DNA of 64,000 bases from an uncultured Christensenellaceae bacterium (GTDB lineage: Bacteria > Bacillota > Clostridia > Christensenellales > Aristaeellaceae), in assembly GCA_905234985.1 (NCBI GenBank), contig CAJOJQ010000003.1:1-64000 (forward strand), written 5' to 3'. Made by a program: the position numbers and the translations under genes. This document shows positions 1 through 64,000 of the stretch, piece after piece. Below the pieces are notes generated by a model, which was not told the DNA's origin, did not search any database, and saw only the letters and a program-made list of their open reading frames with translations. How positions within the stretch are numbered: position 1 is the stretch's first letter; each line of letters starts with the position of its first letter.

Positions 1-2
1 AA

Positions 3-2342
3 TATCCCCGCTTGCTCCATCTTTCATCACCCTTTGGTATTATACCATTTCTCGACTTGATCTGCTGTTCTTTCTTAGTTTTTGGAGGTTCTCATAAATC
101 AATTCTTTATATAGATGATATTCAGGTGAAAATCGGATTGTTTATTCACCCTAAAAATGAGATACAAATAAAAAAATATGATCGTAAAAAAAGAGAACTG
201 TATATTATTGTGCCTCAAAAAGATTTATATGGACAAATTGTCACTTTGCCCCCGCACAAGATAGAACTTGTTTCTGATTTAAAGTTTCTTATTAAACGCA
301 TACAAGAATGGTATGAAAAATATAAAGGAGACTTGTGTCTTCCTACTTCTTTTCCAAAGATGGATAGTCAAATGCCCGAATTATTGAAAAAACCATCCTT
401 AGAACAATCAATCGCTTATGAAGGTATTACTCATTCATCTTTTTCATATATTTGGGGTGCGCCCGGAACGGGGAAAACACAATTCGTTTTATCGCGAGCG
501 GTTCTTTCGTATTACAAATCAAATCAGCCCATTTTAATTACCGCGCCAACTAATAATGCTGTAGAACAAACAATGAAAGGTGTTCTATCAGTATTAAAAG
601 AGGCCGGTATCTCATTTGAAAAGGTTCTTCGGATGGGCGTTCCTTCGGCAGAGTTTTATTCTGAATATCCAATGGTTTGTGAAAACAAGACTGCGGAAGA
701 TGAGCTAAAATTCTTAGAGGCACAAGAAAAGGATTTAAGAAAATACATTGCATTCTATCAAGCGGATAATTGGTGTACTCAGGCTGAAAGCTTACTTATC
801 TCTGTAAAAAAGTCTATTGATAAATTGAATGATGAAATTATGAGCCTTGAAAAGGAAATCTCTGATAAAGAGACAGCAATAAAAATTGAGAAAGCAAGAT
901 TTGCTCCAATTCTATCTGAAATAGATCAACTTAATAAAAAGCATAAAGAAGTCGAAGCGTACCTGAATAAACCACGAAATAGAATAGCTGCATGGATTCA
1001 AAGGAAAAAAATTACTCAGGCAGAATTTGAACGCGCTGGCATAGAATCGAATCTTGCAAAACAAGGCAACGAGCATGAAAGCCTTAAAGAAAAACTAAAA
1101 CGAATGGAAGATGAAAAGGATGCTAAGAGAACTAATAAAGATACAAAAATAAAAGAAAAAACATATCAGTTTTTGCGCTTACATGATATAAAACCGTATC
1201 CTGAATTATCAAAGCTTACACCAGATTATATTTTGTTTATGAAAACGCTCGCATTTGAGACGCCTAACATGGAAATATTTAGAAAGTCAGAAACTCCTTT
1301 AAAAAGTATCAGAGATACAATTGAAGATCGAAGAAGTATTTATGAATCAAAGACGTTGGCAGAAGTAAGAACGGAAATAGATGCTATTCAACTGAAGAAG
1401 AATGATCTTCATGTCGCTTTTACAAAAAAAATAAAGGATTGCCTTGTTGTTGCGGCTACGGTGGATGGTTACATCAATAAACTTACGGATACTGCCGACT
1501 TTCATCCGGTTCATGTTTTTCTTGATGAAGCAGCATACTGTCCTCTTATAAAAAGTGCAGTTCTCTTATCTTTGAATGTTCCTATCACTCTATTGGGAGA
1601 CCATATGCAGCTACCTCCTATTTGTGAAATGCCAGACGCTAAGTTTGATGAAATGGCCTATATGCCAGTATGTCTATGGGCGCAATCTTCACTTTATCTT
1701 GCTTCTGCTTTTTCAAAGAATTTGAAAGAAATTAAAGATCAATATATTCGTGATATTAAATCGAATGCTATCATTTCATTGCCGCAGTCCACGATGAATG
1801 AATATATTTTGCATCATACATTTAGATTTGGAAACGCTTTAGCAAAAGTACTGTCTCATTATGTATATACTGATCAGTTTTTCGGCAATCCAGATGTCGA
1901 TACAAAAGTTTTAGTAATAGACGTACCTAAGTTCTCTGAAAAAGAAAGAAATGTCAATCACAAAGAATGCGAAGCAATCAAAAAGTACATACAAGATCAG
2001 AAAATATCAACAAATTATGCCATCCTAACTCCATACAAAAATCAGCAAAAGGCACTGCTTTCCACAGTTTTTTCTAAGGATGAAACGGATAGAGATGAAC
2101 ATGTCTTTACGATTCATGGCTCGCAAGGAAGAGAATGGGACGTCGTTATTATCAGTGTTGTAACAACAAATAATGGGCGATGGTTTTTAACTCCTCGATT
2201 GATGAATACTGCGGTAAGCAGGGCAAAAAAACAATTGGTTATTGTTTGTGATGCGTCTTCTTATTGGGCAGGACAGACAAATCATATTATTGGAGGACTA
2301 ATCGCTATAGCGGATATAATACATTATGACCCGAAAGAATAA
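3..2342 (+). CDS. SF1 (UPF1/Dna2-like) helicase, 5' truncated by window edge
   Basis: Predicted ATP-dependent superfamily 1 helicase. Counting from the TTG at base 12, Walker A GAPGTGKT lies near residue 150. Motif II DEAA is near 504 and motif III GDHMQLPP near 529. Motif IV ILTPYKNQQ, motif V HGSQGREWDVVIIS and motif VI NTAVSRAKKQL follow, so the ATPase core looks complete. About 250 charged, coiled-coil-rich residues (EKEISDKE and similar) separate the Walker A region from motif II, as in UPF1/Dna2-like proteins with inserted stalks. The frame is open to base 3, so the TTG is probably internal and the N-terminus lies outside the window. The gene is AT-rich, unlike the GC-rich genes that follow, which suggests horizontal acquisition. 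Its role (repair, RNA or defence) cannot be told without upstream neighbours. Confidence 0.85.
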   Translation, partial: YPRLLHLSSPFGIIPFLDLICCSFLVFGGSHKSILYIDDIQVKIGLFIHPKNEIQIKKYDRKKRELYIIVPQKDLYGQIVTLPPHKIELVSDLKFLIKRIQEWYEKYKGDLCLPTSFPKMDSQMPELLKKPSLEQSIAYEGITHSSFSYIWGAPGTGKTQFVLSRAVLSYYKSNQPILITAPTNNAVEQTMKGVLSVLKEAGISFEKVLRMGVPSAEFYSEYPMVCENKTAEDELKFLEAQEKDLRKYIAFYQADNWCTQAESLLISVKKSIDKLNDEIMSLEKEISDKETAIKIEKARFAPILSEIDQLNKKHKEVEAYLNKPRNRIAAWIQRKKITQAEFERAGIESNLAKQGNEHESLKEKLKRMEDEKDAKRTNKDTKIKEKTYQFLRLHDIKPYPELSKLTPDYILFMKTLAFETPNMEIFRKSETPLKSIRDTIEDRRSIYESKTLAEVRTEIDAIQLKKNDLHVAFTKKIKDCLVVAATVDGYINKLTDTADFHPVHVFLDEAAYCPLIKSAVLLSLNVPITLLGDHMQLPPICEMPDAKFDEMAYMPVCLWAQSSLYLASAFSKNLKEIKDQYIRDIKSNAIISLPQSTMNEYILHHTFRFGNALAKVLSHYVYTDQFFGNPDVDTKVLVIDVPKFSEKERNVNHKECEAIKKYIQDQKISTNYAILTPYKNQQKALLSTVFSKDETDRDEHVFTIHGSQGREWDVVIISVVTTNNGRWFLTPRLMNTAVSRAKKQLVIVCDASSYWAGQTNHIIGGLIAIADIIHYDPKE

Positions 2343-2346
2343 AAAT

Positions 2347-2375
2347 CAGCCTGGGGCATTATCTGCTCCAGGCTG
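2347..2375 (-). terminator. Intrinsic terminator of tkt
   Basis: A ten-pair stem with one G-U pair and a nine-base loop. On the minus strand it is followed by TTTTTATT, so it ends the DUF2461-pgm-tkt transcript. It sits between convergent genes but has no T-run in the plus direction. Confidence 0.8.
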
Positions 2376-2392
2376 AACTATTCAATTAGTTA

Positions 2393-4369
2393 TTACTTCC
2401 CCACAACTTCCTTAGCGGCTTTCACGGCGTTCTCCACGGTGAAGCCGAATTCCTTGAACAGGACGGAATAAGGGGCGGAAGCGCCGAAATGGTCGATGCC
2501 GATGGTCTTGCCGTCCAGGCCGGTGAAGCGATACCAGGGCATGGTCACGCCGGCTTCCATGCTGACGCGGGCGCGGACGCAGGGCGGGATCACCTTGTCC
2601 TGATATTCCTTGGGCTGCTTTAAGAACAGCTCCATGCAGGGCATGGAGATGACGCGGGCGTCGATGCCGTCCTTTTTCAGTTCTTCCTTGGCGCCCATCA
2701 TCTGCTCCACTTCGGAGCCGGAGGCCATCAGCAGCACGTCCGGGGTTTCCTTCTCGGAATCGGCCAGGATGTAGCCGCCCTTCATGGCTTCACAGCCGCT
2801 GTTCTCGTACTGGGGCAGGTTCTGGCGAGTGAGGACCAGACAGGTGGGCAGGCCCGCGGTGAGGGCGGTGAGCCAGGCGGCGGTGGTTTCCTTGCCGTCG
2901 GCGGGACGGAACACCAGCATATCGGGCACGGCGCGCAGGCCGGTGAGATGCTCGATGGGTTCGTGGGTCGCGCCGTCCTCGCCCACGCCGATGGAGTCGT
3001 GGGTCAGCACGTAGGTGACGGGCAGCTTCATGATGGCGCTCATGCGCATGGCGTGCTTCATGTAATCGCTGAACACGAAGAAGGTGCCGCAGAAGACGCG
3101 CAGGCCGCCGTGGAGGGCGATGGCGTTGCAGATGGCCGCCATGGCATGCTCGCGCACGCCGAAGTGCAGGTTGCGGCCCGCCCGGTTTTCGGCGGAATAA
3201 TCGCCGCCGTCCTTGATGTAGGTCTTGTTGGAAGGGGCCAGGTCGGCGCTGCCGCCCACTAAGTTGGGCAGGAGCTTGGCCAGGCGATTGATCATTTCAC
3301 CGGAGGTGGCGCGGGTAGCCATCTTGTCGCCCCACTGCCAGAGCGCGTCATTCAGGGCTACTTCGTCGGGAAGTTCGGTGCTGTGCCAGGCTTCCCATTC
3401 CTCGGCCAGCTCTGGATACGCCTTGCAGTAGTTCACGAACAGCTCGTTCCACTCCGCCTCGGCCTTTTCGTTCTTTTCCATCAAAGCGTTCACATGCTCA
3501 TATACCTCGGGCAGCACGCAGAAGTCTTCCTCCGGCATGCCCAAATTCTGCTTGGTCGCCAGCACGTTGTCCGGGCCTAAAGGTTCGCCGTGGGCGGAGG
3601 CTTTGCCTTCCTTGGCGGGGCAGCCGAAGCCGATCTTGGTGGGGCACACGATCAGGGAGGGCCGCTCGTCCTTCTTGGCTTCCTCGATGGCGGCGATGAT
3701 GGCTTCGGGGTCGTTGCCGTCGGTGAGGCGAATCACCTGCCAGCCGTAGGCTTCAAAGCGGGCGGGCACGTTCTCGCGGAAAGCGATGTCGGTGTTGCCC
3801 TCGATGGAGATTTCGTTGTCGTCGTACAGCAGGGTCAGCTTGCCCAATTTCAGGGTGCCCGCCAGGGAGCAGGCCTCGCTGGAAATGCCCTCCATCATGC
3901 AGCCGTCGCCGCAGAAAGCATAGACCCGGTGATCCACCACGGGGAAGTTGGGGCGGTTGAAGTGGGCGGCCAGCATGGTTTCGGCGATGGCGAAGCCCAC
4001 GGCGTTGGCCACGCCCTGGCCCAGGGGACCGGTGGTGGTTTCCACGCCCACGGTGTGGCGGTATTCGGGATGGCCGGGGGTCTTGGTGCCCCACTGGCGG
4101 AAGCCCTTGAGGTCTTCGATGGTCAGGCCATAGCCGGTCAGGTGGAGCATAGTGTACATGAGGGCGCTGGCGTGGCCGCTGGACAGGACGAAGCGGTCAC
4201 GGTCGGGCCAATTGGGGTTCTTGGGGTTGTGCTTCATCTGGTTCATCCACACGGCGTAGGCCATGGGGGCCATGCCCATGGGCGCGCCGGGATGGCCGCT
4301 CTTGGCTTTCTGTACGGTGTCGGCGGCTAAGGTGCGGATGGTGTTGACGGTCTTCTGACGGATATCCAT
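2393..4369 (-). CDS. tkt: Transketolase
   Basis: Thiamine-diphosphate enzyme of the non-oxidative pentose phosphate pathway, moving two-carbon ketol units between sugar phosphates. Visible family signatures are [18 protein letters not shown] at the N-terminus, the ThDP motif GDGCMMEG, the [12 protein letters not shown] segment, and [15 protein letters not shown] in the pyrimidine-binding domain. The length of 658 aa is normal for the family. The frame extends ten codons upstream, but AGGAG lies six bases before the ATG at 4369, giving [10 protein letters not shown], the usual start. It is the last gene of a DUF2461-pgm-tkt operon, 30 bases after pgm, and has its own terminator. Confidence 0.97.
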
Positions 4370-4399
4370 TTTGCTCTCCTCCCAATTCAATTGTATCAT

Positions 4400-5905
4400 T
4401 TACTTTTCAATAAACTCCCTGAGCTTCCCCAACTCGATCCCCTCCGCGCCGTCCAGCACGGAAAGCAGGGCCTGGGCCATTTGCTTCACACCGCCCGCCA
4501 CGTCGCTTTCTAAGTTCAGGGGCAGCACCGGGTCGTGAACGGACAGGCGCAGCAGGAACCACCCGCTGTTGAGGGCGCCGTCCAAATCGAAATTGATGCG
4601 CACGCCCTCCCGGTTATCCGGGGCGATGTGCCAGCCGGGGGCGAAGGCAGCGTGATCCATCACCTTTTCGATGGCGGTCCGGCCCGCTGTCCGGAAATCT
4701 TCGGCATTGATGTCTAAGCGAATTTCTGCGCTCTCCACCGGTTCCCGCAGGTCGGCGATCAAGTCGGACAGCTCCTTGCCCTCCTGCTTTAAGCGCATGG
4801 CCTCGCAAATCAGCACCGTGACCAGATACATGCCGTCGTCCAGGAAGTGGTTTTCCCGCAGGGCCGCGTGACCGCTGGTTTCGATAGCCAGGGGGCAGTC
4901 GATGCCCGCTTCGTTCAGGCGCTTGGCTTCGTTGATCACGTTCCGGTAGCCCCGCTTGTAGCGGTAATGCTCCCCGCCCCATTCCATGATGAACTGGGCA
5001 AGGCCCGAGGAGGTGACGGAATCCGTCACGATGGTGAGGCCCGGCTTTTTGTCCAGCAAAATGGCGGAAATCAGGGCAATCAGGCGGTTGCGGTTGATTT
5101 CCCGGCCCGTGCGGTCCACGATGGCGGCCCGGTCGCAGTCCGTATCGAAGATCACGCCCAAGTCGGCCCCCGCCTTCACCACCGCGGCGCTGACCGACGC
5201 CATAGCGTCCGGGTTCTCCGGGTTGGGAATATGGTTGGGGAACATGCCGTCCGGCTCTAAGAACTGACTGCCCTCCACCCAGGCGCCCAAATCCTCCATG
5301 AGTCCGGCGTAAAAGCCGCCCGCGCCGTTGCCCGCGTCCACCAGCACATGCAGGCCCAGCAGGGGCTTCTGCACGTCGGTGTCCAGGCCCTGGCGTATGC
5401 GGTCCTTGAGCTGCTCGCAGTACACGGGCAGGAACTCCCGCTTGATAATGGGGGAGCTGCCGCCGTTCAGGGGCGCGTCGCTTTCGGCGATATCCAGAAT
5501 CGCGTCCAAATCGGTGCTTTCGATGCCGCCCTCTTTGGTGAAAAATTTCAGGCCGTTGCGGTCATAGGGGTGATGGCTGGCGGTGATCATGATGGAGCCG
5601 TCGCAGCCGAAGCCCTCGGTGATCAGGCTCATGTACATGGCCGGGGTGGTACACATGCCGTAGGTTTCCACCTGGGCTCCCGCCATCATGCAGCCCTTGG
5701 CGCAGGCGTCCAGCAGCGCTTCACCGGTCACGCGGGAATCCCGGCCCAGGGCCACCCGGGGGTTATCCACGCCCCGTTCCTTGAGCCATTGCACAAACGC
5801 CCCGCCGATCCGGGCGGCCACAGCCCCCGTCAGCGGCGCATTGTCTCCCAGCGCCCGTCCGCGCACATCCGTTCCGCTTTTCAGCCCGCGCAAACCAGTA
5901 CTCAT
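4400..5905 (-). CDS. Phosphohexomutase (phosphomannomutase/phosphoglucomutase)
   Basis: Member of the alpha-D-phosphohexomutase family that interconverts hexose 1- and 6-phosphates. The catalytic phosphoserine loop is ITASHHPYDRNG, the metal loop is DTDCDRAAIVD, and the sugar-binding loop is ETSGHAALREN. All three are intact in a 501-aa protein of normal length. Sequence alone does not separate mannose from glucose or glucosamine specificity. The ATG overlaps the upstream DUF2461 stop (ATGA), so translation is coupled. Transketolase follows, which makes this a central sugar-phosphate operon that also supplies precursors for nucleotide sugars. Confidence 0.92.
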   Translation of the reverse strand: MSTGLRGLKSGTDVRGRALGDNAPLTGAVAARIGGAFVQWLKERGVDNPRVALGRDSRVTGEALLDACAKGCMMAGAQVETYGMCTTPAMYMSLITEGFGCDGSIMITASHHPYDRNGLKFFTKEGGIESTDLDAILDIAESDAPLNGGSSPIIKREFLPVYCEQLKDRIRQGLDTDVQKPLLGLHVLVDAGNGAGGFYAGLMEDLGAWVEGSQFLEPDGMFPNHIPNPENPDAMASVSAAVVKAGADLGVIFDTDCDRAAIVDRTGREINRNRLIALISAILLDKKPGLTIVTDSVTSSGLAQFIMEWGGEHYRYKRGYRNVINEAKRLNEAGIDCPLAIETSGHAALRENHFLDDGMYLVTVLICEAMRLKQEGKELSDLIADLREPVESAEIRLDINAEDFRTAGRTAIEKVMDHAAFAPGWHIAPDNREGVRINFDLDGALNSGWFLLRLSVHDPVLPLNLESDVAGGVKQMAQALLSVLDGAEGIELGKLREFIEK

Positions 5906-6606
5906 ACATTCCCTCCCTGTTCATCCATTTGGTTCATTGCTTCCTCCACGCAGCCCCTGAAAATCCAGTACAGAGGGGCAAGCGCGGTATAATCCTCCAT
6001 CACCCGGCTTACGATATCGGGTGAGTGAATCCATGATAATTGCGCGCCCTGCCGCTCGGCATACACCGAACGCTTGAGGTACCAGGGTGCCAGCACCTCC
6101 GGCAAATTTTCCGGCGGCTTCATTTTTTTCCATTCGGGACCGGCCAGGGCAAAGCCCCGCTTTTTCAGCACCGGCAGCATCCGCAGGAAATCGTCGGGAT
6201 GGGCGATCATCCGCCTGCGCATTATGTCCATGGTTTCCCGGCTTTCGCCCCAGATGCCTACGCCCCAGCTCACGTTTTCGGGGCTTACCTCGAACCAGTA
6301 AAAGGGCGTGCCGTCGTTGGGCCTGCCGCTTTGCCGGAAAGCCACCCACAAATGATCCCGGTAGGGAGATTTATCCTTGCTGAACCGGGTGTCCCGGTTG
6401 ATGCGGGAAAGGCACTTGGCAGGGCGCACCTCCATATCCTCCGCGATCTGCTGCATGCCCGGCCCCATGGCCCCGATAAAATCATAAAAAGGCTGGCGCA
6501 CGTCCCGGAGGTACCGCTCCCGGTTGGCGTCCATAAAAGACTTATCGTTATGAAACCGCAGATCGAGAAAGAAAGGAATCATTTCCTTTCCGAAGCCCTG
6601 AAACAC
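5902..6606 (-). CDS. DUF2461 (TIGR02453-type) family protein, GTG start
   Basis: 234-aa cytosolic protein of the DUF2461 family, whose function is unknown. The start is set by a GTG at 6606 preceded by GGGAGG with an eight-base spacer; it yields an N-terminus MFQGFGKE, matching the usual family opening. A longer frame reaches 6963 but lies upstream of the promoter and has no good ribosome site. Typical segments are HNDKSFMDANRERYLRD, the CLSRINRDTRFSKDKSPYRD stretch and GVGIWG. It is the first gene of the operon, and its stop overlaps the pgm start by four bases. No function is inferred from the pairing with sugar-phosphate enzymes. Confidence 0.85.
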   Translation of the reverse strand: MFQGFGKEMIPFFLDLRFHNDKSFMDANRERYLRDVRQPFYDFIGAMGPGMQQIAEDMEVRPAKCLSRINRDTRFSKDKSPYRDHLWVAFRQSGRPNDGTPFYWFEVSPENVSWGVGIWGESRETMDIMRRRMIAHPDDFLRMLPVLKKRGFALAGPEWKKMKPPENLPEVLAPWYLKRSVYAERQGAQLSWIHSPDIVSRVMEDYTALAPLYWIFRGCVEEAMNQMDEQGGNV

Positions 6607-6640
6607 GTTTGCGCCTCCCAAGCAGAAATTCACCTTTCCT

Positions 6641-6669
6641 ATTATAATTGAAACCGCCGCTTTATTCAA
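6641..6669 (-). promoter_or_regulatory. Sigma-A promoter for DUF2461-pgm-tkt
   Basis: TTGAAT (6664-6669), 17-base spacer, TATAAT (6641-6646) on the minus strand, 35 bases before the GTG start. The 301-base gap 6607-6907 holds this promoter, the divergent one at 6759, and a roughly 120-base leader for the plus-strand gene that matches no riboswitch I know. Confidence 0.85.
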
Positions 6670-6758
6670 GCCGTAGGGGAGAGGAAATCCGAGAATTGAG
6701 ACGAGAAAATTGTTGGAAAAATGTTGGATACTTTCTGCCGATAGCCGCCCAGACATAC

Positions 6759-6787
6759 TTGCCATCTTTGCCTTTTTCCTGTATAAT
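6759..6787 (+). promoter_or_regulatory. Sigma-A promoter for the GGDEF/EAL gene
   Basis: TTGCCA (6759-6764), 17-base spacer, TATAAT (6782-6787). It is followed by a leader of about 115 bases with a small hairpin (GCGCCCCCATGGGGCG) before AGGAG and the ATG at 6908. Confidence 0.8.
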
Positions 6788-6907
6788 GTAGATGGTTCTT
6801 TCAGAAATTGGGAGATTTTCGGATGCGCCCCCATGGGGCGGATGACGCGCCTGCCGCGTTTCAGATGATTCGGCGCCTGAACCGACGATGGATATAGGAG
6901 TGGTACC

Positions 6908-9100
6908 ATGAAAAAAGCCCTGCACTTTGTTTCACACTTATTGGGTTTTGAAAAACTGAGCAAATATGAAAGGGATTATTTGCATGACGCGAATATCCGC
7001 ACCAGCATCTATATGGGCGTCATCGTCATCTTTCTGGAAATCTGGATGCTGGAGAGGCAAACGTATTCCAAGATCATTCCCAAATATCAGGCGGGCGGGG
7101 ACCTGTTCGATCTGATTGTAAAATACACCACCAAATACTGGCTGTTCCTGCTGATCGGTTTGGGCATCATGCTGTTTTGCAGCTATCAAAAAGACAAAAA
7201 GCTCTCCAAGGGCCGGTTTAGTGCGCTGGTTGCCGTCGGCTCGGCCTGTATTTTATATACTTCCGTTTTGAGTCTGGAGTCGTTTACAAAGGAAAGCAGC
7301 TCGGTCACGCCGGTGATGGCGGGCATTATGAACGCCATGCTCGTCTCCATATACGTTTTGCTGTTTTTGATCGGCGTGACGATCGTGACGTACGCGCTGT
7401 TCAAATATCGGAAGAACAAAACGATCGTACCGCTGGAACACCTGACGATCATCTTCTTCACCCTGGTCTGCCTCGCCTTCGGCGTGTTCGTATCCTACAG
7501 CGACTTCTGGGGCGGAAAGGAAATCATCTGCTTCCTGACCATGGTGATTTATGTGGGCTGCCTGCTGATCTATCGCCCCTACGTTACGGTTTTGATCCTG
7601 GGGGCCAGCTTCTTTGGGTTTTACCACGTCTTACTGACCTATCAAAACGGGCTGTCCTTCCAGGATCAGGAGGTCATCATCAGCGGCGTGGCGCAGAAGA
7701 TCATCTCCGGGGACTCCGTGAACTATATCACGTTCTTTATTTCCCTTGCCACCACCTGCTTCGCCATTTACCACGGCCGCCTGAATGAAGCCAAGAAATC
7801 CAAAGCGCTGGAAAAGAGCGCCAAGGAAGACGCCCTGACCGGGATGAACAATTACAGCTCTTTCCCCGGCCTGGCCAGAGAATACATTCAGGGCCTGACG
7901 GAAAATTTCAGCGAAAACGTATTTCTTTTCCTGGACGTGCATAATTTTAAGGCGTTCAACGACCAGAGAGGGTTTGAGGAAGGCGACAAGTTTTTGATCG
8001 CCATCGGGAAATATATTTCCGATATTTTCAGCGATTCCCTGTGCGCCAGACAGGCCGACGACCATTTCGTCATTCTGACGAAAATGGCCGGGTTGGAAGA
8101 AAAGCTGAACGCTTTGAACAAACTGGTGCATGATTACGATGAAGAGATCCTGCTGGGCATCAACTGCGGCGCGTATCACCTGACCGGTGAAAACGAGGAT
8201 CCGCGCATGGCCATCGACAGGGCGCGTTACGCCGCTCACCTGATCAAGAACCGTTTCCAGACCATTTATGCCGAATACGATAAGAGAATGAGCGAGGAAT
8301 ACCACAAGCGGCTGTATATCGTCAACAACATTGATAACGCCGTCAACAACGGCTGGATCGTTCCCTTCTATCAGCCGGTGGTATGGTCGGACACCAAGGA
8401 GCTGTGCGGCTGCGAGGCGCTGGCCCGCTGGATGGACCCGGTGTACGGCCAGCTGTACCCCAACGAGTTTATCCCGGTGCTGGAGGAATACCGCCTGATT
8501 CACAAGCTGGATAAATCCATCTTTGAATCCGTGTGCAAGGACCTCCGGGCGGCGATGGACGCGGGCAGGCCGGTATTCCCCGCGTCGCTGAACTTCTCCA
8601 GGCTGGACTTTGAACTGATGGACGCGGTGCATGAGCTGGAGGATTTGGTGACCAAGTACCGCATCCCCAAAGACCTGATCCACGTGGAAGTGACGGAAAG
8701 CGCGCTGACGGATAACTTCTTAAAGCTGAACGAGGCCATGAACCACATCAAGGAGCTGGGCTATTCCCTGTGGCTGGACGATTTCGGCAGCGGCTATTCC
8801 TCCCTGAACGTTTTGAAGGATTATCAGTTCGACGTGGTGAAGATCGACATGCGCTTCCTGTCCAACCTTGAAAACAGCGAGAAATCCAGAACGCTGATCG
8901 ACTGCATCGTGAAGATGGCCAACCGGATCAATATGCTTACGCTGACAGAGGGCGTGGAAACGGAAATGCAGGCCACGTTCCTGAACAAGATCGGCTGCAA
9001 TCGCCTGCAGGGCTATCTGTTCGGCAAACCGATCCCCAAGGACGCTTTGTATAAGCGCATTGATAACGGCGAGCTGACCGTATCCGATAAACAGTTATAA
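6908..9100 (+). CDS. Membrane GGDEF-EAL protein, probable c-di-GMP phosphodiesterase
   Basis: 730 aa. The N-terminal ~290 residues contain about seven hydrophobic segments. A GGDEF-like domain follows, in which the signature reads ADDHF (RQADDHF near residue 379) instead of GGDEF, so cyclase activity is unlikely. The C-terminal EAL domain is intact. It shows CEALARW near 503, NFSRLDFE, the metal-site region HVEVTESAL, DDFGSGYSS near 623, DVVKIDMRF, the LTEGVETE loop, and QGYLFGKPIP. Expected activity is hydrolysis of cyclic di-GMP to pGpG at the membrane, with the dead GGDEF possibly sensing GTP. AGGAG precedes the ATG by seven bases. It is monocistronic, with a strong promoter and its own terminator. 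Confidence 0.9.
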   Translation: MKKALHFVSHLLGFEKLSKYERDYLHDANIRTSIYMGVIVIFLEIWMLERQTYSKIIPKYQAGGDLFDLIVKYTTKYWLFLLIGLGIMLFCSYQKDKKLSKGRFSALVAVGSACILYTSVLSLESFTKESSSVTPVMAGIMNAMLVSIYVLLFLIGVTIVTYALFKYRKNKTIVPLEHLTIIFFTLVCLAFGVFVSYSDFWGGKEIICFLTMVIYVGCLLIYRPYVTVLILGASFFGFYHVLLTYQNGLSFQDQEVIISGVAQKIISGDSVNYITFFISLATTCFAIYHGRLNEAKKSKALEKSAKEDALTGMNNYSSFPGLAREYIQGLTENFSENVFLFLDVHNFKAFNDQRGFEEGDKFLIAIGKYISDIFSDSLCARQADDHFVILTKMAGLEEKLNALNKLVHDYDEEILLGINCGAYHLTGENEDPRMAIDRARYAAHLIKNRFQTIYAEYDKRMSEEYHKRLYIVNNIDNAVNNGWIVPFYQPVVWSDTKELCGCEALARWMDPVYGQLYPNEFIPVLEEYRLIHKLDKSIFESVCKDLRAAMDAGRPVFPASLNFSRLDFELMDAVHELEDLVTKYRIPKDLIHVEVTESALTDNFLKLNEAMNHIKELGYSLWLDDFGSGYSSLNVLKDYQFDVVKIDMRFLSNLENSEKSRTLIDCIVKMANRINMLTLTEGVETEMQATFLNKIGCNRLQGYLFGKPIPKDALYKRIDNGELTVSDKQL

Positions 9101-9117
9101 TCGTATCTGAAAAACCG

Positions 9118-9161
9118 AGCCTCCCGCCGGGCCGTCCAATAGAAGGACGGGGCGGGAGGCT
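9118..9161. terminator. Bidirectional terminator between EAL gene and noc
   Basis: An 11-pair GC-rich outer stem (9118-9128 with 9151-9161) plus an inner CCGTCC/GGACGG stem. GTTTCTTT follows on the plus strand and GGTTTTTC on the minus strand, so it can end transcripts from both convergent genes. Confidence 0.85.
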
Positions 9162-9187
9162 GTTTCTTTGCGGCTTTCTCGAAAAAA

Positions 9188-9991
9188 TCACTGGTATTTC
9201 CGAATCCGGATGCGCATTTCAACCCAGGAATCCCCGTCCTGGGTTTCCATGGCGGCGTCCAGGCCGGTTTCCTGCATCTGGCGCATGACGTTTTTGATGG
9301 CGTTCACATAGAGGCGGGGATCGTGTACCAGGGAAATGACCTTGCGGGCGGGGGGCGTGGGCAGGCGCTTTTGGGTTTTGCGCACCAGCGCTTCGGTTTC
9401 GCGGACGGTCAGGTGGGATTCCACAGCCTGACGGGCCACGCGGGCGCGGGCGGCGGGGTCGGAAAGGGACAGGAGCGCCCGGGCGTGGCGTTCACTTAAG
9501 CCCTCTTCCGTAAGATATTGGCGCAAATCTTCGCCCAATTTCAGCAGCCTTAACTTGTTGGCAATGCCGGAGGCGCTTTTGCCAAGCCGCCGGGCCAGGA
9601 CTTCCTGGGAAATCCCTTCGGCGATGAGGGCGGCGTAGGCTTCGGCTTCCTCAAAATAGTGTAAATCCTGCCGCTGTAAATTTTCGATCAGAGCCAGCAG
9701 GGCGCTTTCTTCCTCGCCCGCGGGCAGGATGAAAGCGTCGATGTGGGTAAAGCCAAGCATGAGACAAGCCCTGTACCGCCTTTCGCCCATGACGATCTCA
9801 TAGCCGCCTCCTGCCGCGCGCACGGTGATGGGCTGCAGCAGGCCGTGCTGGCGGATGGAGGAAGCCAGCTCCATCAGGGCGTAATCGTCGAAGCGCTTCC
9901 GGGGCTGCCGGGGATTGGGCGCGATTCGATCCAGGGGCAGCCAGCACGCTTGCCGCCCCGGCCCCGCCTGTCCCTCCCGCAATACGCTCAT
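9188..9991 (-). CDS. noc: ParB/Spo0J-family protein, probably Noc
   Basis: 267-aa ParB-family DNA-binding CTPase. The N-terminal domain carries PNPRQPRKRFD, IRQHGLLQPITVRAA and the CTP-binding motif GERRYRA. It is followed by a helix-turn-helix with ISQEVLARRLGKSASGIANK. Position next to rsmG is the classic place for nucleoid occlusion factor Noc, and no parA accompanies it here, so Noc is favoured over Spo0J. However, it lacks an obvious N-terminal amphipathic membrane helix of the Bacillus type. GGGAGG lies eight bases before the ATG. A terminator-like hairpin separates it from rsmG, so it may have a separate transcript. Noc versus ParB is not certain. Confidence 0.75.
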   Translation of the reverse strand: MSVLREGQAGPGRQACWLPLDRIAPNPRQPRKRFDDYALMELASSIRQHGLLQPITVRAAGGGYEIVMGERRYRACLMLGFTHIDAFILPAGEEESALLALIENLQRQDLHYFEEAEAYAALIAEGISQEVLARRLGKSASGIANKLRLLKLGEDLRQYLTEEGLSERHARALLSLSDPAARARVARQAVESHLTVRETEALVRKTQKRLPTPPARKVISLVHDPRLYVNAIKNVMRQMQETGLDAAMETQDGDSWVEMRIRIRKYQ

Positions 9992-10104
9992 AGGGCATAC
10001 CTCCCAATTCGTAAACCGAGCGCGGCCCGAACCGCACAGCCCTCCCCCGATGGCCGGGGTCCGCGCCGCGCTCTTGGGGGAAGGGATTCTGCAAAAAAGA
10101 AAAT

Positions 10105-10130
10105 CCTCCTGCCGTTTTTTCGGCGGGAGG
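10105..10130 (-). terminator. Intrinsic terminator after rsmG
   Basis: A ten-base inverted repeat (10105-10114 with 10121-10130) with a six-base loop. The minus-strand tail is ATTTTCTTTTTT, so it ends or attenuates the long holA/rsmG operon before noc. Confidence 0.8.
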
Positions 10131-10178
10131 CGGGAGAAGCGTTCGACGGGAAAGAAAGTTTTTTTCGGTTTTTCAGCG

Positions 10179-10895
10179 TCACTTTTTGCCGCTTTTCAGG
10201 GGACGCTTGGCGGGAATGCCGTTTTTTCGGGGATACTGGGGAAGGGTTTTTGTGATTTTTTTCACGGGTACGATCACGTGGCGGGTATCATGGCAGGAAA
10301 ATTCCATGATTTCGCCCATTTCGCCGCCCAGGGCCTTGGCCGCGAAAGCGCCGTCGGGCAATTCTTCCTCCGCCGCCGGACCCTTCCAGCACAGGGCCAT
10401 GCCGCCGGGCTGCACAAAGGGCAAAAGATACTCGCACAGCACGTTCAGGGGAGCAACGGCCCGGGCGATGGCGCGGTCGTAGCGTTCCCGGTGGGCCGCG
10501 TCCTGCCCGGCGATTTCCGCCCGGTTCTGAATCACCCGCACGTTGGCCAGGCCCAGTTCATCGCATACGCCCTGCAAAAACTGGCACCGCTTCTGCATGG
10601 CTTCCAGCAGGGTCACCCGGCAGTCGGGCCGGGCGGCGGCCAGGGCCAGACCGGGGAAGCCCGCTCCCGTGCCCACGTCGATCAGACTGCATCCGACAGG
10701 AAAAAGCTCCGGCTGGGTCAGGGGCAGCAGGGAATTCAGAAAATGCTTTTCCCCCATGTCCTGGGGCGGCACGCTGGTCAAATCCATGCGGCCGTTCCAG
10801 TCGATGAGCATTTCCCAATAACGGTTCAGCTTTTGAATGGCTTCCTCCGCCACCGGCACACCGGAGGCCTGCAAAAGTGGAGCTAAATCATACAT
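10179..10895 (-). CDS. rsmG: 16S rRNA (guanine527-N7)-methyltransferase RsmG
   Basis: 238-aa SAM-dependent methyltransferase that modifies G527 of 16S rRNA in the small subunit. The SAM-binding motif LIDVGTGAGFPGLALA is intact. The family segment IARAVAPLNVLCEYLLPF is present, as is the usual N-terminal WNGRMDLTSV region. The start overlaps the holA stop by eight bases, so it is co-translated within the comEC-holA-rsmG block. The final residues are lysine-rich. In many Bacillota rsmG follows mnmG near the origin; here it follows holA instead, keeping only the link to the downstream noc-like gene. Confidence 0.96.
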   Translation of the reverse strand: MYDLAPLLQASGVPVAEEAIQKLNRYWEMLIDWNGRMDLTSVPPQDMGEKHFLNSLLPLTQPELFPVGCSLIDVGTGAGFPGLALAAARPDCRVTLLEAMQKRCQFLQGVCDELGLANVRVIQNRAEIAGQDAAHRERYDRAIARAVAPLNVLCEYLLPFVQPGGMALCWKGPAAEEELPDGAFAAKALGGEMGEIMEFSCHDTRHVIVPVKKITKTLPQYPRKNGIPAKRPLKSGKK

Positions 10896-11925
10896 ACCGG
10901 TTCGCCTCCCGCATGGACAGAATTTGCAGCATTACTTTTTCCAGGGCGCCCGCATCGGCCAGCTGGCCGCTTTTCACCAAATACTCGCTGTCCAGGCACA
11001 GCCGGGCCATTTCGCCCAATTGCGCCAAGGTGTAGGAGCGGGCCGTATCCAGGATTTTCCGGGCCACGAAGGAGGGCACGCCGAGCTTGCCCGCGATTTC
11101 CCCCTGCTGGCGGCCTTCCGCGGCCAGGGCCTTGGCGTAGCGGAGCTGGCGGCATTGCCTGCCCAGCAGAGAAAGAATCATGAGCCGTTCTTCCCCGTCC
11201 CGCAGCAGGCCGTCCAGCATGCGCAGGGCCTTGCCGCCCTGGCCGGAGAGCAGGGCGTCGGTCATATCGAATACCTTGTATTCCGTGGACTGGACGCAGA
11301 TGGCCTGCACGTCCGCTTCCGTCACCTCGTTCCGGTCCCTCGCGTAGGCGATGAGCTTGCCAATTTCGTTGTTCAGCAGCGTCAGATCCCGCCCGGCGGA
11401 GAACCATAAACGCTGGCAGGCGGCCTGGCTGATCTTTTTCCCTTCCTTTTTCAGGGTCCGGGCGATCCACTGAGCCAGCTCCTTATCGTCCAGGGGATCG
11501 AAGGACACGATTTTGGCTTTCTTTTTCAGCGCCTGATACAGCTTTTTCCGGCCGTCTGCCCTGCCGCGTACGGAAAACACGATCACCGCCGTGTCCGGCA
11601 GCTCGGAAAGATAAGCGTCCAGACGCTTCACCGCGCTGTCCTCGTCGTACTCCTTGGCCTTGCCGGAAAGCAGCATGGCGCTGTCCCGCACCTCCAAAAA
11701 CCGCTTTTCGCTCATAAAGGGCAGGGTTTCCGCCGCGGCGATCAGGGCGTCCGGGGCCGGGTCAACCAAACGGGTATCGTTCATGGCGGCGAAATCCCCG
11801 CCCGCGATCTTTTCCCGCAGGGCTTTCAGGGCGGCCTGCTTGGTAAATTCCTCTTCCCCCTCGAACAGATAGCACTTTTCGATCTGCCCGGAACGCAGGG
11901 CGGCAAAAAACTCGCTGTGGGTCAT
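10888..11925 (-). CDS. holA: DNA polymerase III delta subunit
   Basis: 345-aa clamp-loader subunit that opens the beta sliding clamp during replication. N-terminal CYLFEGEEEF with the adjacent helix, the SEKRFLEVRDSAML segment, and the DDKELAQWIARTLKKEGKKI region typify HolA. Like other delta subunits it has no working Walker A. The length is normal. Its ATG overlaps the comEC stop (ATGA), a gene order comEC-holA seen in many Bacillota. rsmG follows with an eight-base overlap. Confidence 0.93.
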   Translation of the reverse strand: MTHSEFFAALRSGQIEKCYLFEGEEEFTKQAALKALREKIAGGDFAAMNDTRLVDPAPDALIAAAETLPFMSEKRFLEVRDSAMLLSGKAKEYDEDSAVKRLDAYLSELPDTAVIVFSVRGRADGRKKLYQALKKKAKIVSFDPLDDKELAQWIARTLKKEGKKISQAACQRLWFSAGRDLTLLNNEIGKLIAYARDRNEVTEADVQAICVQSTEYKVFDMTDALLSGQGGKALRMLDGLLRDGEERLMILSLLGRQCRQLRYAKALAAEGRQQGEIAGKLGVPSFVARKILDTARSYTLAQLGEMARLCLDSEYLVKSGQLADAGALEKVMLQILSMREANRYV

Positions 11926-14231
11926 GGCTGCTCCTTTGGGTTCAAATAGGATGTGAGCATGGCTTCGTTTCCCCGAACCGTGATCGTCACCGCGCCGGTT
12001 TCAGCAGTATCAAAGATTTGCGCGCCGCAATCTCTCAGGCGGGCGACGGCGTCGGGGTGGGGGAGACGGCGGCTGACGGGGCTGCTGGTGATCAGGGCGA
12101 TGCGGGGCGAAACCGTTTCCAGAAATGCTTCCCCCGTGCTGGTTTTGCTGCCGTGGTGGGCCACCTTCAAAATATCCGCGTCCCGGGCGGCGTACTGTTC
12201 GTATGCGCCGGGAATATCCGAAACGGATAAGAGGGTCACCCCGTCCAAATCGTACAGCAGGCCTAAAGAAAAGCGGTTGGCGTCCTGTCCGGGAAGCGCC
12301 GCGTCCGCCCAAGGCCAGGTGACGGTAAGGGCAGTGCGGGCGGTGGCGATTTCATCCCCGGCACGCAGGGAAAGAACGGGGATCCCGTTTTCCCGCAGGA
12401 TGCTTAACAGGGCAAGGCATTGTTCATCCACCTGCATGCTTTCCGCCCCTTCGGGAAGATACACCGCGCCAATGGAAATATCCTGCTCCAAAAGCTGGGT
12501 GAGGCCCATGCAGTGGTCGCTGTGCAGATGGGTCAGGATCACTTTATCGGCCTGTCGGCCGGTGGAAAGCAGGCAGGAAGCGATATCCCCGCCGTAGTCC
12601 CCCGCGTCGATCAGCACGGTTTCCTGACCGTCCAGGATCAGCGCCGCGTCGGCCTGGCCCACGGCGAGCTGGATATACTGCACGTCCCGGCACAGGGTCA
12701 GCCGCCATGCGGCGAAGGAAACGGTCAGCAGTCCGGCAGCCAGCAGCGCTTTTCGGCTGCGGGAGAACAGGCAATACCGGGTGGAGAAAATCAGGACGGC
12801 GGCAACGGCAAGCACGCAGTACCAGGGCAGGGCGGGAACGCGCACCGAGGCAAGGGGCAAGCCGCCCAGCCAGGCAACAGCCCGGGTCAGCCCTTGGGTA
12901 ATGGGATTGATCCAGTCCGCCAGCCAAACGCCCGCGGGCAGATACAGGCAGCCCATGAGCAGCGCCAGCGCGTACAGGGGCAGCAGCACCGCGAACAGGG
13001 TACACAGGAGGGGATTGAGCGCCAGCCCCATAAGGGAAAATTTGTGAAAAATCTGAATGACGGGCAGGGCCGTGCCCGCCGTGGCGGAAAAGGTGTTCAC
13101 CCAGCCCTCCCGCAGAAAACGGGGCTGCACCCAGTCCAATTTTCTTTCCAGGGCGGGGGCAAACAGCACCATGCCCAGCACCGCGCAAAAGGAAAGCTGG
13201 AAGCTGGCGGAAAACAAATCCAGGGGCCGCAGGAGCAGCAGGGCAAAGAAGGCGGCGCACAGGGCGGTCAGGGGATCGGGGGCGCGGCGCAGAATGCGGC
13301 GCAGCAGGAAAAGGAGCATCAGCAGGGAGGCGCGCGCCACCGGCGCGGGAAAGCCCAGCAAAGCGCTGTACAAAAGCAGAAACAGGCCCATGACCATGAA
13401 CTGCCCTTTGGGGCCGAGCCAGCGGCGCAGGAGAATCAGCGCCAGGGCGGCCATGAGGCCCACATGCAGCCCGGACACAGCCAGCAGATGGGCGACGCCC
13501 GCGTCGGCAAAGTCCTTTTGCGTTTCCTCCGGCAAATTGCTCCGGTCGCCCAGCAGCAGGGCTTCCGGCAGCGCGCTGTCCGAACCGAATACCAGCCGCG
13601 CCCAGCGAAGCAAACCCTGCCGCACCCGGTACAGCAAAGACCATACGCCCCGGCCCGGATGCTCCAGCGTTTCCGCCTGCGCCGCGCCGGATACACCGGC
13701 GGGAACGCCTTTTTGCAGCAGGTACATGCGGAAATCAAAGCCGTAGGGGTTCGCCTGGCCCGCGGGGCGGTACACGTTGCCCGCAAAGCATACACGGTCG
13801 CCCTCCCTGGGCAGAAAAGGCGCGTCCGGTTCGGGGGTGTACGTCCAATACAAGGAGGAAAGAACGGTTTCCCCGCTTTCATTTTCCAGACGCACGTCGG
13901 TCAGATACGCCGCCGCCGTGCCGTCCTCCCGCAGGACGGAATCGGCAGTCAGCACGCCCGTCACCTGATACCTGCCCGGCTCCGGAAGTTTTGGGTTGGC
14001 GGCGAAACCGCCCAGCAGCATGCCGAAAAACAGGGCCGCTGCCAGCACGCCGGTCACGCGCCTGCGGCCCAAAACGGGCAGCAGAATCGCCAGGGCGATT
14101 CCGCAGGCCAAGCCCAGGCCGTACAGCGCCGGACGCCATACAAAAGAAGCGCCCGCCCATACACCCAGCCCATAGGCCGCGGCAGCGGCGGCCAGGGGAC
14201 GCTGGTGATGAAACGGACGGGCCGCTGTCAT
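11922..14231 (-). CDS. comEC: ComEC/Rec2 DNA uptake channel
   Basis: 769-aa polytopic membrane protein that translocates single-stranded DNA during natural transformation. An N-terminal membrane part precedes the competence domain, with the signature LLAVSGLHVGLMAAL. Many further membrane helices follow. The C-terminal metallo-beta-lactamase-like domain carries ILTHLHSDHCMGL and KVAHHGSKTS. The frame is open upstream to 14414, but the ATG at 14231 overlaps the previous stop (ATGA) and gives a sensible N-terminus MTAARPFHHQRP, so that start is chosen. No comEA precedes it, so whether the cell is competent is unknown. Confidence 0.93.
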   Translation of the reverse strand: MTAARPFHHQRPLAAAAAAYGLGVWAGASFVWRPALYGLGLACGIALAILLPVLGRRRVTGVLAAALFFGMLLGGFAANPKLPEPGRYQVTGVLTADSVLREDGTAAAYLTDVRLENESGETVLSSLYWTYTPEPDAPFLPREGDRVCFAGNVYRPAGQANPYGFDFRMYLLQKGVPAGVSGAAQAETLEHPGRGVWSLLYRVRQGLLRWARLVFGSDSALPEALLLGDRSNLPEETQKDFADAGVAHLLAVSGLHVGLMAALALILLRRWLGPKGQFMVMGLFLLLYSALLGFPAPVARASLLMLLFLLRRILRRAPDPLTALCAAFFALLLLRPLDLFSASFQLSFCAVLGMVLFAPALERKLDWVQPRFLREGWVNTFSATAGTALPVIQIFHKFSLMGLALNPLLCTLFAVLLPLYALALLMGCLYLPAGVWLADWINPITQGLTRAVAWLGGLPLASVRVPALPWYCVLAVAAVLIFSTRYCLFSRSRKALLAAGLLTVSFAAWRLTLCRDVQYIQLAVGQADAALILDGQETVLIDAGDYGGDIASCLLSTGRQADKVILTHLHSDHCMGLTQLLEQDISIGAVYLPEGAESMQVDEQCLALLSILRENGIPVLSLRAGDEIATARTALTVTWPWADAALPGQDANRFSLGLLYDLDGVTLLSVSDIPGAYEQYAARDADILKVAHHGSKTSTGEAFLETVSPRIALITSSPVSRRLPHPDAVARLRDCGAQIFDTAETGAVTITVRGNEAMLTSYLNPKEQP

Positions 14232-14935
14232 AGCGCGATCACCATGCCGGGCGTCACGGCCCGGACGCGGGGAAATACCTGTTTCGCTTCCTGTACCAGG
14301 GTTTCCGGCGCGTGGCGCACCGGCAGATGGGTAAGGTACAGCTCCTTTGCCTCCGCCGCCAAGGCCAGCCGGGCCGCGCCCGCCGCGCTCATGTGAGGCT
14401 TCTGAGCCGTCCATTCCTGGGTCAAAAAGGCGGCGTCGGCCAGCAGCGCGTCGGCGTTTCGCGCAAAGGCGTCCAAACCGGGACAGTCGTTCGTGTCCCC
14501 GGTGAAAATCAGCGTCTTTTCCCCGTCTGTCAGGCGCAGCGCCCGGCAGGGTACGGGATGGCGCACCGGCAGGGTGGTGATTTTCAGTCCCATGATGTCC
14601 AATTCCGCCGGATAAGGCCGCACGTCGAAGGCGGGGGCCGTCAGCAGCGCTTTGAAGGGGGAATCGTCCTCCGGCGGCACATAAACGGGCAAAGTCTTGC
14701 CCGCGATTTCCAAATAGTAACGCATCACCAGCAAATCGCTGGCGTGGTCAAAATGCAGGTGGGACAGAAGCACCCCTTCCAGGGCGGCGGGGTCCCATAG
14801 CTGCATCAGGCGGCCCATCACGCCCGCGCCGCAGTCCATGAGCAAGGCTTTTCCTTCATGTTCCACCAGATACCCGCTGGTGCAGCCCCCGGCCACGGGA
14901 TAGGGCCCGTGACAGCCGATCACGTGCAGCTTCAT
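14228..14935 (-). CDS. MBL-fold hydrolase, RNase Z-like
   Basis: 235-aa metallo-beta-lactamase fold protein of the RNase Z/ElaC-like subgroup. The metal-binding motif is LLSHLHFDHASDLL. It is followed by LTDGEKTLIFTGDTNDC and a C-terminal LYLTHLPVRH. GAGG precedes the ATG at 14935 by eight bases; an ATG eight codons upstream is less likely. It lies directly between walJ and comEC, both of which also encode MBL domains, giving three MBL domains in a row. The real substrate (tRNA 3' end or a small ester) cannot be decided from sequence. Confidence 0.8.
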   Translation of the reverse strand: MKLHVIGCHGPYPVAGGCTSGYLVEHEGKALLMDCGAGVMGRLMQLWDPAALEGVLLSHLHFDHASDLLVMRYYLEIAGKTLPVYVPPEDDSPFKALLTAPAFDVRPYPAELDIMGLKITTLPVRHPVPCRALRLTDGEKTLIFTGDTNDCPGLDAFARNADALLADAAFLTQEWTAQKPHMSAAGAARLALAAEAKELYLTHLPVRHAPETLVQEAKQVFPRVRAVTPGMVIAL

Positions 14936-14945
14936 TTCCGTTCCC

Positions 14946-15746
14946 TCACTCGATTTCAAATTTTCGGCTCACCCGGTCCCGCCAGGCAAGGCCGATGCGG
15001 ATATCCTCGCCCACCCGCACCCCTTCCCGGGAAAGCCGTTCCGTATGGGTGGCAAGGGCCAATTCCGGGGTGTTGTTTTCCCCGCTCAAATGGCCTAACA
15101 TCACTTCCCGCACGCCGGTTTCCATAAGCGAAAGCAGCCCTTCGGCGCTGGCTAAGTTGGACAGGTGGCCGTGATTGCCCAGGATACGCTGCTTTAAGTA
15201 CAGAGAATAATGGGGATTGAGCATGAGCAAATCGGGGTCGTGGTTGCTTTCCAGCAGCAGCACGTCCACGCCGCTTAAGGCTTTCACCACGCTTTTTTTC
15301 ATAAAGCCCATATCCGTGGCGGTGGCGGCGCTGCGTCCTCCGAAAAATACCCGATAGCCCACCGGGTCCGCCGCGTCGTGGGGAATGGAAAAGGGCAGCA
15401 GAGCCAAATCGCCGATAAAAAAGTCTTCCTCGTCCTCAATGATCCGTCGGTTGCCCGGAGCGATTTCGCCAACCGTGCGGGCCATGGCGTTCCAGGTGCG
15501 TTCGTTGGCGTACACCGGCAGGTGGTATTTCCGGCTTAAAATGCCCACGCCCTTCACGTGGTCGCTGTGTTCGTGGGTGACGGCGATGCCGTTGAGTGTC
15601 TCCGGCAGCACGCCGATTTGCTGCAAGGCTCCTTCGATGGCCTTGCCGGTCATGCCCGCGTCAATCAGAATTCTGGTATCTCCCGCGCCGATGAACAGCG
15701 CGTTTCCGCTGCTCCCGCTGAACAGCGGGCAAAATGTGAACCGCAT
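14946..15746 (-). CDS. walJ: WalJ/YycJ-type MBL-fold exonuclease
   Basis: 266 aa with the diagnostic WalJ opening FCPLFSGSSGNALFIG. The phrase ILIDAGMTGK and the metal motif VTHEHSDHVKGVG follow, then GNHGHLSNLASAE. YycJ/WalJ proteins are implicated in DNA repair and cell-wall/replication coordination in Bacillota. They usually sit behind the walRK two-component genes; those are absent here, so the gene has moved into a replication/competence operon. The ten-base gap to the next gene suggests co-transcription. Confidence 0.88.
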   Translation of the reverse strand: MRFTFCPLFSGSSGNALFIGAGDTRILIDAGMTGKAIEGALQQIGVLPETLNGIAVTHEHSDHVKGVGILSRKYHLPVYANERTWNAMARTVGEIAPGNRRIIEDEEDFFIGDLALLPFSIPHDAADPVGYRVFFGGRSAATATDMGFMKKSVVKALSGVDVLLLESNHDPDLLMLNPHYSLYLKQRILGNHGHLSNLASAEGLLSLMETGVREVMLGHLSGENNTPELALATHTERLSREGVRVGEDIRIGLAWRDRVSRKFEIE

Positions 15747-15759
15747 GTATTTGTCCTCT

Positions 15760-16962
15760 TCAGGTTTTCTTCTGTACGCCTAACTTCCTTCGCAACGCGC
15801 GGGCGACGGGCCGTTCAAACAGATAGGTAATCAGCGTGGACAGAAGGATCGCCAGCACGAAGGAGAGCACCGTGAAGGACACCTGCCAGACATGATCCGA
15901 GGAGGACCAGGGCGTTTCGGATGCGCTGGGGATAAATTTTATTTCCCGCAGCTTCACGGCGATCCATTGATGGTACATATAGAATTGGAAGGAAATAGCC
16001 GCCAAATACCGCATGACCCGGTTCCCCAGCAGGAAACGCAGAGCGGTGCAGGAGAAGGCGGAACACACCATCAGGCAAGCCAGCACGGCGGTAAAGGAGA
16101 AGCGACGGTCCATCTGGCCCTGGCGGATGGCGTCGTACCCCATGGAACCGGCCTGCGCCCGGGCGATTTGCAGCAGCAGGCACACGCACACCACCGTCAG
16201 GGCGGTGAAGAAGATTTTCACCTTACTGTCCGCCTGTTCGCCCAGCGTTTTGCGCAGGGCGGCAAAGGCGGAGGCCGCCACGAAGCCGTTGGCGTACACG
16301 TCCAGGAACGCGGGCAATTGATTGAACCACATGCTTGTGTCCGGCTTGGTGGCGCCCACGTAATACCGGTAGACGAAAGCGGCGGCGGCCATGACGATGT
16401 AGGTGATTACCGGCTTTTTCTTAAAGCACCGGGCAAGCAGGGGGAACAGCAGATAGAACTGCACCTCCACGGCCAGGGTCCACAGCACGCCGTTGATGGG
16501 CGAACCCAAATAGCTGAAATAGAAGAAGGTATGGGTAAAGGTCAGGTGCGCCGCCAAATCTTTGACGGCGTCCAGCACCGAGCCATACCGGCCCTCAAAG
16601 CAGGCTCCGGCGAAAAAGAACGCGACGCACAGCAGGTAGCTGGGCAGGATGCGCACCAGTCTGCGCTTGTAGAAGGGTACGGCCCCGGGCAGTTTGCTGC
16701 CCGACCGGGTATAGGGCAGATACAGCAGGAAGCCGGACAAAAGCAGCATGCCGTCCACCCACATATAGCCGCTGCGCAGCAGGAAATCCAGGGAAATGTA
16801 CGTTTTTCCCATGGAAAAATAGGGTGAAAACCAGCTCTGCTGCCAGATATGGAACCAGCCCACGATCAGGATGATCAGCACCCGCAGGCCGTCCAGCGTG
16901 TCGATGTGCGTATCGTCCGGCGTCCGCCGGAAGGAACGGAAGTATTCAGCCGCTTTCTGCAT
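15760..16962 (-). CDS. Acyltransferase 3 family membrane protein
   Basis: 400-aa integral membrane acyltransferase of the OatA/OafA type, transferring acyl groups onto cell-surface sugars. The family start IDTLDGLRVLIILIVGWFHIWQ contains the catalytic-type histidine. The segment RSGYMWVDGMLLLSGFLLYL follows, then about ten membrane helices and the motif SFQFYMYHQW. There is no C-terminal SGNH domain, so it is the membrane-only form. It starts one base after the upstream stop, hence coupled to the TPR/zinc-ribbon gene. The acceptor is unknown. Confidence 0.88.
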   Translation of the reverse strand: MQKAAEYFRSFRRTPDDTHIDTLDGLRVLIILIVGWFHIWQQSWFSPYFSMGKTYISLDFLLRSGYMWVDGMLLLSGFLLYLPYTRSGSKLPGAVPFYKRRLVRILPSYLLCVAFFFAGACFEGRYGSVLDAVKDLAAHLTFTHTFFYFSYLGSPINGVLWTLAVEVQFYLLFPLLARCFKKKPVITYIVMAAAAFVYRYYVGATKPDTSMWFNQLPAFLDVYANGFVAASAFAALRKTLGEQADSKVKIFFTALTVVCVCLLLQIARAQAGSMGYDAIRQGQMDRRFSFTAVLACLMVCSAFSCTALRFLLGNRVMRYLAAISFQFYMYHQWIAVKLREIKFIPSASETPWSSSDHVWQVSFTVLSFVLAILLSTLITYLFERPVARALRRKLGVQKKT

Positions 16963-16963
16963 A

Positions 16964-19777
16964 TCAGTCCTTCACCCTCGTCATTCTGTAAAGTGTTTTT
17001 TGCTTCACGTGGCGCAGCGTCATGTTGTTTTCGCCGAAGGAGACGATTTCGTAGGTATAGGTCAAGCTGTCGGGCTGATCGCCGATATGCAGGGCGTAGA
17101 CGTTGGGCGTGTAGTAGTAGTAATTCCGGTTTTCGATGGTGCAGGTGCCGTCCTCCCTGAATTCCATCACGCTGCCCTTGCTGCTTTCCCAGGTGCCCAT
17201 GATCTGATATACGATTTTTTTCAGGCGGGCGGTGGAAACGTCCTTGTAATCCGTGATCTGCCGATAGTACACCAGGGCCTCAAAGGGCTTTTTCTCGTTG
17301 TACAGCTGGTTGGCCCAGTTATAGCACGCCTCCTGGAACATGGCGGGAATATCGGCGTATTTTTCGGAAAGGTACTCCCGGGAAAGGGGCATGAGAGCTT
17401 CCGCCGCGGTCTTGTAATCCTTTTCCTCCATGGCGGCCACGGCGGTGGCGTAAGCCTCGGCGTAATACTGATCCGCGGTGCGCTGGGCGCGCTGGGCGGC
17501 GTCCTGATAGCCGCCCGCCATATCGTAGTACATGGCGGCGGCGGCCAAATCGCCGTGTTCCTCGGCGTCCAGGGCCAGCTGGTAAGCGAACTCCTGAACC
17601 TTTTCGTTGGCGTCCTGATACCCGCGCAGATCGTTCAGCTGGGCGATGGCCCCGGCCAAATCACCGTTCGCCGCGCGGCCCATGGCGATTTCGTACAGGC
17701 AGGCCTGCCGCAGCTGGCGGGCGTCCTCATACACGCCCAGGGTGTCCAGAATGGTGACGGCGTCCTCGTAATCGCCCTTGGTGCGCAGATCCAGGGCCAG
17801 CAGATACCGGGCCTGGGTCATGTACTCGGCGGCGTCCTTGTAATCCTCCAAGGCGGCCAAGGCCGCGATGGCGTCCTCATACCGGGCGTTTTCGATCATG
17901 GAAATGGCGGAAGCATAGCGAACCTCGGTCAGCAGATCGGCGGCGTCGCTGTACGCGCCCAACTGATCCAGCAATTGCGCGGCGGCGTCGTAATCGCCCT
18001 TTTCCATGCTTTCCTTCGCCATAGCGTAGCGGATCTCGTTGATGTAGTTTCCGGCGAAGCGATGCTCGGGAATGGTTTCCAGCAGGGCCAGGGCTTCGGC
18101 GGCGTTCCCGTCCCCTAACAGGGCCAGGGCGGGATAGTACACGCAGTCCTTTTTGGCCTCCTGGGCGTCCTGCAAATCGGGCGCTTGGTCAAAGAAAGCG
18201 GCCGCGCCCTCGTAATCCTTCTGTTCCAGCAGCGCAAGGCCCTGGTAGTAGTAGCACTGCTGCATCAGGGTCCTGGAATCCTGGTAACCCGCGATTTTTT
18301 CCAGCATGGAGGCCGCCCGGGCGTATTCCCCGTTTTCCATGGCGGCCACGGCGGGGGCGTACAGGCAGGCGGTTGCCCGGCGGTAAGCGTCAGAGTAATC
18401 CCCGGCCAGCAGGAAGTATTCTGCGGCCGTATCGTAATCCTCGGCGGCGAAAAAATGGTCGCCCGCCAAATAGTAAGCCCGCTGCAGCTCCAGGGCGGAA
18501 TCCCGGTAGGAACCCAATTCCAGGTAGTATTCGATGGCTGTCAGGGGATCGCCTGCCTCCATGGCCTCCGCGGCGGGCTGGTAGAGACACTCCAGGGCGT
18601 TGGTCTTCGCGTTCTGGTAGCTGCCCAGGGCTAAAAATTTTTCCCGGGCGGCGGCGTATTCCTTCTTCGCCATCAGGGCCGCGGCCCATTCATATTCGGC
18701 CTGGGTGATGCGGGCCTCGGCGTCGGCATAGTCCGGCACCTGGCTGAACATTTCGATGGCGGCTTCCCAGTTCCCGGCGGCCAGCAGCTTTTCGGCGTTC
18801 ACATACCGGGCTTCCTGCGCGCGCTGGGCGCTGTCCTTGTAATCCCCCAGGGCGTCAAAGCCGCTTTGGGCCGAGCGCAGGGAGGTGTAGGTGCCGCTGT
18901 TCAGGGCGGAAAGGGCGGCGCGGTAATCGCATTCCAGGGCCAGCTCGGCGCTGTCCCGGTAATCCTCCAGGGCCAGGAACTGTTCTTTGGCGGCGTCGTA
19001 CAGGCCATTGGTCAGGGACAGGTTGGCCTGATAATAGCGGTAATAAGGGATGCCGTGGAAATAAACGCCGTAAGCCAGCGCGCCCACGGTGATCAGGGAA
19101 ATGAGGGTGGTCACGATGATCCGGCGGCGGCGGCGGCGCTTTTTTTCCTTGGCTTCCTTTTCGGCGGCGGCGCGCCGGGCTTTCTCCCGGGTGCGGCGCT
19201 GCAGCTCCTCCAGGACGCTTTGCCGCTGGAAGATGATTTTCTCGATGGCCGCTTCGTTGAGCCGGGTAAAAATCTCGTGCTTGTCACGGTGGCAGCGGCG
19301 GCAGGTGTCCTCGCTGGCTGCGTTGGGCCTGCCGCACACGCACACCCACACGCTGCCCTGATCGCTGGGATAGCTGGCCGCGTCCCGCCCGGCCAGCTCC
19401 TGCATCACCTGCAGCCGCTGGCCCTGAAGCAGGGGAGAGGGCCGGTACGTGGCGGGGTCGGCTATGCCGCGCCGCCATACGATGCCGTCCGTGTACCAGA
19501 CTTTTTCGATCAGTACCTCTAAATCCTGAGCCTCGGCGGCCTCCTCCACCTGGAGGGACACTTCAAAAGCGTGGTGGAAGGGGCCGTCCAGGCCCTGCAC
19601 CCTTTCCACGTGGCGGGCGAAGCGCTGCCCTTCGGCGTTAAAGCACAGCACGCAGAACTGGATGCTGTTCACGGCCTTTTCGGACAGGTTGTATATCTGC
19701 ATCACCAGAACGGGATCCTCCGGAGAGGGCATCCTGCAATGCCATAATTCGATCGGACAGGTCAAGTCGATCCGCAT
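16964..19777 (-). CDS. Zinc-ribbon, single-TM, TPR-repeat protein of unknown function
   Basis: 937 aa with an unusual order of parts. Residues 1-140 form a beta-rich domain. Residues 146-162 hold a CxC...CxxC zinc ribbon (Cys146, 148, 159, 162). A charged coiled coil with an RRRRRR cluster follows, then one membrane helix at 219-240. The rest is an array of more than fifteen helical repeats with the recurring phrase GDYxDA...Y..A. The last ~75 residues form a beta-rich cap beginning MGTWESSKGSVMEF, resembling lipocalin-like tails. The arginine cluster before the helix suggests the zinc ribbon is cytosolic and the repeats are outside. GGAGG precedes the ATG. It heads the operon that runs to rsmG. 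No function is assigned. Confidence 0.85.
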   Translation of the reverse strand: MRIDLTCPIELWHCRMPSPEDPVLVMQIYNLSEKAVNSIQFCVLCFNAEGQRFARHVERVQGLDGPFHHAFEVSLQVEEAAEAQDLEVLIEKVWYTDGIVWRRGIADPATYRPSPLLQGQRLQVMQELAGRDAASYPSDQGSVWVCVCGRPNAASEDTCRRCHRDKHEIFTRLNEAAIEKIIFQRQSVLEELQRRTREKARRAAAEKEAKEKKRRRRRRIIVTTLISLITVGALAYGVYFHGIPYYRYYQANLSLTNGLYDAAKEQFLALEDYRDSAELALECDYRAALSALNSGTYTSLRSAQSGFDALGDYKDSAQRAQEARYVNAEKLLAAGNWEAAIEMFSQVPDYADAEARITQAEYEWAAALMAKKEYAAAREKFLALGSYQNAKTNALECLYQPAAEAMEAGDPLTAIEYYLELGSYRDSALELQRAYYLAGDHFFAAEDYDTAAEYFLLAGDYSDAYRRATACLYAPAVAAMENGEYARAASMLEKIAGYQDSRTLMQQCYYYQGLALLEQKDYEGAAAFFDQAPDLQDAQEAKKDCVYYPALALLGDGNAAEALALLETIPEHRFAGNYINEIRYAMAKESMEKGDYDAAAQLLDQLGAYSDAADLLTEVRYASAISMIENARYEDAIAALAALEDYKDAAEYMTQARYLLALDLRTKGDYEDAVTILDTLGVYEDARQLRQACLYEIAMGRAANGDLAGAIAQLNDLRGYQDANEKVQEFAYQLALDAEEHGDLAAAAMYYDMAGGYQDAAQRAQRTADQYYAEAYATAVAAMEEKDYKTAAEALMPLSREYLSEKYADIPAMFQEACYNWANQLYNEKKPFEALVYYRQITDYKDVSTARLKKIVYQIMGTWESSKGSVMEFREDGTCTIENRNYYYYTPNVYALHIGDQPDSLTYTYEIVSFGENNMTLRHVKQKTLYRMTRVKD

Positions 19778-19804
19778 GGAGAAAACCTCCGTAGATTACT
19801 GAGC

Positions 19805-19931
19805 GGGAGTGGAGAATGAAGAGCGGAGAGTTGAGATTTATATCGTATCATACATAAGGACATCCAGACAAACAACAAATCCTATAATCGGGCAAACCTT
19901 ATCTCAACTCTCAACTCTCCACTCTCAACTC
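19805..19931. repeat. Inverted heptamer-array repeat, family A copy 1
   Basis: Left arm 19805-19836 is built of GAGAGTT/GAGAGTG-like 7-base units. Right arm 19901-19931 is the inverse, with four units. They enclose a 64-base AT-rich spacer with no gene. The same unit and layout recur at 46963-47072. It fills most of the gap upstream of the TPR operon. Confidence 0.85.
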
Positions 19932-19942
19932 TTTAGTATACC

Positions 19943-21136
19943 TTATCTCAGCATGAGCGTCATGCTCTGCAGTTCCCCGATCACGAAGGTCATATGCCAC
20001 ACCACGGTGCGGCCTTCGCCCACGGAAACGGCGTAGGTCACTTCGGCGTTTTCAGGGGTATAGACCAGCGCGCCATAGGGAACCGTCTGCCCGTCGCCGT
20101 AAAGGAGGACGGTATCGTCCGCGTAAAGGATTTCCGCGTGGCGGAAACGGTAAATCACGCTGTCCAGGCTGTCGCCCACGCGAACGCCCCGGGGGCCTTC
20201 CAGGTTCACGTCGTTGATGGTCACGCTGACCACGGCGGTGAACTGGCGCTGGGCGTTATACCGGAGCAGCACGGAAATGCCTTCCCATTGCAAAGTGCGC
20301 AGCAGAGAGCCGTCGGAATCCTCGGTCCATTCGTCCACGGGAGCGGAACCCAGCGCGGCGTTCAGGTCTTCCGCGGTCAGGTCCAGGAAATCGGCTACCT
20401 TCTGGCCGAACTGGGTGATCGTCAGATCTTCCCGATCAAAGGGCGCCAGGCTTTCGCCGTCGTCCATGCTGACGGGATAAGGCGTATATTCGCTGATCTC
20501 CTGCATATCCGCCACGTCCTGAATATCCGACTGCGCCACGTTTTCATCCAGCAGCTGATCATTCAGGGCAATGTGGATCTGGCTGACGTAGCCGTTTTCC
20601 AGGAAATATGTGATGGAAGAAACAGCCACCCCGTCGGGCTGCCAGGAATAAACCTCGTACCGCACGAAAATGGCCTGCTGACCCACGCGCGTGAGATAGC
20701 CCACCGTGACCTCGGGCTTTTCGCCGCGGTGATACAGCGCCGCGTCATAATAGGAGCCGGCCAGGGACGGGTTGTCGTTGGGATAAGCCCGCAGCACTTC
20801 GTCCAGGGCCGCGCCGATGTACAGGCCCCGAAGGTCTTCCGTTTCTTCCTTCAGCGCCGCGCCCACCACCGCGGTGGTATCGGTAAACGCTTCGTCGCTG
20901 ATGGTCAGCGTTCCGCCGGAAAAAGCCACCGTGGGCAGGAAAACTCCGATTGCGGCCCCTTCATCCGCATTGGCTTCAGCGCCCTCCTGCCGCGCAGTCT
21001 CCGCCAGGGCGTCCAAGTAGATTTGCAGCTCTTCCCGGGTCAGGGCCGCGTTTTCGTCCACGGGCACGTCTTCCGCCAGGGCGGCGGAGGAAAGCAGCAT
21101 CGCAAGGGACAGCAGCAGACAAAACAGCTTTTTCAT
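19943..21136 (-). CDS. Secreted protein of unknown function
   Basis: 397 aa. A clean signal peptide (MKKLFCLLLSLAMLLSSAALAEDV) ends near residue 22 with an ALA-type cleavage site and no lipobox cysteine. The mature part is acidic, without recognisable motifs. It contains two similar segments around GLYIGAALDEVLRAYPND and GVRVGDSLDSVIYRF, which look like a duplicated domain. AAGGAGAAAC precedes the ATG, eleven bases after the phosphorylase stop, so it is co-transcribed with that gene. It is not linked to pyrimidine metabolism by sequence. I do not recognise the family. Confidence 0.75.
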   Translation of the reverse strand: MKKLFCLLLSLAMLLSSAALAEDVPVDENAALTREELQIYLDALAETARQEGAEANADEGAAIGVFLPTVAFSGGTLTISDEAFTDTTAVVGAALKEETEDLRGLYIGAALDEVLRAYPNDNPSLAGSYYDAALYHRGEKPEVTVGYLTRVGQQAIFVRYEVYSWQPDGVAVSSITYFLENGYVSQIHIALNDQLLDENVAQSDIQDVADMQEISEYTPYPVSMDDGESLAPFDREDLTITQFGQKVADFLDLTAEDLNAALGSAPVDEWTEDSDGSLLRTLQWEGISVLLRYNAQRQFTAVVSVTINDVNLEGPRGVRVGDSLDSVIYRFRHAEILYADDTVLLYGDGQTVPYGALVYTPENAEVTYAVSVGEGRTVVWHMTFVIGELQSMTLMLR

Positions 21137-21147
21137 TTTGTTTCTCC

Positions 21148-22476
21148 TTATTCATGAAGGTTCCTTACGCCCTGGGGCGTAATGAGGGCATAGAGCAATC
21201 TCGCCTTGGGCGCAGGCTCTTTTGTAAATGCAAGGGCGCCAAGCACCCGTTCTTCCGTTTCTTTGGCGCTTTCCGCGCTGGCCGCGTGCAGGGTACACAG
21301 CACGTCGCCGGGCTTCACTTCGTCCCCGATGCGCTTTTCCATCACGAAGCCCACGGCGGGGTCGATTGCATCCTCCTTGCGCACCCGGCCCGCGCCCATG
21401 CGCTGGGCGGCCAGGCCCAAGGCCGTGCCGTTCACGTGGGCCAGGAAGCCGCCCTCCCGCGCCCGGACGGGATAAAGCACCGGGGCCTTGGGCAGCAGGT
21501 TCACATCGTCGCACACCCGGCTGTCTCCGCCCTGGGCGGCGATCATTTCCTTGAGCTTTTGGAGGCCCGCCCCGCTGTCCAGCGCCCGGTTCAGCCTGTC
21601 CAGCGCTTCTTCTTCCGTATCGGCCACTCCGGATGCCAGCAGCATCTGCGCCCCTAAGAACAGGGACACTTTTTTCAGCGGCCCCTGGGCGCGGCCCGCC
21701 AAAATGTCGATGGCTTCCTTCACCTCCAGGGCGTTGCCCACGTGGGAACCCAAGGGTTCCTCCATGCCGGAAACCACCGCCACGATGCGCCGCCCCGCGT
21801 GGTCGCCGATGGCGACCATGGCCTGGGCCAGCTCGATGGAGGCTTCCAGGGTGGGCATGAGCGCGCCGGAGCCGGTTTTCACGTCCAGCACGATGGCCTT
21901 GGCCCCCGCCGCGAATTTTTTGGACAGGATGCTGCTGACGATCAGAGGAATGGAATCCACTGTGGCCGTCACGTCCCTGAGGCTGTACAGGGTCTTGTCC
22001 GCCGGGGCCAATTGCGCGCTCTGACTCACCACGGCGCAGCCCACGGTGCGCACGATGTCCTGAAACTCTTTTTCCGACAGGGCGATGCGCATGCCGGGAA
22101 TGCTTTCCAGCTTGTCCAGGGTGCCGCCGGTATGGCCTAAGCCCCGACCGCTCATTTTCAGCACCTTGCCGCCGCAGGCCGCCACCAAGGGGGCCAGCAC
22201 CAGTGTGGTGGTATCGCCCACGCCGCCGGTGGAATGCTTGTCCACAGGCACGCCGCCCACGTCGGGAATCAGCATATCGCCGGAATAGGCCATGGCCATG
22301 GTCAGGTCCGCCGTTTCCCGGGCGTCCATGCCGTTCAGGCGAATGGCCATCAGCAGGGCGGCCAACTGATAATCCGGCAGCGAATGATCCGCCGCGCCCC
22401 GGACAAAAAAGCCGATTTCTTCCGCCGAAAGCGCCTTGCCGCGCTTTTTGTTTTCCAGGACGGATAAAATGTCCAT
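21148..22476 (-). CDS. pdp: Pyrimidine-nucleoside (thymidine) phosphorylase
   Basis: 442-aa cytosolic enzyme that cleaves thymidine, deoxyuridine or uridine with phosphate to free base and (deoxy)ribose 1-phosphate. Family signatures are MAMAYSGDMLIPD, DKHSTGGVGDTTTLVLAPL, the phosphate-site KMSGRGLGHTGGTLDKLES, and SKKFAAGAKAIVLDVKTGSGA, the last two belonging to glycosyltransferase family 4. The start at 22476 (MDILSVLENKK) has AAGGAAGGG six bases upstream, better than the extended frame to 22515. Whether it is DeoA or Pdp in specificity is open. Products feed the pentose pathway. Confidence 0.95.
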   Translation of the reverse strand: MDILSVLENKKRGKALSAEEIGFFVRGAADHSLPDYQLAALLMAIRLNGMDARETADLTMAMAYSGDMLIPDVGGVPVDKHSTGGVGDTTTLVLAPLVAACGGKVLKMSGRGLGHTGGTLDKLESIPGMRIALSEKEFQDIVRTVGCAVVSQSAQLAPADKTLYSLRDVTATVDSIPLIVSSILSKKFAAGAKAIVLDVKTGSGALMPTLEASIELAQAMVAIGDHAGRRIVAVVSGMEEPLGSHVGNALEVKEAIDILAGRAQGPLKKVSLFLGAQMLLASGVADTEEEALDRLNRALDSGAGLQKLKEMIAAQGGDSRVCDDVNLLPKAPVLYPVRAREGGFLAHVNGTALGLAAQRMGAGRVRKEDAIDPAVGFVMEKRIGDEVKPGDVLCTLHAASAESAKETEERVLGALAFTKEPAPKARLLYALITPQGVRNLHE

Positions 22477-22513
22477 ACAGAACCCTTCCTTAATATAAAC
22501 ATGATGCAAAAGC

Positions 22514-22522
22514 ATTATAGCA
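22514..22522 (-). promoter_or_regulatory. Extended -10 promoter for pdp
   Basis: TGC TATAAT on the minus strand, 38 bases before the chosen ATG. The -35 is weak (TTTACG), so the extended TGn motif probably carries it. Confidence 0.6.
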
Positions 22523-22594
22523 TAGATATGGGGTTCCGTAAAGCAATTGAAGGAAATAAATCGTAAAAAACCCGTAACAATTTTTTAAAAACGC

Positions 22595-22623
22595 TTGACC
22601 TCGTAACAAAAATGTAATACAAT
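22595..22623 (+). promoter_or_regulatory. Sigma-A promoter for the SH3b surface protein
   Basis: TTGACC (22595-22600), 17-base spacer, TACAAT (22618-22623), followed by an ~85-base leader to the ATG at 22711. Confidence 0.85.
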
Positions 22624-22710
22624 GCAGGAGAAAGAATGGATTTTTTCATCCTTTGAAGAATGAAGCCCGGGAAGGGCTTTGAAACACAAGCGGATGGGGT
22701 GTCATTTTCT

Positions 22711-25700
22711 ATGAAGCAAAAAGGGACGCTGAACCGGATCGTTTCCATTGCGCTGCTGCTGGCGATGGCGCTGTCGCTGCTGCCTGCGGGCGGGGCGGCT
22801 GAAGTCCAGCATGGCTACCTGGTGATCAACAACAACAGCGCGAACCGGGTGGTGAATTTCCGCGCCCAGCCCAACACCAACGACAATACCAACTTCCCCA
22901 TTGCCCGCCTGCCGGAGTATTGGGTGGTGGAGGTATTGAGCCACCAGACGGGCTGGTATAAGATCAACGCCAATATCAACACGGCGGGCGGCGCGGATGA
23001 TTTCCGCACCGGCTACGTGATGGATACTTTCCTCAAGGTGTTTACCGCGGAGGAAGAATACGATTGGCTGATGAACCCCACGTTGATGTACGTGCCCGGC
23101 GGCGCTGCGGAAGCCACGCCCACGCCTTCGCCCACGCCCGCCTCGGCCGCCCAGCCGGAAATCATTCCGGGGCAGACCGTTGGCTGCGTGACCGTCGATA
23201 ACGTGTTTTTCCGCAAAAGCCCCAGCACCAGCGGGGATTTCTGGTCCCGTCTGCCCGCGGGGTGGACTCTGACTGTGCTGAGCACCACCACCAAGAACAA
23301 AATCCTCTGGTATAAGGTGCAGGGCAGCATTCCCTCCAACCCCTCCCACACGTATACGGGCTATGTTCACAGCGACTATTTTACCATTACAAATACAGCC
23401 GCCCCCACCGCCAGCCCCACGCCCAACCTCACCAACAGCGATTACGCGGTGGTGATCGCGGATGGCGCCAATCTGCGCCAGACGCCGGGCGGCACCACCT
23501 TGAGCGTTTTTCTGTCGGGCACGGTGGTAAACGTGCTGTCCGCCCCCGCCGGGAATACCAGCAACGATTGGTTTTATGTAGAATTGAACGGCACGTACGG
23601 TTATCTGCCCGCCACCTCCCTGCGGGTGCTGACCACGGCCGAGCTCAACAATTATACGCTGCCAGCTAAACCCTCCGGGGCTTTCCCGCCCGTGATTACC
23701 GGCAGCGGCTATGTGAAGCTGGTCAAGGACAAGGTGAACATCCGCAAAACGCCCGCCGGCACCGTGCTGACCTCCAAGGAATCCGATAAGATGCCCCTGG
23801 GCACCGTGCTGGCCTATACGGAAGGCCCTGTGAGCGCCAGCGGCTACAGTTGGGTGAAGATCACCTACAAGGGCATCACCGGCTATGTGCGCAGCGACTG
23901 CTACACCTTCTGCGACAGCAGCGGCAATCCCGTGGCCACGGCCACGGCGCAGCCTACGCCCACGCCCACCAACAACGCCGACGGCAGCCAGGGCTATATC
24001 AAGCTGATCAAAGGCGGCGTGAACCTGCGCAACAGCGTCTGGGGCAAAACGCTCGGTCAGCTGGCCCGCGGCACGGTGCTGCCCTATTTCAACATCGTCA
24101 AAACCAACAACACCTCCACCGAATTCTGGTATGAGGTCTATTCCAGCCAGTACGGCACCTTCGGCTTCATCTTAGGCTCCATGGCGGAGCTGAGCGACGC
24201 CAACGGCAATCACGTTGATCCCATCGTGCTGCCTACGGACTCCCCGATCACGGTGACGGGCTATGTAGCCACCAGCGTATCCTCCGTGTGGATCCGCAAA
24301 ACGCCCAATACCGGCGCGGAAACCGCGGGCCAGGTGAAGACCAAGGGCACTGTGCTGCCCATGATCGGCGCCCCCGTGGTGACGGATTACACCTGGTATC
24401 CCATTCAGACAGCCGACGGCACCCGGGGCTACCTGCGCGGCGACTGCGCGTTCCAGCTGGCGGCCTGGCAGATCGAGCTGTACAACTCCACCGGCAAGCT
24501 GGCCAGCCCCACGCCCGGCCCCGCTACGCCCAAGCCCGGCTTCAGCAGTTATCTGCAGGTGGTGGGCGGATCGCTGTGGATCCGTGAAACCCCCAGCAAG
24601 AAAGCGGGCACCGTGGGCCAGCTGTCCAACGGCACCATCATCAAATTCAGTAAAAAGCAGACCGTGTCCGGCGTGGAATGGTATCAGGTCACCAACGGCG
24701 GGAAGACCGGCTGGGTGATGGGAACCTACACGCGCGTGCTGACCAACGCCGAATATGAGGCGCTCATGGGCACGCCCACTCCCGTTCCCACCGTAACGCC
24801 GCAGGGCACCGTCAATCCCTCTGATTTCAGCGATTTGATCGTGACCACCACCACCCGGGTGCGCATCCGGGCCGCCGCTTCCATGAACGGCAAAGAAATC
24901 GGCATGGTGTATGCGGCGGGCACCGTGTTCTCCTACCTGGGCAGCTATACCGTGCCCACGCTCACCAACCCCTATTACTGGTACAAGGTAAAGTACCAGA
25001 ATATCACCGGCTGGATGCGCGGCGATTGCGTGCGGGTACTCTCCAAGGCGGAAAAGGAAGCCTACCAGCAGAGTAACGGCGGCAACAACAACAATAATCA
25101 GAACGTCACCTACCGCACCCTGTCCCTGAATTCCACGGGCGACGACGTGACCCGCCTGCAGCAGCGGCTGAATGAATTGGGCTACCTGAACGCCGATCAG
25201 GTGAGCGGCGTCTACCTGTCCAGCACCCAGCAGGCTGTGATCAACTACCAGCGGGATAAGGGCCTGGTGGTGGACGGCATCGCGGGCACCAAGACCCAGC
25301 AGTCCCTGTACGGCACACAGCAAAGCGGCACCGAATTGAACGAGAACGGCAGCTCCGTCAGCGTGACGCTGTACCCCGTGGAAAAGATCGACTGGTACAC
25401 GGGCGGCATCCAGAGCATCTGGGCGAACGGCACTGTGGCTATCATCACCGACGTCTATACCGGCATTTCCTTCCGGGCACAGCGGCTCTACGGCGATTAT
25501 CACGCCGACTGCGAACCGCTCACCACCGCCGACACTGCCGCCTACTGCCGCATTTACGGCGTGAGTACGCCCCAGGAAATCGAAGATCGGGAACAGGAAC
25601 TGCGCTCCTATATGCGCCGTCCCCTGTGGGTCACCATCGGCGGGCGCACCTTCGCGGCCTCCATGTACGGCATTCCCCACAATTACGAGGGCGACCGGAT

Positions 25701-25860
25701 CCCGGATAACGGCTACACCGGCCAGTTCTGCGTCCACTTCGTCAACAGCAAGGTACACAAAACCGGCCTCGTGGATACGGACTCCAGCGCCAACGGCTAT
25801 TTCAGTCACCAGAGCGCCATCAAGTACGCTTATGAGCATTCCATCAGCGGTGTAATATAA
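22711..25860 (+). CDS. Secreted eight-SH3b, peptidoglycan-binding protein with Cys/His C-terminal domain
   Basis: 1049 aa, large cell-wall protein. A signal peptide begins MKQKGTLNRIVSIALLLAMA and ends near GGAAEV. Eight SH3b-like repeats follow, each opening with a GY(V/I)-type strand and a later (I/L)R(K/E/Q)xP phrase. They are split by proline/threonine linkers such as TPTPSPTPA. A peptidoglycan-binding domain (DDVTRLQQRLNELGYLN ... FxxxxGLVVDGIAGTKTQQSL type) lies near residue 810-870. The last ~165 residues form a domain with YHADCEPLT, SMYGIPHNYEGDRIPDNGY and TGQFCVHFVNSKVHKTG, a family I have seen attached to wall-binding modules but without an assigned activity. The ribosome site is weak (GGGGTG). 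It is cotranscribed with the flavoprotein three bases downstream. Confidence 0.88.
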   Translation: MKQKGTLNRIVSIALLLAMALSLLPAGGAAEVQHGYLVINNNSANRVVNFRAQPNTNDNTNFPIARLPEYWVVEVLSHQTGWYKINANINTAGGADDFRTGYVMDTFLKVFTAEEEYDWLMNPTLMYVPGGAAEATPTPSPTPASAAQPEIIPGQTVGCVTVDNVFFRKSPSTSGDFWSRLPAGWTLTVLSTTTKNKILWYKVQGSIPSNPSHTYTGYVHSDYFTITNTAAPTASPTPNLTNSDYAVVIADGANLRQTPGGTTLSVFLSGTVVNVLSAPAGNTSNDWFYVELNGTYGYLPATSLRVLTTAELNNYTLPAKPSGAFPPVITGSGYVKLVKDKVNIRKTPAGTVLTSKESDKMPLGTVLAYTEGPVSASGYSWVKITYKGITGYVRSDCYTFCDSSGNPVATATAQPTPTPTNNADGSQGYIKLIKGGVNLRNSVWGKTLGQLARGTVLPYFNIVKTNNTSTEFWYEVYSSQYGTFGFILGSMAELSDANGNHVDPIVLPTDSPITVTGYVATSVSSVWIRKTPNTGAETAGQVKTKGTVLPMIGAPVVTDYTWYPIQTADGTRGYLRGDCAFQLAAWQIELYNSTGKLASPTPGPATPKPGFSSYLQVVGGSLWIRETPSKKAGTVGQLSNGTIIKFSKKQTVSGVEWYQVTNGGKTGWVMGTYTRVLTNAEYEALMGTPTPVPTVTPQGTVNPSDFSDLIVTTTTRVRIRAAASMNGKEIGMVYAAGTVFSYLGSYTVPTLTNPYYWYKVKYQNITGWMRGDCVRVLSKAEKEAYQQSNGGNNNNNQNVTYRTLSLNSTGDDVTRLQQRLNELGYLNADQVSGVYLSSTQQAVINYQRDKGLVVDGIAGTKTQQSLYGTQQSGTELNENGSSVSVTLYPVEKIDWYTGGIQSIWANGTVAIITDVYTGISFRAQRLYGDYHADCEPLTTADTAAYCRIYGVSTPQEIEDREQELRSYMRRPLWVTIGGRTFAASMYGIPHNYEGDRIPDNGYTGQFCVHFVNSKVHKTGLVDTDSSANGYFSHQSAIKYAYEHSISGVI

Positions 25861-25863
25861 AAC

Positions 25864-27096
25864 ATGAAATACGACGTCATTGTCATCGGCGGAGGCGCGG
25901 CGGGATTGACCGCCGCGCTTTCCGCATCCCGGCGCGGCGCGCGGGTGCTGGTGCTGGAAGCGGCCAATCGGGTGGGCCGGAAAATTTTAGCCTCCGGCAA
26001 CGGTCGCTGCAATTTGGCCAATGCCGGTCCGGCAAGCTATCCCGGCGGCGGGACGTTCGCCCAAAAGGTTTTGACGCAATGCCCGGTGAGCCGGGTGCTG
26101 GATTTCTTTCACGCCCTGGGCCTGGTGACGGTGGAGGAGGACGGGGGCCGGGTCTATCCCGGCTGCGGCCAGGCCGCCGCCGTGCTGGACGTGCTGCGGG
26201 GAGCCATCGAACGCCGGGGGATCGAAGTCCTCTGCGATATGCCCGTTCAACAAATCCAGCCCACGAAATGGGGCCTGCGGGTGAAGACTGGGGGAAAGCC
26301 TTATGACGCTTCCGCTGTGATCGCCGCCTGCGGCGGCATGGCCGGGGGCAAGTTAGGCCACGACGGCGGCGCGTACAAGCTGCTGACCGATTTGGGCCAC
26401 ACCCTGACGCCGATGAAGCCCGCCCTTGCGCCCCTTACGGCGGAAAAGAGCGCCGTCAGGGGCCTGTCCGGCCTGCGCCTGCCCGCCATCCTGACTCTAT
26501 GCGGTCAAAAGGGAAATCCCTTGGGCCATCCCTTCCAGGGGGAGGCGCTGTTCACCGATTACGGGGTCAGCGGGGTCTGCGCCATGGAATTGGCCCGCCG
26601 GGCCGGGGAAGAAAAGGAAAAAACCGGCGCCTGGCCTGTGCTGTACATGGATTTTTCGCCCATGTTGGGCCTGTGCCCCCGGTATTACGGCGCGCTGGAT
26701 GAAGCGGACGGCGACCCCAACCGCCATCTGAAAGCCGTGCGGGCATTTTTGGAGGAGCGGGCGCATACCCTGCCCAAAGACGCGCTTTTGCAGGGCATGG
26801 TCCCCCGGCTGCTGGCGGAACGGCTGAAAGGCCAATCCGTCCCCGAGCTGGCCCGCAGTTTGGCCGCGTTCCCGATTCAACTGACCGGCGTGCGGGGCTT
26901 TGAATACGCCCAGGTCACCGCCGGGGGCCTCGCCTGCGGGGAGTTTGACCCCGCTACCCTCCAATCACGCCGGATCCCCGGCCTGTACGCCGCCGGGGAA
27001 ATACTGGACGTGGACGGGGCCTGCGGCGGCTTCAACCTGCAATTCGCCTTCGCCTCCGGCATGGTGGCGGGGAAACAGGCGGCATTGAGGGCGTAA
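25864..27096 (+). CDS. BaiN/HI0933-family FAD-dependent oxidoreductase
   Basis: 410-aa flavoprotein of the YhiN/HI0933/BaiN family. The dinucleotide-binding start is VIVIGGGAAGLTAALSASRRG, followed by the diagnostic GRKILASGNGRCNLAN. A late motif GLYAAGEILDVDGACGGFNLQ ends with AFASGMVAGK. The natural substrate of most members is unknown; some reduce bile-acid intermediates, but that should not be assumed here. It starts three bases after the SH3b gene stop and has no Shine-Dalgarno match, so translation probably depends on coupling with that gene. A heptamer-type inverted repeat follows. Confidence 0.9.
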   Translation: MKYDVIVIGGGAAGLTAALSASRRGARVLVLEAANRVGRKILASGNGRCNLANAGPASYPGGGTFAQKVLTQCPVSRVLDFFHALGLVTVEEDGGRVYPGCGQAAAVLDVLRGAIERRGIEVLCDMPVQQIQPTKWGLRVKTGGKPYDASAVIAACGGMAGGKLGHDGGAYKLLTDLGHTLTPMKPALAPLTAEKSAVRGLSGLRLPAILTLCGQKGNPLGHPFQGEALFTDYGVSGVCAMELARRAGEEKEKTGAWPVLYMDFSPMLGLCPRYYGALDEADGDPNRHLKAVRAFLEERAHTLPKDALLQGMVPRLLAERLKGQSVPELARSLAAFPIQLTGVRGFEYAQVTAGGLACGEFDPATLQSRRIPGLYAAGEILDVDGACGGFNLQFAFASGMVAGKQAALRA

Positions 27097-27134
27097 ACGA
27101 CTGTTCGGATGAAACTTTTAGGGACGCTTCGGCA

Positions 27135-27212
27135 TAGGTAGGAAGTAGGAGGTTTGTATAGTCCACAAAAGGACAAAGCACCGCATTTCGACATGATAAA
27201 ACCTCCTACCTG
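27135..27212. repeat. Inverted heptamer-array repeat, family C
   Basis: Left arm 27135-27155 reads as TAGG-TAGGAAG-TAGGAGG-TTT, and right arm 27198-27212 is its inverse (AAACCTCCTACCTG). The spacer is about 42 bases. It lies in the gap before the flavin reductase and has the same layout as families A and B with a different 7-base unit. Confidence 0.7.
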
Positions 27213-27252
27213 TTTTAAAACGTACTCAAAATTAGAAAAGGAGGAATCACCC

Positions 27253-27864
27253 ATGGCTCACCCCTTCGTTTCTCTCACCCCCGGTACGCTGCTTGCCCCT
27301 GTGCCCGCCGTGATGGTTTCCTGCGCGCTGCCGGGACAAAAGCCCAATATCGTCACCATCGCCTGGGCGGGCACGATCAATTCCGATCCGCCCATGTGCT
27401 CTATTTCCGTGCGCAAGGAACGTTTTTCCCACGACATCATCCGGGATTCCGGGGAGTTCGTTATCAACCTGTGCGGGCAGGAGCAATTGAAGGGCATGGA
27501 TTTCTGCGGCGTGAAATCGGGCCGGGACACGGATAAGTTCGCCGCCTGCGGGTTTGCGCCTGTTCCTGTGCCGGGGTTCACCGCCCCCGCCGTGGGGGAA
27601 TGCCCCCTGTACTTAGCTTGCCGGGTCACATCCGTGCAGGAATTGGGCAGCCACGATCTGTTCTTGGGTAAGGTGGAGCAGATGGGCGTGCGGCCTGACC
27701 TGATCGACGAAGCGGGCCGCATCGACTTCGGCAAAGCCCGTTTGGTGGCCTACAATCACGGGAATTATTACGCCTTGGGCGAGGCCTTGGGCTTCTTCGG
27801 CTATTCCGTGGCCGCCCCGGACGTGCTGGAGCGCCGGATGAAACAGTTGAAAAGCGGAAAGTGA
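27253..27864 (+). CDS. Flavin reductase-like FMN-binding protein
   Basis: 203-aa split-barrel FMN-binding protein of the flavin reductase-like/DIM6-NTAB family. Seen motifs include PAVMVSCALPGQKPNIVTIAWAG, INSDPPMCSISVRKERFSHD and GEFVINL. AGGAGG lies about nine bases before the ATG at 27253; the frame is open further up but without a start site. The substrate is unknown; family members reduce FMN or act as flavoenzymes. The last codons (KSGK then stop) fall inside the downstream heptamer repeat, so that element marks the very end of the gene. Confidence 0.85.
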   Translation: MAHPFVSLTPGTLLAPVPAVMVSCALPGQKPNIVTIAWAGTINSDPPMCSISVRKERFSHDIIRDSGEFVINLCGQEQLKGMDFCGVKSGRDTDKFAACGFAPVPVPGFTAPAVGECPLYLACRVTSVQELGSHDLFLGKVEQMGVRPDLIDEAGRIDFGKARLVAYNHGNYYALGEALGFFGYSVAAPDVLERRMKQLKSGK

Positions 27865-27959
27865 AAAGTGGTAAAAGTGGAAATGAAAAGTGAAAGCGAT
27901 TTGCACGGCGGTTGCACTATTCTAATCTTCACTTTTCACTTTCCACTTTTCACTTTTTT
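27855..27959. repeat. Inverted heptamer-array repeat, family B copy 1
   Basis: Left arm (27855-27896) of AAAAGTG/GAAAGTG units and right arm (27927-27959) of the inverse units CACTTTT/CACTTTC. The left arm begins within the last codons of the flavin reductase gene. A second copy is at 63703-63807. The right arm ends in CACTTTTTTC, so it could also act as a terminator. Confidence 0.85.
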
Positions 27960-28028
27960 CATCTTTAGCAGGTTTTTTCAAATCCACGCAGAAAATAATT
28001 TGTATACAACGCAAAGGAGGAAGCACCC

Positions 28029-28481
28029 ATGAAGTTTGCCATCGCCTGCGACCCGGCCGGCGCGCCGCTGAAGGAACCCATCAAGGAAACATTAAAGGAA
28101 TTGGGCGTTGAATACGAGGATTTCGGCATCAACGAGGGCGATCCCCGGGATTACCCCATTTTTGCCGTGCGCGCCGCCAATGCCGTGGTGAACGGCGACT
28201 GCGACCGGGGCATCATCCTGTGCGGCACCGGCGTGGGCATTTCCATCGCCGCCAACAAGGTGCCCGGCGTTCGCTGCTGCTGCTGCTCCGACTGTTACAG
28301 CGCCAAAATGAGCCGCTCCCACAACGACGCCAACATGCTGGCCTTAGGCGGTCGGGTGATCGCGCCGGAGCTGGCGAAGCTGATCGTGGAAATTTGGGTA
28401 AAAACCCCCTTCGAGGGCGGACGGCATCAGCGCCGCATTGATATGTTTTCTCTCATCGAGGCAGGCAAGCCGGTGGAATAA
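28029..28481 (+). CDS. RpiB/LacA/LacB-family sugar-phosphate isomerase
   Basis: 150-aa aldose-ketose phosphate isomerase family protein. CGTGVGISIAANKVPGVR carries the catalytic cysteine. SRSHNDANMLALGGRVI carries the proton-donor histidine, and the C-terminal TPFEGGRHQRRIDMF is typical. The first motif reads CDPAGAPLK where ribose 5-phosphate isomerase B has DHAG, so the first histidine is replaced by proline. This points to one of the RpiB-like paralogues acting on other sugar phosphates. AAAGGAGG precedes the ATG. It may still serve the pentose pathway next to tkt, but the substrate is undetermined. Confidence 0.9.
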   Translation: MKFAIACDPAGAPLKEPIKETLKELGVEYEDFGINEGDPRDYPIFAVRAANAVVNGDCDRGIILCGTGVGISIAANKVPGVRCCCCSDCYSAKMSRSHNDANMLALGGRVIAPELAKLIVEIWVKTPFEGGRHQRRIDMFSLIEAGKPVE

Positions 28482-28512
28482 ATCGCGGAATAGCGATCTT
28501 CAATGATTTTTC

Positions 28513-28541
28513 TTGTAAATTCTGGCCGATTGTGGTAAGAT
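28513..28541 (+). promoter_or_regulatory. Sigma-A promoter for the GT2 operon
   Basis: TTGTAA (28513-28518), 17-base spacer, TAAGAT (28536-28541), with a ~110-base leader before the GT2 start. Confidence 0.75.
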
Positions 28542-28652
28542 AAGTATATCTTATGAGCAGATGGGCGGCGGGCCGGGATCGCTTTGGGGGCTGATCCTGC
28601 GCGTTTTTTCCGTACCGCTTCCCGACCGGGCAAGCCGGAAAGGAGATACGAG

Positions 28653-29615
28653 ATGATTCCTACTTTATATATCGTGATCCCCTGCTATAACGAGGAAGAA
28701 GTGCTGCCGGTGACCGCGCCCCAGTTCCTGCAAAAAATCGACGATTTGAGCCGGGCGGGAAAAATCAGCGGGGAAAGCCGGGTACTGTTCGTGGACGACG
28801 GCTCCAAGGACAAAACCTGGGAGATCATATCCGGCCTGGCCTCCTCCGACCGGCGCTATACGGGCGTCCGCCAAAGCCGCAACCGGGGCCACCAGAACGC
28901 CGTGCTGGCAGGCCTGATGGAAGCCAAGGACAAATGCGATATCACCATTTCCATCGACTGCGACGGCCAGGACGATATCAACGCCATGGACGAAATGGTG
29001 GACGCGTACCTGGACGGCTGCGAAATCGTGTACGGCGTGCGCAGCAAGCGGGATACGGACACATTTTTCAAGCGCTTTACCGCCGAGGGATATTACAAGC
29101 TGCTGCGGGGCATGGGCGTGGACGTGGTGTTCAACCACGCGGACTACCGGCTGGTATCCGCCCGGGCGCTGAAGGAGTTCGCCAATTTCAAAGAAGTGAA
29201 CCTATTTCTGCGGGGCATGTTCCCCCTGGTGGGCTTCAAATCCACCTCGGTGTATTACGAGCGGCACGAGCGCCTCGCGGGCAGCAGCCATTATCCCCTG
29301 AAAAAAATGCTGGCCCTGGCCTTCGACGGCGTCACCAGCCTGTCGGTGAAGCCCATCCGCGTGATCACCCTGTTCGGCCTGATCGTAAGCGTTTTGAGCT
29401 TCATCGCCCTGCTGTGGATCATCATCGCCGCCCTGTGCGGCGCGGCAGCGGAGGGCTGGGCCGCCACCGCCTGCGCCGTGTGCTTCATGGGCGGCGTGCA
29501 GATGCTGTTCCTTGGCGTCGTGGGCGAATATGTGGGGAAGATTTATTTGGAAACCAAGGCCCGCCCCCGGTATATCATCAGCGAACGCACCGAGGACAAG
29601 CGCCCGAAGCCCTGA
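28653..29615 (+). CDS. GT2 glycosyltransferase, DPM1/GtrB-like
   Basis: 320-aa family 2 glycosyltransferase with C-terminal membrane anchor. It begins YIVIPCYNEEEVLP, with RVLFVDDGSKDKT holding the first acidic pair. SRNRGHQNAVLAGL and the metal motif IDCDGQDD follow, then FNHADYRLVSARAL. Two hydrophobic helices near residues 235-310 anchor it to the membrane. Family members move a sugar from a nucleotide donor to polyprenyl phosphate. AAAGGAG precedes the ATG at 28653; the frame is open further up but lacks a start site. It is first in an operon with an APC permease and a sugar-phosphate transferase, suggesting envelope glycan assembly. Confidence 0.9.
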   Translation: MIPTLYIVIPCYNEEEVLPVTAPQFLQKIDDLSRAGKISGESRVLFVDDGSKDKTWEIISGLASSDRRYTGVRQSRNRGHQNAVLAGLMEAKDKCDITISIDCDGQDDINAMDEMVDAYLDGCEIVYGVRSKRDTDTFFKRFTAEGYYKLLRGMGVDVVFNHADYRLVSARALKEFANFKEVNLFLRGMFPLVGFKSTSVYYERHERLAGSSHYPLKKMLALAFDGVTSLSVKPIRVITLFGLIVSVLSFIALLWIIIAALCGAAAEGWAATACAVCFMGGVQMLFLGVVGEYVGKIYLETKARPRYIISERTEDKRPKP

Positions 29616-29651
29616 CGGGATAAAATGAGAATTGGTTTGGAGAGATCGTCT

Positions 29652-31058
29652 ATGTATACAAAAGGAAGCATCGCGCGGAATAAGCTGTCGCCGCTGAATG
29701 CCTGGGCGTTTTCCTTCGCCTGCATGATCGGCTGGGCGGCCTTCGTTATGCCCGCCACCACGTTCCTGCCCGTGGGCGGCATCTTAGGCTCCACCCTGGC
29801 GTTCCTGGTAGCGGGAGCCGCCATGGCGATCATCGCCCTGAACTACCATTATCTGAGCAACCTGTATCCCAGCATGAGCGGCATTTACAACCTGGTGAAG
29901 GTTTCCGGCAACCGCCGTCAGGCGTTCTCCGCATCCTGGGCCATGGGTCTGGCGCACCTGTGCTGCATCCCCCTGAACGCCCGGGCCCTGGGCATGCTGC
30001 TGCGCACGATCTTGGAGGAATTTCTGCACATCGAATTCCGGGCCTACTTTTTCCAGTCCAACACCCTGCTGGTGGAAGCCATCGTGGTGGTGGCCGCCCT
30101 GGTGCTGTTCGGTTTTATCAACATCCGGGGCATGCGGCAGACCGCCCTGGTGCAGACCGTCGGCGCTATTTTGCTGCTGGGCGGCATCGTGATCATCCTG
30201 ATCGCTTCCGTTTTTACGGCGGGCGATACGGCCCGCACCCTGTCCCCCGCTTATTATCCCGGCACCGGCCCGCGCCGCGCCTTTATGACCATCTTTATCA
30301 TGACGCCCTGGGCCTTCGTAGGCTTTGATTCTCTGTCCAACGCCACCACCGAGCTGAATTTCCCCCTGAAAAAGTTGGGGAAAATCATGGTCATTTCCGT
30401 GCTTTGCGGCACCTTTGCCTATGTGGCCAATATCTTCAGCGCCCTGCTGGGCATGCCGGACAGCTTTTCCTCCTGGCCAGAATATGTGGACAGGCTTCGG
30501 GGCATGTCCGGGGTGGCCGGGTATCCGGTGGCCATGGCGGCGCGGAAATCCATGGGCAAGATCGGCACCGTGATCTTCTTCGCCTCCTGCATCAGCGCCA
30601 CCCTCACCGGCTTGGTGGGCTTTTTCGCCTCCATCAGCCGCCTCATTTCCCAGATGGCCAACGACGGTGCGCTGCCCACCTCCCTGGGCAAGACGCATAA
30701 GCATTACGGCACGCCCGTCAACGCCGTGAAGCTGGTGGTCATCATGGCGCTGCTGCTGTCCCTGGCGCGGAGCGCTTTTGACTACATCGAGGAGCTGGCC
30801 TCCGTGGCCACCGCCGTGGGCTTTGGCTACTGTTCCCTGGCCGCCCTGCTCAACGCCGTGCAGAACGAGGATAAGCGCTATGTATTCACCGGCGCGGTGG
30901 GCATGCTGCTGTGCCTGCTCTGGATCTTTTTCCAGCTCGTGCCGGTGGAGGGCTTAAGCTCCGCCATCAGTGAGGAGGCTATGATCTGCGTGATCGCCTG
31001 GGTCTTTATCGGCATCGTGCTGTACGTGCTGAACAGCAAATCCATGGCCGCCAAGTAA
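29652..31058 (+). CDS. APC-superfamily amino acid/polyamine permease
   Basis: 468-aa membrane transporter with about twelve hydrophobic helices. The opening NKLSPLNAWAFSFACMIGWAAFVMP and the TM6-like WAFVGFDSLSNATTEL are typical of APC permeases. Near the C-terminus, EELASVATAVGFGYCSLAALLNA follows the same pattern. GGAGA precedes the ATG at 29652 by about eight bases; an earlier in-frame ATG at 29625 has no ribosome site. Its place between two glycan genes is unusual and gives no hint of the substrate. Confidence 0.88.
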   Translation: MYTKGSIARNKLSPLNAWAFSFACMIGWAAFVMPATTFLPVGGILGSTLAFLVAGAAMAIIALNYHYLSNLYPSMSGIYNLVKVSGNRRQAFSASWAMGLAHLCCIPLNARALGMLLRTILEEFLHIEFRAYFFQSNTLLVEAIVVVAALVLFGFINIRGMRQTALVQTVGAILLLGGIVIILIASVFTAGDTARTLSPAYYPGTGPRRAFMTIFIMTPWAFVGFDSLSNATTELNFPLKKLGKIMVISVLCGTFAYVANIFSALLGMPDSFSSWPEYVDRLRGMSGVAGYPVAMAARKSMGKIGTVIFFASCISATLTGLVGFFASISRLISQMANDGALPTSLGKTHKHYGTPVNAVKLVVIMALLLSLARSAFDYIEELASVATAVGFGYCSLAALLNAVQNEDKRYVFTGAVGMLLCLLWIFFQLVPVEGLSSAISEEAMICVIAWVFIGIVLYVLNSKSMAAK

Positions 31059-31086
31059 ACTTGAACGAAAGAAAGGAGGGAGCGCC

Positions 31087-32535
31087 GTGCATTCCAACCG
31101 TTCCGACAGCGCCTTAAGGCACCTGGATTTCGCGTTTTTCGACGTGGTGGTGATGCAGCTTTCCTTCATCCTGATGTACGGCATCACCAAGCACCAGGGC
31201 TTCCTTTACAACGACGAGCAGTATGTGATCCAGGCGTCCGTTTTCCTGGTGGTGCAGATCGCCCTGGGGCTGTTTTCCAACGCCTACGACCGGATCTATA
31301 CCCGCGGCATGTATGAGGAATTGAAATCCCTGCTGCTGAACATCGCCATGATCGAGCTGCTCAGCGGCGCTTTCATCCTGATGACCCATACCCCGGTGAA
31401 AAATAAGGAACTGCTGATCGTGGCGGGCCTGTATTTTGACATCAACTTTTTCGTGCGTCAGGCCAACAAGGCCCGCCATCTGCGCAAGGGCCTGCCCAAG
31501 CGTAAGGTGGCTATCGTCACGACCGGCGAGCGCGTTTACTCGGTACTCCGGCGTCTGAGGGAAAACACCATTTCCGCCGAGTACGAATTGAGCTGCATCA
31601 TCCTGCTGGACGAGACCCCGCCGGAAAGATACGACGATTTGGGCGTGCCCGTCTTTTACGCCTACGGCGAGCTGATTTTGGAAAAAATCACCCGCCTGTG
31701 GATCGACGACGCTTTCGTGCTGCTGGAGGATAACGTGCCCTATCCCAAGAGCTTGATGGCCAACTTCCTGTACATGGGCATCACCATCCATACCAGCCTT
31801 TCCGTTCTGGACGATTTTTCCAACACGGAGGTGGGCGTGGAGGAATTAGGCAGCTTCAAGGTAATTACCAATTCCATACGCTTCGTTTCCGATTCGGCCC
31901 TGTTCCTCAAGCGGGCGGTGGATATCGCAGGCGGCCTGATCGGCACCATCGGCACGGGGATGTTGACCCTGATCATCGGCCCCCTGATCTACATCAAATC
32001 CCCCGGCCCCATTTTCTTTGCCCAGAAGCGCATCGGCCTGAACGGGCGCGTGTTCAAAATGTACAAGTTCCGCAGCATGTATATGGACGCGGAAAAGCGC
32101 AAGGCCGAGCTGATGGAAAAGAACAAGGTGCAGGGCGGCCTGATGTTCAAAATGGACGACGACCCCCGCATCATCGGCAGCGAAAAGAAGGGCAGGGACG
32201 GCAAGCCCAAGGGCATCGGCAACTTTATCCGCAACACCAGCCTGGACGAGTTTCCCCAGTTTTTCAACGTGCTTAAGGGAGATATGAGCTTAGTCGGCAC
32301 CCGTCCGCCCACCCTGGACGAATGGAACCAGTACGACCCCCGCCACCGCATCCGCATGAGCGTGAAGCCCGGCATCACCGGCATGTGGCAGGTGAGCGGC
32401 CGCAGCAAGATCACCGATTTCGAGCAGGTGGTGGCTCTGGACCAGAAATATATCGACAACTGGAGCGTGTGGCTGGATTTCAAGATCCTGGCGAAAACCG
32501 TGCAGGTGGTGCTTCAGCACGACGGCGCGGTATAA
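31087..32535 (+). CDS. Undecaprenyl-phosphate sugar phosphotransferase, GTG start
   Basis: 482-aa membrane enzyme of the exopolysaccharide glycosylphosphotransferase family (WcaJ/EpsL type) that starts a glycan by moving a sugar 1-phosphate onto undecaprenyl phosphate. The N-terminal half has several membrane helices and a nucleotide-binding-like region (VAIVTTGERVYSVL). The C-terminal bacterial sugar transferase domain shows KSPGPIFFAQKRIGLNGR, FKMYKFRSMYMDAE, then TSLDEFPQFFNVLKGDMSLV and GTRPP. GGAGG lies close to the GTG at 31087. It ends the GT2-permease-transferase operon and is followed by a terminator. Confidence 0.93.
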   Translation: MHSNRSDSALRHLDFAFFDVVVMQLSFILMYGITKHQGFLYNDEQYVIQASVFLVVQIALGLFSNAYDRIYTRGMYEELKSLLLNIAMIELLSGAFILMTHTPVKNKELLIVAGLYFDINFFVRQANKARHLRKGLPKRKVAIVTTGERVYSVLRRLRENTISAEYELSCIILLDETPPERYDDLGVPVFYAYGELILEKITRLWIDDAFVLLEDNVPYPKSLMANFLYMGITIHTSLSVLDDFSNTEVGVEELGSFKVITNSIRFVSDSALFLKRAVDIAGGLIGTIGTGMLTLIIGPLIYIKSPGPIFFAQKRIGLNGRVFKMYKFRSMYMDAEKRKAELMEKNKVQGGLMFKMDDDPRIIGSEKKGRDGKPKGIGNFIRNTSLDEFPQFFNVLKGDMSLVGTRPPTLDEWNQYDPRHRIRMSVKPGITGMWQVSGRSKITDFEQVVALDQKYIDNWSVWLDFKILAKTVQVVLQHDGAV

Positions 32536-32550
32536 GATATACCAACAATG

Positions 32551-32577
32551 GGACGGCGGCGGAAACGCTGACCGTCC
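32551..32577 (+). terminator. Terminator after sugar transferase
   Basis: GGACGG/CCGTCC stem with further GC pairs inside, followed directly by TTTTTCTTTTTTT. Confidence 0.85.
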
Positions 32578-32595
32578 TTTTTCTTTTTTTGGTGA

Positions 32596-32624
32596 TTGTA
32601 ATTTTTTGGCCGAAATGCTATAAT
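32596..32624 (+). promoter_or_regulatory. Sigma-A promoter for the HAD hydrolase
   Basis: TTGTAA (32596-32601), 17-base spacer, TATAAT (32619-32624) with an upstream TGC extended -10. It begins right after the preceding terminator. Confidence 0.82.
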
Positions 32625-32691
32625 AAAAATACATGCTGCGGCCCGTCAGATTTACCGCGGCGGAAATGAATCAGGAAAGGCGGAAAACAGG

Positions 32692-33516
32692 ATGAAACGA
32701 AAGCTGATCTTTCTGGACATCGACGGCACTTTGACGCCCGCGGGCAGCAACGTGCCGCCGGAAAGCGCCATGAAAGCCATCCGGATGGCCCAGGCCAAAG
32801 GGCATCTGGTGTTCCTGTGTACGGGACGCAACCCCGGCATGCTGGCCCCGGTGCTGGCGCTGGGCTTCGAGGGGGCCGTTGCGGGGGCGGGCGGCTACGT
32901 GTTCGCCGGGGACGAGGTGCTGTTCGACTGCCCCATGCCCAAGGAGGAATTTGAAACGGGCATGCGCCTGCTGAAGGAACAGGGCGTGTTCCGCACCATC
33001 GAGGCCCGGGATACCACCTGGGGGGACGAGGATCTGGGCGATTTCCTGGCCCAGGCCGGGGAGGGCAACAGCGAACTGGTGCGCTGGCGCAAGGCCCTGG
33101 CGGAGCAATTGAACATCCGCCCCATGTCGGAATACGACGGCAGCCCCATTTACAAAATCGTGTTCATGTGCAAGGAAGCCAGGCAATTGGAACCCGCCCG
33201 TCAGGCCCTGGAGGAGAAATACAACTTCGTGGTGCAGGACGTGGCCGCCCACCACTGCCTGAATGGAGAGCTGATCAACCGGAAATTCGATAAGGGCCGG
33301 GGAGTGAAGATCGTGGCGGATCATTTCGGCATCCCCATGGAGGATACCTACGGCTTCGGCGACAGCATGAACGACCTGGAAATGATCGAAACGGTGGGCT
33401 ATTCCGTGTGCATGGACAACGGCAGCCCCAAGCTCAAGGAGATCAGCGATCTGGTATGCCCTGCCGTGGAAGCCGACGGTTTGTACTGGGCCTTTGAAAA
33501 ATTAGGCCTTCTCTGA
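32692..33516 (+). CDS. HAD-superfamily Cof-type phosphatase
   Basis: 274-aa haloacid dehalogenase-like hydrolase of the Cof class IIB type. Motif I is LIFLDIDGTLTPAG (nucleophile in DIDGT), motif II VFLCTGRNPG, motif III KGRGVKIVADHFG, and motif IV YGFGDSMNDLEMIE. These enzymes dephosphorylate sugar phosphates or related metabolites. The gene stands just before the PTS promoter and has its own promoter, so it is a separate unit, though a sugar-phosphate phosphatase would suit the neighbourhood. Confidence 0.9.
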   Translation: MKRKLIFLDIDGTLTPAGSNVPPESAMKAIRMAQAKGHLVFLCTGRNPGMLAPVLALGFEGAVAGAGGYVFAGDEVLFDCPMPKEEFETGMRLLKEQGVFRTIEARDTTWGDEDLGDFLAQAGEGNSELVRWRKALAEQLNIRPMSEYDGSPIYKIVFMCKEARQLEPARQALEEKYNFVVQDVAAHHCLNGELINRKFDKGRGVKIVADHFGIPMEDTYGFGDSMNDLEMIETVGYSVCMDNGSPKLKEISDLVCPAVEADGLYWAFEKLGLL

Positions 33517-33534
33517 CCGGATTTCGTGCCCATT

Positions 33535-33552
33535 TGTGCAAAATGTGCAAAA
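33535..33552 (+). promoter_or_regulatory. Tandem 9-bp direct repeats upstream of PTS -35
   Basis: Two consecutive copies of TGTGCAAAA end eight bases before the -35 of the PTS promoter. The position suits an activator site; no known regulator is recognised. Confidence 0.5.
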
Positions 33553-33560
33553 CTTATCCA

Positions 33561-33589
33561 TTTACAGGGAGCGCCTCATCCGGTATAAT
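33561..33589 (+). promoter_or_regulatory. Sigma-A promoter of the PTS operon
   Basis: TTTACA (33561-33566), 17-base spacer, TATAAT (33584-33589). The leader of about 70 bases contains two palindromic boxes. Confidence 0.82.
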
Positions 33590-33606
33590 AACCTCAATAC
33601 CGCTGA

Positions 33607-33636
33607 TTTGTCAAAAAATCTCCCGCGTTTGACAAA
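33607..33636 (+). promoter_or_regulatory. Probable twin operator TTTGTCAAA / TTTGACAAA
   Basis: Two 9-base boxes, each palindromic around its centre, at 33607-33615 and 33628-33636. Their centres are 21 bases apart, about two helical turns. The wider pair is a 10-base perfect inverted repeat. They lie between the start region and the ribosome site of the EII gene, as expected for repressor binding. The regulator gene is not identified here. Confidence 0.65.
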
Positions 33637-33666
33637 TTTCTCGAAGAAAAAAGGAGGGTAAAACCA

Positions 33667-35517
33667 ATGGCTCTTGACTACAGAAAGTGCGCCGAGGAAA
33701 TCGCTGCCAACATCGGCGGCGGCTCCAACGTCATCAGCGCGGCTCACTGCGCCACCCGTCTCCGCCTGGTCATCGCGGACAACAGCAAGGTGAACAAGAA
33801 GGTGCTGGAAAACGTGGACGGCGTGAAGGGCATGTTTGAATCCAACGGCCAGCTGCAGCTCATCATCGGCACCGGCACGGTGAACAAGGTGTACGACGAG
33901 TTCCTGTCCGTCACCGGCGCTTCCGCCGCCACCAAGGACGACGTGAAAGCGGCCGCCGCTTCCAAGATGCCCTTGTGGAAGAAAATCCTCAAGACGCCCG
34001 GCGACGTGTTCGTGCCCATCCTGCCCGCCATCGTGGCCTCCGGTCTGATGATGGGTCTGGTGGAAGCCCTGGCCAAAGCCATTCCTTCCTTCGCGGAAAG
34101 CGGCTGGTTCGGCTTCCTGGACATGGTCGCCAACACCGCCTTCGCCCTGCTGCCCGTACTTGTAGCCGTTTCCTCCGCCCGCGTGTTTGGCGGCAACATC
34201 TTCCTTGGCGGCGTCATCGGCATCATGATGGTACACCCCGCCCTGATGAACGCCTGGACCGTTACCCCCACCAACCAGCCGGCTGTATGGGATTTGGGCC
34301 TGTTCTCCATCTCCCAGGTGGGCTATCAGGGCCACGTCATCCCGGTCATATTGGCGGTGCTGCTCATGGCTACCGTTGAAAAATGGCTCCATAAGCACGT
34401 GCCGGAAATGATCGACCTGTTCGTCACCCCCCTCGTCACCGTTCTTGTGACCGCCTTCGCCACCTTCCTGGTCATTGGCCCCATCTTCTCCATCCTGGAG
34501 AACTGGGTACTCACCGGCGCTAAATGGCTGGTGACCTCCACCGGCGGCATCGGCGCGCTGGTCATGGGCGCTCTCTATCCCTGGACGGTCGTCATGGGCC
34601 TGCACCATATGTACAACGTCATCGAGGCCGGCATGCTGTCGGGCGCTTTGGGCCTGAACATCTGGATGCCCATCGCCTCCGCCGCCAACTTCGCCCAGTT
34701 CGGCGCCTGCTTGGCCGTCGCCATCAAGTGCCGCAACGGCAAGCTCAAGTCCGTGGCCCTGCCCTCCTCCCTCTCCGCTTCCCTGGGCATCACGGAACCC
34801 GCCATCTTCGGCGTGAACTTCCGCTTCATGAAGCCCTTCATCGCGGGCGTCGTCGGCGGCGCCGTCGGCGCGATCTTCGGCTCCCTCACCGGCCTGGGCG
34901 CTACCACCTACGGCGTCACCGGCATCCCCGGCCTGCTGGCCATCAACAACATCCCCGTGTATGTGATCGAGCTGCTGATCTCCGCGGGCATCGCCTTCGC
35001 CGTCACCACCGTCATCTGGAAGGAAGAACAGCCTGAGGAAGCGCCCGCCGCAGCCGCGCCCGCCGCTCCCGCTATCGAAGTGCCCACCGTCAGCGTCATC
35101 CGCTGCGCCGCGGGCCAGGTACTCCAGCCCGTGAAGGGCACCGTCATCGCCCGGGACCAGATTCCCGACGAGACCTTCGCTTCCGGCGTGCTGGGCGACG
35201 GCGTGGGCATTCAGCCCGCCGACGACAAAGTGGTCGCGCCCTTTGACGGCACCATTTCCTCCGTGGCCGAGAGCCAGCACGCCGTGGGCGTCGAATGCAA
35301 CGGCATGGAAATGCTCATCCACGTGGGCGTGGACACCGTCAACATGAAGGGCGACGGCTTCACCTGCCTCGTCAAGGAAGGCGACGCCGTCAAGGCCGGT
35401 CAGCCCCTCATCATCTTCGACCGCGCCAAGATCAAGGCCGCCGGTTATTCCGATACCGTGGCCGTCCTGCTCACCAACTCCGACGACCTGGAAGGCGTGG
35501 AGTGCGGCGTCAAGTAA
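33667..35517 (+). CDS. PTS sugar transporter EIIBCA (beta-glucoside/sucrose/trehalose class)
   Basis: 616-aa complete enzyme II that imports and phosphorylates a sugar. The EIIB domain has phospho-Cys28 in ISAAHCATRLR. The EIIC membrane domain spans roughly residues 105-450, with GLHHMYNVIEAGML and LGITEPAIFGVNFRFMKPF. After a Pro/Ala linker, the EIIA domain of Glc type carries His538 (SQHAVGVE) and the phosphorylated His552 (LIHVGVDT). A full relay is therefore encoded locally with HPr and enzyme I downstream. The Glc-superfamily disaccharide/beta-glucoside group is clear; the exact sugar is not. AGGAGGG lies nine bases before the ATG. Confidence 0.93.
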   Translation: MALDYRKCAEEIAANIGGGSNVISAAHCATRLRLVIADNSKVNKKVLENVDGVKGMFESNGQLQLIIGTGTVNKVYDEFLSVTGASAATKDDVKAAAASKMPLWKKILKTPGDVFVPILPAIVASGLMMGLVEALAKAIPSFAESGWFGFLDMVANTAFALLPVLVAVSSARVFGGNIFLGGVIGIMMVHPALMNAWTVTPTNQPAVWDLGLFSISQVGYQGHVIPVILAVLLMATVEKWLHKHVPEMIDLFVTPLVTVLVTAFATFLVIGPIFSILENWVLTGAKWLVTSTGGIGALVMGALYPWTVVMGLHHMYNVIEAGMLSGALGLNIWMPIASAANFAQFGACLAVAIKCRNGKLKSVALPSSLSASLGITEPAIFGVNFRFMKPFIAGVVGGAVGAIFGSLTGLGATTYGVTGIPGLLAINNIPVYVIELLISAGIAFAVTTVIWKEEQPEEAPAAAAPAAPAIEVPTVSVIRCAAGQVLQPVKGTVIARDQIPDETFASGVLGDGVGIQPADDKVVAPFDGTISSVAESQHAVGVECNGMEMLIHVGVDTVNMKGDGFTCLVKEGDAVKAGQPLIIFDRAKIKAAGYSDTVAVLLTNSDDLEGVECGVK

Positions 35518-35541
35518 GCAGCCTCCGTTTTTCAGCCAAAA

Positions 35542-35573
35542 GCAGGACGCTGCCTTTCCCGGCGGCGTCCTGC
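35542..35573 (+). other. Stem-loop after the EII gene, no T-run
   Basis: Nine-base inverted repeat GCAGGACGC/GCGTCCTGC with a 14-base loop. It lacks a T-tract, so it is more likely an mRNA-stabilising or processing hairpin than a terminator. Confidence 0.55.
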
Positions 35574-35640
35574 GGAACGTCGCAGCGCTTGAAAAAAGCC
35601 TGTGACCCCCACGCCATACCGTCATAAGAGGAGAAAACAG

Positions 35641-38118
35641 ATGAAAAGGTTTTTCTTGTTTGCTCTGTGCATCATGCTCGTTTTTGCCTGCATGTCTGCC
35701 ATCACGGAGGAAAGCGCTCAGGATTTGCTCATCAAGGGTAAAGAGGCATTCGATCAGGAAGATTACGAGACAGCGATTCAGTATCTGCTTCCCGCGGCAG
35801 AGCAGGGGCTTGCTGAAGCGCAGGCCTATATGGGAAATTGCTGCTACAAGGGTTACGGCATTGAACAATCCTATGAGAAAGCAGTAGAGTATTACCGGCT
35901 GGCTGCGGAACAAGGGAATGCCATAGGTCAGAACGGCTTGGGGCGGTGTTACGCGAATGGCTATGGCGTGGAGCAATCCTACGAGAAAGCAGTAGAATAT
36001 ATTCAATTGGCTGCGGCTCAGGGATACCGCAATGCGCAATACAATTTAGGCATTTGCTACGATAATGGTTACTTCCTGGAGCAATCCTACGAAAAAGCAG
36101 TGGAATACTACCGGCTGGCTGCAGATCAGGGATATGCAATGGCTCAGTACAATCTGGGCGTTTGCTACGAGGATGGCCGCGGCGTGGAGCAATCCTACGA
36201 AAAGGCGGTAGCATACTATCAACTGGCGGCAGATCAAGGGGATGCATGGGCGCAGAACAATCTGGGCCTTTGCTACGAGGATGGCCAAGGCGTAGAGCAA
36301 TCCTACGAAAAAGCTGTGGAATACTACCGGCTGTCCGCCGACCAGGGACATGCAAGTGCGCAGACCAATCTGGGGGTTTGCTACGTGTATGGCCGCGGCG
36401 TGGAGCAATCCTATGAAAAAGCGGCAGAATATTATCAACTGGCGGCAGATCAAGGTAATGCAAGTGCGCAGAGCAATCTGGGCAATTGCTACTATTATGG
36501 CCGCGGCGTGGAGCAATCCTACGAAAAGGCGGCAGCATACTATCAACTGGCGGCAGATCAAGGTGATGCATCGGCGCAGAACAAGCTGGGCGATTGCTAC
36601 GCGTATGGCCTAGGCGTGGAGCAATCCTACGAAAAAGCGGCAGCATACTATCAACTGGCGGCAGATCAAGGTAATGCATCGGCGCAGGACAATCTTGGCG
36701 ATTGCTACGCGTATGGCCTAGGCGTGGAGCAATCCTATGAAAAAGCGGCAGCATACTATCAACTGGCGGCAGATCAAGGTAATGCATCGGCGCAAAACAA
36801 GCTGGGCGATTGCTACTATTATGGCAAAGGTGTAGAGCAATCCTACGAAAAAGCCGTAGAATATTTCCAGTTAGCCGCGGAACAGAAATATGTTGAAAGC
36901 CAGATGCGGCTGGGCTATTGCTACTATTATGGCCTAGGCGTGGAGCAATCCTACGAAAAAGCGGCAGCATACTATCAACTGGCGGCAGATCAAGGTAATG
37001 CATCGGCGCAGAACAATCTTGGCGATTACTATGCGTATGGCCGCGGCGTGGAGCAATCCTACGAAAAAGCGGCAGCATACTATCAACTGGCGGCAGATCA
37101 AGGTGATGCATCGGCGCAGAACAATCTTGGCGAATGCTACTATGATGGCCGCGGCGTGGAGCAATCCTACGAAAAAGCGGCAGCATACTATCAACTGGCG
37201 GCAGATCAAGGTGATGCATCGGCGCAGAACAATCTTGGCTATTGCTACTATTATGGCCAAGGCGTGGAGCAATCCTACGAAAAAGCGGCAGCATACTATC
37301 AACTGGCGGCAGATCAAGGTGATGCATGGGCGCAGTACACGCTTGGCATTTGCTACGAGCATGGCCAAGGCGTGGAGCAATCCTACGAAAAAGCGGCAGC
37401 ATACTATCAACTGGCGGCAGATCAAGGTGATGCATGGGCGCAGAGCAATCTGGGCAAATGCTACTATTATGGCAAAGGTGTAGAGCAATCCTACGAAAAA
37501 GCCGTAGAATCTTTCCAATTAGCCGCGGAACAAAAATATGCTGAAAGCCAGATGTGGCTAGGCTTTTGCTATGACAACGGCCAAGGAGTGGAACAGTCCT
37601 TTGAAAAGGCAATAGAATACTACCAACTGGCCGCAGATCAAGGCAACGCTTGGGCACAGTATTATCTCGGATACTGCTACGAGAATGGCCGCGGCGTGGA
37701 GCAATCCTACGAAAAAGCTGCGGAATACTACCGGCTGGCAGCAGACCAGGGATACGCAGCGGCGCAGAACAATCTGGGTAATCGCTACTATAATGGCGAA
37801 GGCGTGGAGCAATCCTACGAGAAAGCCATAGAATACTTCCAGTTGGCTGCGGATCAAGGAAATGCTGAAAGCCAGATGAGGCTGGGCTTTTGTTATGACA
37901 ACGGTCAGGGGGTAGAGCAGTCCTTTGAAAAAGCGATAGCATACTATCAGTTGGCCGCGGATCAAGGCAATGCATGGGCACAGTATTATCTTGGATACTG
38001 CTATGAGACTGGCCGAGGCGTGGAGCAATCTGACGAGAAAGCGGCGGAATACTACCAGCTGGCCGCTGATCAGGGGCATGAAGAAGCCGAAAAGGCGCTG
38101 GCCAATCTAAGGGAATAA
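35641..38118 (+). CDS. Secreted Sel1-repeat protein with 21 near-identical repeats
   Basis: 825 aa. A signal peptide (MKRFFLFALCIMLVFACMSA) ends near residue 20; the cysteine in VFACMSA may be a lipidation site but is not a classic lipobox. Then come 21 tandem 36-residue Sel1-like repeats with core GVEQSYEKAAAYYQLAADQG. The central units are almost identical at DNA level in 108-base periods. Such alpha-solenoids usually bind proteins. AGGAG precedes the ATG at 35641. It lies between the PTS EII and HPr genes, which is odd for an exported scaffold protein. Base composition is lower in GC than its neighbours. Repeat number is likely to vary between strains. No partner is known. Confidence 0.9.
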   Translation: MKRFFLFALCIMLVFACMSAITEESAQDLLIKGKEAFDQEDYETAIQYLLPAAEQGLAEAQAYMGNCCYKGYGIEQSYEKAVEYYRLAAEQGNAIGQNGLGRCYANGYGVEQSYEKAVEYIQLAAAQGYRNAQYNLGICYDNGYFLEQSYEKAVEYYRLAADQGYAMAQYNLGVCYEDGRGVEQSYEKAVAYYQLAADQGDAWAQNNLGLCYEDGQGVEQSYEKAVEYYRLSADQGHASAQTNLGVCYVYGRGVEQSYEKAAEYYQLAADQGNASAQSNLGNCYYYGRGVEQSYEKAAAYYQLAADQGDASAQNKLGDCYAYGLGVEQSYEKAAAYYQLAADQGNASAQDNLGDCYAYGLGVEQSYEKAAAYYQLAADQGNASAQNKLGDCYYYGKGVEQSYEKAVEYFQLAAEQKYVESQMRLGYCYYYGLGVEQSYEKAAAYYQLAADQGNASAQNNLGDYYAYGRGVEQSYEKAAAYYQLAADQGDASAQNNLGECYYDGRGVEQSYEKAAAYYQLAADQGDASAQNNLGYCYYYGQGVEQSYEKAAAYYQLAADQGDAWAQYTLGICYEHGQGVEQSYEKAAAYYQLAADQGDAWAQSNLGKCYYYGKGVEQSYEKAVESFQLAAEQKYAESQMWLGFCYDNGQGVEQSFEKAIEYYQLAADQGNAWAQYYLGYCYENGRGVEQSYEKAAEYYRLAADQGYAAAQNNLGNRYYNGEGVEQSYEKAIEYFQLAADQGNAESQMRLGFCYDNGQGVEQSFEKAIAYYQLAADQGNAWAQYYLGYCYETGRGVEQSDEKAAEYYQLAADQGHEEAEKALANLRE
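35857..38082 (+). repeat. Tandem 108-bp repeat array within the Sel1 gene
   Basis: About 21 units of 108 bases, counted by the recurring GAGCAATCCTA(C/T)GA segment. Units around 36500-37450 are nearly identical, so recombination can add or remove units in frame. Boundaries are approximate. Confidence 0.85.
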
Positions 38119-38213
38119 ATATGCAGTCCGGAGAAACAATGAGTGAAAAGCCACCTTGGGCGGAGCCCAATCAACAGCGTCTCAAAAAATAAAAATATAG
38201 GGAGGAAAACATC

Positions 38214-38471
38214 ATGAAGTCTTTCGAGTACACCATCACCGATCCCGTTGGCATCCATGCCCGCCCCGCTGGCGTGCTGGTCAAGGAAATCAAGAAGTAC
38301 GCCTCTACCGTCACCGTCATCAAGGGTGAAAAGGCCGTCAATGCCCTCAAGCTCATGGCCCTCATGGGCATGGGCATCAAGCAGGGCGACACCGTGAAGG
38401 TCACCGTCGAGGGCGCGGACGAAGACACCGCCGCCGCCGCCATCGAAGCCTTCTTCAAGGCTAATCTGTAA
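38214..38471 (+). CDS. ptsH: HPr phosphocarrier protein, Ser46 replaced by Lys
   Basis: 85-aa PTS phosphocarrier that passes phosphate from enzyme I to enzyme II. Phospho-acceptor His15 sits in the standard GIHARPAG. The usual Ser46 in NLKSIMG is Lys46 here (VNALKLMALMGMG), so HPr kinase regulation through that residue should be lost. GGGAGG precedes the ATG. It follows the Sel1 gene and is followed by a terminator that may limit readthrough into the next genes. Confidence 0.95.
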   Translation: MKSFEYTITDPVGIHARPAGVLVKEIKKYASTVTVIKGEKAVNALKLMALMGMGIKQGDTVKVTVEGADEDTAAAAIEAFFKANL

Positions 38472-38482
38472 GCAAATGACCC

Positions 38483-38510
38483 GGACGGCTGCCCGAAAAG
38501 ACAGCCGTCC
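38483..38510 (+). terminator. Terminator after ptsH
   Basis: Nine-base stem GGACGGCTG/CAGCCGTCC, ten-base loop, tail CTTCTGTTTTT. It probably lowers expression of the downstream ptsI relative to ptsH. Confidence 0.8.
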
Positions 38511-38552
38511 CTTCTGTTTTTCGCCGAAAACGATGATAGACGAGGCAGACGA

Positions 38553-39170
38553 ATGAAAAAATACACGGTGCTTTTCCTGACCTTGACACTAATGTGTACA
38601 GCCGCCTGCGCTTTCGCGGAAGCCACGCGGCAGGATGTGACAGGCTTCGTCGAGGATTGCGATTACAAAAACGCCTATGCAGGCTTTGGCTTTCATCTTG
38701 GCGACTGGCAGATCGCGTCAGAAACTGACATAGCCTCTGTCTACGAAAAGTCAGAAGACTATTTCACAGAGGATTTCTCCAAAGCCATGGAAGAGCGGGA
38801 TTCCCTTTGCTTTTTCATGGCAATAGCGGACGAAGGCAAGGAAAGCGTAATGTCCGTTATCACGAACGAGGGCGCTGCGTCAGGGCTTTATCATGCGCTG
38901 GGCTTTCGGACGATGTATAGGATGGAAGCCGCGAAGCTGAAGAAAAACCTGGAATCCTATGGAATTACAGTCGTTTCCATGGAATTCGGCTCTATCATTG
39001 TCGACGGCTGTGAAATGCCGTGTATGCGGATTGAGGAATCCTTAGACGGCGTCAGGATGTGTGTCATCGAGGTTTCCTGGATGAAGGGTCAGTACAGGAT
39101 CGACATCGGCGCTTCATCCGCCGATTTTGACAGCGCAGAAGCGATCATAGCACGGTTTTTCTGGTTATAA
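38553..39170 (+). CDS. Secreted protein of unknown function between ptsH and ptsI
   Basis: 205 aa with a signal peptide (MKKYTVLFLTLTLMCTAACAFAEA) cleaved near CAFA-EA. The mature domain of about 180 residues has alternating strands and helices. It includes GFGFHLGDWQI and VDGCEMPCMRIEE, with two cysteines close together. I do not recognise the family. Its place between HPr and enzyme I is unusual, and it is the second exported protein embedded in this PTS cluster. Only 42 bases separate it from the terminator after ptsH, so it depends on readthrough or a promoter I cannot see. Confidence 0.75.
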   Translation: MKKYTVLFLTLTLMCTAACAFAEATRQDVTGFVEDCDYKNAYAGFGFHLGDWQIASETDIASVYEKSEDYFTEDFSKAMEERDSLCFFMAIADEGKESVMSVITNEGAASGLYHALGFRTMYRMEAAKLKKNLESYGITVVSMEFGSIIVDGCEMPCMRIEESLDGVRMCVIEVSWMKGQYRIDIGASSADFDSAEAIIARFFWL

Positions 39171-39211
39171 CCCCCAATCAAAACGAATCAACGAACAGGA
39201 GGATGAATCCC

Positions 39212-40891
39212 ATGATTTCCATTCAGGGCAAGGGCGTATCCACCGGCGTGGCCATCGGCCCTTTGTATTACTATCAGCGCGCCAAATCCACCATCCGCCG
39301 CTATGAAGTAGAGGATGTGGACGCGGAATGGGCACGCTTTAAGGCGGCCCAGGCAAAGGCCATTGAGCAATTGGGCGAGCTGGCCGAAAAGGCCCGGGAA
39401 GAAGCGGGCGACGAAGCGGCCCTGCTCTTTGAAACCCACCAGATGATGGCGGAGGATATGGAATATGAGGAAGCCATTCAGACCGCTATCCAGGAAATGA
39501 AGCTCAACGCGGAAGCTGCCGTCACCGACACCGCCGCCCAGTTCGCCGAGATGTTCGCCGCCATGGAGGACGCTTACTTCCAGGCCCGCGCCGCCGACGT
39601 GAAGGACGTTTCCGGCCGCATCATCTCCGCCCTCACCGGCGTGGTGCAGGGGGGCATTGATTCTCCCGTGCCTGTGATCTTAGCCGCCGACGACCTGGCC
39701 CCCAGTGAAACCGTGCAGCTGGACAAGAGCAAGATTTTGGGCTTCGTCACCGAGGGCGGCTCCGGTTCCTCCCACACCGCCATCCTGGCCCGCACCATGG
39801 GCATTCCCGCCATCATCGGCGTGGGCAATCAGCTCAAGCCGGAATATGAGGGCCGGGAAGTCATCATCGACGGCGGCACCGGCGGCGTGGTTGTGGACGC
39901 TGACGCCGACACCAAGGCCCGTCTGGTCAAGAAGATGGAAGAGCTGAAGAAGCAGCGCGAGCTGCTGGAACAGCTCAAGGGCCAGCCCAACGTGACCAAG
40001 GACGGACAGAGCATCAAGGTGTACTGCAACATCGGCTCCCCCGACGACGTACACGCCGTTCTCAGCAACGACGCGGGCGGCGTGGGCCTGTTCCGCAGCG
40101 AATTCCTGTACCTGAACTGCGACGATTATCCCACCGAGGATTACCAGTTTGAAGCCTACAAAAAAGCCCTCTCCGACATGGGCGGCAGGGAAGTAGTCAT
40201 CCGCACGCTGGACATCGGCGCGGACAAGCAGATCGCCTACTTTGACATGCCCAAGGAAGAAAACCCGGCCCTGGGCAACCGCGCCCTGCGCATCTGCCTG
40301 AACCGGCCCGAAATCTTCCATACCCAGCTCCGCGCCCTTTACCGCGCCTCCGCCTTCGGCAAGCTCGGCATCATGTTCCCCATGGTCACCAGCGTGTGGG
40401 AAGTGAAGGAAGCCAAGAAAATGTGCGAACGGGTGAAGGCCGAGCTGACCCAGGAGGGCATTCCCTTCTCCGAGGACGTGGAGATCGGCATCATGATCGA
40501 GACCCCCGCCGCCGTCCTCATGAGCGACCGGCTGGCCAAGGAAGTGGACTTCTTCTCCTGCGGCACCAACGACCTGACCCAGTACACCCTGGCCTGCGAC
40601 CGCCAGAACGCCGACCTGGGCCGGTTCTACAATCCCCACCATCCCGCCGTGCTGCGCGCCCTGAAAATGGTGTGCGACAACGCCCACAAGAACGGCGTGT
40701 GGGTGGGCATCTGCGGCGAATTAGGCGCGGACTTAGAGCTGACCGAAACCTTCCTGTCCATCGGCATCGACGAGCTGTCCGTTTCTCCCCGCTCCGTCCT
40801 GCCCCTGCGCCAGAAGATTCGGGAAACCGATGTGAGCGCGGTCAAGGAAAAGCTGCTGGCCGATTTGATGAGCGACGAAAACACCATTTAA
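39212..40891 (+). CDS. ptsI: PTS enzyme I (phosphoenolpyruvate-protein phosphotransferase)
   Basis: 559-aa first enzyme of the PTS, taking phosphate from phosphoenolpyruvate. The phospho-histidine is His188 in GGSGSSHTAILARTMGIP. PEP-binding signatures include GGVGLFRSEFLYL, FGKLGIMFPMVTS, and DFFSCGTNDLTQYTLACDR. The catalytic cysteine lies in VGICGELGAD. AGGAGG lies nine bases before the ATG at 39212; an ATG at 39203 is too close to that site. It ends in a strong hairpin without a T-run, with acyP following. Confidence 0.97.
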   Translation: MISIQGKGVSTGVAIGPLYYYQRAKSTIRRYEVEDVDAEWARFKAAQAKAIEQLGELAEKAREEAGDEAALLFETHQMMAEDMEYEEAIQTAIQEMKLNAEAAVTDTAAQFAEMFAAMEDAYFQARAADVKDVSGRIISALTGVVQGGIDSPVPVILAADDLAPSETVQLDKSKILGFVTEGGSGSSHTAILARTMGIPAIIGVGNQLKPEYEGREVIIDGGTGGVVVDADADTKARLVKKMEELKKQRELLEQLKGQPNVTKDGQSIKVYCNIGSPDDVHAVLSNDAGGVGLFRSEFLYLNCDDYPTEDYQFEAYKKALSDMGGREVVIRTLDIGADKQIAYFDMPKEENPALGNRALRICLNRPEIFHTQLRALYRASAFGKLGIMFPMVTSVWEVKEAKKMCERVKAELTQEGIPFSEDVEIGIMIETPAAVLMSDRLAKEVDFFSCGTNDLTQYTLACDRQNADLGRFYNPHHPAVLRALKMVCDNAHKNGVWVGICGELGADLELTETFLSIGIDELSVSPRSVLPLRQKIRETDVSAVKEKLLADLMSDENTI

Positions 40892-40909
40892 CACAAAACG
40901 ATCATTTTT

Positions 40910-40933
40910 CCGCCCGGGGTCATCCCCGGGCGG
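40910..40933. other. Perfect 10-bp GC hairpin between ptsI and acyP
   Basis: CCGCCCGGGG, tetraloop TCAT, CCCCGGGCGG. No T-run follows on either strand, so it is a stable RNA hairpin protecting or processing the ptsI message rather than a terminator. Confidence 0.7.
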
Positions 40934-40956
40934 AATTGCTGCATGGAGGGCAGGCC

Positions 40957-41244
40957 GTGGAAGGAACGCAGGCGAGATGGCGAATCATTTTTTCCGGCAA
41001 AGTGCAGCACGTGGGCTTTCGCTACACGGCTTATTACTTGGCAAAAGAGCTGTATTTGACCGGCTGGGCGCGCAACCTGCCCGACGGGCGCGTATTGCTG
41101 GAAGCCCAGGGCGGCGTCAGCCGCATCCGCAAGCTGGTATTGCAGCTCAAAAGCCAGCCCCACATCCACATCGAGCATACGCAAATCGAAGAAATTCCAT
41201 TATTACCGCATGACAGAGGCTTTAAAGTGATTAGCGGCATGTAA
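40957..41244 (+). CDS. acyP: Acylphosphatase, GTG start
   Basis: 95-aa acylphosphatase that hydrolyses carboxyl-phosphate bonds such as in acetyl or glycerate acyl phosphates. The catalytic arginine is in GKVQHVGFR, and the asparagine in GWARNLPDGRV. Both family signatures are intact. The GTG at 40957 has GGAGG seven bases upstream, and gives a protein of normal length; no in-frame ATG exists early enough. Its stop codon lies inside its own terminator hairpin. Confidence 0.93.
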   Translation: MEGTQARWRIIFSGKVQHVGFRYTAYYLAKELYLTGWARNLPDGRVLLEAQGGVSRIRKLVLQLKSQPHIHIEHTQIEEIPLLPHDRGFKVISGM

Positions 41245-41254
41245 AAAAGCCGCT
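41233..41254 (+). terminator. Terminator overlapping the acyP stop codon
   Basis: AGCGGC/GCCGCT stem, ten-base loop, then TTTTTT. The left arm is in the last acyP codons. Confidence 0.8.
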
Positions 41255-41281
41255 TTTTTCTTCGCTTGTTCCCAAAAAAGA

Positions 41282-41310
41282 ATGACAAAAGTCATGTTAA
41301 ATTGTATAAT
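41282..41310 (+). promoter_or_regulatory. Sigma-A promoter for the NahK-like gene
   Basis: ATGACA (41282-41287), 17-base spacer, TATAAT (41305-41310), 33 bases before the ATG. Confidence 0.75.
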
Positions 41311-41343
41311 AGATGCGATAACCTGAAAGGAAGCGAACGGACG

Positions 41344-42456
41344 ATGAAAGCAGCGGAATTTGCCTCTCCGGCGGTACTGGCCGCGTTTGATTGGGGCGGT
41401 GAAGTGCTGGACGTGTCCCGCTACGGCATGGGGCACATCAACGAAACCTACCGGGTGATTGCCTTGCAGCCGGACGGTGTGGAAAAGGCATACATCCTGC
41501 AAAAGGTGAACACCGGGATTTTCAAGGATCCCGACGGGCTGATGGACAACATCGTGCGCGTCACCGAATACCTGCGGGATTACCTGAAACGCACGGGAGG
41601 CGACGCGGAACGGGGGGCCATGACCGTGATCCCCACCCGGGATGGCCGTTCCTGGTACAGGGGCGAGGATGATTCCTGCTGGCGGGTGTATATTTTTGTC
41701 ACGGACACCATCTGCTTGCAGCGGGTGGAGCAGGACAGCGATTTTTACGAAAGCGCCGTGGCCTTCGGCAATTTCCAGAATCAATTGGCGGATTATCCCG
41801 CCCATACCCTGCATGAGACCATCCCCAATTTCCATAACACGGTGAGCCGCTATGAAGCCTTTGAAAAGGCCGTTCAGGAGGATCGCGCGGGCCGGGCCGA
41901 TTCTGTGCGGGCGGAAATTGATTTCATCCGGGCGCGGAAGCAGGACTGCGCTTTCCTCATGAATCTGCTTTGGGAAGGCAAGCTGCCCCTGCGGGTGACC
42001 CACAACGACACCAAGCTGAATAACGTGCTGTTGGACAGCAAGACCCGCAAGGGCGTGTGCGTCATCGACCTGGACACGGTGATGCCCGGCCTGGCCGCCT
42101 GGGACTTTGGCGATTCCATCCGCTACGGGGCCAACGACTGCCCGGAGGACGAGCCGGACTTGGGCAAGGTACACCTGAACATGGCGAAATACGAAACCTA
42201 TCTGCGGGGCTATTTGGACGCCGCCGGGGCCGCTCTGACGCCCCTGGAAAAGGAAACCCTGCCCTGGGGCGCGCGGGTCATCACCCTGGAAACGGGCATC
42301 CGGTTCCTGACGGATTACTTAGAGGGGGATCATTATTTCCGCATCAGCCGCCCCAGCCAGAACCTGGACAGAACCCGCAAAATGCTCAAGCTGACGGAAG
42401 AAATGGAAGCCCATTTTTCCGAAATGGGTGAAGCGGTCAGGCGGTACGGCGGATAA
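41344..42456 (+). CDS. APH-fold sugar kinase, N-acetylhexosamine 1-kinase-like
   Basis: 370-aa aminoglycoside-phosphotransferase fold kinase resembling NahK of the galacto-N-biose pathway. GHINETYRV and LQKVNTGIFKDPDGLMDNIVR are typical of that group. The catalytic loop VTHNDTKLNNVLLD and the metal site CVIDLDTVMPGLAAWDFGD are intact. It likely phosphorylates C1 of an N-acetylhexosamine or related sugar. The ATG at 41344 has GGAAG upstream at a long spacing. A sugar ABC importer follows under a separate promoter, so the kinase may act on the imported sugar. No lacto-N-biose phosphorylase is nearby, so the substrate is open. Confidence 0.8.
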   Translation: MKAAEFASPAVLAAFDWGGEVLDVSRYGMGHINETYRVIALQPDGVEKAYILQKVNTGIFKDPDGLMDNIVRVTEYLRDYLKRTGGDAERGAMTVIPTRDGRSWYRGEDDSCWRVYIFVTDTICLQRVEQDSDFYESAVAFGNFQNQLADYPAHTLHETIPNFHNTVSRYEAFEKAVQEDRAGRADSVRAEIDFIRARKQDCAFLMNLLWEGKLPLRVTHNDTKLNNVLLDSKTRKGVCVIDLDTVMPGLAAWDFGDSIRYGANDCPEDEPDLGKVHLNMAKYETYLRGYLDAAGAALTPLEKETLPWGARVITLETGIRFLTDYLEGDHYFRISRPSQNLDRTRKMLKLTEEMEAHFSEMGEAVRRYGG

Positions 42457-42472
42457 AATTTTCCGTTGTTTC

Positions 42473-42501
42473 TTGACATCGCACCCCCGGTGGGCTAATA
42501 T
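42473..42501 (+). promoter_or_regulatory. Sigma-A promoter for the sugar ABC importer
   Basis: TTGACA (42473-42478), 17-base spacer, TAATAT (42496-42501), with a leader of ~105 bases to the binding-protein start. Confidence 0.85.
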
Positions 42502-42611
42502 GTTGAGTGTAAAAAGGAGGCGGGGAAACGCATACGTCGGGATGGAAAAACGAGGGCGTTTCCGGCTTCCCCGCGGCGATTGCCGCCGTAAATCAAAGGA
42601 GGAAAATTCTC

Positions 42612-43553
42612 ATGAAGAAAGTTCTTGCTCTCTGTATCGCGCTGGCGCTGTGCTTCGGCCTCGTGTCCGCGCTGGCGGACGAAGCGCCGGTGAAGGTGGG
42701 CGTGCTGGTGCCCGTTTCCACCCATGCCTGGGTCAGCGGCATCACCTATCAGGCGGAAGTCTACGCCAAGGAGCTGGAAGCTGCCGGAAAGATCGAATAC
42801 AAGCTCACCACCTCCAGCAATGCCGAGGAAATGACCGCCCAGATCGACGAAGCCATCCTGTGGGGCGCGCAGATCCTGGTGATCGCTCCCCAGTGGGAAG
42901 GCATGGAAGCCCCCGTGGAGGACGCTATCAACAAGGGCCTGATCGTGGTGGCCTTCGATATGGATATCAACGCGGACGGCATTCTGAAAGTGACCGGCGA
43001 TAACAAATCCATGGGCGTGGCGGGCGCGAAATTCATCGTGGACAAGGTGGGCCCCGAAGCCACCGTGATCGCCCTGCCCGTGCCCACCAGCGGCTCCGTG
43101 TCCGAACTGCGCATGGCTGGCTTCAATGAAACCATCAAAGAAATCGCCCCCAACCTGAACGTGATCGAATACGCCACCGAGTTCAAGCGGCAAGACGGCT
43201 TGAATGACTTTGCGGATATTTTGCAGGCCAATCCCCAGATCGACGCCGTGTACAGCTTAGACGATGAAACCTCCATCGGCGTGCTGCAGGCCATCGACGA
43301 CGCGGGCCGCAAAGACATCAAGGCCATCACCGGCGGCGGCGGCTGCCAGGAATACTTCCAGCTGATCGCTGAAAACAAGGATATCGCCGTCAGTTCCTCT
43401 CTGTACAGCCCCCTGATGATCCGCGACTGCTTCGACGTGGCGCTGGCCAAGCTGGCGGGCGAGGACGTGCAGGCCGTCACCGTGATCCCCTCCCAGATCG
43501 TGGACGCTTCCAACGTGGAGCAGTATCTGGATCCCAGCAACACCATCTATTGA
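42612..43553 (+). CDS. Ribose-type sugar ABC transporter substrate-binding protein
   Basis: 313-aa exported binding protein of periplasmic-binding-protein type I (RbsB-like) fold. A signal peptide (MKKVLALCIALALCFGLVSALA) precedes the mature part. Fold landmarks include KVGVLVPVSTHAWVSGI, the EILW-type IDEAILWGAQILVIAP helix-strand, KGLIVVAFDMDIN, and AVYSLDDETSIGVLQAI. It has no lipobox at the cleavage site. AAAGGAGG precedes the ATG. The ATPase and permease genes follow after a 342-base gap that carries a MITE-like element and a hairpin. The sugar is unknown. Confidence 0.9.
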   Translation: MKKVLALCIALALCFGLVSALADEAPVKVGVLVPVSTHAWVSGITYQAEVYAKELEAAGKIEYKLTTSSNAEEMTAQIDEAILWGAQILVIAPQWEGMEAPVEDAINKGLIVVAFDMDINADGILKVTGDNKSMGVAGAKFIVDKVGPEATVIALPVPTSGSVSELRMAGFNETIKEIAPNLNVIEYATEFKRQDGLNDFADILQANPQIDAVYSLDDETSIGVLQAIDDAGRKDIKAITGGGGCQEYFQLIAENKDIAVSSSLYSPLMIRDCFDVALAKLAGEDVQAVTVIPSQIVDASNVEQYLDPSNTIY

Positions 43554-43558
43554 TCTTT

Positions 43559-43812
43559 CAGGGTGTCGAAAAAGTTTTTTCGCCACCCTGCGAAGGAAAT
43601 CGGAAACAGGATTCCGATTTCCTTTGGTGCATCAATTTCTTGTAAAATGGCATTTCCGGCCTAAAGGCCGAAAACGCTCATTTTACGGCCAGAAATTGAT
43701 AGCGGAAGCAAATTTCATTTGCTCCTCGGCGACGTACACGCCGCCGCCTGCGGATTTGTTGATGAAGGGGCTGCGGCCCCTTCATACTTCCCCAGGGGCT
43801 TTTTCAACAGTC
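43559..43812. mobile_element. Putative MITE-like multi-hairpin element
   Basis: Non-coding element of about 254 bases bounded by similar inverted ends, GGGTGTCGAAAAAG at 43561 and the complement of GACTGTTGAAAAAG at 43799-43812. Inside are successive hairpins: 43559-43590, 43595-43622 (11-bp perfect), 43631-43700 (nested, with GTAAAATG/CATTTTAC and CGGCCT/AGGCCG), AGCAAAT/ATTTGCT, and GAAGGGGC/GCCCCTTC. No transposase is present. It lies inside an ABC transporter operon. The alternative is a structured RNA or attenuator. Confidence 0.6.
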
Positions 43813-43815
43813 TGA

Positions 43816-43839
43816 GGGCCGTGGCTGAACCCACGGCCC
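43816..43839 (+). other. Stem-loop before the ABC ATPase gene
   Basis: GGGCCGTGG/CCACGGCCC nine-base stem, six-base loop, followed by the weak T-rich TTCGTTCC. It may attenuate the ATPase-permease transcript relative to the binding protein. Confidence 0.55.
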
Positions 43840-43895
43840 TTCGTTCCATTCGGATGCGGATGTAACTTGCCACGGCGGCAGGAGGAAGTGAAAAA

Positions 43896-45395
43896 ATGAA
43901 CCTTTCCATGCGGGGGATCGTGAAATCCTTCGGCGCGAACAAAGTGCTTCGCCAGGTGGATTTTTCCCTGGAGGCGGGGGAAATCTGCGCTTTGCTCGGG
44001 GAAAACGGCGCGGGCAAATCCACGCTGATGAATATTTTGGGCGGGGTGCTGCAGCCGGACGCGGGCGTGATCGAGATCGACGGCATGCCCGTTTCTTTTC
44101 ATTCTCCCGCCCAGTCGCTGAACAGGGGCATCGCTTTCATCCACCAGGAGCTGAACCTGATCAACGATCTGCCGGTGTACGAAAATATGTTCATCGGCAG
44201 GGAAATCAAAAAACACGGGTTCATCGACCACAAGGAGGAGCTTCGGCAGACCCGCGCCCTGTTTGACCGGATGGAAATAGCGATCGACCCCACGGCGCCG
44301 GTTTCGTCCCTGGACTTGAGCTACAGGCAGATCGTGGAGATTTCCCGGGCGCTGATGATGAAGGCCTCCGTCATCATCATGGACGAACCCACCACCTCCC
44401 TCACCGATCCGGAGATCGAGCGGGTGTTCGATATGCTGCGGATGCTCAAAAAGCGGCAGGTGGGCGTGGTTTTTATTTCCCACAAGCTGCGGGAGGTCAT
44501 GGAAATCTGCGACCGGTACGTGGTGCTGCGGGACGGCGCGGCGGTGTCCGGCGGTCTGGTGAAGGACGCTTCCATCGCCGGGATCGCCCGGGATATGGTG
44601 GGCCACGACGTGTCCATGGAGGCGCTTCGGCAAAGCGGTCAAATGGACCGGGAAGTGCTGCGGCTGGAGGATCTGACCCAGGAACCCCATTACCGCCACA
44701 TGAGCCTGACGGTGCATGGGGGAGAGGTGCTGGGCGTCACCGGTCTGCTGGGGGACGGGCGCAGCGAGCTGTTCCGCACAGTGTTCGGCGACGGCGGAAA
44801 GTATCAGGGCAAAATTTATTTGGAGGGGAAGCCCGTGCAGATCACCTCCACCCGCCAGGCCCTGGCCCTTGGCATCGGTTATCTGCCCCGGAACCGGAAG
44901 GAAAACGCCATCATCAAGGATATGAACATCCTGGATAACGGCACCATGGTGACGCTGGAAAAATTCGCCCGCTTCGGCCTCATCAGCCGGAAAAAGCAAT
45001 TGGAAAGCTTTGACCGCCAGCGCGGGAATCTGCGCATCAAAATGGGAAGCCCCTTCGATCCCATCGGCAGCCTGTCCGGCGGCAATCAGCAGAAGGTGGT
45101 GCTGGCCAAGTGGCTGTGTACCGATCCCAAGCTGCTGATTTTGGATAACCCCACCCAGGGGGTGGACGTGGGCGCGAAGGAAGAAATTTACGAGATCATC
45201 CTGCAATTGGCCCGGCGGGGCGTGGCCGTGGTGGTGCTGTCCAACGAGGCCCAGGAGATCATTCGCGTCTGTAACCGCGCCCTGGTGCTGTACCACGGGG
45301 ATTTGCAGGCGGAGGTCAGCGGGGACGCCATGAACGAAAGCAACATCATGCGCCTGGCGACGGGCGGAATCACGGAGGAGGAGAAAGCGCAATGA
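43896..45395 (+). CDS. Sugar ABC importer ATP-binding protein, two NBDs
   Basis: 499-aa ATPase of the RbsA/MglA type with two nucleotide-binding domains in one chain. Domain 1 has Walker A GENGAGKST near residue 36 and Walker B VIIMDEPTTSLTD. Domain 2 has a degenerate Walker A (GLLGDGRSELFR), signature LSGGNQQKVVLAKWL and Walker B LLILDNPTQGVDVGAKEEIY. The normal asymmetry of the family is kept. AGGAGG precedes the ATG. The permease start overlaps its stop by four bases. Confidence 0.95.
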   Translation: MNLSMRGIVKSFGANKVLRQVDFSLEAGEICALLGENGAGKSTLMNILGGVLQPDAGVIEIDGMPVSFHSPAQSLNRGIAFIHQELNLINDLPVYENMFIGREIKKHGFIDHKEELRQTRALFDRMEIAIDPTAPVSSLDLSYRQIVEISRALMMKASVIIMDEPTTSLTDPEIERVFDMLRMLKKRQVGVVFISHKLREVMEICDRYVVLRDGAAVSGGLVKDASIAGIARDMVGHDVSMEALRQSGQMDREVLRLEDLTQEPHYRHMSLTVHGGEVLGVTGLLGDGRSELFRTVFGDGGKYQGKIYLEGKPVQITSTRQALALGIGYLPRNRKENAIIKDMNILDNGTMVTLEKFARFGLISRKKQLESFDRQRGNLRIKMGSPFDPIGSLSGGNQQKVVLAKWLCTDPKLLILDNPTQGVDVGAKEEIYEIILQLARRGVAVVVLSNEAQEIIRVCNRALVLYHGDLQAEVSGDAMNESNIMRLATGGITEEEKAQ

Positions 45396-46432
45396 CGGAA
45401 AAAGCGAAACGGGAGGGCTTCTTCACGCGGTTCGTCCGGAAATGGCAAAGCAATCCCCTGTATTCCACCGGCGCGGTGCTGCTTTTGATGATCCTTGTGC
45501 AGACCGTGGCCCTGGGCTTCGATTATCCTGACTTTGGCACGTGGTTCGCCAACTGGGGCAAAAACTGGATCAACATCCTGCGCAATAACGCCCCGGTGGG
45601 CGTGGTTGCCTTAGGCATGACCTTCGTGATCATTTCCGGCGGCATCGACCTGGCCGTGGGTTCAACCCTGGTGGCGGTGGGCGCGATCATGATGGTACTC
45701 ATCAACGGCAACGCAAACGGGGTGCTGACCGCCGTCGGCGTCACCGGGACGCCCGCCTATATCATCGGCATTTCAGCCGCCCTGGCGGCGGGCTGCCTGA
45801 TCGGCTCCGTCAACGGGCTTCTGATCGCCCGGAGCAAAATCCCCGCGTTCATCGCCACCTTGGGCATGATGAAGATTTGCCGCAGCGTGACCCAGCATTT
45901 TATGCAGACGGCGGGCGTCAAGGTGCCCAAGGAGTTCCGGGCCATCACCAACACCACCATCGGCGGAGAAATCATTCTGCCCATCCTTTACTGGCTGGTG
46001 ATCGCCGTGCTGCTGTATATCCTGGCCCGCAAAACCCCCTTCGGCAGGCACGTGTACGCCATCGGCTCCAACGAGCGGGCGGCCCGGCTGTCCGGCATCA
46101 ATGTGGAGCGGGTCAAGGCCCTGGTGTACGTCCTCTCCGGCGCGCTGGTTTCCGTGGCGGCGGTCATCAATATCGCCCGCATCGGCAGCATGGACTACGC
46201 CAACGCGGGCAGCGGCTATGAAATGGACGCCATCGCCGCCGTGGTGGTGGGCGGCACCAGCATGAGCGGCGGCAAAGGCTCCGTGGTGGGTACGGTGCTG
46301 GGCATGCTGATCATCGCCGTAATGAACAACCTGCTGAACCTGGTGGGCGTGCCCACCTTCCTGCGGGAAGCCTTCAAGGGCTTTATCGTGGTGGCGGCGG
46401 TGCTGCTGCAGAAGAAGGAAAGGGCTTCCTAA
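45392..46432 (+). CDS. Sugar ABC importer permease, RbsC-like
   Basis: 346-aa membrane permease of the ribose/galactose importer class with about nine to ten helices. The family phrase GMTFVIISGGIDLAVGS is present, as are IPAFIATLGMMKICRS, YAIGSNERAARLSGINVE and AVVVGGTSMSGGKGSVVGT. The ATG overlaps the ATPase stop (ATGA). It ends only five bases before a convergent Nudix gene, with no obvious terminator between them. Confidence 0.94.
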   Translation: MTEKAKREGFFTRFVRKWQSNPLYSTGAVLLLMILVQTVALGFDYPDFGTWFANWGKNWINILRNNAPVGVVALGMTFVIISGGIDLAVGSTLVAVGAIMMVLINGNANGVLTAVGVTGTPAYIIGISAALAAGCLIGSVNGLLIARSKIPAFIATLGMMKICRSVTQHFMQTAGVKVPKEFRAITNTTIGGEIILPILYWLVIAVLLYILARKTPFGRHVYAIGSNERAARLSGINVERVKALVYVLSGALVSVAAVINIARIGSMDYANAGSGYEMDAIAAVVVGGTSMSGGKGSVVGTVLGMLIIAVMNNLLNLVGVPTFLREAFKGFIVVAAVLLQKKERAS

Positions 46433-46437
46433 CAGGA

Positions 46438-46908
46438 TCAGGCATTCATCCCTTCGTCCAGCGCCCAGCTTTCCAGCTCCCCGCCGGGGCGGTAAATCAG
46501 CTTCAAAGAAAAGCAATCCTCCCGGGTGCGGAGCAGGGGCAGGAATACCCGATCCCCTTCCCAGAGGGACAGGCTGTCCACCTGCTCCATGGGTACCCAT
46601 TTCAGCACCCCTTCCGGGCATTCCGGCAAATCGGAATCCTTCGTTTCGGCGGTGTACAGGAAGGTAAGCTCGTTGCCCCAATCGGGCAGAATAAAGGTAA
46701 TGATCCCCCGCAGGCGCAGACCGGTCAAAGAAAGGCCGGTCTCTTCTTTAACCTCCCGAAGCACGCATTCCTCCGGGGATTCGTTTTCCTCCAAGTGGCC
46801 GCCGATGCCGATCCATTTGCCCTGGTTTTCGTCCTGGGCTTTTTTCACGCGGTGCAGCATCAGCCAGCAGCCGTCTTTTTCGATGTAGCATAAGGTGGTC
46901 AGGCGCAT
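46438..46908 (-). CDS. Nudix hydrolase (MutT/8-oxo-dGTPase-like)
   Basis: 156-aa Nudix pyrophosphohydrolase. The Nudix box GGHLEENESPEECVLREVKEETGL is complete, with the REVKEET catalytic core. The N-terminus MRLTTLCYIEKDGCWLMLHR and the overall length fit the MutT/8-oxo-dGTP diphosphatase group that cleans oxidised nucleotides, but the substrate is not proven. GGAGG precedes the ATG. It ends face to face with the ABC permease gene. A heptamer repeat lies upstream. Confidence 0.9.
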   Translation of the reverse strand: MRLTTLCYIEKDGCWLMLHRVKKAQDENQGKWIGIGGHLEENESPEECVLREVKEETGLSLTGLRLRGIITFILPDWGNELTFLYTAETKDSDLPECPEGVLKWVPMEQVDSLSLWEGDRVFLPLLRTREDCFSLKLIYRPGGELESWALDEGMNA

Positions 46909-46962
46909 GGGAGGCCCTCCAATCTTTGTTCTTTTGTGCTGAATTCAAGAAGTCTTTAAATC

Positions 46963-47072
46963 AGAGTGGAGAGTTAAGAGTTGAGAGTTGATATGATATA
47001 GTGATTATCACAAGAGAATCCAATTTGATTGACTATATAAATCTCAACTCTCCACTCCCAACTCTCCACTCT
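46963..47072. repeat. Inverted heptamer-array repeat, family A copy 2
   Basis: Left arm 46963-46992 of AGAGTGG/AGAGTTG units, right arm 47042-47072 of the inverse, spacer of ~49 AT-rich bases. The same unit as at 19805-19931. It fills most of the 191-base gap between the Nudix and lgt genes. Confidence 0.85.
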
Positions 47073-47099
47073 TTTGCTGTCTTAAAGTGTTTTATAAGG

Positions 47100-47837
47100 T
47101 CACTTTTGTGCTTTCTTTCTCCGAATCAGCAGCGCCGTGACCGCACCAAGCACCAGCAGCACGGACAGCGCCTGACTGACCCGCACGCTGCCCCACATGA
47201 GGCTGTCGGTGCGCAGGCCCTCGATCACCGCCCGGCCAAGGCCGTACCAAACGAGGTAGCCAAGAAACAGATTGCCCCGGACCTGGACCCGCTTCCGGTT
47301 CAGCCACAGGATCAGGAAGCCGATGAAGTTCCACAGGGATTCATAAAAGAAGGTAGCCATGCGCCATGCCCCGTCGGCGTACACCGCCAGGGGGAAGAAT
47401 TGCAGGGCAGGGTTTTCGATCAGGCCGCCGTAGGCTTCCTGGTTCACGAAGTTGCCCCAGCGGCCGATGGCCTGGCCCAAGATCAGGGCCGGTGCCACCA
47501 TATCGGCCAGGGCGGCGAAAGAAACCTTTTTGACGCGGGCATAGATCAGCGCTGCCACGGCCCCGCCGATAACGCCGCCGTAAATTGCCAAGCCGCCTTC
47601 CCACAGGTACAGGATGCGCAGAGGATCAGAAGCGTACAAGGGCCACTGAAAGGCCACGTAATACAGCCGCGCGCCAATGATGGCGGCGGGGATCACCCAC
47701 AGGGCGAAATCCACGGCTGTGTCTTTGGGCAGCCCTAACCGTTCCTCCTGCCGGGCGCACAGAAACACCCCCAGGGCCATGGCCCCGGCGATGAGCAAAC
47801 CGTAAATGGGGATTACCCCGAAAAGCAGCCTCTGCAT
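47100..47837 (-). CDS. lgt: Prolipoprotein diacylglyceryl transferase
   Basis: 245-aa membrane enzyme that adds diacylglycerol from phosphatidylglycerol to the lipobox cysteine of prelipoproteins. About seven helices are predicted. The Lgt signature GQAIGRWGNFVNQEAYG is present, as are EGGLAIYGGVIGG and GLGRAVIEGLRTDSLMWG. AGGAGG precedes the ATG at 47837; an upstream extension to 47867 lacks a ribosome site. The Tyr in AIYGG in place of His is common in some Gram-positive Lgt proteins. It has its own promoter. Confidence 0.95.
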   Translation of the reverse strand: MQRLLFGVIPIYGLLIAGAMALGVFLCARQEERLGLPKDTAVDFALWVIPAAIIGARLYYVAFQWPLYASDPLRILYLWEGGLAIYGGVIGGAVAALIYARVKKVSFAALADMVAPALILGQAIGRWGNFVNQEAYGGLIENPALQFFPLAVYADGAWRMATFFYESLWNFIGFLILWLNRKRVQVRGNLFLGYLVWYGLGRAVIEGLRTDSLMWGSVRVSQALSVLLVLGAVTALLIRRKKAQK

Positions 47838-47898
47838 GCGCTTTCCTCCTTGCGGCCTTTTTTCCATTTTTCCCCGGGCCGCGGGCGGCTATGCGGTT

Positions 47899-47928
47899 AT
47901 TGTACCATTAAACCATTCGCTTCGGCAA
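47899..47928 (-). promoter_or_regulatory. Sigma-A promoter for lgt
   Basis: TTGCCG (47923-47928), 18-base spacer, TACAAT (47899-47904) on the minus strand, 62 bases before the ATG. Confidence 0.7.
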
Positions 47929-47998
47929 TAAAAAAATGGGGCCGCGCGGCAGCCTCCAATAAGCGAATGAGTTTTTTGCGGCTTTCTTGGAAGGAGGT

Positions 47999-48043
47999 CT
48001 GGGGGAAACCATTCTTTGGCCTCCAAAGAATGGTTTCCCCCAG
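47999..48043. repeat. 21-bp perfect hairpin repeat, copy 1
   Basis: A perfect 21-base inverted repeat (47999-48019 with 48023-48043) with loop CCT, just beyond the ROK gene stop. It shares an asymmetric left flank (TTTCTTGGAAGGAGGT) with copy 3. No T-run follows on either strand, so it is not a typical terminator. Confidence 0.85.
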
Positions 48044-48055
48044 CAGCATAAAGAC

Positions 48056-49015
48056 TCATGCTTCCTGAATCATGGAAAGCGCGCCGTAGAGTACGGAATC
48101 GTCGCCCAGGGCAGCTTTTTTCAGGGTGACGGTGGGGCGGATGGAGGTCATGCAGTAGCGATCCACCTCGGCCAGAATCTTTTCCAGGAAGATATCGCCC
48201 ACGGCCTCGATCACGCCGCCGCCATAGACTACCGCGTCCGGGCTGATGGTGTTGATCATGTTGCCGGTGGCGACGGCCAGCCAATGACAGGCCCGATCCA
48301 CGGCTTCCATGGCCACGGGGTCCTTTGCTTCCAGGGCCTTTTTCAGGGCCTTGCTCTTGAAGGCGGAACCGTCCAGGGCGTCGGCCATCATGCAGCTCCT
48401 GCCGCGGGAAACCTGCTGGCGGATGTAGGAGGACATGCCCTGCTTGCTGGAGAGCGCCTCTAGGCAGCCGCGCTGGCCACAGCCGCACAGGGGGCCTTCG
48501 GGGTCCAGCACCATATGGCCGTATTCCGCGGCCTTGAACAGGTGGCCCGTGAACAGCTTGCCGTCTAAGATCAGGCCGCCGCCCATGCCGGTGCCCACGA
48601 AGAAGCCCACGATATTTTTGTATCCCTGTACAGCGCCATATTTGTATTCGCCCAGCACGCCCACGTTCACGTCGTTGCCGATGTAGAAGGGCACGCCGAA
48701 TTCCTTTTCGATGGGCGATTTGATATCATAGTCCCGCCAGGGCAGGTTGGGGGAAAACAGCACGACGCCCTCGGCCTGATTGATGACGCCGGGCGCGCCA
48801 GCGGCGATGGCTTTGATGTCCTTCTTTTTAATATCGGATTCCTTGATCATCTCCTGCACCACGCTGATGATGACCTGCTCGATGTTTTCGGAGGAATCGC
48901 CGCCGGACTTGGTCTTTTTCTTGAGCCGGTACACGGGCTTGCCCGCTTCGTCAAAAATTGCCCCCAGTACCTTGGTGCCGCCGATGTCCAAACAAATGCT
49001 GTAATCCGCTGCCAT
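48056..49015 (-). CDS. ROK-family sugar kinase (glucokinase-like)
   Basis: 319-aa kinase of the ROK family, phosphorylating glucose or another hexose or amino sugar with ATP. The phosphate-binding start is CLDIGGTKVLGAIFDE. PGVINQAEG and GNDVNVGVLGEYKYG carry the catalytic region. The zinc site CGCGQRGCLEAL is intact. There is no N-terminal helix-turn-helix, so it is an enzyme, not a repressor. GGGGAGG precedes the ATG at 49015; an upstream extension to 49093 overlaps the promoter. Specificity is open. Confidence 0.93.
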   Translation of the reverse strand: MAADYSICLDIGGTKVLGAIFDEAGKPVYRLKKKTKSGGDSSENIEQVIISVVQEMIKESDIKKKDIKAIAAGAPGVINQAEGVVLFSPNLPWRDYDIKSPIEKEFGVPFYIGNDVNVGVLGEYKYGAVQGYKNIVGFFVGTGMGGGLILDGKLFTGHLFKAAEYGHMVLDPEGPLCGCGQRGCLEALSSKQGMSSYIRQQVSRGRSCMMADALDGSAFKSKALKKALEAKDPVAMEAVDRACHWLAVATGNMINTISPDAVVYGGGVIEAVGDIFLEKILAEVDRYCMTSIRPTVTLKKAALGDDSVLYGALSMIQEA

Positions 49016-49064
49016 GAGTATACCTCCCCTTGCTTTGCGTCGCGTTTTGTTTTTGCTGTCTCTT

Positions 49065-49093
49065 ATGTTACCATAAAACGCAAGGATTGGCAA
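49065..49093 (-). promoter_or_regulatory. Sigma-A promoter for the ROK kinase
   Basis: TTGCCA (49088-49093), 17-base spacer, TAACAT (49065-49070) on the minus strand, ending 50 bases before the ATG. Confidence 0.7.
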
Positions 49094-49101
49094 GCGAAAC
49101 C

Positions 49102-50250
49102 TTATTTGACTGTTTCCCGGTATTCCTTATCAATGGTTTGCAGCCAGTCGATGATGGACAGGTGCTGGGGGCAGGCGGCTTCACACGCGCCGCACTGGAC
49201 GCACTGGGAAGCGTCGAAGCTCTTTTCCGCCAGTTCCCGGTAGCGCCAGTTGAAATGACCCGGATTATCAAACATTTTCCCGCCGTTGTACGCCTGGAAA
49301 ATATCGGGGATGTGTACGCCCTGGGGGCAGGGCTGGCAGTACTGGCAGGCGGTACACTTGACGGGCATGCGGGATAGATAGGCCTGCTTGAGTTCCTTGG
49401 CAAACTGCCGGTCGGCCTCGGTCATGCCGCCCACGGTGAGGGTATCGAAAACGCGCAGGTTATCGTCCAATTGCTGCTGGCTGCTCATGCCGCTTAAAAT
49501 GGTGGCGACCTCGGGATAATCGGCGATATAGGCGAAGGCCCATTCCACGGCGCTGCGCTTGCGGGGGTTGTTTTCCATCAGCGCCCGCACGTTTTGCGGC
49601 GGATTCGCCAGCGCGCCGCCCCGCAGGGGTTCCATCACCACGATGGGGACGCCCATCCGTCCGGCTTCGCGCAGGCCGTCCACCGTGGCCTGCTCCTGAT
49701 CGTCCAAATAGTTGAACTGAATCTGCGCCATGCCCCAATTGTCGTAGTCGTGCAGGATGCGCAGGAACGCTTCTTTTCCATCGTGGAAGGAAAAGCCGGG
49801 CCGTTTGATGCGGCCGTCCCGGACGGCCTGGGCCAAAAAGTCTTTATAATGGAACGCGATCATTTTGTCCATGCGCTCATTGTTCATGGCGTGGAGCAGA
49901 TAAAAATCCACATAGGGCACGTCCAGCTTTTTGAGCTGCTCGTCCAGCAGGCGGTTCATGTCCTTTTCTTCATTTACCGCCCAAATAGGCAGCTTGGTGG
50001 TCAGGGTCACTTTTTCACGGTAGCCGTTTTTCAGGGCTTCTCCCACCACGATCTCGCTTTCCCCGCCGTGGTAAGGATAGGCGGTGTCCACATAGGTGAC
50101 GCCTCCGTCAATGCCCCGGCGGATGAGAGCGACGGCGGCTTCCCGGTCTACCACCTGCTTATCGCCTTCGGGTTTGGTGGGCAGGCGCATGCAGCCGAAG
50201 CCTAACCGGGAAACGTCAAAGCCATGCTTGCCAAAAGGTACATACTGCAT
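49102..50250 (-). CDS. Aldo/keto reductase with C-terminal 4Fe-4S ferredoxin domain
   Basis: 382 aa. The aldo/keto reductase barrel starts MQYVPFGKHGFDVSRLGFGCMRLP, with TYVDTAYPYHGGESE carrying the catalytic tyrosine and FYLLHAMNNE the histidine region. The C-terminal ~100 residues hold two iron-sulfur cysteine clusters, CTACQYCQPCPQGV and CVQCGACEAACPQH. This fused form is common in anaerobes and its substrate is usually unknown. GGAGG precedes the ATG. It has its own promoter, divergent from the glycan operon. Confidence 0.93.
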   Translation of the reverse strand: MQYVPFGKHGFDVSRLGFGCMRLPTKPEGDKQVVDREAAVALIRRGIDGGVTYVDTAYPYHGGESEIVVGEALKNGYREKVTLTTKLPIWAVNEEKDMNRLLDEQLKKLDVPYVDFYLLHAMNNERMDKMIAFHYKDFLAQAVRDGRIKRPGFSFHDGKEAFLRILHDYDNWGMAQIQFNYLDDQEQATVDGLREAGRMGVPIVVMEPLRGGALANPPQNVRALMENNPRKRSAVEWAFAYIADYPEVATILSGMSSQQQLDDNLRVFDTLTVGGMTEADRQFAKELKQAYLSRMPVKCTACQYCQPCPQGVHIPDIFQAYNGGKMFDNPGHFNWRYRELAEKSFDASQCVQCGACEAACPQHLSIIDWLQTIDKEYRETVK

Positions 50251-50324
50251 ATTTTTTCCTCCTTTTCGTCCGTCTGTGCGGCATACGGGCGCCTGATTGG
50301 AGGGCGCGCTGATCGTATAGCTGA

Positions 50325-50353
50325 ATTATAATACAAAAAAGCCCGTTTGTCCA
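50325..50353 (-). promoter_or_regulatory. Sigma-A promoter for the aldo/keto reductase
   Basis: TGGACA (50348-50353), 17-base spacer, TATAAT (50325-50330) on the minus strand. The ~297-base gap 50251-50547 contains this and the divergent promoter at 50442, with nothing else evident. Confidence 0.8.
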
Positions 50354-50441
50354 TGCAAAGGGCAAAAAACAAGAAAAAAATGGAAGCGAAGAAATTGGAA
50401 AAAATGTAAGAAAAGAGTGTAGCGCGGCGCGCGGCGACGGA

Positions 50442-50470
50442 TTGACAAGCCCATGCCGGCATGGTAAAAT
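50442..50470 (+). promoter_or_regulatory. Sigma-A promoter for the nucleotide-sugar operon
   Basis: TTGACA (50442-50447), 17-base spacer, TAAAAT (50465-50470), 77 bases before the chosen ATG at 50548. Confidence 0.85.
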
Positions 50471-50547
50471 TATTCTGCATACGGATGCTCGTATGCGGTT
50501 TTTCCCGTATAAAAAAGAGGGAGAATCTTACGCAGGATGGGATTGGA

Positions 50548-52530
50548 ATGAAGGAAAAGAAGTTTGATTTTCACATCAGCAATTGGGTCAAGATGGCCAC
50601 GCTGCTGAACATTTATGATATCGTGGTGGTGACGGGTTCCTATTTTCTGGGCCTGTGGATTCGTTTTGACTGCATTGTTTCCAGAATCTCCGAGGAATAT
50701 TGGGGGCGTTTTTCACAATATATTTGGATCCACGCGCTGGTCAGCGTGGCGGTTTTTTGGGTGTTCAGGCTGTATCGGGCGGTTTGGCGCTTCGCCAGCT
50801 ATGTGGAGATGTTTCGCGTGGTGACCGCCTCCTGTGTTTCCTGCGCGGTCAACCTCGTTTTGATGCGGGTGCTGGTGGGCAGGATGCCCATTTCCTATTA
50901 TGTGTTTGGGCTGTTTTTCCAGACCTTTTTCATGGTGGCAGCCCGGTTCGGCTACCGGTTTTTTAGGCTGATATATATGAGGCGGCATGTGGACAGCGAG
51001 GCTCCCCGCGTGATGATCATCGGCGCGGGCAGCGCCGGGCAGATGCTGCTGCGCGATATGATCGAGGCCAAGGAGATTTCCGCCCGCCCCGTTTGCATGA
51101 TCGACGATGATAAAAACACCTGGGGCCGGGAAATTGAAGGGGTGCCCATCGTGGGCGGCAGGGACAATATTCTGGCCAGCGTGGAAAAATACAAAATTGA
51201 TAAAATTTTCCTGGCGATTCCCAGCGCCACTCCGGAACAGAAGCGAGATCTGCTGAACATTTGCAGCGCCTCCGACTGCGAGCTGATGCAGCTGCCCGGC
51301 ATTTATCAGCTGGCCAACGGCGAAGTGACCGTGGAAGCCATGAAAAAGGTGTCCACGGAAGACCTGCTGGGCCGGGAACCCATCAGGCCGGATCTGACGG
51401 ACGTGTTTGAATTCCTGAACGGCAGGGTGGTCATGGTCACGGGGGGCGGCGGGTCCATCGGGTCCGAATTGTGCCGCCAAATCGCCGCCCACGGCCCCAA
51501 GCAGCTGATCATTCTGGACATTTACGAAAACAGCGCTTACGACATTCAGCTGGAGCTGAAAGAAAAATACCCCCATCTGGATCTGGTGGTGCTGATTGCT
51601 TCCGTGCGCGACAGCCGCAGGATGTTCCAGGTATTCAGGGATTACCGGCCCGAGGTGGTGTACCACGCCGCCGCGCACAAGCATGTGCCGCTGATGGAAA
51701 CCTCCCCCTGCGAGGCGATCAAGAACAACGCCATCGGCACCTATAAAACGGCCTACGCCGCCATGATCCACGGCTGCCGCCGCTTTGTGCTGATCAGCAC
51801 GGACAAGGCGGTGAACCCCACCAACATCATGGGGGCCAGCAAGCGGCTGTGCGAAATGATCATTCAGAGCTTCGACGCCATGATTAAGGCGGGCCGGGCC
51901 GGTGAAATGCCCCAGCTGTTTACCCACGAGGGTATGGAAAACGCGGACAAGGACGGAACGGGTTCCGTCTATCAGCGGATCAAGACCGAATTTGTGGCCG
52001 TGCGCTTCGGAAACGTGCTGGGCAGTAACGGTTCGGTGATTCCCATTTTCCGCAAGCAGATCGAAAAGGGCGGCCCGGTCACCGTGACCCATCCGGATAT
52101 CATTCGCTATTTTATGACCATCCCGGAGGCGGTCAGCCTGGTGCTGCTGGCGGGGGCCAACGCCAAGGGCGGGGAAATCTTCGTGCTGGACATGGGCAGC
52201 CCGGTGAAGATCGACACGCTGGCCCGCAACCTGATCCGTCTGTCCGGCTTCGTGCCGGATCTGGATATCAAGATCGAATATACCGGCCTGCGCCCCGGCG
52301 AAAAGCTGTACGAGGAAAAGCTGATGGCGGAGGAAGGCATTCAGAGAACGGAAAACGACCTGATCCACATCGGCAGGCCCATTCCCTTCGATACGGATGA
52401 ATTCCTGGCGGAATTGGAGAAACTGATGCTGGCCGCCTATGCCAACAAGGCGGATATCCAAGAGCGGGTGGAAAAAATGGTATCCACCTATCACCCGGCG
52501 GACGCGGGGGAAAAGGCGAAGACGGCCTGA
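50548..52530 (+). CDS. Membrane UDP-GlcNAc 4,6-dehydratase-type epimerase (CapD/PglF-like)
   Basis: 660-aa protein with four to five N-terminal membrane helices, then a nucleotide-binding CoA-binding-like segment (RVMIIGAGSAGQMLLRDMIE). The C-terminal short-chain dehydrogenase domain begins MVTGGGGSIGSELCRQI. The catalytic region reads VLISTDKAVNPTNIMGASKR, with YHAAAHKHVPLME before it. The CapD/FlaA1/PglF family makes 4-keto-6-deoxy sugars from UDP-GlcNAc. The start at 50548 (MKEKKFDF) is chosen because the longer frame overlaps the promoter; the ribosome site is weak. It leads the wecB-epimerase-racemase operon. Confidence 0.93.
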   Translation: MKEKKFDFHISNWVKMATLLNIYDIVVVTGSYFLGLWIRFDCIVSRISEEYWGRFSQYIWIHALVSVAVFWVFRLYRAVWRFASYVEMFRVVTASCVSCAVNLVLMRVLVGRMPISYYVFGLFFQTFFMVAARFGYRFFRLIYMRRHVDSEAPRVMIIGAGSAGQMLLRDMIEAKEISARPVCMIDDDKNTWGREIEGVPIVGGRDNILASVEKYKIDKIFLAIPSATPEQKRDLLNICSASDCELMQLPGIYQLANGEVTVEAMKKVSTEDLLGREPIRPDLTDVFEFLNGRVVMVTGGGGSIGSELCRQIAAHGPKQLIILDIYENSAYDIQLELKEKYPHLDLVVLIASVRDSRRMFQVFRDYRPEVVYHAAAHKHVPLMETSPCEAIKNNAIGTYKTAYAAMIHGCRRFVLISTDKAVNPTNIMGASKRLCEMIIQSFDAMIKAGRAGEMPQLFTHEGMENADKDGTGSVYQRIKTEFVAVRFGNVLGSNGSVIPIFRKQIEKGGPVTVTHPDIIRYFMTIPEAVSLVLLAGANAKGGEIFVLDMGSPVKIDTLARNLIRLSGFVPDLDIKIEYTGLRPGEKLYEEKLMAEEGIQRTENDLIHIGRPIPFDTDEFLAELEKLMLAAYANKADIQERVEKMVSTYHPADAGEKAKTA

Positions 52531-52565
52531 AAACAGGAGAACGCTTTGCGCGAAGGAAGATGCTT

Positions 52566-53702
52566 ATGAAGAAAGTCATGGCCGTATTCGGCACCCGGCC
52601 CGAAGCCATCAAGATGTGCCCCCTGGTGCTGGAACTGAAAAAGAGGCCGGCCTTGGAAGTGACCGTGTGCGTCACCGCCCAGCACCGGCAGATGCTGGAT
52701 CAGGTGCTGGAGACCTTCGGCGTGGTTCCGGATTACGACCTGAACATCATGAAGCAGCGGCAAACCCTGTTCGATATCACCGTGGGCGTGCTGGAAGGCA
52801 TGAAAAAGGTGCTGGAGGAAGTCAAGCCCGACGTGGTGCTGGTTCACGGCGACACTTCCACCTCCTTCGTCACGGCCCTGGCCTGCTTCTATCTGCAAAT
52901 CCCCGTGGGCCACGTGGAAGCGGGGCTTCGCACCTATAACATTTACAGCCCCTACCCTGAGGAATTCAACCGGGAGGCCGTGGGCGTCATTGCCCAATAC
53001 AATTTCGCCCCCACGCCCCAGGCCAGGGACAATCTGCTGCGGGAAGGCAAAAAGCCCGAAACCATTTATGTGACCGGCAACACGGTGATCGACGCCATGC
53101 AGCACACCGTGAAGCGGGAATATACCCACCCCGAATTGGATTGGGTGGGAGACGGCAAGCTGATCTTTATTACGGCTCATCGCCGGGAGAATTTAGGCGA
53201 ACCCATGCGCCATATGTTCCGGGCCATCCGGCGAGTGCTGGACGAGCATCCCGAGTGCCGGGCGGTATACCCCATCCATATGAATCCCGCCGTGCGGGAG
53301 GCCGCGGTCGCGGAATTAGGCGGATGCGACCGCATCCACATCATCGAACCCATTGAGGTGTTCGACTGCCACAATTTTGAGGCCAGGGCCTATCTGTGCC
53401 TGACGGATTCCGGCGGGATCCAGGAGGAATGCCCCTCCTACGGCGTGCCCGTGCTGGTCATGCGCGATACGACCGAACGGCCCGAGGGCGTACGCGCGGG
53501 CACCCTGAAGCTGGTGGGCACGGATGAAGAGACCATTTACCGAACCTTTAAGCAGCTGCTGGAAAGCAGGGAAGCCTATGAGCAAATGAGCCGCGCCTGC
53601 AACCCCTACGGCGATGGCCGAGCCTGCCAGCGCATCGCCGATATTCTGGAAAAGGGCAGCTTTGAGCCTTGGGAGGCGATTTCCAATGAAGCAGCCTGTT
53701 GA
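52566..53702 (+). CDS. wecB: UDP-N-acetylglucosamine 2-epimerase
   Basis: 378-aa non-hydrolysing epimerase that converts UDP-GlcNAc to UDP-ManNAc. VFGTRPEAIKMCPLVLEL at the N-terminus, VHGDTSTSF, HVEAGLRTYN and AHRRENLGEPM are the family signatures, with SGGIQEECPSYGVPVLVMR near the C-terminus. An ATG at 52560 is directly behind the ribosome site, so the second ATG at 52566 with an eight-base spacer is preferred. The next gene starts inside its 3' end. It suggests ManNAc-containing wall polymer or capsule. Confidence 0.95.
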   Translation: MKKVMAVFGTRPEAIKMCPLVLELKKRPALEVTVCVTAQHRQMLDQVLETFGVVPDYDLNIMKQRQTLFDITVGVLEGMKKVLEEVKPDVVLVHGDTSTSFVTALACFYLQIPVGHVEAGLRTYNIYSPYPEEFNREAVGVIAQYNFAPTPQARDNLLREGKKPETIYVTGNTVIDAMQHTVKREYTHPELDWVGDGKLIFITAHRRENLGEPMRHMFRAIRRVLDEHPECRAVYPIHMNPAVREAAVAELGGCDRIHIIEPIEVFDCHNFEARAYLCLTDSGGIQEECPSYGVPVLVMRDTTERPEGVRAGTLKLVGTDEETIYRTFKQLLESREAYEQMSRACNPYGDGRACQRIADILEKGSFEPWEAISNEAAC

Positions 53703-54756
53703 GCTGAACGGAAAAACCATCCTTGTCACCGGTTCCCCCGGTTTTATCGGGGCCAACCTTACGCTGCGGCTGCTGAAGGAAATGAACGGCGGCACGGTGA
53801 TCAGCTTTGACAACATGAACGATTATTACGACCCGAAGCTGAAAGAATACCGTTTGGGCCTGATCGAAGAAGCCGCGAAAAGCAGCCCTGTAAGGCACGT
53901 GTTCATTCGCGGCAGCATCGCGGACAAGGCGCTGGTGGACAAAACCTTTGCGGAATACCGGCCCGCTGTCGTCGTGAATTTGGCGGCTCAGGCCGGAGTG
54001 CGCTATTCCATCGACCATCCCGACGTGTACATCGAAAGCAACCTGATCGGTTTTTATAACATCCTGGAGGCCTGCCGCCATTTTCCCGTGGAACATCTGG
54101 TGTACGCCTCCAGCAGCAGCGTGTACGGCGGCAACAAGAAGGTGCCTTTCAGCACGGAGGACAAGGTGGACAACCCGGTTTCCCTGTACGCCGCCACCAA
54201 AAAGAGCAACGAATTGCTGGCCCACAGCTATGCCAAGCTGTACAATATCCCCTGCACCGGCCTGCGGTTTTTCACGGTGTACGGCCCGGCGGGGCGGCCC
54301 GATATGTTCTATTTCAGCGCCACCCAAAAGCTGGTGAAGGGCGAAACCATATCCATCTTCAATTACGGCAACTGCAAGCGGGATTTCACTTATGTGGACG
54401 ACATCGTGGAGGGCGTGCTGCGGGTGATGCGGGGCGCGCCGGAAAAGAAGACCGGGGAAGACGGCCTGCCCCTGCCGCCCTACGCGGTGTACAACATCGG
54501 CGGCGGCACGCCGGAAAATCTGCTGGATTATATTCAGACTTTGCAGGAGGAGCTGGTTTCCGCCGGGGTGCTGCCCCAGGATTACGATTTTGAAAGCCAC
54601 AAAAAGCTGGCGCCCATGCAGCCCGGCGACGTGCCCGTGACCTACGCCGACAGCGCCGGATTGGAAAAGGATTACGATTTCCGGCCTGCCATCGGCATCC
54701 GGGAAGGGTTGCGGGCCTTCGCCCGGTGGTATAAGGAATACTATCAGAGAAATTGA
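53686..54756 (+). CDS. NAD-dependent epimerase, UDP-glucuronate 4-epimerase-like
   Basis: 356-aa extended short-chain dehydrogenase. The NAD site is ILVTGSPGFIGANLTLRLL; the catalytic triad region reads YASSSSVYGGNKKVPFS and VSLYAATKKSNELLAHSYAKLY. The tail RFFTVYGPAGRPDM and IFNYGNCKRDFTYVDDIV match UDP-glucuronate 4-epimerases. GGGAGG precedes the ATG at 53686, which lies 17 bases inside wecB, so translation is coupled. A frame opening at 53614 is only an upstream extension. Product would be UDP-galacturonate if the assignment is right. Confidence 0.9.
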   Translation: MKQPVELNGKTILVTGSPGFIGANLTLRLLKEMNGGTVISFDNMNDYYDPKLKEYRLGLIEEAAKSSPVRHVFIRGSIADKALVDKTFAEYRPAVVVNLAAQAGVRYSIDHPDVYIESNLIGFYNILEACRHFPVEHLVYASSSSVYGGNKKVPFSTEDKVDNPVSLYAATKKSNELLAHSYAKLYNIPCTGLRFFTVYGPAGRPDMFYFSATQKLVKGETISIFNYGNCKRDFTYVDDIVEGVLRVMRGAPEKKTGEDGLPLPPYAVYNIGGGTPENLLDYIQTLQEELVSAGVLPQDYDFESHKKLAPMQPGDVPVTYADSAGLEKDYDFRPAIGIREGLRAFARWYKEYYQRN

Positions 54757-54804
54757 AGTCGCTGATAGGATCGTTTGATATGGGGGAGGCTGGAACAGGC
54801 ATTG

Positions 54805-55929
54805 ATGGATGAAATCATTTCAGCGGGCCGTTCGTGGGTCGAAATTGATTTGAGAGCGATCCTGCGCAACGTGGACATTTACAGCGCCGCCCTACCGGAG
54901 CATATGCAGGTCATGGCCGTCGTCAAGGCGGACGCCTACGGCCACGGGGATAGGGTGGTGGCAAAAAAGCTGTTTGATCACGGCGTGCGTCACTTTGCGG
55001 TATCCAATATCGACGAGGCCATTCACATCCGAAACGCGGGCGTGGGCGGACAGATTTTGATCTTGGGCTATACGCCCCTGGACCGGGCGGCAGATTTGGC
55101 CCGGTACGACATTACCCAGGCCCTGCTTTCGGAGGAATACGCCCAGGGGCTTTGGGAAACGGGCTTTCAGGGAAAGTGCCAGTTCGCCCTTGATACGGGC
55201 ATGCGCCGCATCGGGCTGAATGCCGACGACCCGGCGGCCTGCGAGCGGGTCATCCGGGCATACGCCGGAAAGCTGAATTTGGACGGGCTGTTCACCCACC
55301 TGTGCGTGGCGGATACGCCGGAGGAGCAGGCGTTTACCGAAAAGCAGATCGCCCTGTTTGAGGACGTCGCAAACCGGGTTGCCGACCTGCACCTGCCCTA
55401 CTGCCACTGTATGAACTCGGCGGGGGGCCTGTGGCACCGTTCCGGCGTTTCCTGCTTTGCCCGGCTGGGCATCATCCTGTACGGCCTAAAGCCGGATTAC
55501 GTCAACACGCTTCCGGCGGGCATTGAACCGGCTTTAAGCTGGAAAACCGTCGTCAGCATGGTGAAGGCCGTCAAGCCGGGAGACACTGTCGGCTACGGCA
55601 GGAGCTTTGCGGTGCAGCGGCCCATGACCGTCGCCACCGTGCCAACGGGCTACGCGGATGGCTACAGCAGGCTGCTTTCCGGCAGGGGCTGGGCGCTGAT
55701 CAACGGACGGAAAGCGCCCATCGTGGGCCGGGTGTGTATGGATCAGATGATGCTGGATGTGACGGACATTCCCGACGTGCATATGGGTTCGGAAGTGGTG
55801 CTGATCGGCAAAAGCGGAGAGGAAACGATCACTGCCGACGATCTGGCGCACGTCTACGGAACCATCGGCTATGAAGTGGTCTGCGGCATCAGCAAGCGGG
55901 TGGACAGGGTCTATCTTGAAACAAAATAA
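54805..55929 (+). CDS. alr: Alanine racemase
   Basis: 374-aa PLP-dependent racemase that makes D-alanine for peptidoglycan. The PLP lysine is in VMAVVKADAYGHGDRVV. The second-site region reads VGYGRSFAVQRPMTVATVPTGYADGYSR, with GRVCMDQMMLDVTD following. The start is uncertain: an ATG at 54805 has only a weak upstream AGG, and a TTG at 54775 is in frame. It lies 48 bases after the epimerase and ends the glycan operon with a strong terminator. A serine racemase function of the VanT type is less likely because no membrane domain is attached. Confidence 0.92.
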   Translation: MDEIISAGRSWVEIDLRAILRNVDIYSAALPEHMQVMAVVKADAYGHGDRVVAKKLFDHGVRHFAVSNIDEAIHIRNAGVGGQILILGYTPLDRAADLARYDITQALLSEEYAQGLWETGFQGKCQFALDTGMRRIGLNADDPAACERVIRAYAGKLNLDGLFTHLCVADTPEEQAFTEKQIALFEDVANRVADLHLPYCHCMNSAGGLWHRSGVSCFARLGIILYGLKPDYVNTLPAGIEPALSWKTVVSMVKAVKPGDTVGYGRSFAVQRPMTVATVPTGYADGYSRLLSGRGWALINGRKAPIVGRVCMDQMMLDVTDIPDVHMGSEVVLIGKSGEETITADDLAHVYGTIGYEVVCGISKRVDRVYLETK

Positions 55930-55942
55930 CGAACAAAAACAC

Positions 55943-55975
55943 CAGGCTCCCGGGCGATTTTCGTCCGGGAGCCTG
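55943..55975. terminator. Bidirectional terminator between alr and nagB
   Basis: An 11-base stem (55943-55953 with 55965-55975). ACGTTTTTGG follows on the plus strand and GTGTTTTTGTT on the minus strand, serving both convergent genes. Confidence 0.88.
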
Positions 55976-55994
55976 ACGTTTTTGGGAAAAAGGC

Positions 55995-56786
55995 TTACAG
56001 CCTTTCTTTCCGTTCAATATCCAGGAAATATTTGTAGGTGTCCACGGTCAGCTCGCCGCAGGCGGCTTCGTCGCAGGCAATGATGGCGGCGTTGTGGGTT
56101 TGCAGGGCGGAGCAGGTCCATTTCTGGCTCACGCCGCCTTCCACGGTGGCGGCCAGGGCGCGGGCCTTGTTGTGGCCGTTGATCAGGATCAGCACTTCCC
56201 TGGAATCCATCACAGTGCCCACGCCCACGGAAACGGCCTGGCTGGGCACGGCTTCGGGATCGTTGCCGAAGAAGCGGCTGTTCACGATGCGGGTGTCGGT
56301 GGTCAAGGTGCGCACGCCCGTGCGGGAAGAAAGGCTGGTGAAGGGTTCGTTGAAGGCGATGTGGCCGTCCACGCCGATGCCGCCCATGAACAGGTCAATG
56401 CCGTCGTAAGAGGCGATTTTTTCCTCATAGCGGGCGCATTCCTTTTCGGGGTCCTCGGCCATGCCGTTCAGGATATTGATGTTTTCCGGCTTCATGTCCA
56501 CCAGATGATTGAAGAAATTGTCGTGCATGAAGTACCAGTAGCTCTGGTCATGCTCGTGGGGCAGACCGATGTATTCGTCCATGTTGAAGGTGACCACGTT
56601 GGCGAAGGACAGCTCTCCGGCCTGGTTCATCCGCGCCAGCTCCTTGTACACGCCGATGGGGGAGGAGCCGGTTGGCAGACCCAGCACGAAGGGCCGGTTT
56701 TCCTTGTGCGCCTTGATTTTTCCGGCGATGTAGTGAGCCGCCCACAGGCACATCTTTTCGTAATTATCCTGAATGACTACGCGCAT
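55995..56786 (-). CDS. nagB: Glucosamine-6-phosphate deaminase
   Basis: 263-aa enzyme that turns glucosamine 6-phosphate into fructose 6-phosphate and ammonia. [36 protein letters not shown] and the active-site [14 protein letters not shown] are all present. Length is normal. It lets the amino sugars handled by nearby kinases and transporters enter glycolysis. nagA is not in the window. It is separated from fhs by a 236-base gap with two hairpin repeats. Confidence 0.97.
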
Positions 56787-56830
56787 AACTTGCCTTCTTT
56801 CCGCAGCTCTTGCTGCATTTTGTTATATTT

Positions 56831-56875
56831 CCTGGGGGAACCTCTCTTTGGCGCCCAAAGAGAGGTTCCCCCAGG
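56831..56875. repeat. 21-bp perfect hairpin repeat, copy 2 (inverted orientation)
   Basis: A perfect 21-base stem (56831-56851 with 56855-56875) and 3-base loop. Read on the minus strand it has the same flank type (TTTCTCGGAAGGGG) as copies 1 and 3. The middle of the stem differs from copy 1, but both sides have changed together, so pairing is preserved. Confidence 0.85.
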
Positions 56876-56967
56876 CCCCTTCCGAGAAAGGCTCCTCTTA
56901 GCCTTTTAATTCATGCTCGTATGCGTCCTGATTGCTTTTCCCAGAGTGGATTTCTTGGATGGGGGTC

Positions 56968-57010
56968 TGGGGGAAACCATTCTTTGACCTTCAAAGAATG
57001 GTTTACCCCA
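56968..57010. repeat. 20-bp hairpin repeat, copy 3
   Basis: A 20-base stem (56968-56987 with 56991-57010) with one mismatch and loop CCT, just beyond the fhs stop. The left flank TTTCTTGGATGGGGGT matches copy 1. Plus-strand tail ACTTTTTCTC is T-rich but on the wrong strand for fhs. Confidence 0.85.
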
Positions 57011-57022
57011 ACTTTTTCTCTT

Positions 57023-58783
57023 TCAGAACAGCCCCAGCACGTTGCCGGTTTCGGTGTCCACGTCCACGCGCCGGTAGGCAGGATTGCTGCCCGTGCCCGG
57101 CATCATGCTGATGGCACCCGCCATGGGGCAAAGGAACTTCGCGCCGCCGTATTCCAGAATATCGCGCACGGGCAGCCGCCAGCCCTTGGGCACACCCTTC
57201 AGCTTGGGATCGTGGCTCAGGGACAGGTGAGTTTTCACCATCATGGTGCAGTAATCGGCGTACTTGGGATCGCTTTCAAACCGCTCCGCCTTTTCGATGG
57301 CCAGGGGCGACCAGTCCACGCCGTCCGCGCCGTACACTTCCCGGGCGATCAGCTCCACGCGCTGGCGCAGGGGAGTGTCCAGATCGTACAGGGGCTTAAA
57401 GACCGTTTCTTCCTCGCAGGCTTCCACCACGGCCTGGGCCAGCTCGATGGCCCCTTCGCCGCCGTACTGCCAATGCTCGGACAGGGCGCAGCGCACGCCG
57501 TGCTCGGCGCAGAGCTTGCGGATCAGGGCGATTTCCGCGTCGGTGTCGGTATAGAATTTGTTGATGCACACCACGGGGGTGATGCCGGATTTCTTCACGT
57601 TTTTCACGTGATGGAACAGGTTTTCGCAGCCCTTTTCCAGCAGCTCTAAGTTTTCCTGGGTGTAGGCGTCGGGCAGGGGCCGTCCTGGAACCACCTCGGG
57701 GCCGCCGCCGTGCATTTTCAGGGCGCGGATGGTAGCTACCAGCACGGAGCAGTCGGGTTTTAGGCCGGACAGCCTGCATTTCACGTTCCAGAACTTTTCA
57801 AAGCCGATGTCGGCGGCGAAGCCGGACTCGGTCACGTGGTAATCGAACAGCTTCAAGCCCACCCGGTCGCCGATCACCGAGCTTTGGCCGATGGCGATGT
57901 TGGCGAAAGGCCCGGCGTGTACCAGGCAGGGCTGATGCTCCACCGTGTAGCACAGGGTGGGGTTGATGGTGTTGCGCATCCAGGCGGTCATGGCCCCGGC
58001 CACTTCCAGATCCTCCGTGGTGACGGGGTTGCCCTGCTTATCGTAGGCCAGCACGATCTTGCCGATGCGCTCCCGCAGGTCCTTCAAATCCCGGGCCACG
58101 GCCAAAATCGCCATCAGCTCGGAGGAAACGGCGATATTGGCCTTGGTGGTCATGCGGTAGCCGTCCATTTTGCCTTCGCCTAAGCCGATTTCCATTTTGC
58201 GCAGGGCCTGACAGCAGAAATCCAGCACGAAGCTCCATTCCACGCGCTCCGGGTCGATATCCAGGCGCTTGAGGCCGATGGAAGAAAGCCGGTCGTCGTC
58301 GTAATTGCGCTCGTGCTGCATGCGGGCGTTGAGCGCCGCCATGGCAAGGTTATGGGCGTTCATGATATCGTTGATATCGCCCGTCAGGCCCAAAGAAAAT
58401 TCCGTCATGGGGATCAGCAGAGCGTTGCCGCCGCCCGCCGCCGAACCCTTCACGTTCATGGTGGGGCCGCCGGAGGGCTGGCGCAGGCAGCCGCCCACGT
58501 TTTTGCCCAACTTGCCCAAGCCTTCGATGAGGCCTAAGGACGTGGTGGACTTGCCCTCGCCCAGGGGGGTGGGGGTGATGGCGGTCACTTCGATGTATTT
58601 CCCGTCGGGCTTATCCCGGAGCCTATTCATGATCTTGATGAAATCCAGCTTGGGCGTGCGGCCGTAGGGAATGATTTCGTCGGGTTCAAGGCCCATCTTC
58701 TCCCGGAATACCTCAACCGGCGGCAGGGATTTTTCCGCGTCCTCCGCGATTTTCCAATCCTTGTAAATCGTAGGGTCCAGCAT
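57023..58783 (-). CDS. fhs: Formate-tetrahydrofolate ligase
   Basis: 586-aa ATP-dependent enzyme joining formate to tetrahydrofolate, the entry step for one-carbon metabolism from formate. The nucleotide loop is [32 protein letters not shown] and [21 protein letters not shown] are standard segments, and the C-terminal [16 protein letters not shown] is typical. An ATG at 58789 touches the stop of the upstream channel gene; the ATG at 58783 ([11 protein letters not shown]) has the better eight-base spacing from AGAGGT. It is directly coupled to a formate channel. Confidence 0.96.
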
Positions 58784-58789
58784 GCTCAT

Positions 58790-59401
58790 TTACCTCTTAA
58801 TCATCTTTCTAAGCAGGGGAATGGAAACGCCGCCCAGGGCGTTGCCCGCGGTCATCACCAGCAGGTACAGGGCCGCTTCCACGCTCCACGCTTTCCCAAC
58901 GGTGAAGTAGTACATGTTCGCCACGCAGTGTTCAAAGCCGCAGATGACGAAAATCGTTACGCCGAAGAAGATCGCCAAGTATTTTCCAAGCTCGTGGGGG
59001 ATGCTTTTGTACCCCTCCACGGCCACGAAAATCATGATGTTGCAAAAGATTGCTAAGATAAAGGCGCTCAAAAGCCCCTGGCCTAACTTCGTTTGGCAAA
59101 TTGCGGCGGCCTTTTCCGTAAGATTCGGGCCTAAGCGGGTGAACATTTCCAGAAAAGCGGCAATCAGCGCCCCGGCCAGGTTGCCCAGCCAGATGATCGG
59201 CAGCTTGAGCGCGTAGGTCCGGTCGTTATCGAAGGCGTAGCACACCTTGCCGGTGAACAGGTGAAATCCGAAGGCGCAAACGCAAAACAGGCCCACCGTG
59301 AAAAACAGCGCGCCCACGATTTTCGATTCGCACAGCAGGAACACCGTTCCGCCGATGGAAATGCTGATTCCGGCCAGGATGCCGCTCAAAAAGGTACTCA
59401 T
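58790..59401 (-). CDS. Formate/nitrite transporter family channel
   Basis: 203-aa membrane protein with about six helices, at the short end for the FNT family. The family motif GFEHCVANMYYFTVG carries the pore histidine region, and LGNLAGALIAAFL corresponds to the other pore element. The stop codon adjoins the fhs ATG, so the two are translated together, which argues for formate rather than nitrite. AAGGAACG precedes the ATG at 59401. A TATAAT at 59461-59466 on the minus strand may be a -10, with a poor -35. Confidence 0.9.
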   Translation of the reverse strand: MSTFLSGILAGISISIGGTVFLLCESKIVGALFFTVGLFCVCAFGFHLFTGKVCYAFDNDRTYALKLPIIWLGNLAGALIAAFLEMFTRLGPNLTEKAAAICQTKLGQGLLSAFILAIFCNIMIFVAVEGYKSIPHELGKYLAIFFGVTIFVICGFEHCVANMYYFTVGKAWSVEAALYLLVMTAGNALGGVSIPLLRKMIKR

Positions 59402-59485
59402 CGTCCGCGTTCCTTTCCGCAAAGCCTTGTACTGCGCCGCTCAAAGCGGAGCGCAAAATGATTATAACATAGGGCCTGTGGTTTG

Positions 59486-60151
59486 TTAGCAGGGGATTTC
59501 CGCTTTTTTCCTTCTCCAGGGGAAGATGCTTTTTCTGCTGGGCGGAGGGACGGGATTGGGTTCGATCTCCAGGATGTGCCAGCCCACGGCGTTGAACACT
59601 GTGGTATCGCCGTACTGGATTTTCCGGGGCAGGCTGTGGCCGTAGGTTTGATGAACGTGGCCGTGTACCAAGTATTGGGGACGGTATTCATCCATCAGCG
59701 GCAGGAAGCAGGCAAAGCCCCGATGGGCGTTGTCCGGCGCGTCGCCGTAGCCCTTGGGCGGCGCGTGGGTGATCACCACGTCCACGCCCCCCGCTTTGCG
59801 CAGCTTGCGGCGCATCCGTTTGATGCGCTTTTCCATTTCCTGCTCGGTGTACTGGTACGGCCCCGGATTGTACCGGGCGCAGCCGCCAAGCCCCAAGACG
59901 CGCAGGCCGTTCACCGTGACCAGCTCATCGTCTAAGCATTCGCAGCCCTCGGGGGGGAAGTTTTCGTAGCCCTTGTCGTGGTTGCCGTGAACGTAGTACA
60001 GGGGCTTGTTGGACATGGTGACCAGGAATTCAAGATATTCCTGCTTCAAATCGCCGCAGGCCAGGATCAGGTCGATCCCGGCCAGCTTCCCGGGCTGGTA
60101 ATAATCCCATAAAAAGGGGCTTTCCTCGTCCGCGACCAGCAGCAGCTTCAT
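59486..60151 (-). CDS. Calcineurin-like metallophosphoesterase
   Basis: 221-aa phosphoesterase. The metal motifs are LILACGDL, VHGNHDKGYENF, ITHAPPKG and VHGHVHQTYG, so the dinuclear site looks complete except that the first aspartate region (LLLVADEESPFLWDYY) is variant. Substrate is unknown. The ATG overlaps the stop of the ParB-like/BMP gene (ATGA), so the two are coupled and probably work together. 84 bases separate it from the formate channel. Confidence 0.88.
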   Translation of the reverse strand: MKLLLVADEESPFLWDYYQPGKLAGIDLILACGDLKQEYLEFLVTMSNKPLYYVHGNHDKGYENFPPEGCECLDDELVTVNGLRVLGLGGCARYNPGPYQYTEQEMEKRIKRMRRKLRKAGGVDVVITHAPPKGYGDAPDNAHRGFACFLPLMDEYRPQYLVHGHVHQTYGHSLPRKIQYGDTTVFNAVGWHILEIEPNPVPPPSRKSIFPWRRKKAEIPC

Positions 60152-62088
60152 AGGGCGGCTTCCTCCGTTTTCGGCGGTATATTCTGGCGGTAGATGCCCA
60201 GCAGGCGCACCAGGTTTTGGGACCGGGGCAGCAGGGCGTCAAAGCCGGGAATCGCGCCTTCGATGTTGTCGTTCAGCCAATCCATGCGCATCAGCTCCTC
60301 TGGGGTGAAGGAACGGGTGCCGTCGCTGATCACGTTGCCCCGCTGATCCTTGATGGGGGACAGGAAGGGGTCGATTTCCTCGTTGACGATGCCGTTTTTC
60401 AGGATGCGGGCCAGCAGCTTCACGCCCTCGGGCAGGCTCTCGTCCATTTCCACGTTCACCACGCCGGTGCTCAGGCCCCACCAGTCGTTCACGGCGTGCT
60501 TGCTGTCCCGCAGGGCTTCCACGCCGCCGTTGAGCAGGCTTTGCACCGTTTTTTCGTAGTAGCTGCCCCAGTTCCAGTGGGGCGCGGCCAGGGACTGCAA
60601 TCCGCCCTCGGGCTTTACCATGTAGGTGCCCAAATCCCAGGTCAGGTTGGTGTTGCTGCCGTCCTCGTCCCGGTTGGAAATCACGGTGATGCCCTCGTTT
60701 TTGAATTCCAGGATGGGGTTGCCGGGCAGGCAGCTCCATTTCAGCACGATTTTCGCCCGGGGGTTGGTTATGCGCGCGCCTAAGGCAAAGGCGTTGATGG
60801 CGGCGGTGACGCCCATGATGGGGTAGCTGGCCACATAGCCGATGCGGTCGTCCCGGGCCATGGCCCCGGCAATGGCGCCGGTAATGAATTTGCCTTCGTA
60901 AATGCGGCTGTAATAGCTGCGCACCCCCGCGTAGGGCATGGACAGGGAGCAGTTGAAAACGGCGATGTTCTTATGTTTGGCGGCGGCTAAGCGGCAGGCG
61001 TCCATCAGCGTGGGGGAAGTGGCGAACACCACGTTGACGCCCTGCGCCACGGCCTTTTCGATCACCTCGGCGGGGTCTTCCTCGCCGCACAGATAGGCAC
61101 TGACCTGGATGGCGGAGCCGAATTTTTCTTCCAGGTGCTTCTGCCCCTGGGCATGGGCCGCGGCCCACGCGCTTTTTTGCGGATCGAAATCGTACAGGAA
61201 CGCGATATGCAGCCGAGGGCCGCCTAAGATGCGGTTCAGCAGGCCCTTTTCCTTTTCCTCCGGTTCGGTGCTGACCGACAGGGGTTCACCCTCCGCAAGC
61301 AAGCGGATATCGGGCCACAGGGCGCTGAGGCTTTGGCGGAGTTCGTCGCTGGTCATCTTTCTCAGCTCCGCGAAGGGATGCACCTGAATATAAACCAGCA
61401 GCGCGTCCCCCGCCGTCAGGGGCAGCTTTTCCGCGTTCAGCTGATCAAAAGCAGCGGAAAAACGCCGGAAATCGCTGCTGAACCCCCGGCGATCGTCCTC
61501 GGTCCATTCCTGGTCGGGCTGAAAGCCCAAGGCGGCCTGCAGCCGGGCGTAGGAGCCGGGCTGGGAGAAGGTGACCAGGTAGGTTTTGCTGACCTTGTAG
61601 AATTTCAGAAATTCGTAGTAAAGCTGAATCTTCGGATCGTCCGACAGGGCGGGCACCATGCGGGTGACGATGCCGGGGATGCTGGGCGAATCGTAGCTTT
61701 TCAGCACGCTCACCCGCTTGTGGCCCTCCTGCACGTAGAAATTGCCCAAATATTCGATGCAGGTGATGGGGTCGGTAATGCCGCCCTCGTCTAAATGGGC
61801 TTCGCACAGGTTCACCCATTTGCTGCCGAACTCGGTATCTTCATCCAGCAGCGGCATAAAATTGCCTGCGAAAGCGGCCTTGCGCCCGTCGGTCCAGGTG
61901 CCCACGATCCGGTCCGTGGGAATGTCCACCAGCCCCACCTTCACGGGGTTGGTGGCGGCGGATTCGTCAATGATATCGTTCAGCACCTGGGGATAGGGAG
62001 ACACGCCCTTGGCAATGCAGGCGCTGTAATATTTTCTCGCTTTTTTCTGGGCTTCGGCATACTGTGAAACGGCTTCTGCTCTGCTCAT
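60148..62088 (-). CDS. Cytosolic ParB-like/BMP-domain fusion protein, function unknown
   Basis: 646 aa with no signal peptide or lipobox. The N-terminal ~160 residues look like a ParB/sulfiredoxin fold: VGLVDIPTDRIVGT, then NFMPLLDEDTEFGSKWVNL, IEYLGNFYVQEGHKRVSVL, with EGHKRVSVL in the place of GERRxRA. A helical region follows to ~300. The second half is a BMP/PnrA-type periplasmic-binding fold: HIAFLYDFDPQKSAWAAAH, NVVFATSPTLMDA, FITGAIAGAMARDDRIGYVASYP. GGAGG precedes the ATG at 62088; the longer frame lacks a start site. It is coupled with a phosphoesterase. It may bind a nucleoside-like ligand in the cytosol. Confidence 0.85.
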   Translation of the reverse strand: MSRAEAVSQYAEAQKKARKYYSACIAKGVSPYPQVLNDIIDESAATNPVKVGLVDIPTDRIVGTWTDGRKAAFAGNFMPLLDEDTEFGSKWVNLCEAHLDEGGITDPITCIEYLGNFYVQEGHKRVSVLKSYDSPSIPGIVTRMVPALSDDPKIQLYYEFLKFYKVSKTYLVTFSQPGSYARLQAALGFQPDQEWTEDDRRGFSSDFRRFSAAFDQLNAEKLPLTAGDALLVYIQVHPFAELRKMTSDELRQSLSALWPDIRLLAEGEPLSVSTEPEEKEKGLLNRILGGPRLHIAFLYDFDPQKSAWAAAHAQGQKHLEEKFGSAIQVSAYLCGEEDPAEVIEKAVAQGVNVVFATSPTLMDACRLAAAKHKNIAVFNCSLSMPYAGVRSYYSRIYEGKFITGAIAGAMARDDRIGYVASYPIMGVTAAINAFALGARITNPRAKIVLKWSCLPGNPILEFKNEGITVISNRDEDGSNTNLTWDLGTYMVKPEGGLQSLAAPHWNWGSYYEKTVQSLLNGGVEALRDSKHAVNDWWGLSTGVVNVEMDESLPEGVKLLARILKNGIVNEEIDPFLSPIKDQRGNVISDGTRSFTPEELMRMDWLNDNIEGAIPGFDALLPRSQNLVRLLGIYRQNIPPKTEEAAL

Positions 62089-62140
62089 ATTTTCCTCCAT
62101 AGGCGCGGGAGGATCAAGGGTTTTTGCCCCGCGCGACTGC

Positions 62141-62169
62141 ATTATAGGGGAAAAGGGGGGCTGTGGCAA
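62141..62169 (-). promoter_or_regulatory. Sigma-A promoter for the ParB-like/BMP operon
   Basis: TTGCCA (62164-62169), 17-base spacer, TATAAT (62141-62146) on the minus strand, 52 bases before the ATG. Its position confirms the shorter start. Confidence 0.85.
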
Positions 62170-62218
62170 TGCTTTGCCCGCACGGTTTTACACCGAAATA
62201 GACAGGAACTGTAAACGA

Positions 62219-63181
62219 TCAGCCGTTTTCCGCTATCTTCGCCAGCACCGCTTCCTTCTCCGGCACGCTGGAAATACCGCCGTGGGTTTGGGTGGACAGG
62301 CTGGCGGCGGTGCAGGCGAACTGCACGATGCCGCGCAGGCCTTCTTCCGTCAGATCGTCCGGGGCTTTGCCGCATTGCAAAAGCTGGCTCATGGCGCTGC
62401 CGCCGAAAATATCCCCCGCGCCGGTGGTATCCACCACGCGGATGCCGGCGGGGCTGGAAACGGTGACGGCGGCGTTTCGGGTGGCGGCGTGGCAGCCCTT
62501 GGGACCCAAGGTGGCGTACACCAGGGAAACGCCGTACTCTTTCAGCAGCTTCTGCGCCCCTTCTTCCGGGGTGAGGCCCCACAGCCATTTGATTTCTTCA
62601 TCACTGATCTTCACCACGTCGGCCTGCCGCAGGCTCCATTCCATGGCCGCCTTGGCGTCGTCCTCGGTGTTCCACAGGGGCTTGCGCAGGTTGGGGTCCA
62701 GACTGATCAGCAACCCGTGGGCCTTTGCCAGCTCCACCGCCCGGCGGGTGGCGGAAGCGGCGGGTTCGTCGGTCAGGGACAGGGTGCCGAAATGGAACAC
62801 CTTGGCGGAAGCGATCAGCCCTTCGTCCACTTCATCGGGCGTTAAGCAGGTGTCGGCCCCCGGCTTGCGGGCAAAGCTGAAATCCCGGTTGCCGCTTTTG
62901 TCTAAGGAAACGAAGGCCAGGGTGGTGAACACGTTGGGATCTACCCGGACGCATCGGGTATCCACGCCCGCGTTTTTCAGCGTGCGGATCAGCAGGGAAC
63001 CGAACATATCGTTTCCCACTTTGCCGATCATGGCGGTTTTAAGGCCGTATTTGTTCAGCGCCGCCAGAAAATTGCCCGGCGCGCCGCCGGGATTGGCGGC
63101 CACGGTGGGGTAGCCTGCCGCGTCAACGGATTTGGGGGCGAAATCAATCAGCACCTCGCCCAGTGCCACAACGTCAAACAT
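62219..63181 (-). CDS. PfkB-family carbohydrate kinase, fructokinase-like
   Basis: 320-aa ribokinase-fold kinase. The N-terminal signature AANPGGAPGNFLAALNKYG is typical of bacterial fructokinases, as is VVALGEVLIDFAP. The anion-hole motif DTTGAGDIFGG with catalytic aspartate is intact. Fructokinase is the most likely role, fitting a sucrose-type PTS elsewhere in the window, but the two genes are not adjacent. AAGGAGG precedes the ATG, and a good promoter is upstream. Confidence 0.9.
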   Translation of the reverse strand: MFDVVALGEVLIDFAPKSVDAAGYPTVAANPGGAPGNFLAALNKYGLKTAMIGKVGNDMFGSLLIRTLKNAGVDTRCVRVDPNVFTTLAFVSLDKSGNRDFSFARKPGADTCLTPDEVDEGLIASAKVFHFGTLSLTDEPAASATRRAVELAKAHGLLISLDPNLRKPLWNTEDDAKAAMEWSLRQADVVKISDEEIKWLWGLTPEEGAQKLLKEYGVSLVYATLGPKGCHAATRNAAVTVSSPAGIRVVDTTGAGDIFGGSAMSQLLQCGKAPDDLTEEGLRGIVQFACTAASLSTQTHGGISSVPEKEAVLAKIAENG

Positions 63182-63216
63182 GGGGGAAACCTCCTTACGT
63201 GCGCGATTCTGTATCT

Positions 63217-63245
63217 ATTATCGCATATTCCGGAACGCGCGTCAA
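63217..63245 (-). promoter_or_regulatory. Sigma-A promoter for the PfkB kinase
   Basis: TTGACG (63240-63245), 17-base spacer, GATAAT (63217-63222) with an extended TGC, on the minus strand. Confidence 0.8.
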
Positions 63246-63345
63246 TCAATCAATGGGGCCGTTTTTGTCGAACGGTGGATTTTTTTTCGCAATCAGGGAA
63301 CAAAGGGCGGCGGTCATTCGTCTATATGGGTGAGGTGAGGATGAA

Positions 63346-63675
63346 ATGAGCACCAAGCTTTCGATTTATCCGCAGGAGGACAGCCCCAGCCCCGCCCTGC
63401 TGGCCATCGACGAGGATGAAAAGGCGGTCTATGTGGACGGCGCGCCCTGCGAACTGACCCAGCAGGAATTTTCCCTTTTGCAGGAATTGGCCCAGAATAT
63501 CGACCGGCCCGTGTCCCGGGCGGAACTGCTGCGGCAGGCCTGGGGCTATGTGTGCCCCGGGGAGACCCGCACCGTGGACGTGCATATCCAGCGCCTGCGG
63601 AAAAAGTTAGGCTTTTCTTCCATTGAAACCGTGTACCGGCAGGGGTATAAGCTGAGGGCGGAGGCAGTCTGCTGA
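63346..63675 (+). CDS. Orphan OmpR/PhoB-type winged-helix regulator
   Basis: 109-aa protein consisting of just a Trans_Reg_C winged-helix domain after a short N-terminal tail. CELTQQEFSLLQELAQN, the recognition region RAELLRQAWGY, TVDVHIQRLRKKLG and VYRQGYKL are all typical. There is no receiver domain and no room for one upstream, because the divergent PfkB promoter lies there. GAGGATGAA precedes the ATG. It could regulate the divergent PfkB gene. A heptamer repeat follows. Confidence 0.88.
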   Translation: MSTKLSIYPQEDSPSPALLAIDEDEKAVYVDGAPCELTQQEFSLLQELAQNIDRPVSRAELLRQAWGYVCPGETRTVDVHIQRLRKKLGFSSIETVYRQGYKLRAEAVC

Positions 63676-63702
63676 CCGAAAAAAGGCACAGCGCGCGAAG
63701 AT

Positions 63703-63807
63703 AAAAAGTGAAAAGTGAAATGATATATTGCTTCCCAAACCATCGGATGTCAGGCAATGTGTCTTGTATTCAAATCTTCACTTTTCACTTTCCACTTTCT
63801 ACTTTCT
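63703..63807. repeat. Inverted heptamer-array repeat, family B copy 2
   Basis: Left arm 63703-63720 of AAAAGTG units, right arm 63776-63807 of CACTTTT/CACTTTC/TACTTTC units, spacer of ~55 bases. The unit is the same as at 27855-27959. Confidence 0.85.
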
Positions 63808-63828
63808 GTTTACTCCACGAAGCGTAGG

Positions 63829-63857
63829 TTGCCAACCTTCCCCAAGTCTGTTATGCT
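63829..63857 (+). promoter_or_regulatory. Sigma-A promoter for the XRE regulator
   Basis: TTGCCA (63829-63834), 17-base spacer, TATGCT (63852-63857), 23 bases before the ATG. Confidence 0.7.
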
Positions 63858-63880
63858 GTACCCGAAAGAGGTGATGACCA

Positions 63881-64000
63881 ATGGATCATTATGTAACGGG
63901 TACGACGATCAAGGCCCTGCGGGAAAAGCAGGGTATGACCCAGGCGGACCTGGCCGCGAAGCTGAACATTACGGACAAGGCCGTTTCCAAGTGGGAAACG
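63881..64000 (+). CDS. XRE-family helix-turn-helix regulator, 3' truncated by window edge
   Basis: First 40 codons of a protein starting MDHYVTGTTIKALREKQGMT. The helix-turn-helix reads TQADLAAKLNITDKAVSKWET, the standard Cro/C1-type DNA-binding domain with the DKAVSKWE recognition helix. AGAGGTGAT precedes the ATG. The remaining domains lie beyond the window, so no target can be proposed. Confidence 0.88.
   Translation, partial: MDHYVTGTTIKALREKQGMTQADLAAKLNITDKAVSKWET

Follow-up and report, generated by a model that had tools for sequence, protein, structure and literature searches.

Position and number of the inverted heptad arrays

How do inverted stacks of a 7-base unit come to lie in the gaps between bacterial genes, and what are they? 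The question is raised by a stretch of 64,000 nucleotides (the window) from the genome G000, in which the initial annotation had described two gaps with facing arms of GAGAGTT/GAGAGTG units. Both arrays were found where they had been placed, with about four inverted units per arm. The first one, A1, spans the nucleotides 19804–19933 and consists of the arms 19807–19836 and 19902–19932, a core edge at 19837–19846 (TTTATATCGT) and a variable centre. The second one, A2, spans 46962–47073 with the arms 46963–46991 and 47042–47072 and the core edges TGATATAGTG and GACTATATAAA. A motif scan and genome search revealed a left outer motif of A2 at 46947–46964 on the plus strand (AAGAAGTCTTTAAATCAG), and a right outer motif lies at 47081–47094 on the minus strand (minus-strand reading TAAAACACTTTAAG). 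The count of two is too low, as the window contains five elements. In addition to the two of the GAGAGTT type (family A) there are two with inverted arms of the AAAAGTG type (family B), namely B1 at 27838–27965, which starts at the end of the open reading frame 27154–27864, and B2 at 63696–63807, and a short element of GAGGTAG/GAAGTAG units (family C) at 27135–27213 with the core edges GTATAGTC and GACATGATA.

Our counts rest on a sample of 854 kb, that is 24% of G000 (3.57 Mb, 97 contigs), and on pattern searches of the whole genome. Inverted pairs of arms with a period of 7 were sought with a detector, which found 81 elements in the sample and none in three Markov-1 simulations of it. With respect to the period, 74 inverted-arm pairs were obtained at 7 and 0–1 at each remaining period between 4 and 13 (14 being a multiple). 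Extrapolation from the sample gives ~340 elements in G000; the search for period-7 inverted pairs that had been proposed as a check thus leads to hundreds of copies and to none in simulated DNA. The exact family A pattern has 190 matches per strand across the whole genome and none in the reversed control, a number which is not an element count because a single element can contribute several matches in overlapping registers. That the inverted heptad arrays are real and not a product of chance is confirmed.

Anatomy of the elements

The elements, which mostly measure ~95–140 bp, follow a common layout: an outer motif in some copies, 3–6 heptads, a TATA-like core edge (TTTATATAGTC or TTTATCATGTT), a variable centre and then the mirror image. 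At least five families of heptad units are present within this one genome. Family A accounts for 39 of the 81 elements, family C for 21 and family B for 12, and two families found outside the window, E (GAGATAG/GAGTTAG) and D (CAGAGTT/CAGAGTA), account for five and four, respectively. In all families the purine-rich strand runs inward. The TATA-like edge is present at 52 of 78 inner arm ends in family A, 38 of 42 in C and 7 of 8 in D, compared with 17% in shuffled cores, and is less common in B (10 of 24 ends) and E (3 of 10). The initial annotation had called the spacers of the two family A arrays unrelated; this is correct for the middle only, as the spacer edges share the TATA-like motif. 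The centres are variable, and some of them recur almost identically at separate loci of G000 (C1:20279, C11:113, and C14:125318).

Inverted heptad arms are found in every copy, whereas the outer motif (consensus in G000 AAGRACRCTTTAARTCAG) is present at a minority of ends and absent from most. It begins mostly 16 nt from the array, and the ten best matches of a matrix scan of the 854 kb are all element ends. Element ends were used to build the matrix, and what counts independently of this is the near absence of equally good matches elsewhere. The motif joined to C-type arms has 27 matches in the whole genome versus one in the reversed control. Other outer inverted motifs occur as well, for example, GCATGAATT...GGATTTG at C6:91163.

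The suspicion that the arrays act as large hairpins is in line with the predicted folding of the window elements, which is much better than that of shuffles (z −4 to −9; for A1 −4.2 as DNA and −7.4 as RNA, for A2 −9.1 and −8.7). Short, present in high copy number, devoid of coding capacity (81 in 854 kb, all intergenic) and bounded by terminal inverted repeats, the elements have these features in common with MITEs, and they share with MITEs and REPINs the intergenic position and the two inverted parts forming a hairpin. A search of Rfam gave no match at the gathering score and thus no known structured RNA family; the match to a catalogued repeat that would have spoken against a new element did not turn up there.

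One element of G000 (C13:47965–48107) is chimeric: each of its arms combines A heptads with D heptads, which gives the impression of recombination between two elements. Within family A, the heptad TTGAGA and the core edge TATAGT make up inward promoter-like pairs in 30 of 78 strands (6 expected). A portable promoter as the shared function was rejected, since such pairs are enriched in family A only and not in C.

Placement relative to genes

Genes were called with a simple codon-based caller. Although 85% of the sample is coding, all 81 elements are intergenic, which led us to reject a coding function (none lies within a called gene) and agrees with the earlier description as a recurring intergenic element. 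In tandem gaps the element starts at a median of 7 nt past the stop codon and ends 39 nt ahead of the following start. The elements are depleted from divergent gaps (5 of 67), and the overall gap occupancy is 12–15%.

This position, the depletion of divergent gaps and the strong folding, as well as the finding, described below, that other families re-occupy the same gaps, would fit hairpins that serve at gene ends as stabilizers of the mRNA 3′ end, insulators, or terminators and that are kept by selection and, instead of moving, are renewed in situ through slippage and gene conversion. We consider such a function quite improbable. Sites freely lose their element or stand empty (in the sister species G003, 15 of 28 have none), and terminator prediction gave no call at A2, for which reason a terminator role was dismissed. 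Arm-to-arm gene conversion was not seen, because two arms belonging to the same element do not resemble each other more than arms taken from different elements do; a first test had hinted at an even lower resemblance, and this was dropped since a cleaner alignment gave p = 0.11. Moreover, change in place leaves unexplained how the same centre comes to be found at different loci.

Turnover between sister species

Orthologous gaps were compared in the sister species G041, G003, and G010, whose Lgt proteins are 96, 95, and 92% identical to that of G000. Elements were taken as the same when the local match score was at least 26 over the central 52 nt, which is an arbitrary cut. A1 is missing from the orthologous gap of all three species. 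B1 is common to G000, G041, and G010, and G003 keeps a remnant of the left arm only. At the site of B2 a C-family element is found in G041 and an A-family element in G003, and the site of the short C-family element (27135–27213) holds an A-family element in all three species. At the A2 site, G041 has a C-family element between unchanged flanks and outer motifs, G010 has an A element with another centre, and G003 has a non-heptad sequence adjoining the right outer motif.

For G041, 29 orthologous sites were compared, of which 14 have the same element, 12 a different one (10 from another family) and 3 are empty; for G003, 2 of 28 sites have the same element, 11 another and 15 none. These fractions are not those of all elements, because sites with the outer motif were preferred in the selection. 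Of the 15 sites that are not conserved in G041, 12 are occupied by another element, which has to be compared with the occupancy of 12–15% (binomial 2e-8). This re-occupation may reflect hot gaps, tolerant gaps, or replacement in place; at C7:32724 the conserved flanks stop at different points, so that the gap was not necessarily hit at the same base. Taken together, the elements are abundant and ordered, and they are in flux when sister species are compared.

The conserved outer motif of A2 with its different contents in the four species, and a similar pattern at C3:100602, could also mean that the palindromic outer motif was there first and served as the target, a fixed landing pad whose exchangeable contents are the heptad elements. 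This is highly improbable, as an empty palindrome was not seen in the scan of 854 kb, many elements have no outer motif, and at C7:57916 the element and its right-hand outer motif were gained or lost as one. At the ortholog of C3:100602 (L300) and in two other stretches of G003 (L366 and L367), mutually similar hairpin-rich sequences of 410–470 bp, probably another dispersed repeat, are found where G000 has C-family elements.

Slippage changes the arms inside existing elements: at C14:87913 the centre is the same in G000 and G041, and in G041 the left arm has one unit more and the right arm has fewer units. Simple microsatellite slippage had been doubted as an explanation of the arrays, and rightly so, since slippage acts, but on the arms of elements that already exist. 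The suggestion that the arrays are recombination scars is not supported, as a given copy is either there or missing as a whole and the copies have core, arms, and outer motif in common.

An insertion sequence lands in the elements

The end of an insertion sequence (TAAAGTGCTCCCTTTGTCAAGGACAATTTTG) has 11 copies in G000, each at a contig end. Eight of the 11 lie inside a heptad element, at or just past the left array (stretches L307, L310–L315, and L317); with elements making up ~1.1% of the genome this corresponds to p ~3e-14. Judging from the shape of the end alone, as the interior is not assembled, our guess would be an IS3-like family. IS1397 and ISKpn1 are known to target REP sequences, which are dispersed palindromes (PMC1525189). 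The preference for landing in a dispersed palindrome is the same here, whereas the target is a heptad element, which adds a class of palindromes to the landing sites of insertion sequences.

Occurrence in other genomes

At least 106 of at least 117 stretches from named genomes that match the family A pattern hold an inverted period-7 element according to the detector, from which no frequency follows as the pattern by which they were chosen selects for arms. The carriers among the matches listed comprise Ruminococcus flavefaciens, other Clostridia, Bacteroidota, Planctomycetota, Verrucomicrobiota, Fibrimonadales, Acidobacteria, and Anaerolineae. The centres differ in these genomes, and small GC hairpins are found within those of R. 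flavefaciens and a planctomycete. Within the genus the pattern is abundant in few species and absent from most, with other heptads in other species, and it was not found in 16 other families of the order. We regard it as doubtful that all these elements form a single cross-phylum class of bacterial foldback mobile element, in which the arms would be the recognition site or the synthesis product of one enzyme that tolerates many 7-base words and only the period of 7. On contigs labelled as viral (L391–L394), REP-like hairpins with a GTAG foot (e.g., GTAGCGCGGCCTCCGGCCGCTAAGGTAG) interrupt C heptads.

Possible mode of movement

We think it probable that the elements are non-autonomous and mobile, MITE-like and foldback-like, with an imperfect hairpin whose arms are remodelled by slippage. 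Copy number, shared anatomy, intergenic placement, presence or absence and replacement at orthologous sites, slippage, and capture of an insertion sequence are direct observations. Mobility is favored because hundreds of copies share one layout across at least five heptad families, because the recurrent outer motif keeps a fixed spacing and because near-identical centres occupy different loci; further reasons are the presence or absence and the far-above-chance re-occupation at orthologous sites and the exclusively intergenic position (81 of 81) together with a heptad number that varies between orthologues. A transposase made elsewhere would recognize the hairpin or its ends and move the unit in trans into intergenic DNA, where only copies just past stop codons and away from promoters would survive, by selection and not by aiming. 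The arms would subsequently alter their length and unit type through replication slippage, and elements would be lost via deletion.

Several results weaken this reading. Most ends are without the outer motif, and the inserted stretches carry some 30–40 nt of extra unshared flank, which is untidy for a classical transposon. No target-site duplication was detected, as direct repeats in the flanks are close to shuffles (k = 6, 99 vs. 89.8 ± 6.1; k = 8, 15 vs. 10.1 ± 2.8), a test weakened by uncertain true element ends. An autonomous copy, that is a gene between heptad arms (lone arms were also checked), was not found in the 854 kb, 24% of the genome, which is weak evidence because copies of the insertion sequence break contigs.

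The initial annotation had considered that a dedicated enzyme may make the arrays and had suggested a test for association with a reverse transcriptase, transposase or nuclease gene. We found a match in G000 neither to RVT_1 nor to Y1_Tnp. RVT_1 is also missing in G041, and repeats made by a reverse transcriptase (DGR, retron, group II) were rejected on these grounds. REPINs, which pair two REPs, go with a RAYT (Bertels and Rainey 2011, PMC3116915), and such a Y1/HUH single-strand transposase might move the present elements in a REPIN-like fashion via a single-stranded intermediate and without target duplication. The hairpin shape, the placement past stop codons, the missing target duplication, and the GTAG-footed hairpins between C heptads point in this direction, as does the presence of Y1_Tnp in 16 of 20 genomes bearing inverted heptads other than the four named next (G003 being among the 20), which is confounded by lineage and genome size. 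G003 appears to be the goat-reticulum MAG RGIG3226, as the Y1 match has the same coordinates in both. Movement by a RAYT is unlikely nonetheless. Y1_Tnp is missing in four of the five element-rich species (G000, G010, G023, and G041; the assemblies are incomplete), and two R. flavefaciens genomes that bear elements have no Y1 match. Inverted heptads are absent beside all nine Y1 loci inspected in the genus and beside seven of eight outside; the single Y1 gene of G003, included in the nine, is flanked by repeats of another kind. In addition, the core of the heptad elements is not a REP hairpin, and the elements differ from REPINs in that their arms are stacks of heptads and that a RAYT is missing in most bearing species of the genus. 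In Planctomycetales MS499-59 (L407) a Y1 transposase gene has CAATTAA heptads at one flank and 16 TTCTTAA heptads at the opposite flank.

Relation to known repeats

A literature search with the literal repeat strings found nothing relevant. The available part of a study of Xanthomonas (Rehm et al. 2015, PMC4692102) describes GGGAATC heptads that are intergenic and tandem, mostly with about four units and with 70–75 inverted pairs per genome, that lie nearer to the end of the upstream gene than to the next gene and that vary in length between species. Tandem heptads, inverted pairs, intergenic position, and proximity to the end of the upstream gene are likewise found here, and thus the kind is known in outline. 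In that part of the report the paired inverted heptads are described without explanation and studied as G-quadruplex formers, and a bacterial excess of heptads, noted before, is ascribed to polymerase slippage. GAGAGTT is not a G-tract, and a common core, an outer motif, several families, element turnover, and targeting by an insertion sequence set our elements apart from what is described there. What is added here is a multi-family element with a shared core, with turnover, and with use by an insertion sequence. Since the heptads form the arms of a defined element, and since close sister species do not have the same occupant at half of the sites examined, a statistical oddity becomes a testable mobile-element problem with named sites.

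The Foldback and Galileo elements of Drosophila have subfamilies, a very variable middle and long inverted arms, which consist in part of tandem direct repeats and in which these repeats independently grow and shrink in number; they measure hundreds of bases to kilobases, generate 7-bp target duplications and have a P-type transposase (PMC3573991). The likeness is one of plan only, that is inverted tandem-repeat arms, subfamilies, and a variable middle, and we claim no relationship; Foldback and Galileo are eukaryotic, larger, and make 7-bp target duplications. As the hairpins differ between sister species of a rumen bacterium, they resemble foldback transposons, of which they would be a fast-moving counterpart in bacteria.

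The window also harbors a coding repeat: at 35950–38072, within the open reading frame 35602–38118, ∼20 tandem repeats of 108 bp encode 36-residue units (YEYGHGVEQSYEKAAAYYQLAADQGNA...) resembling Sel1-type repeats.
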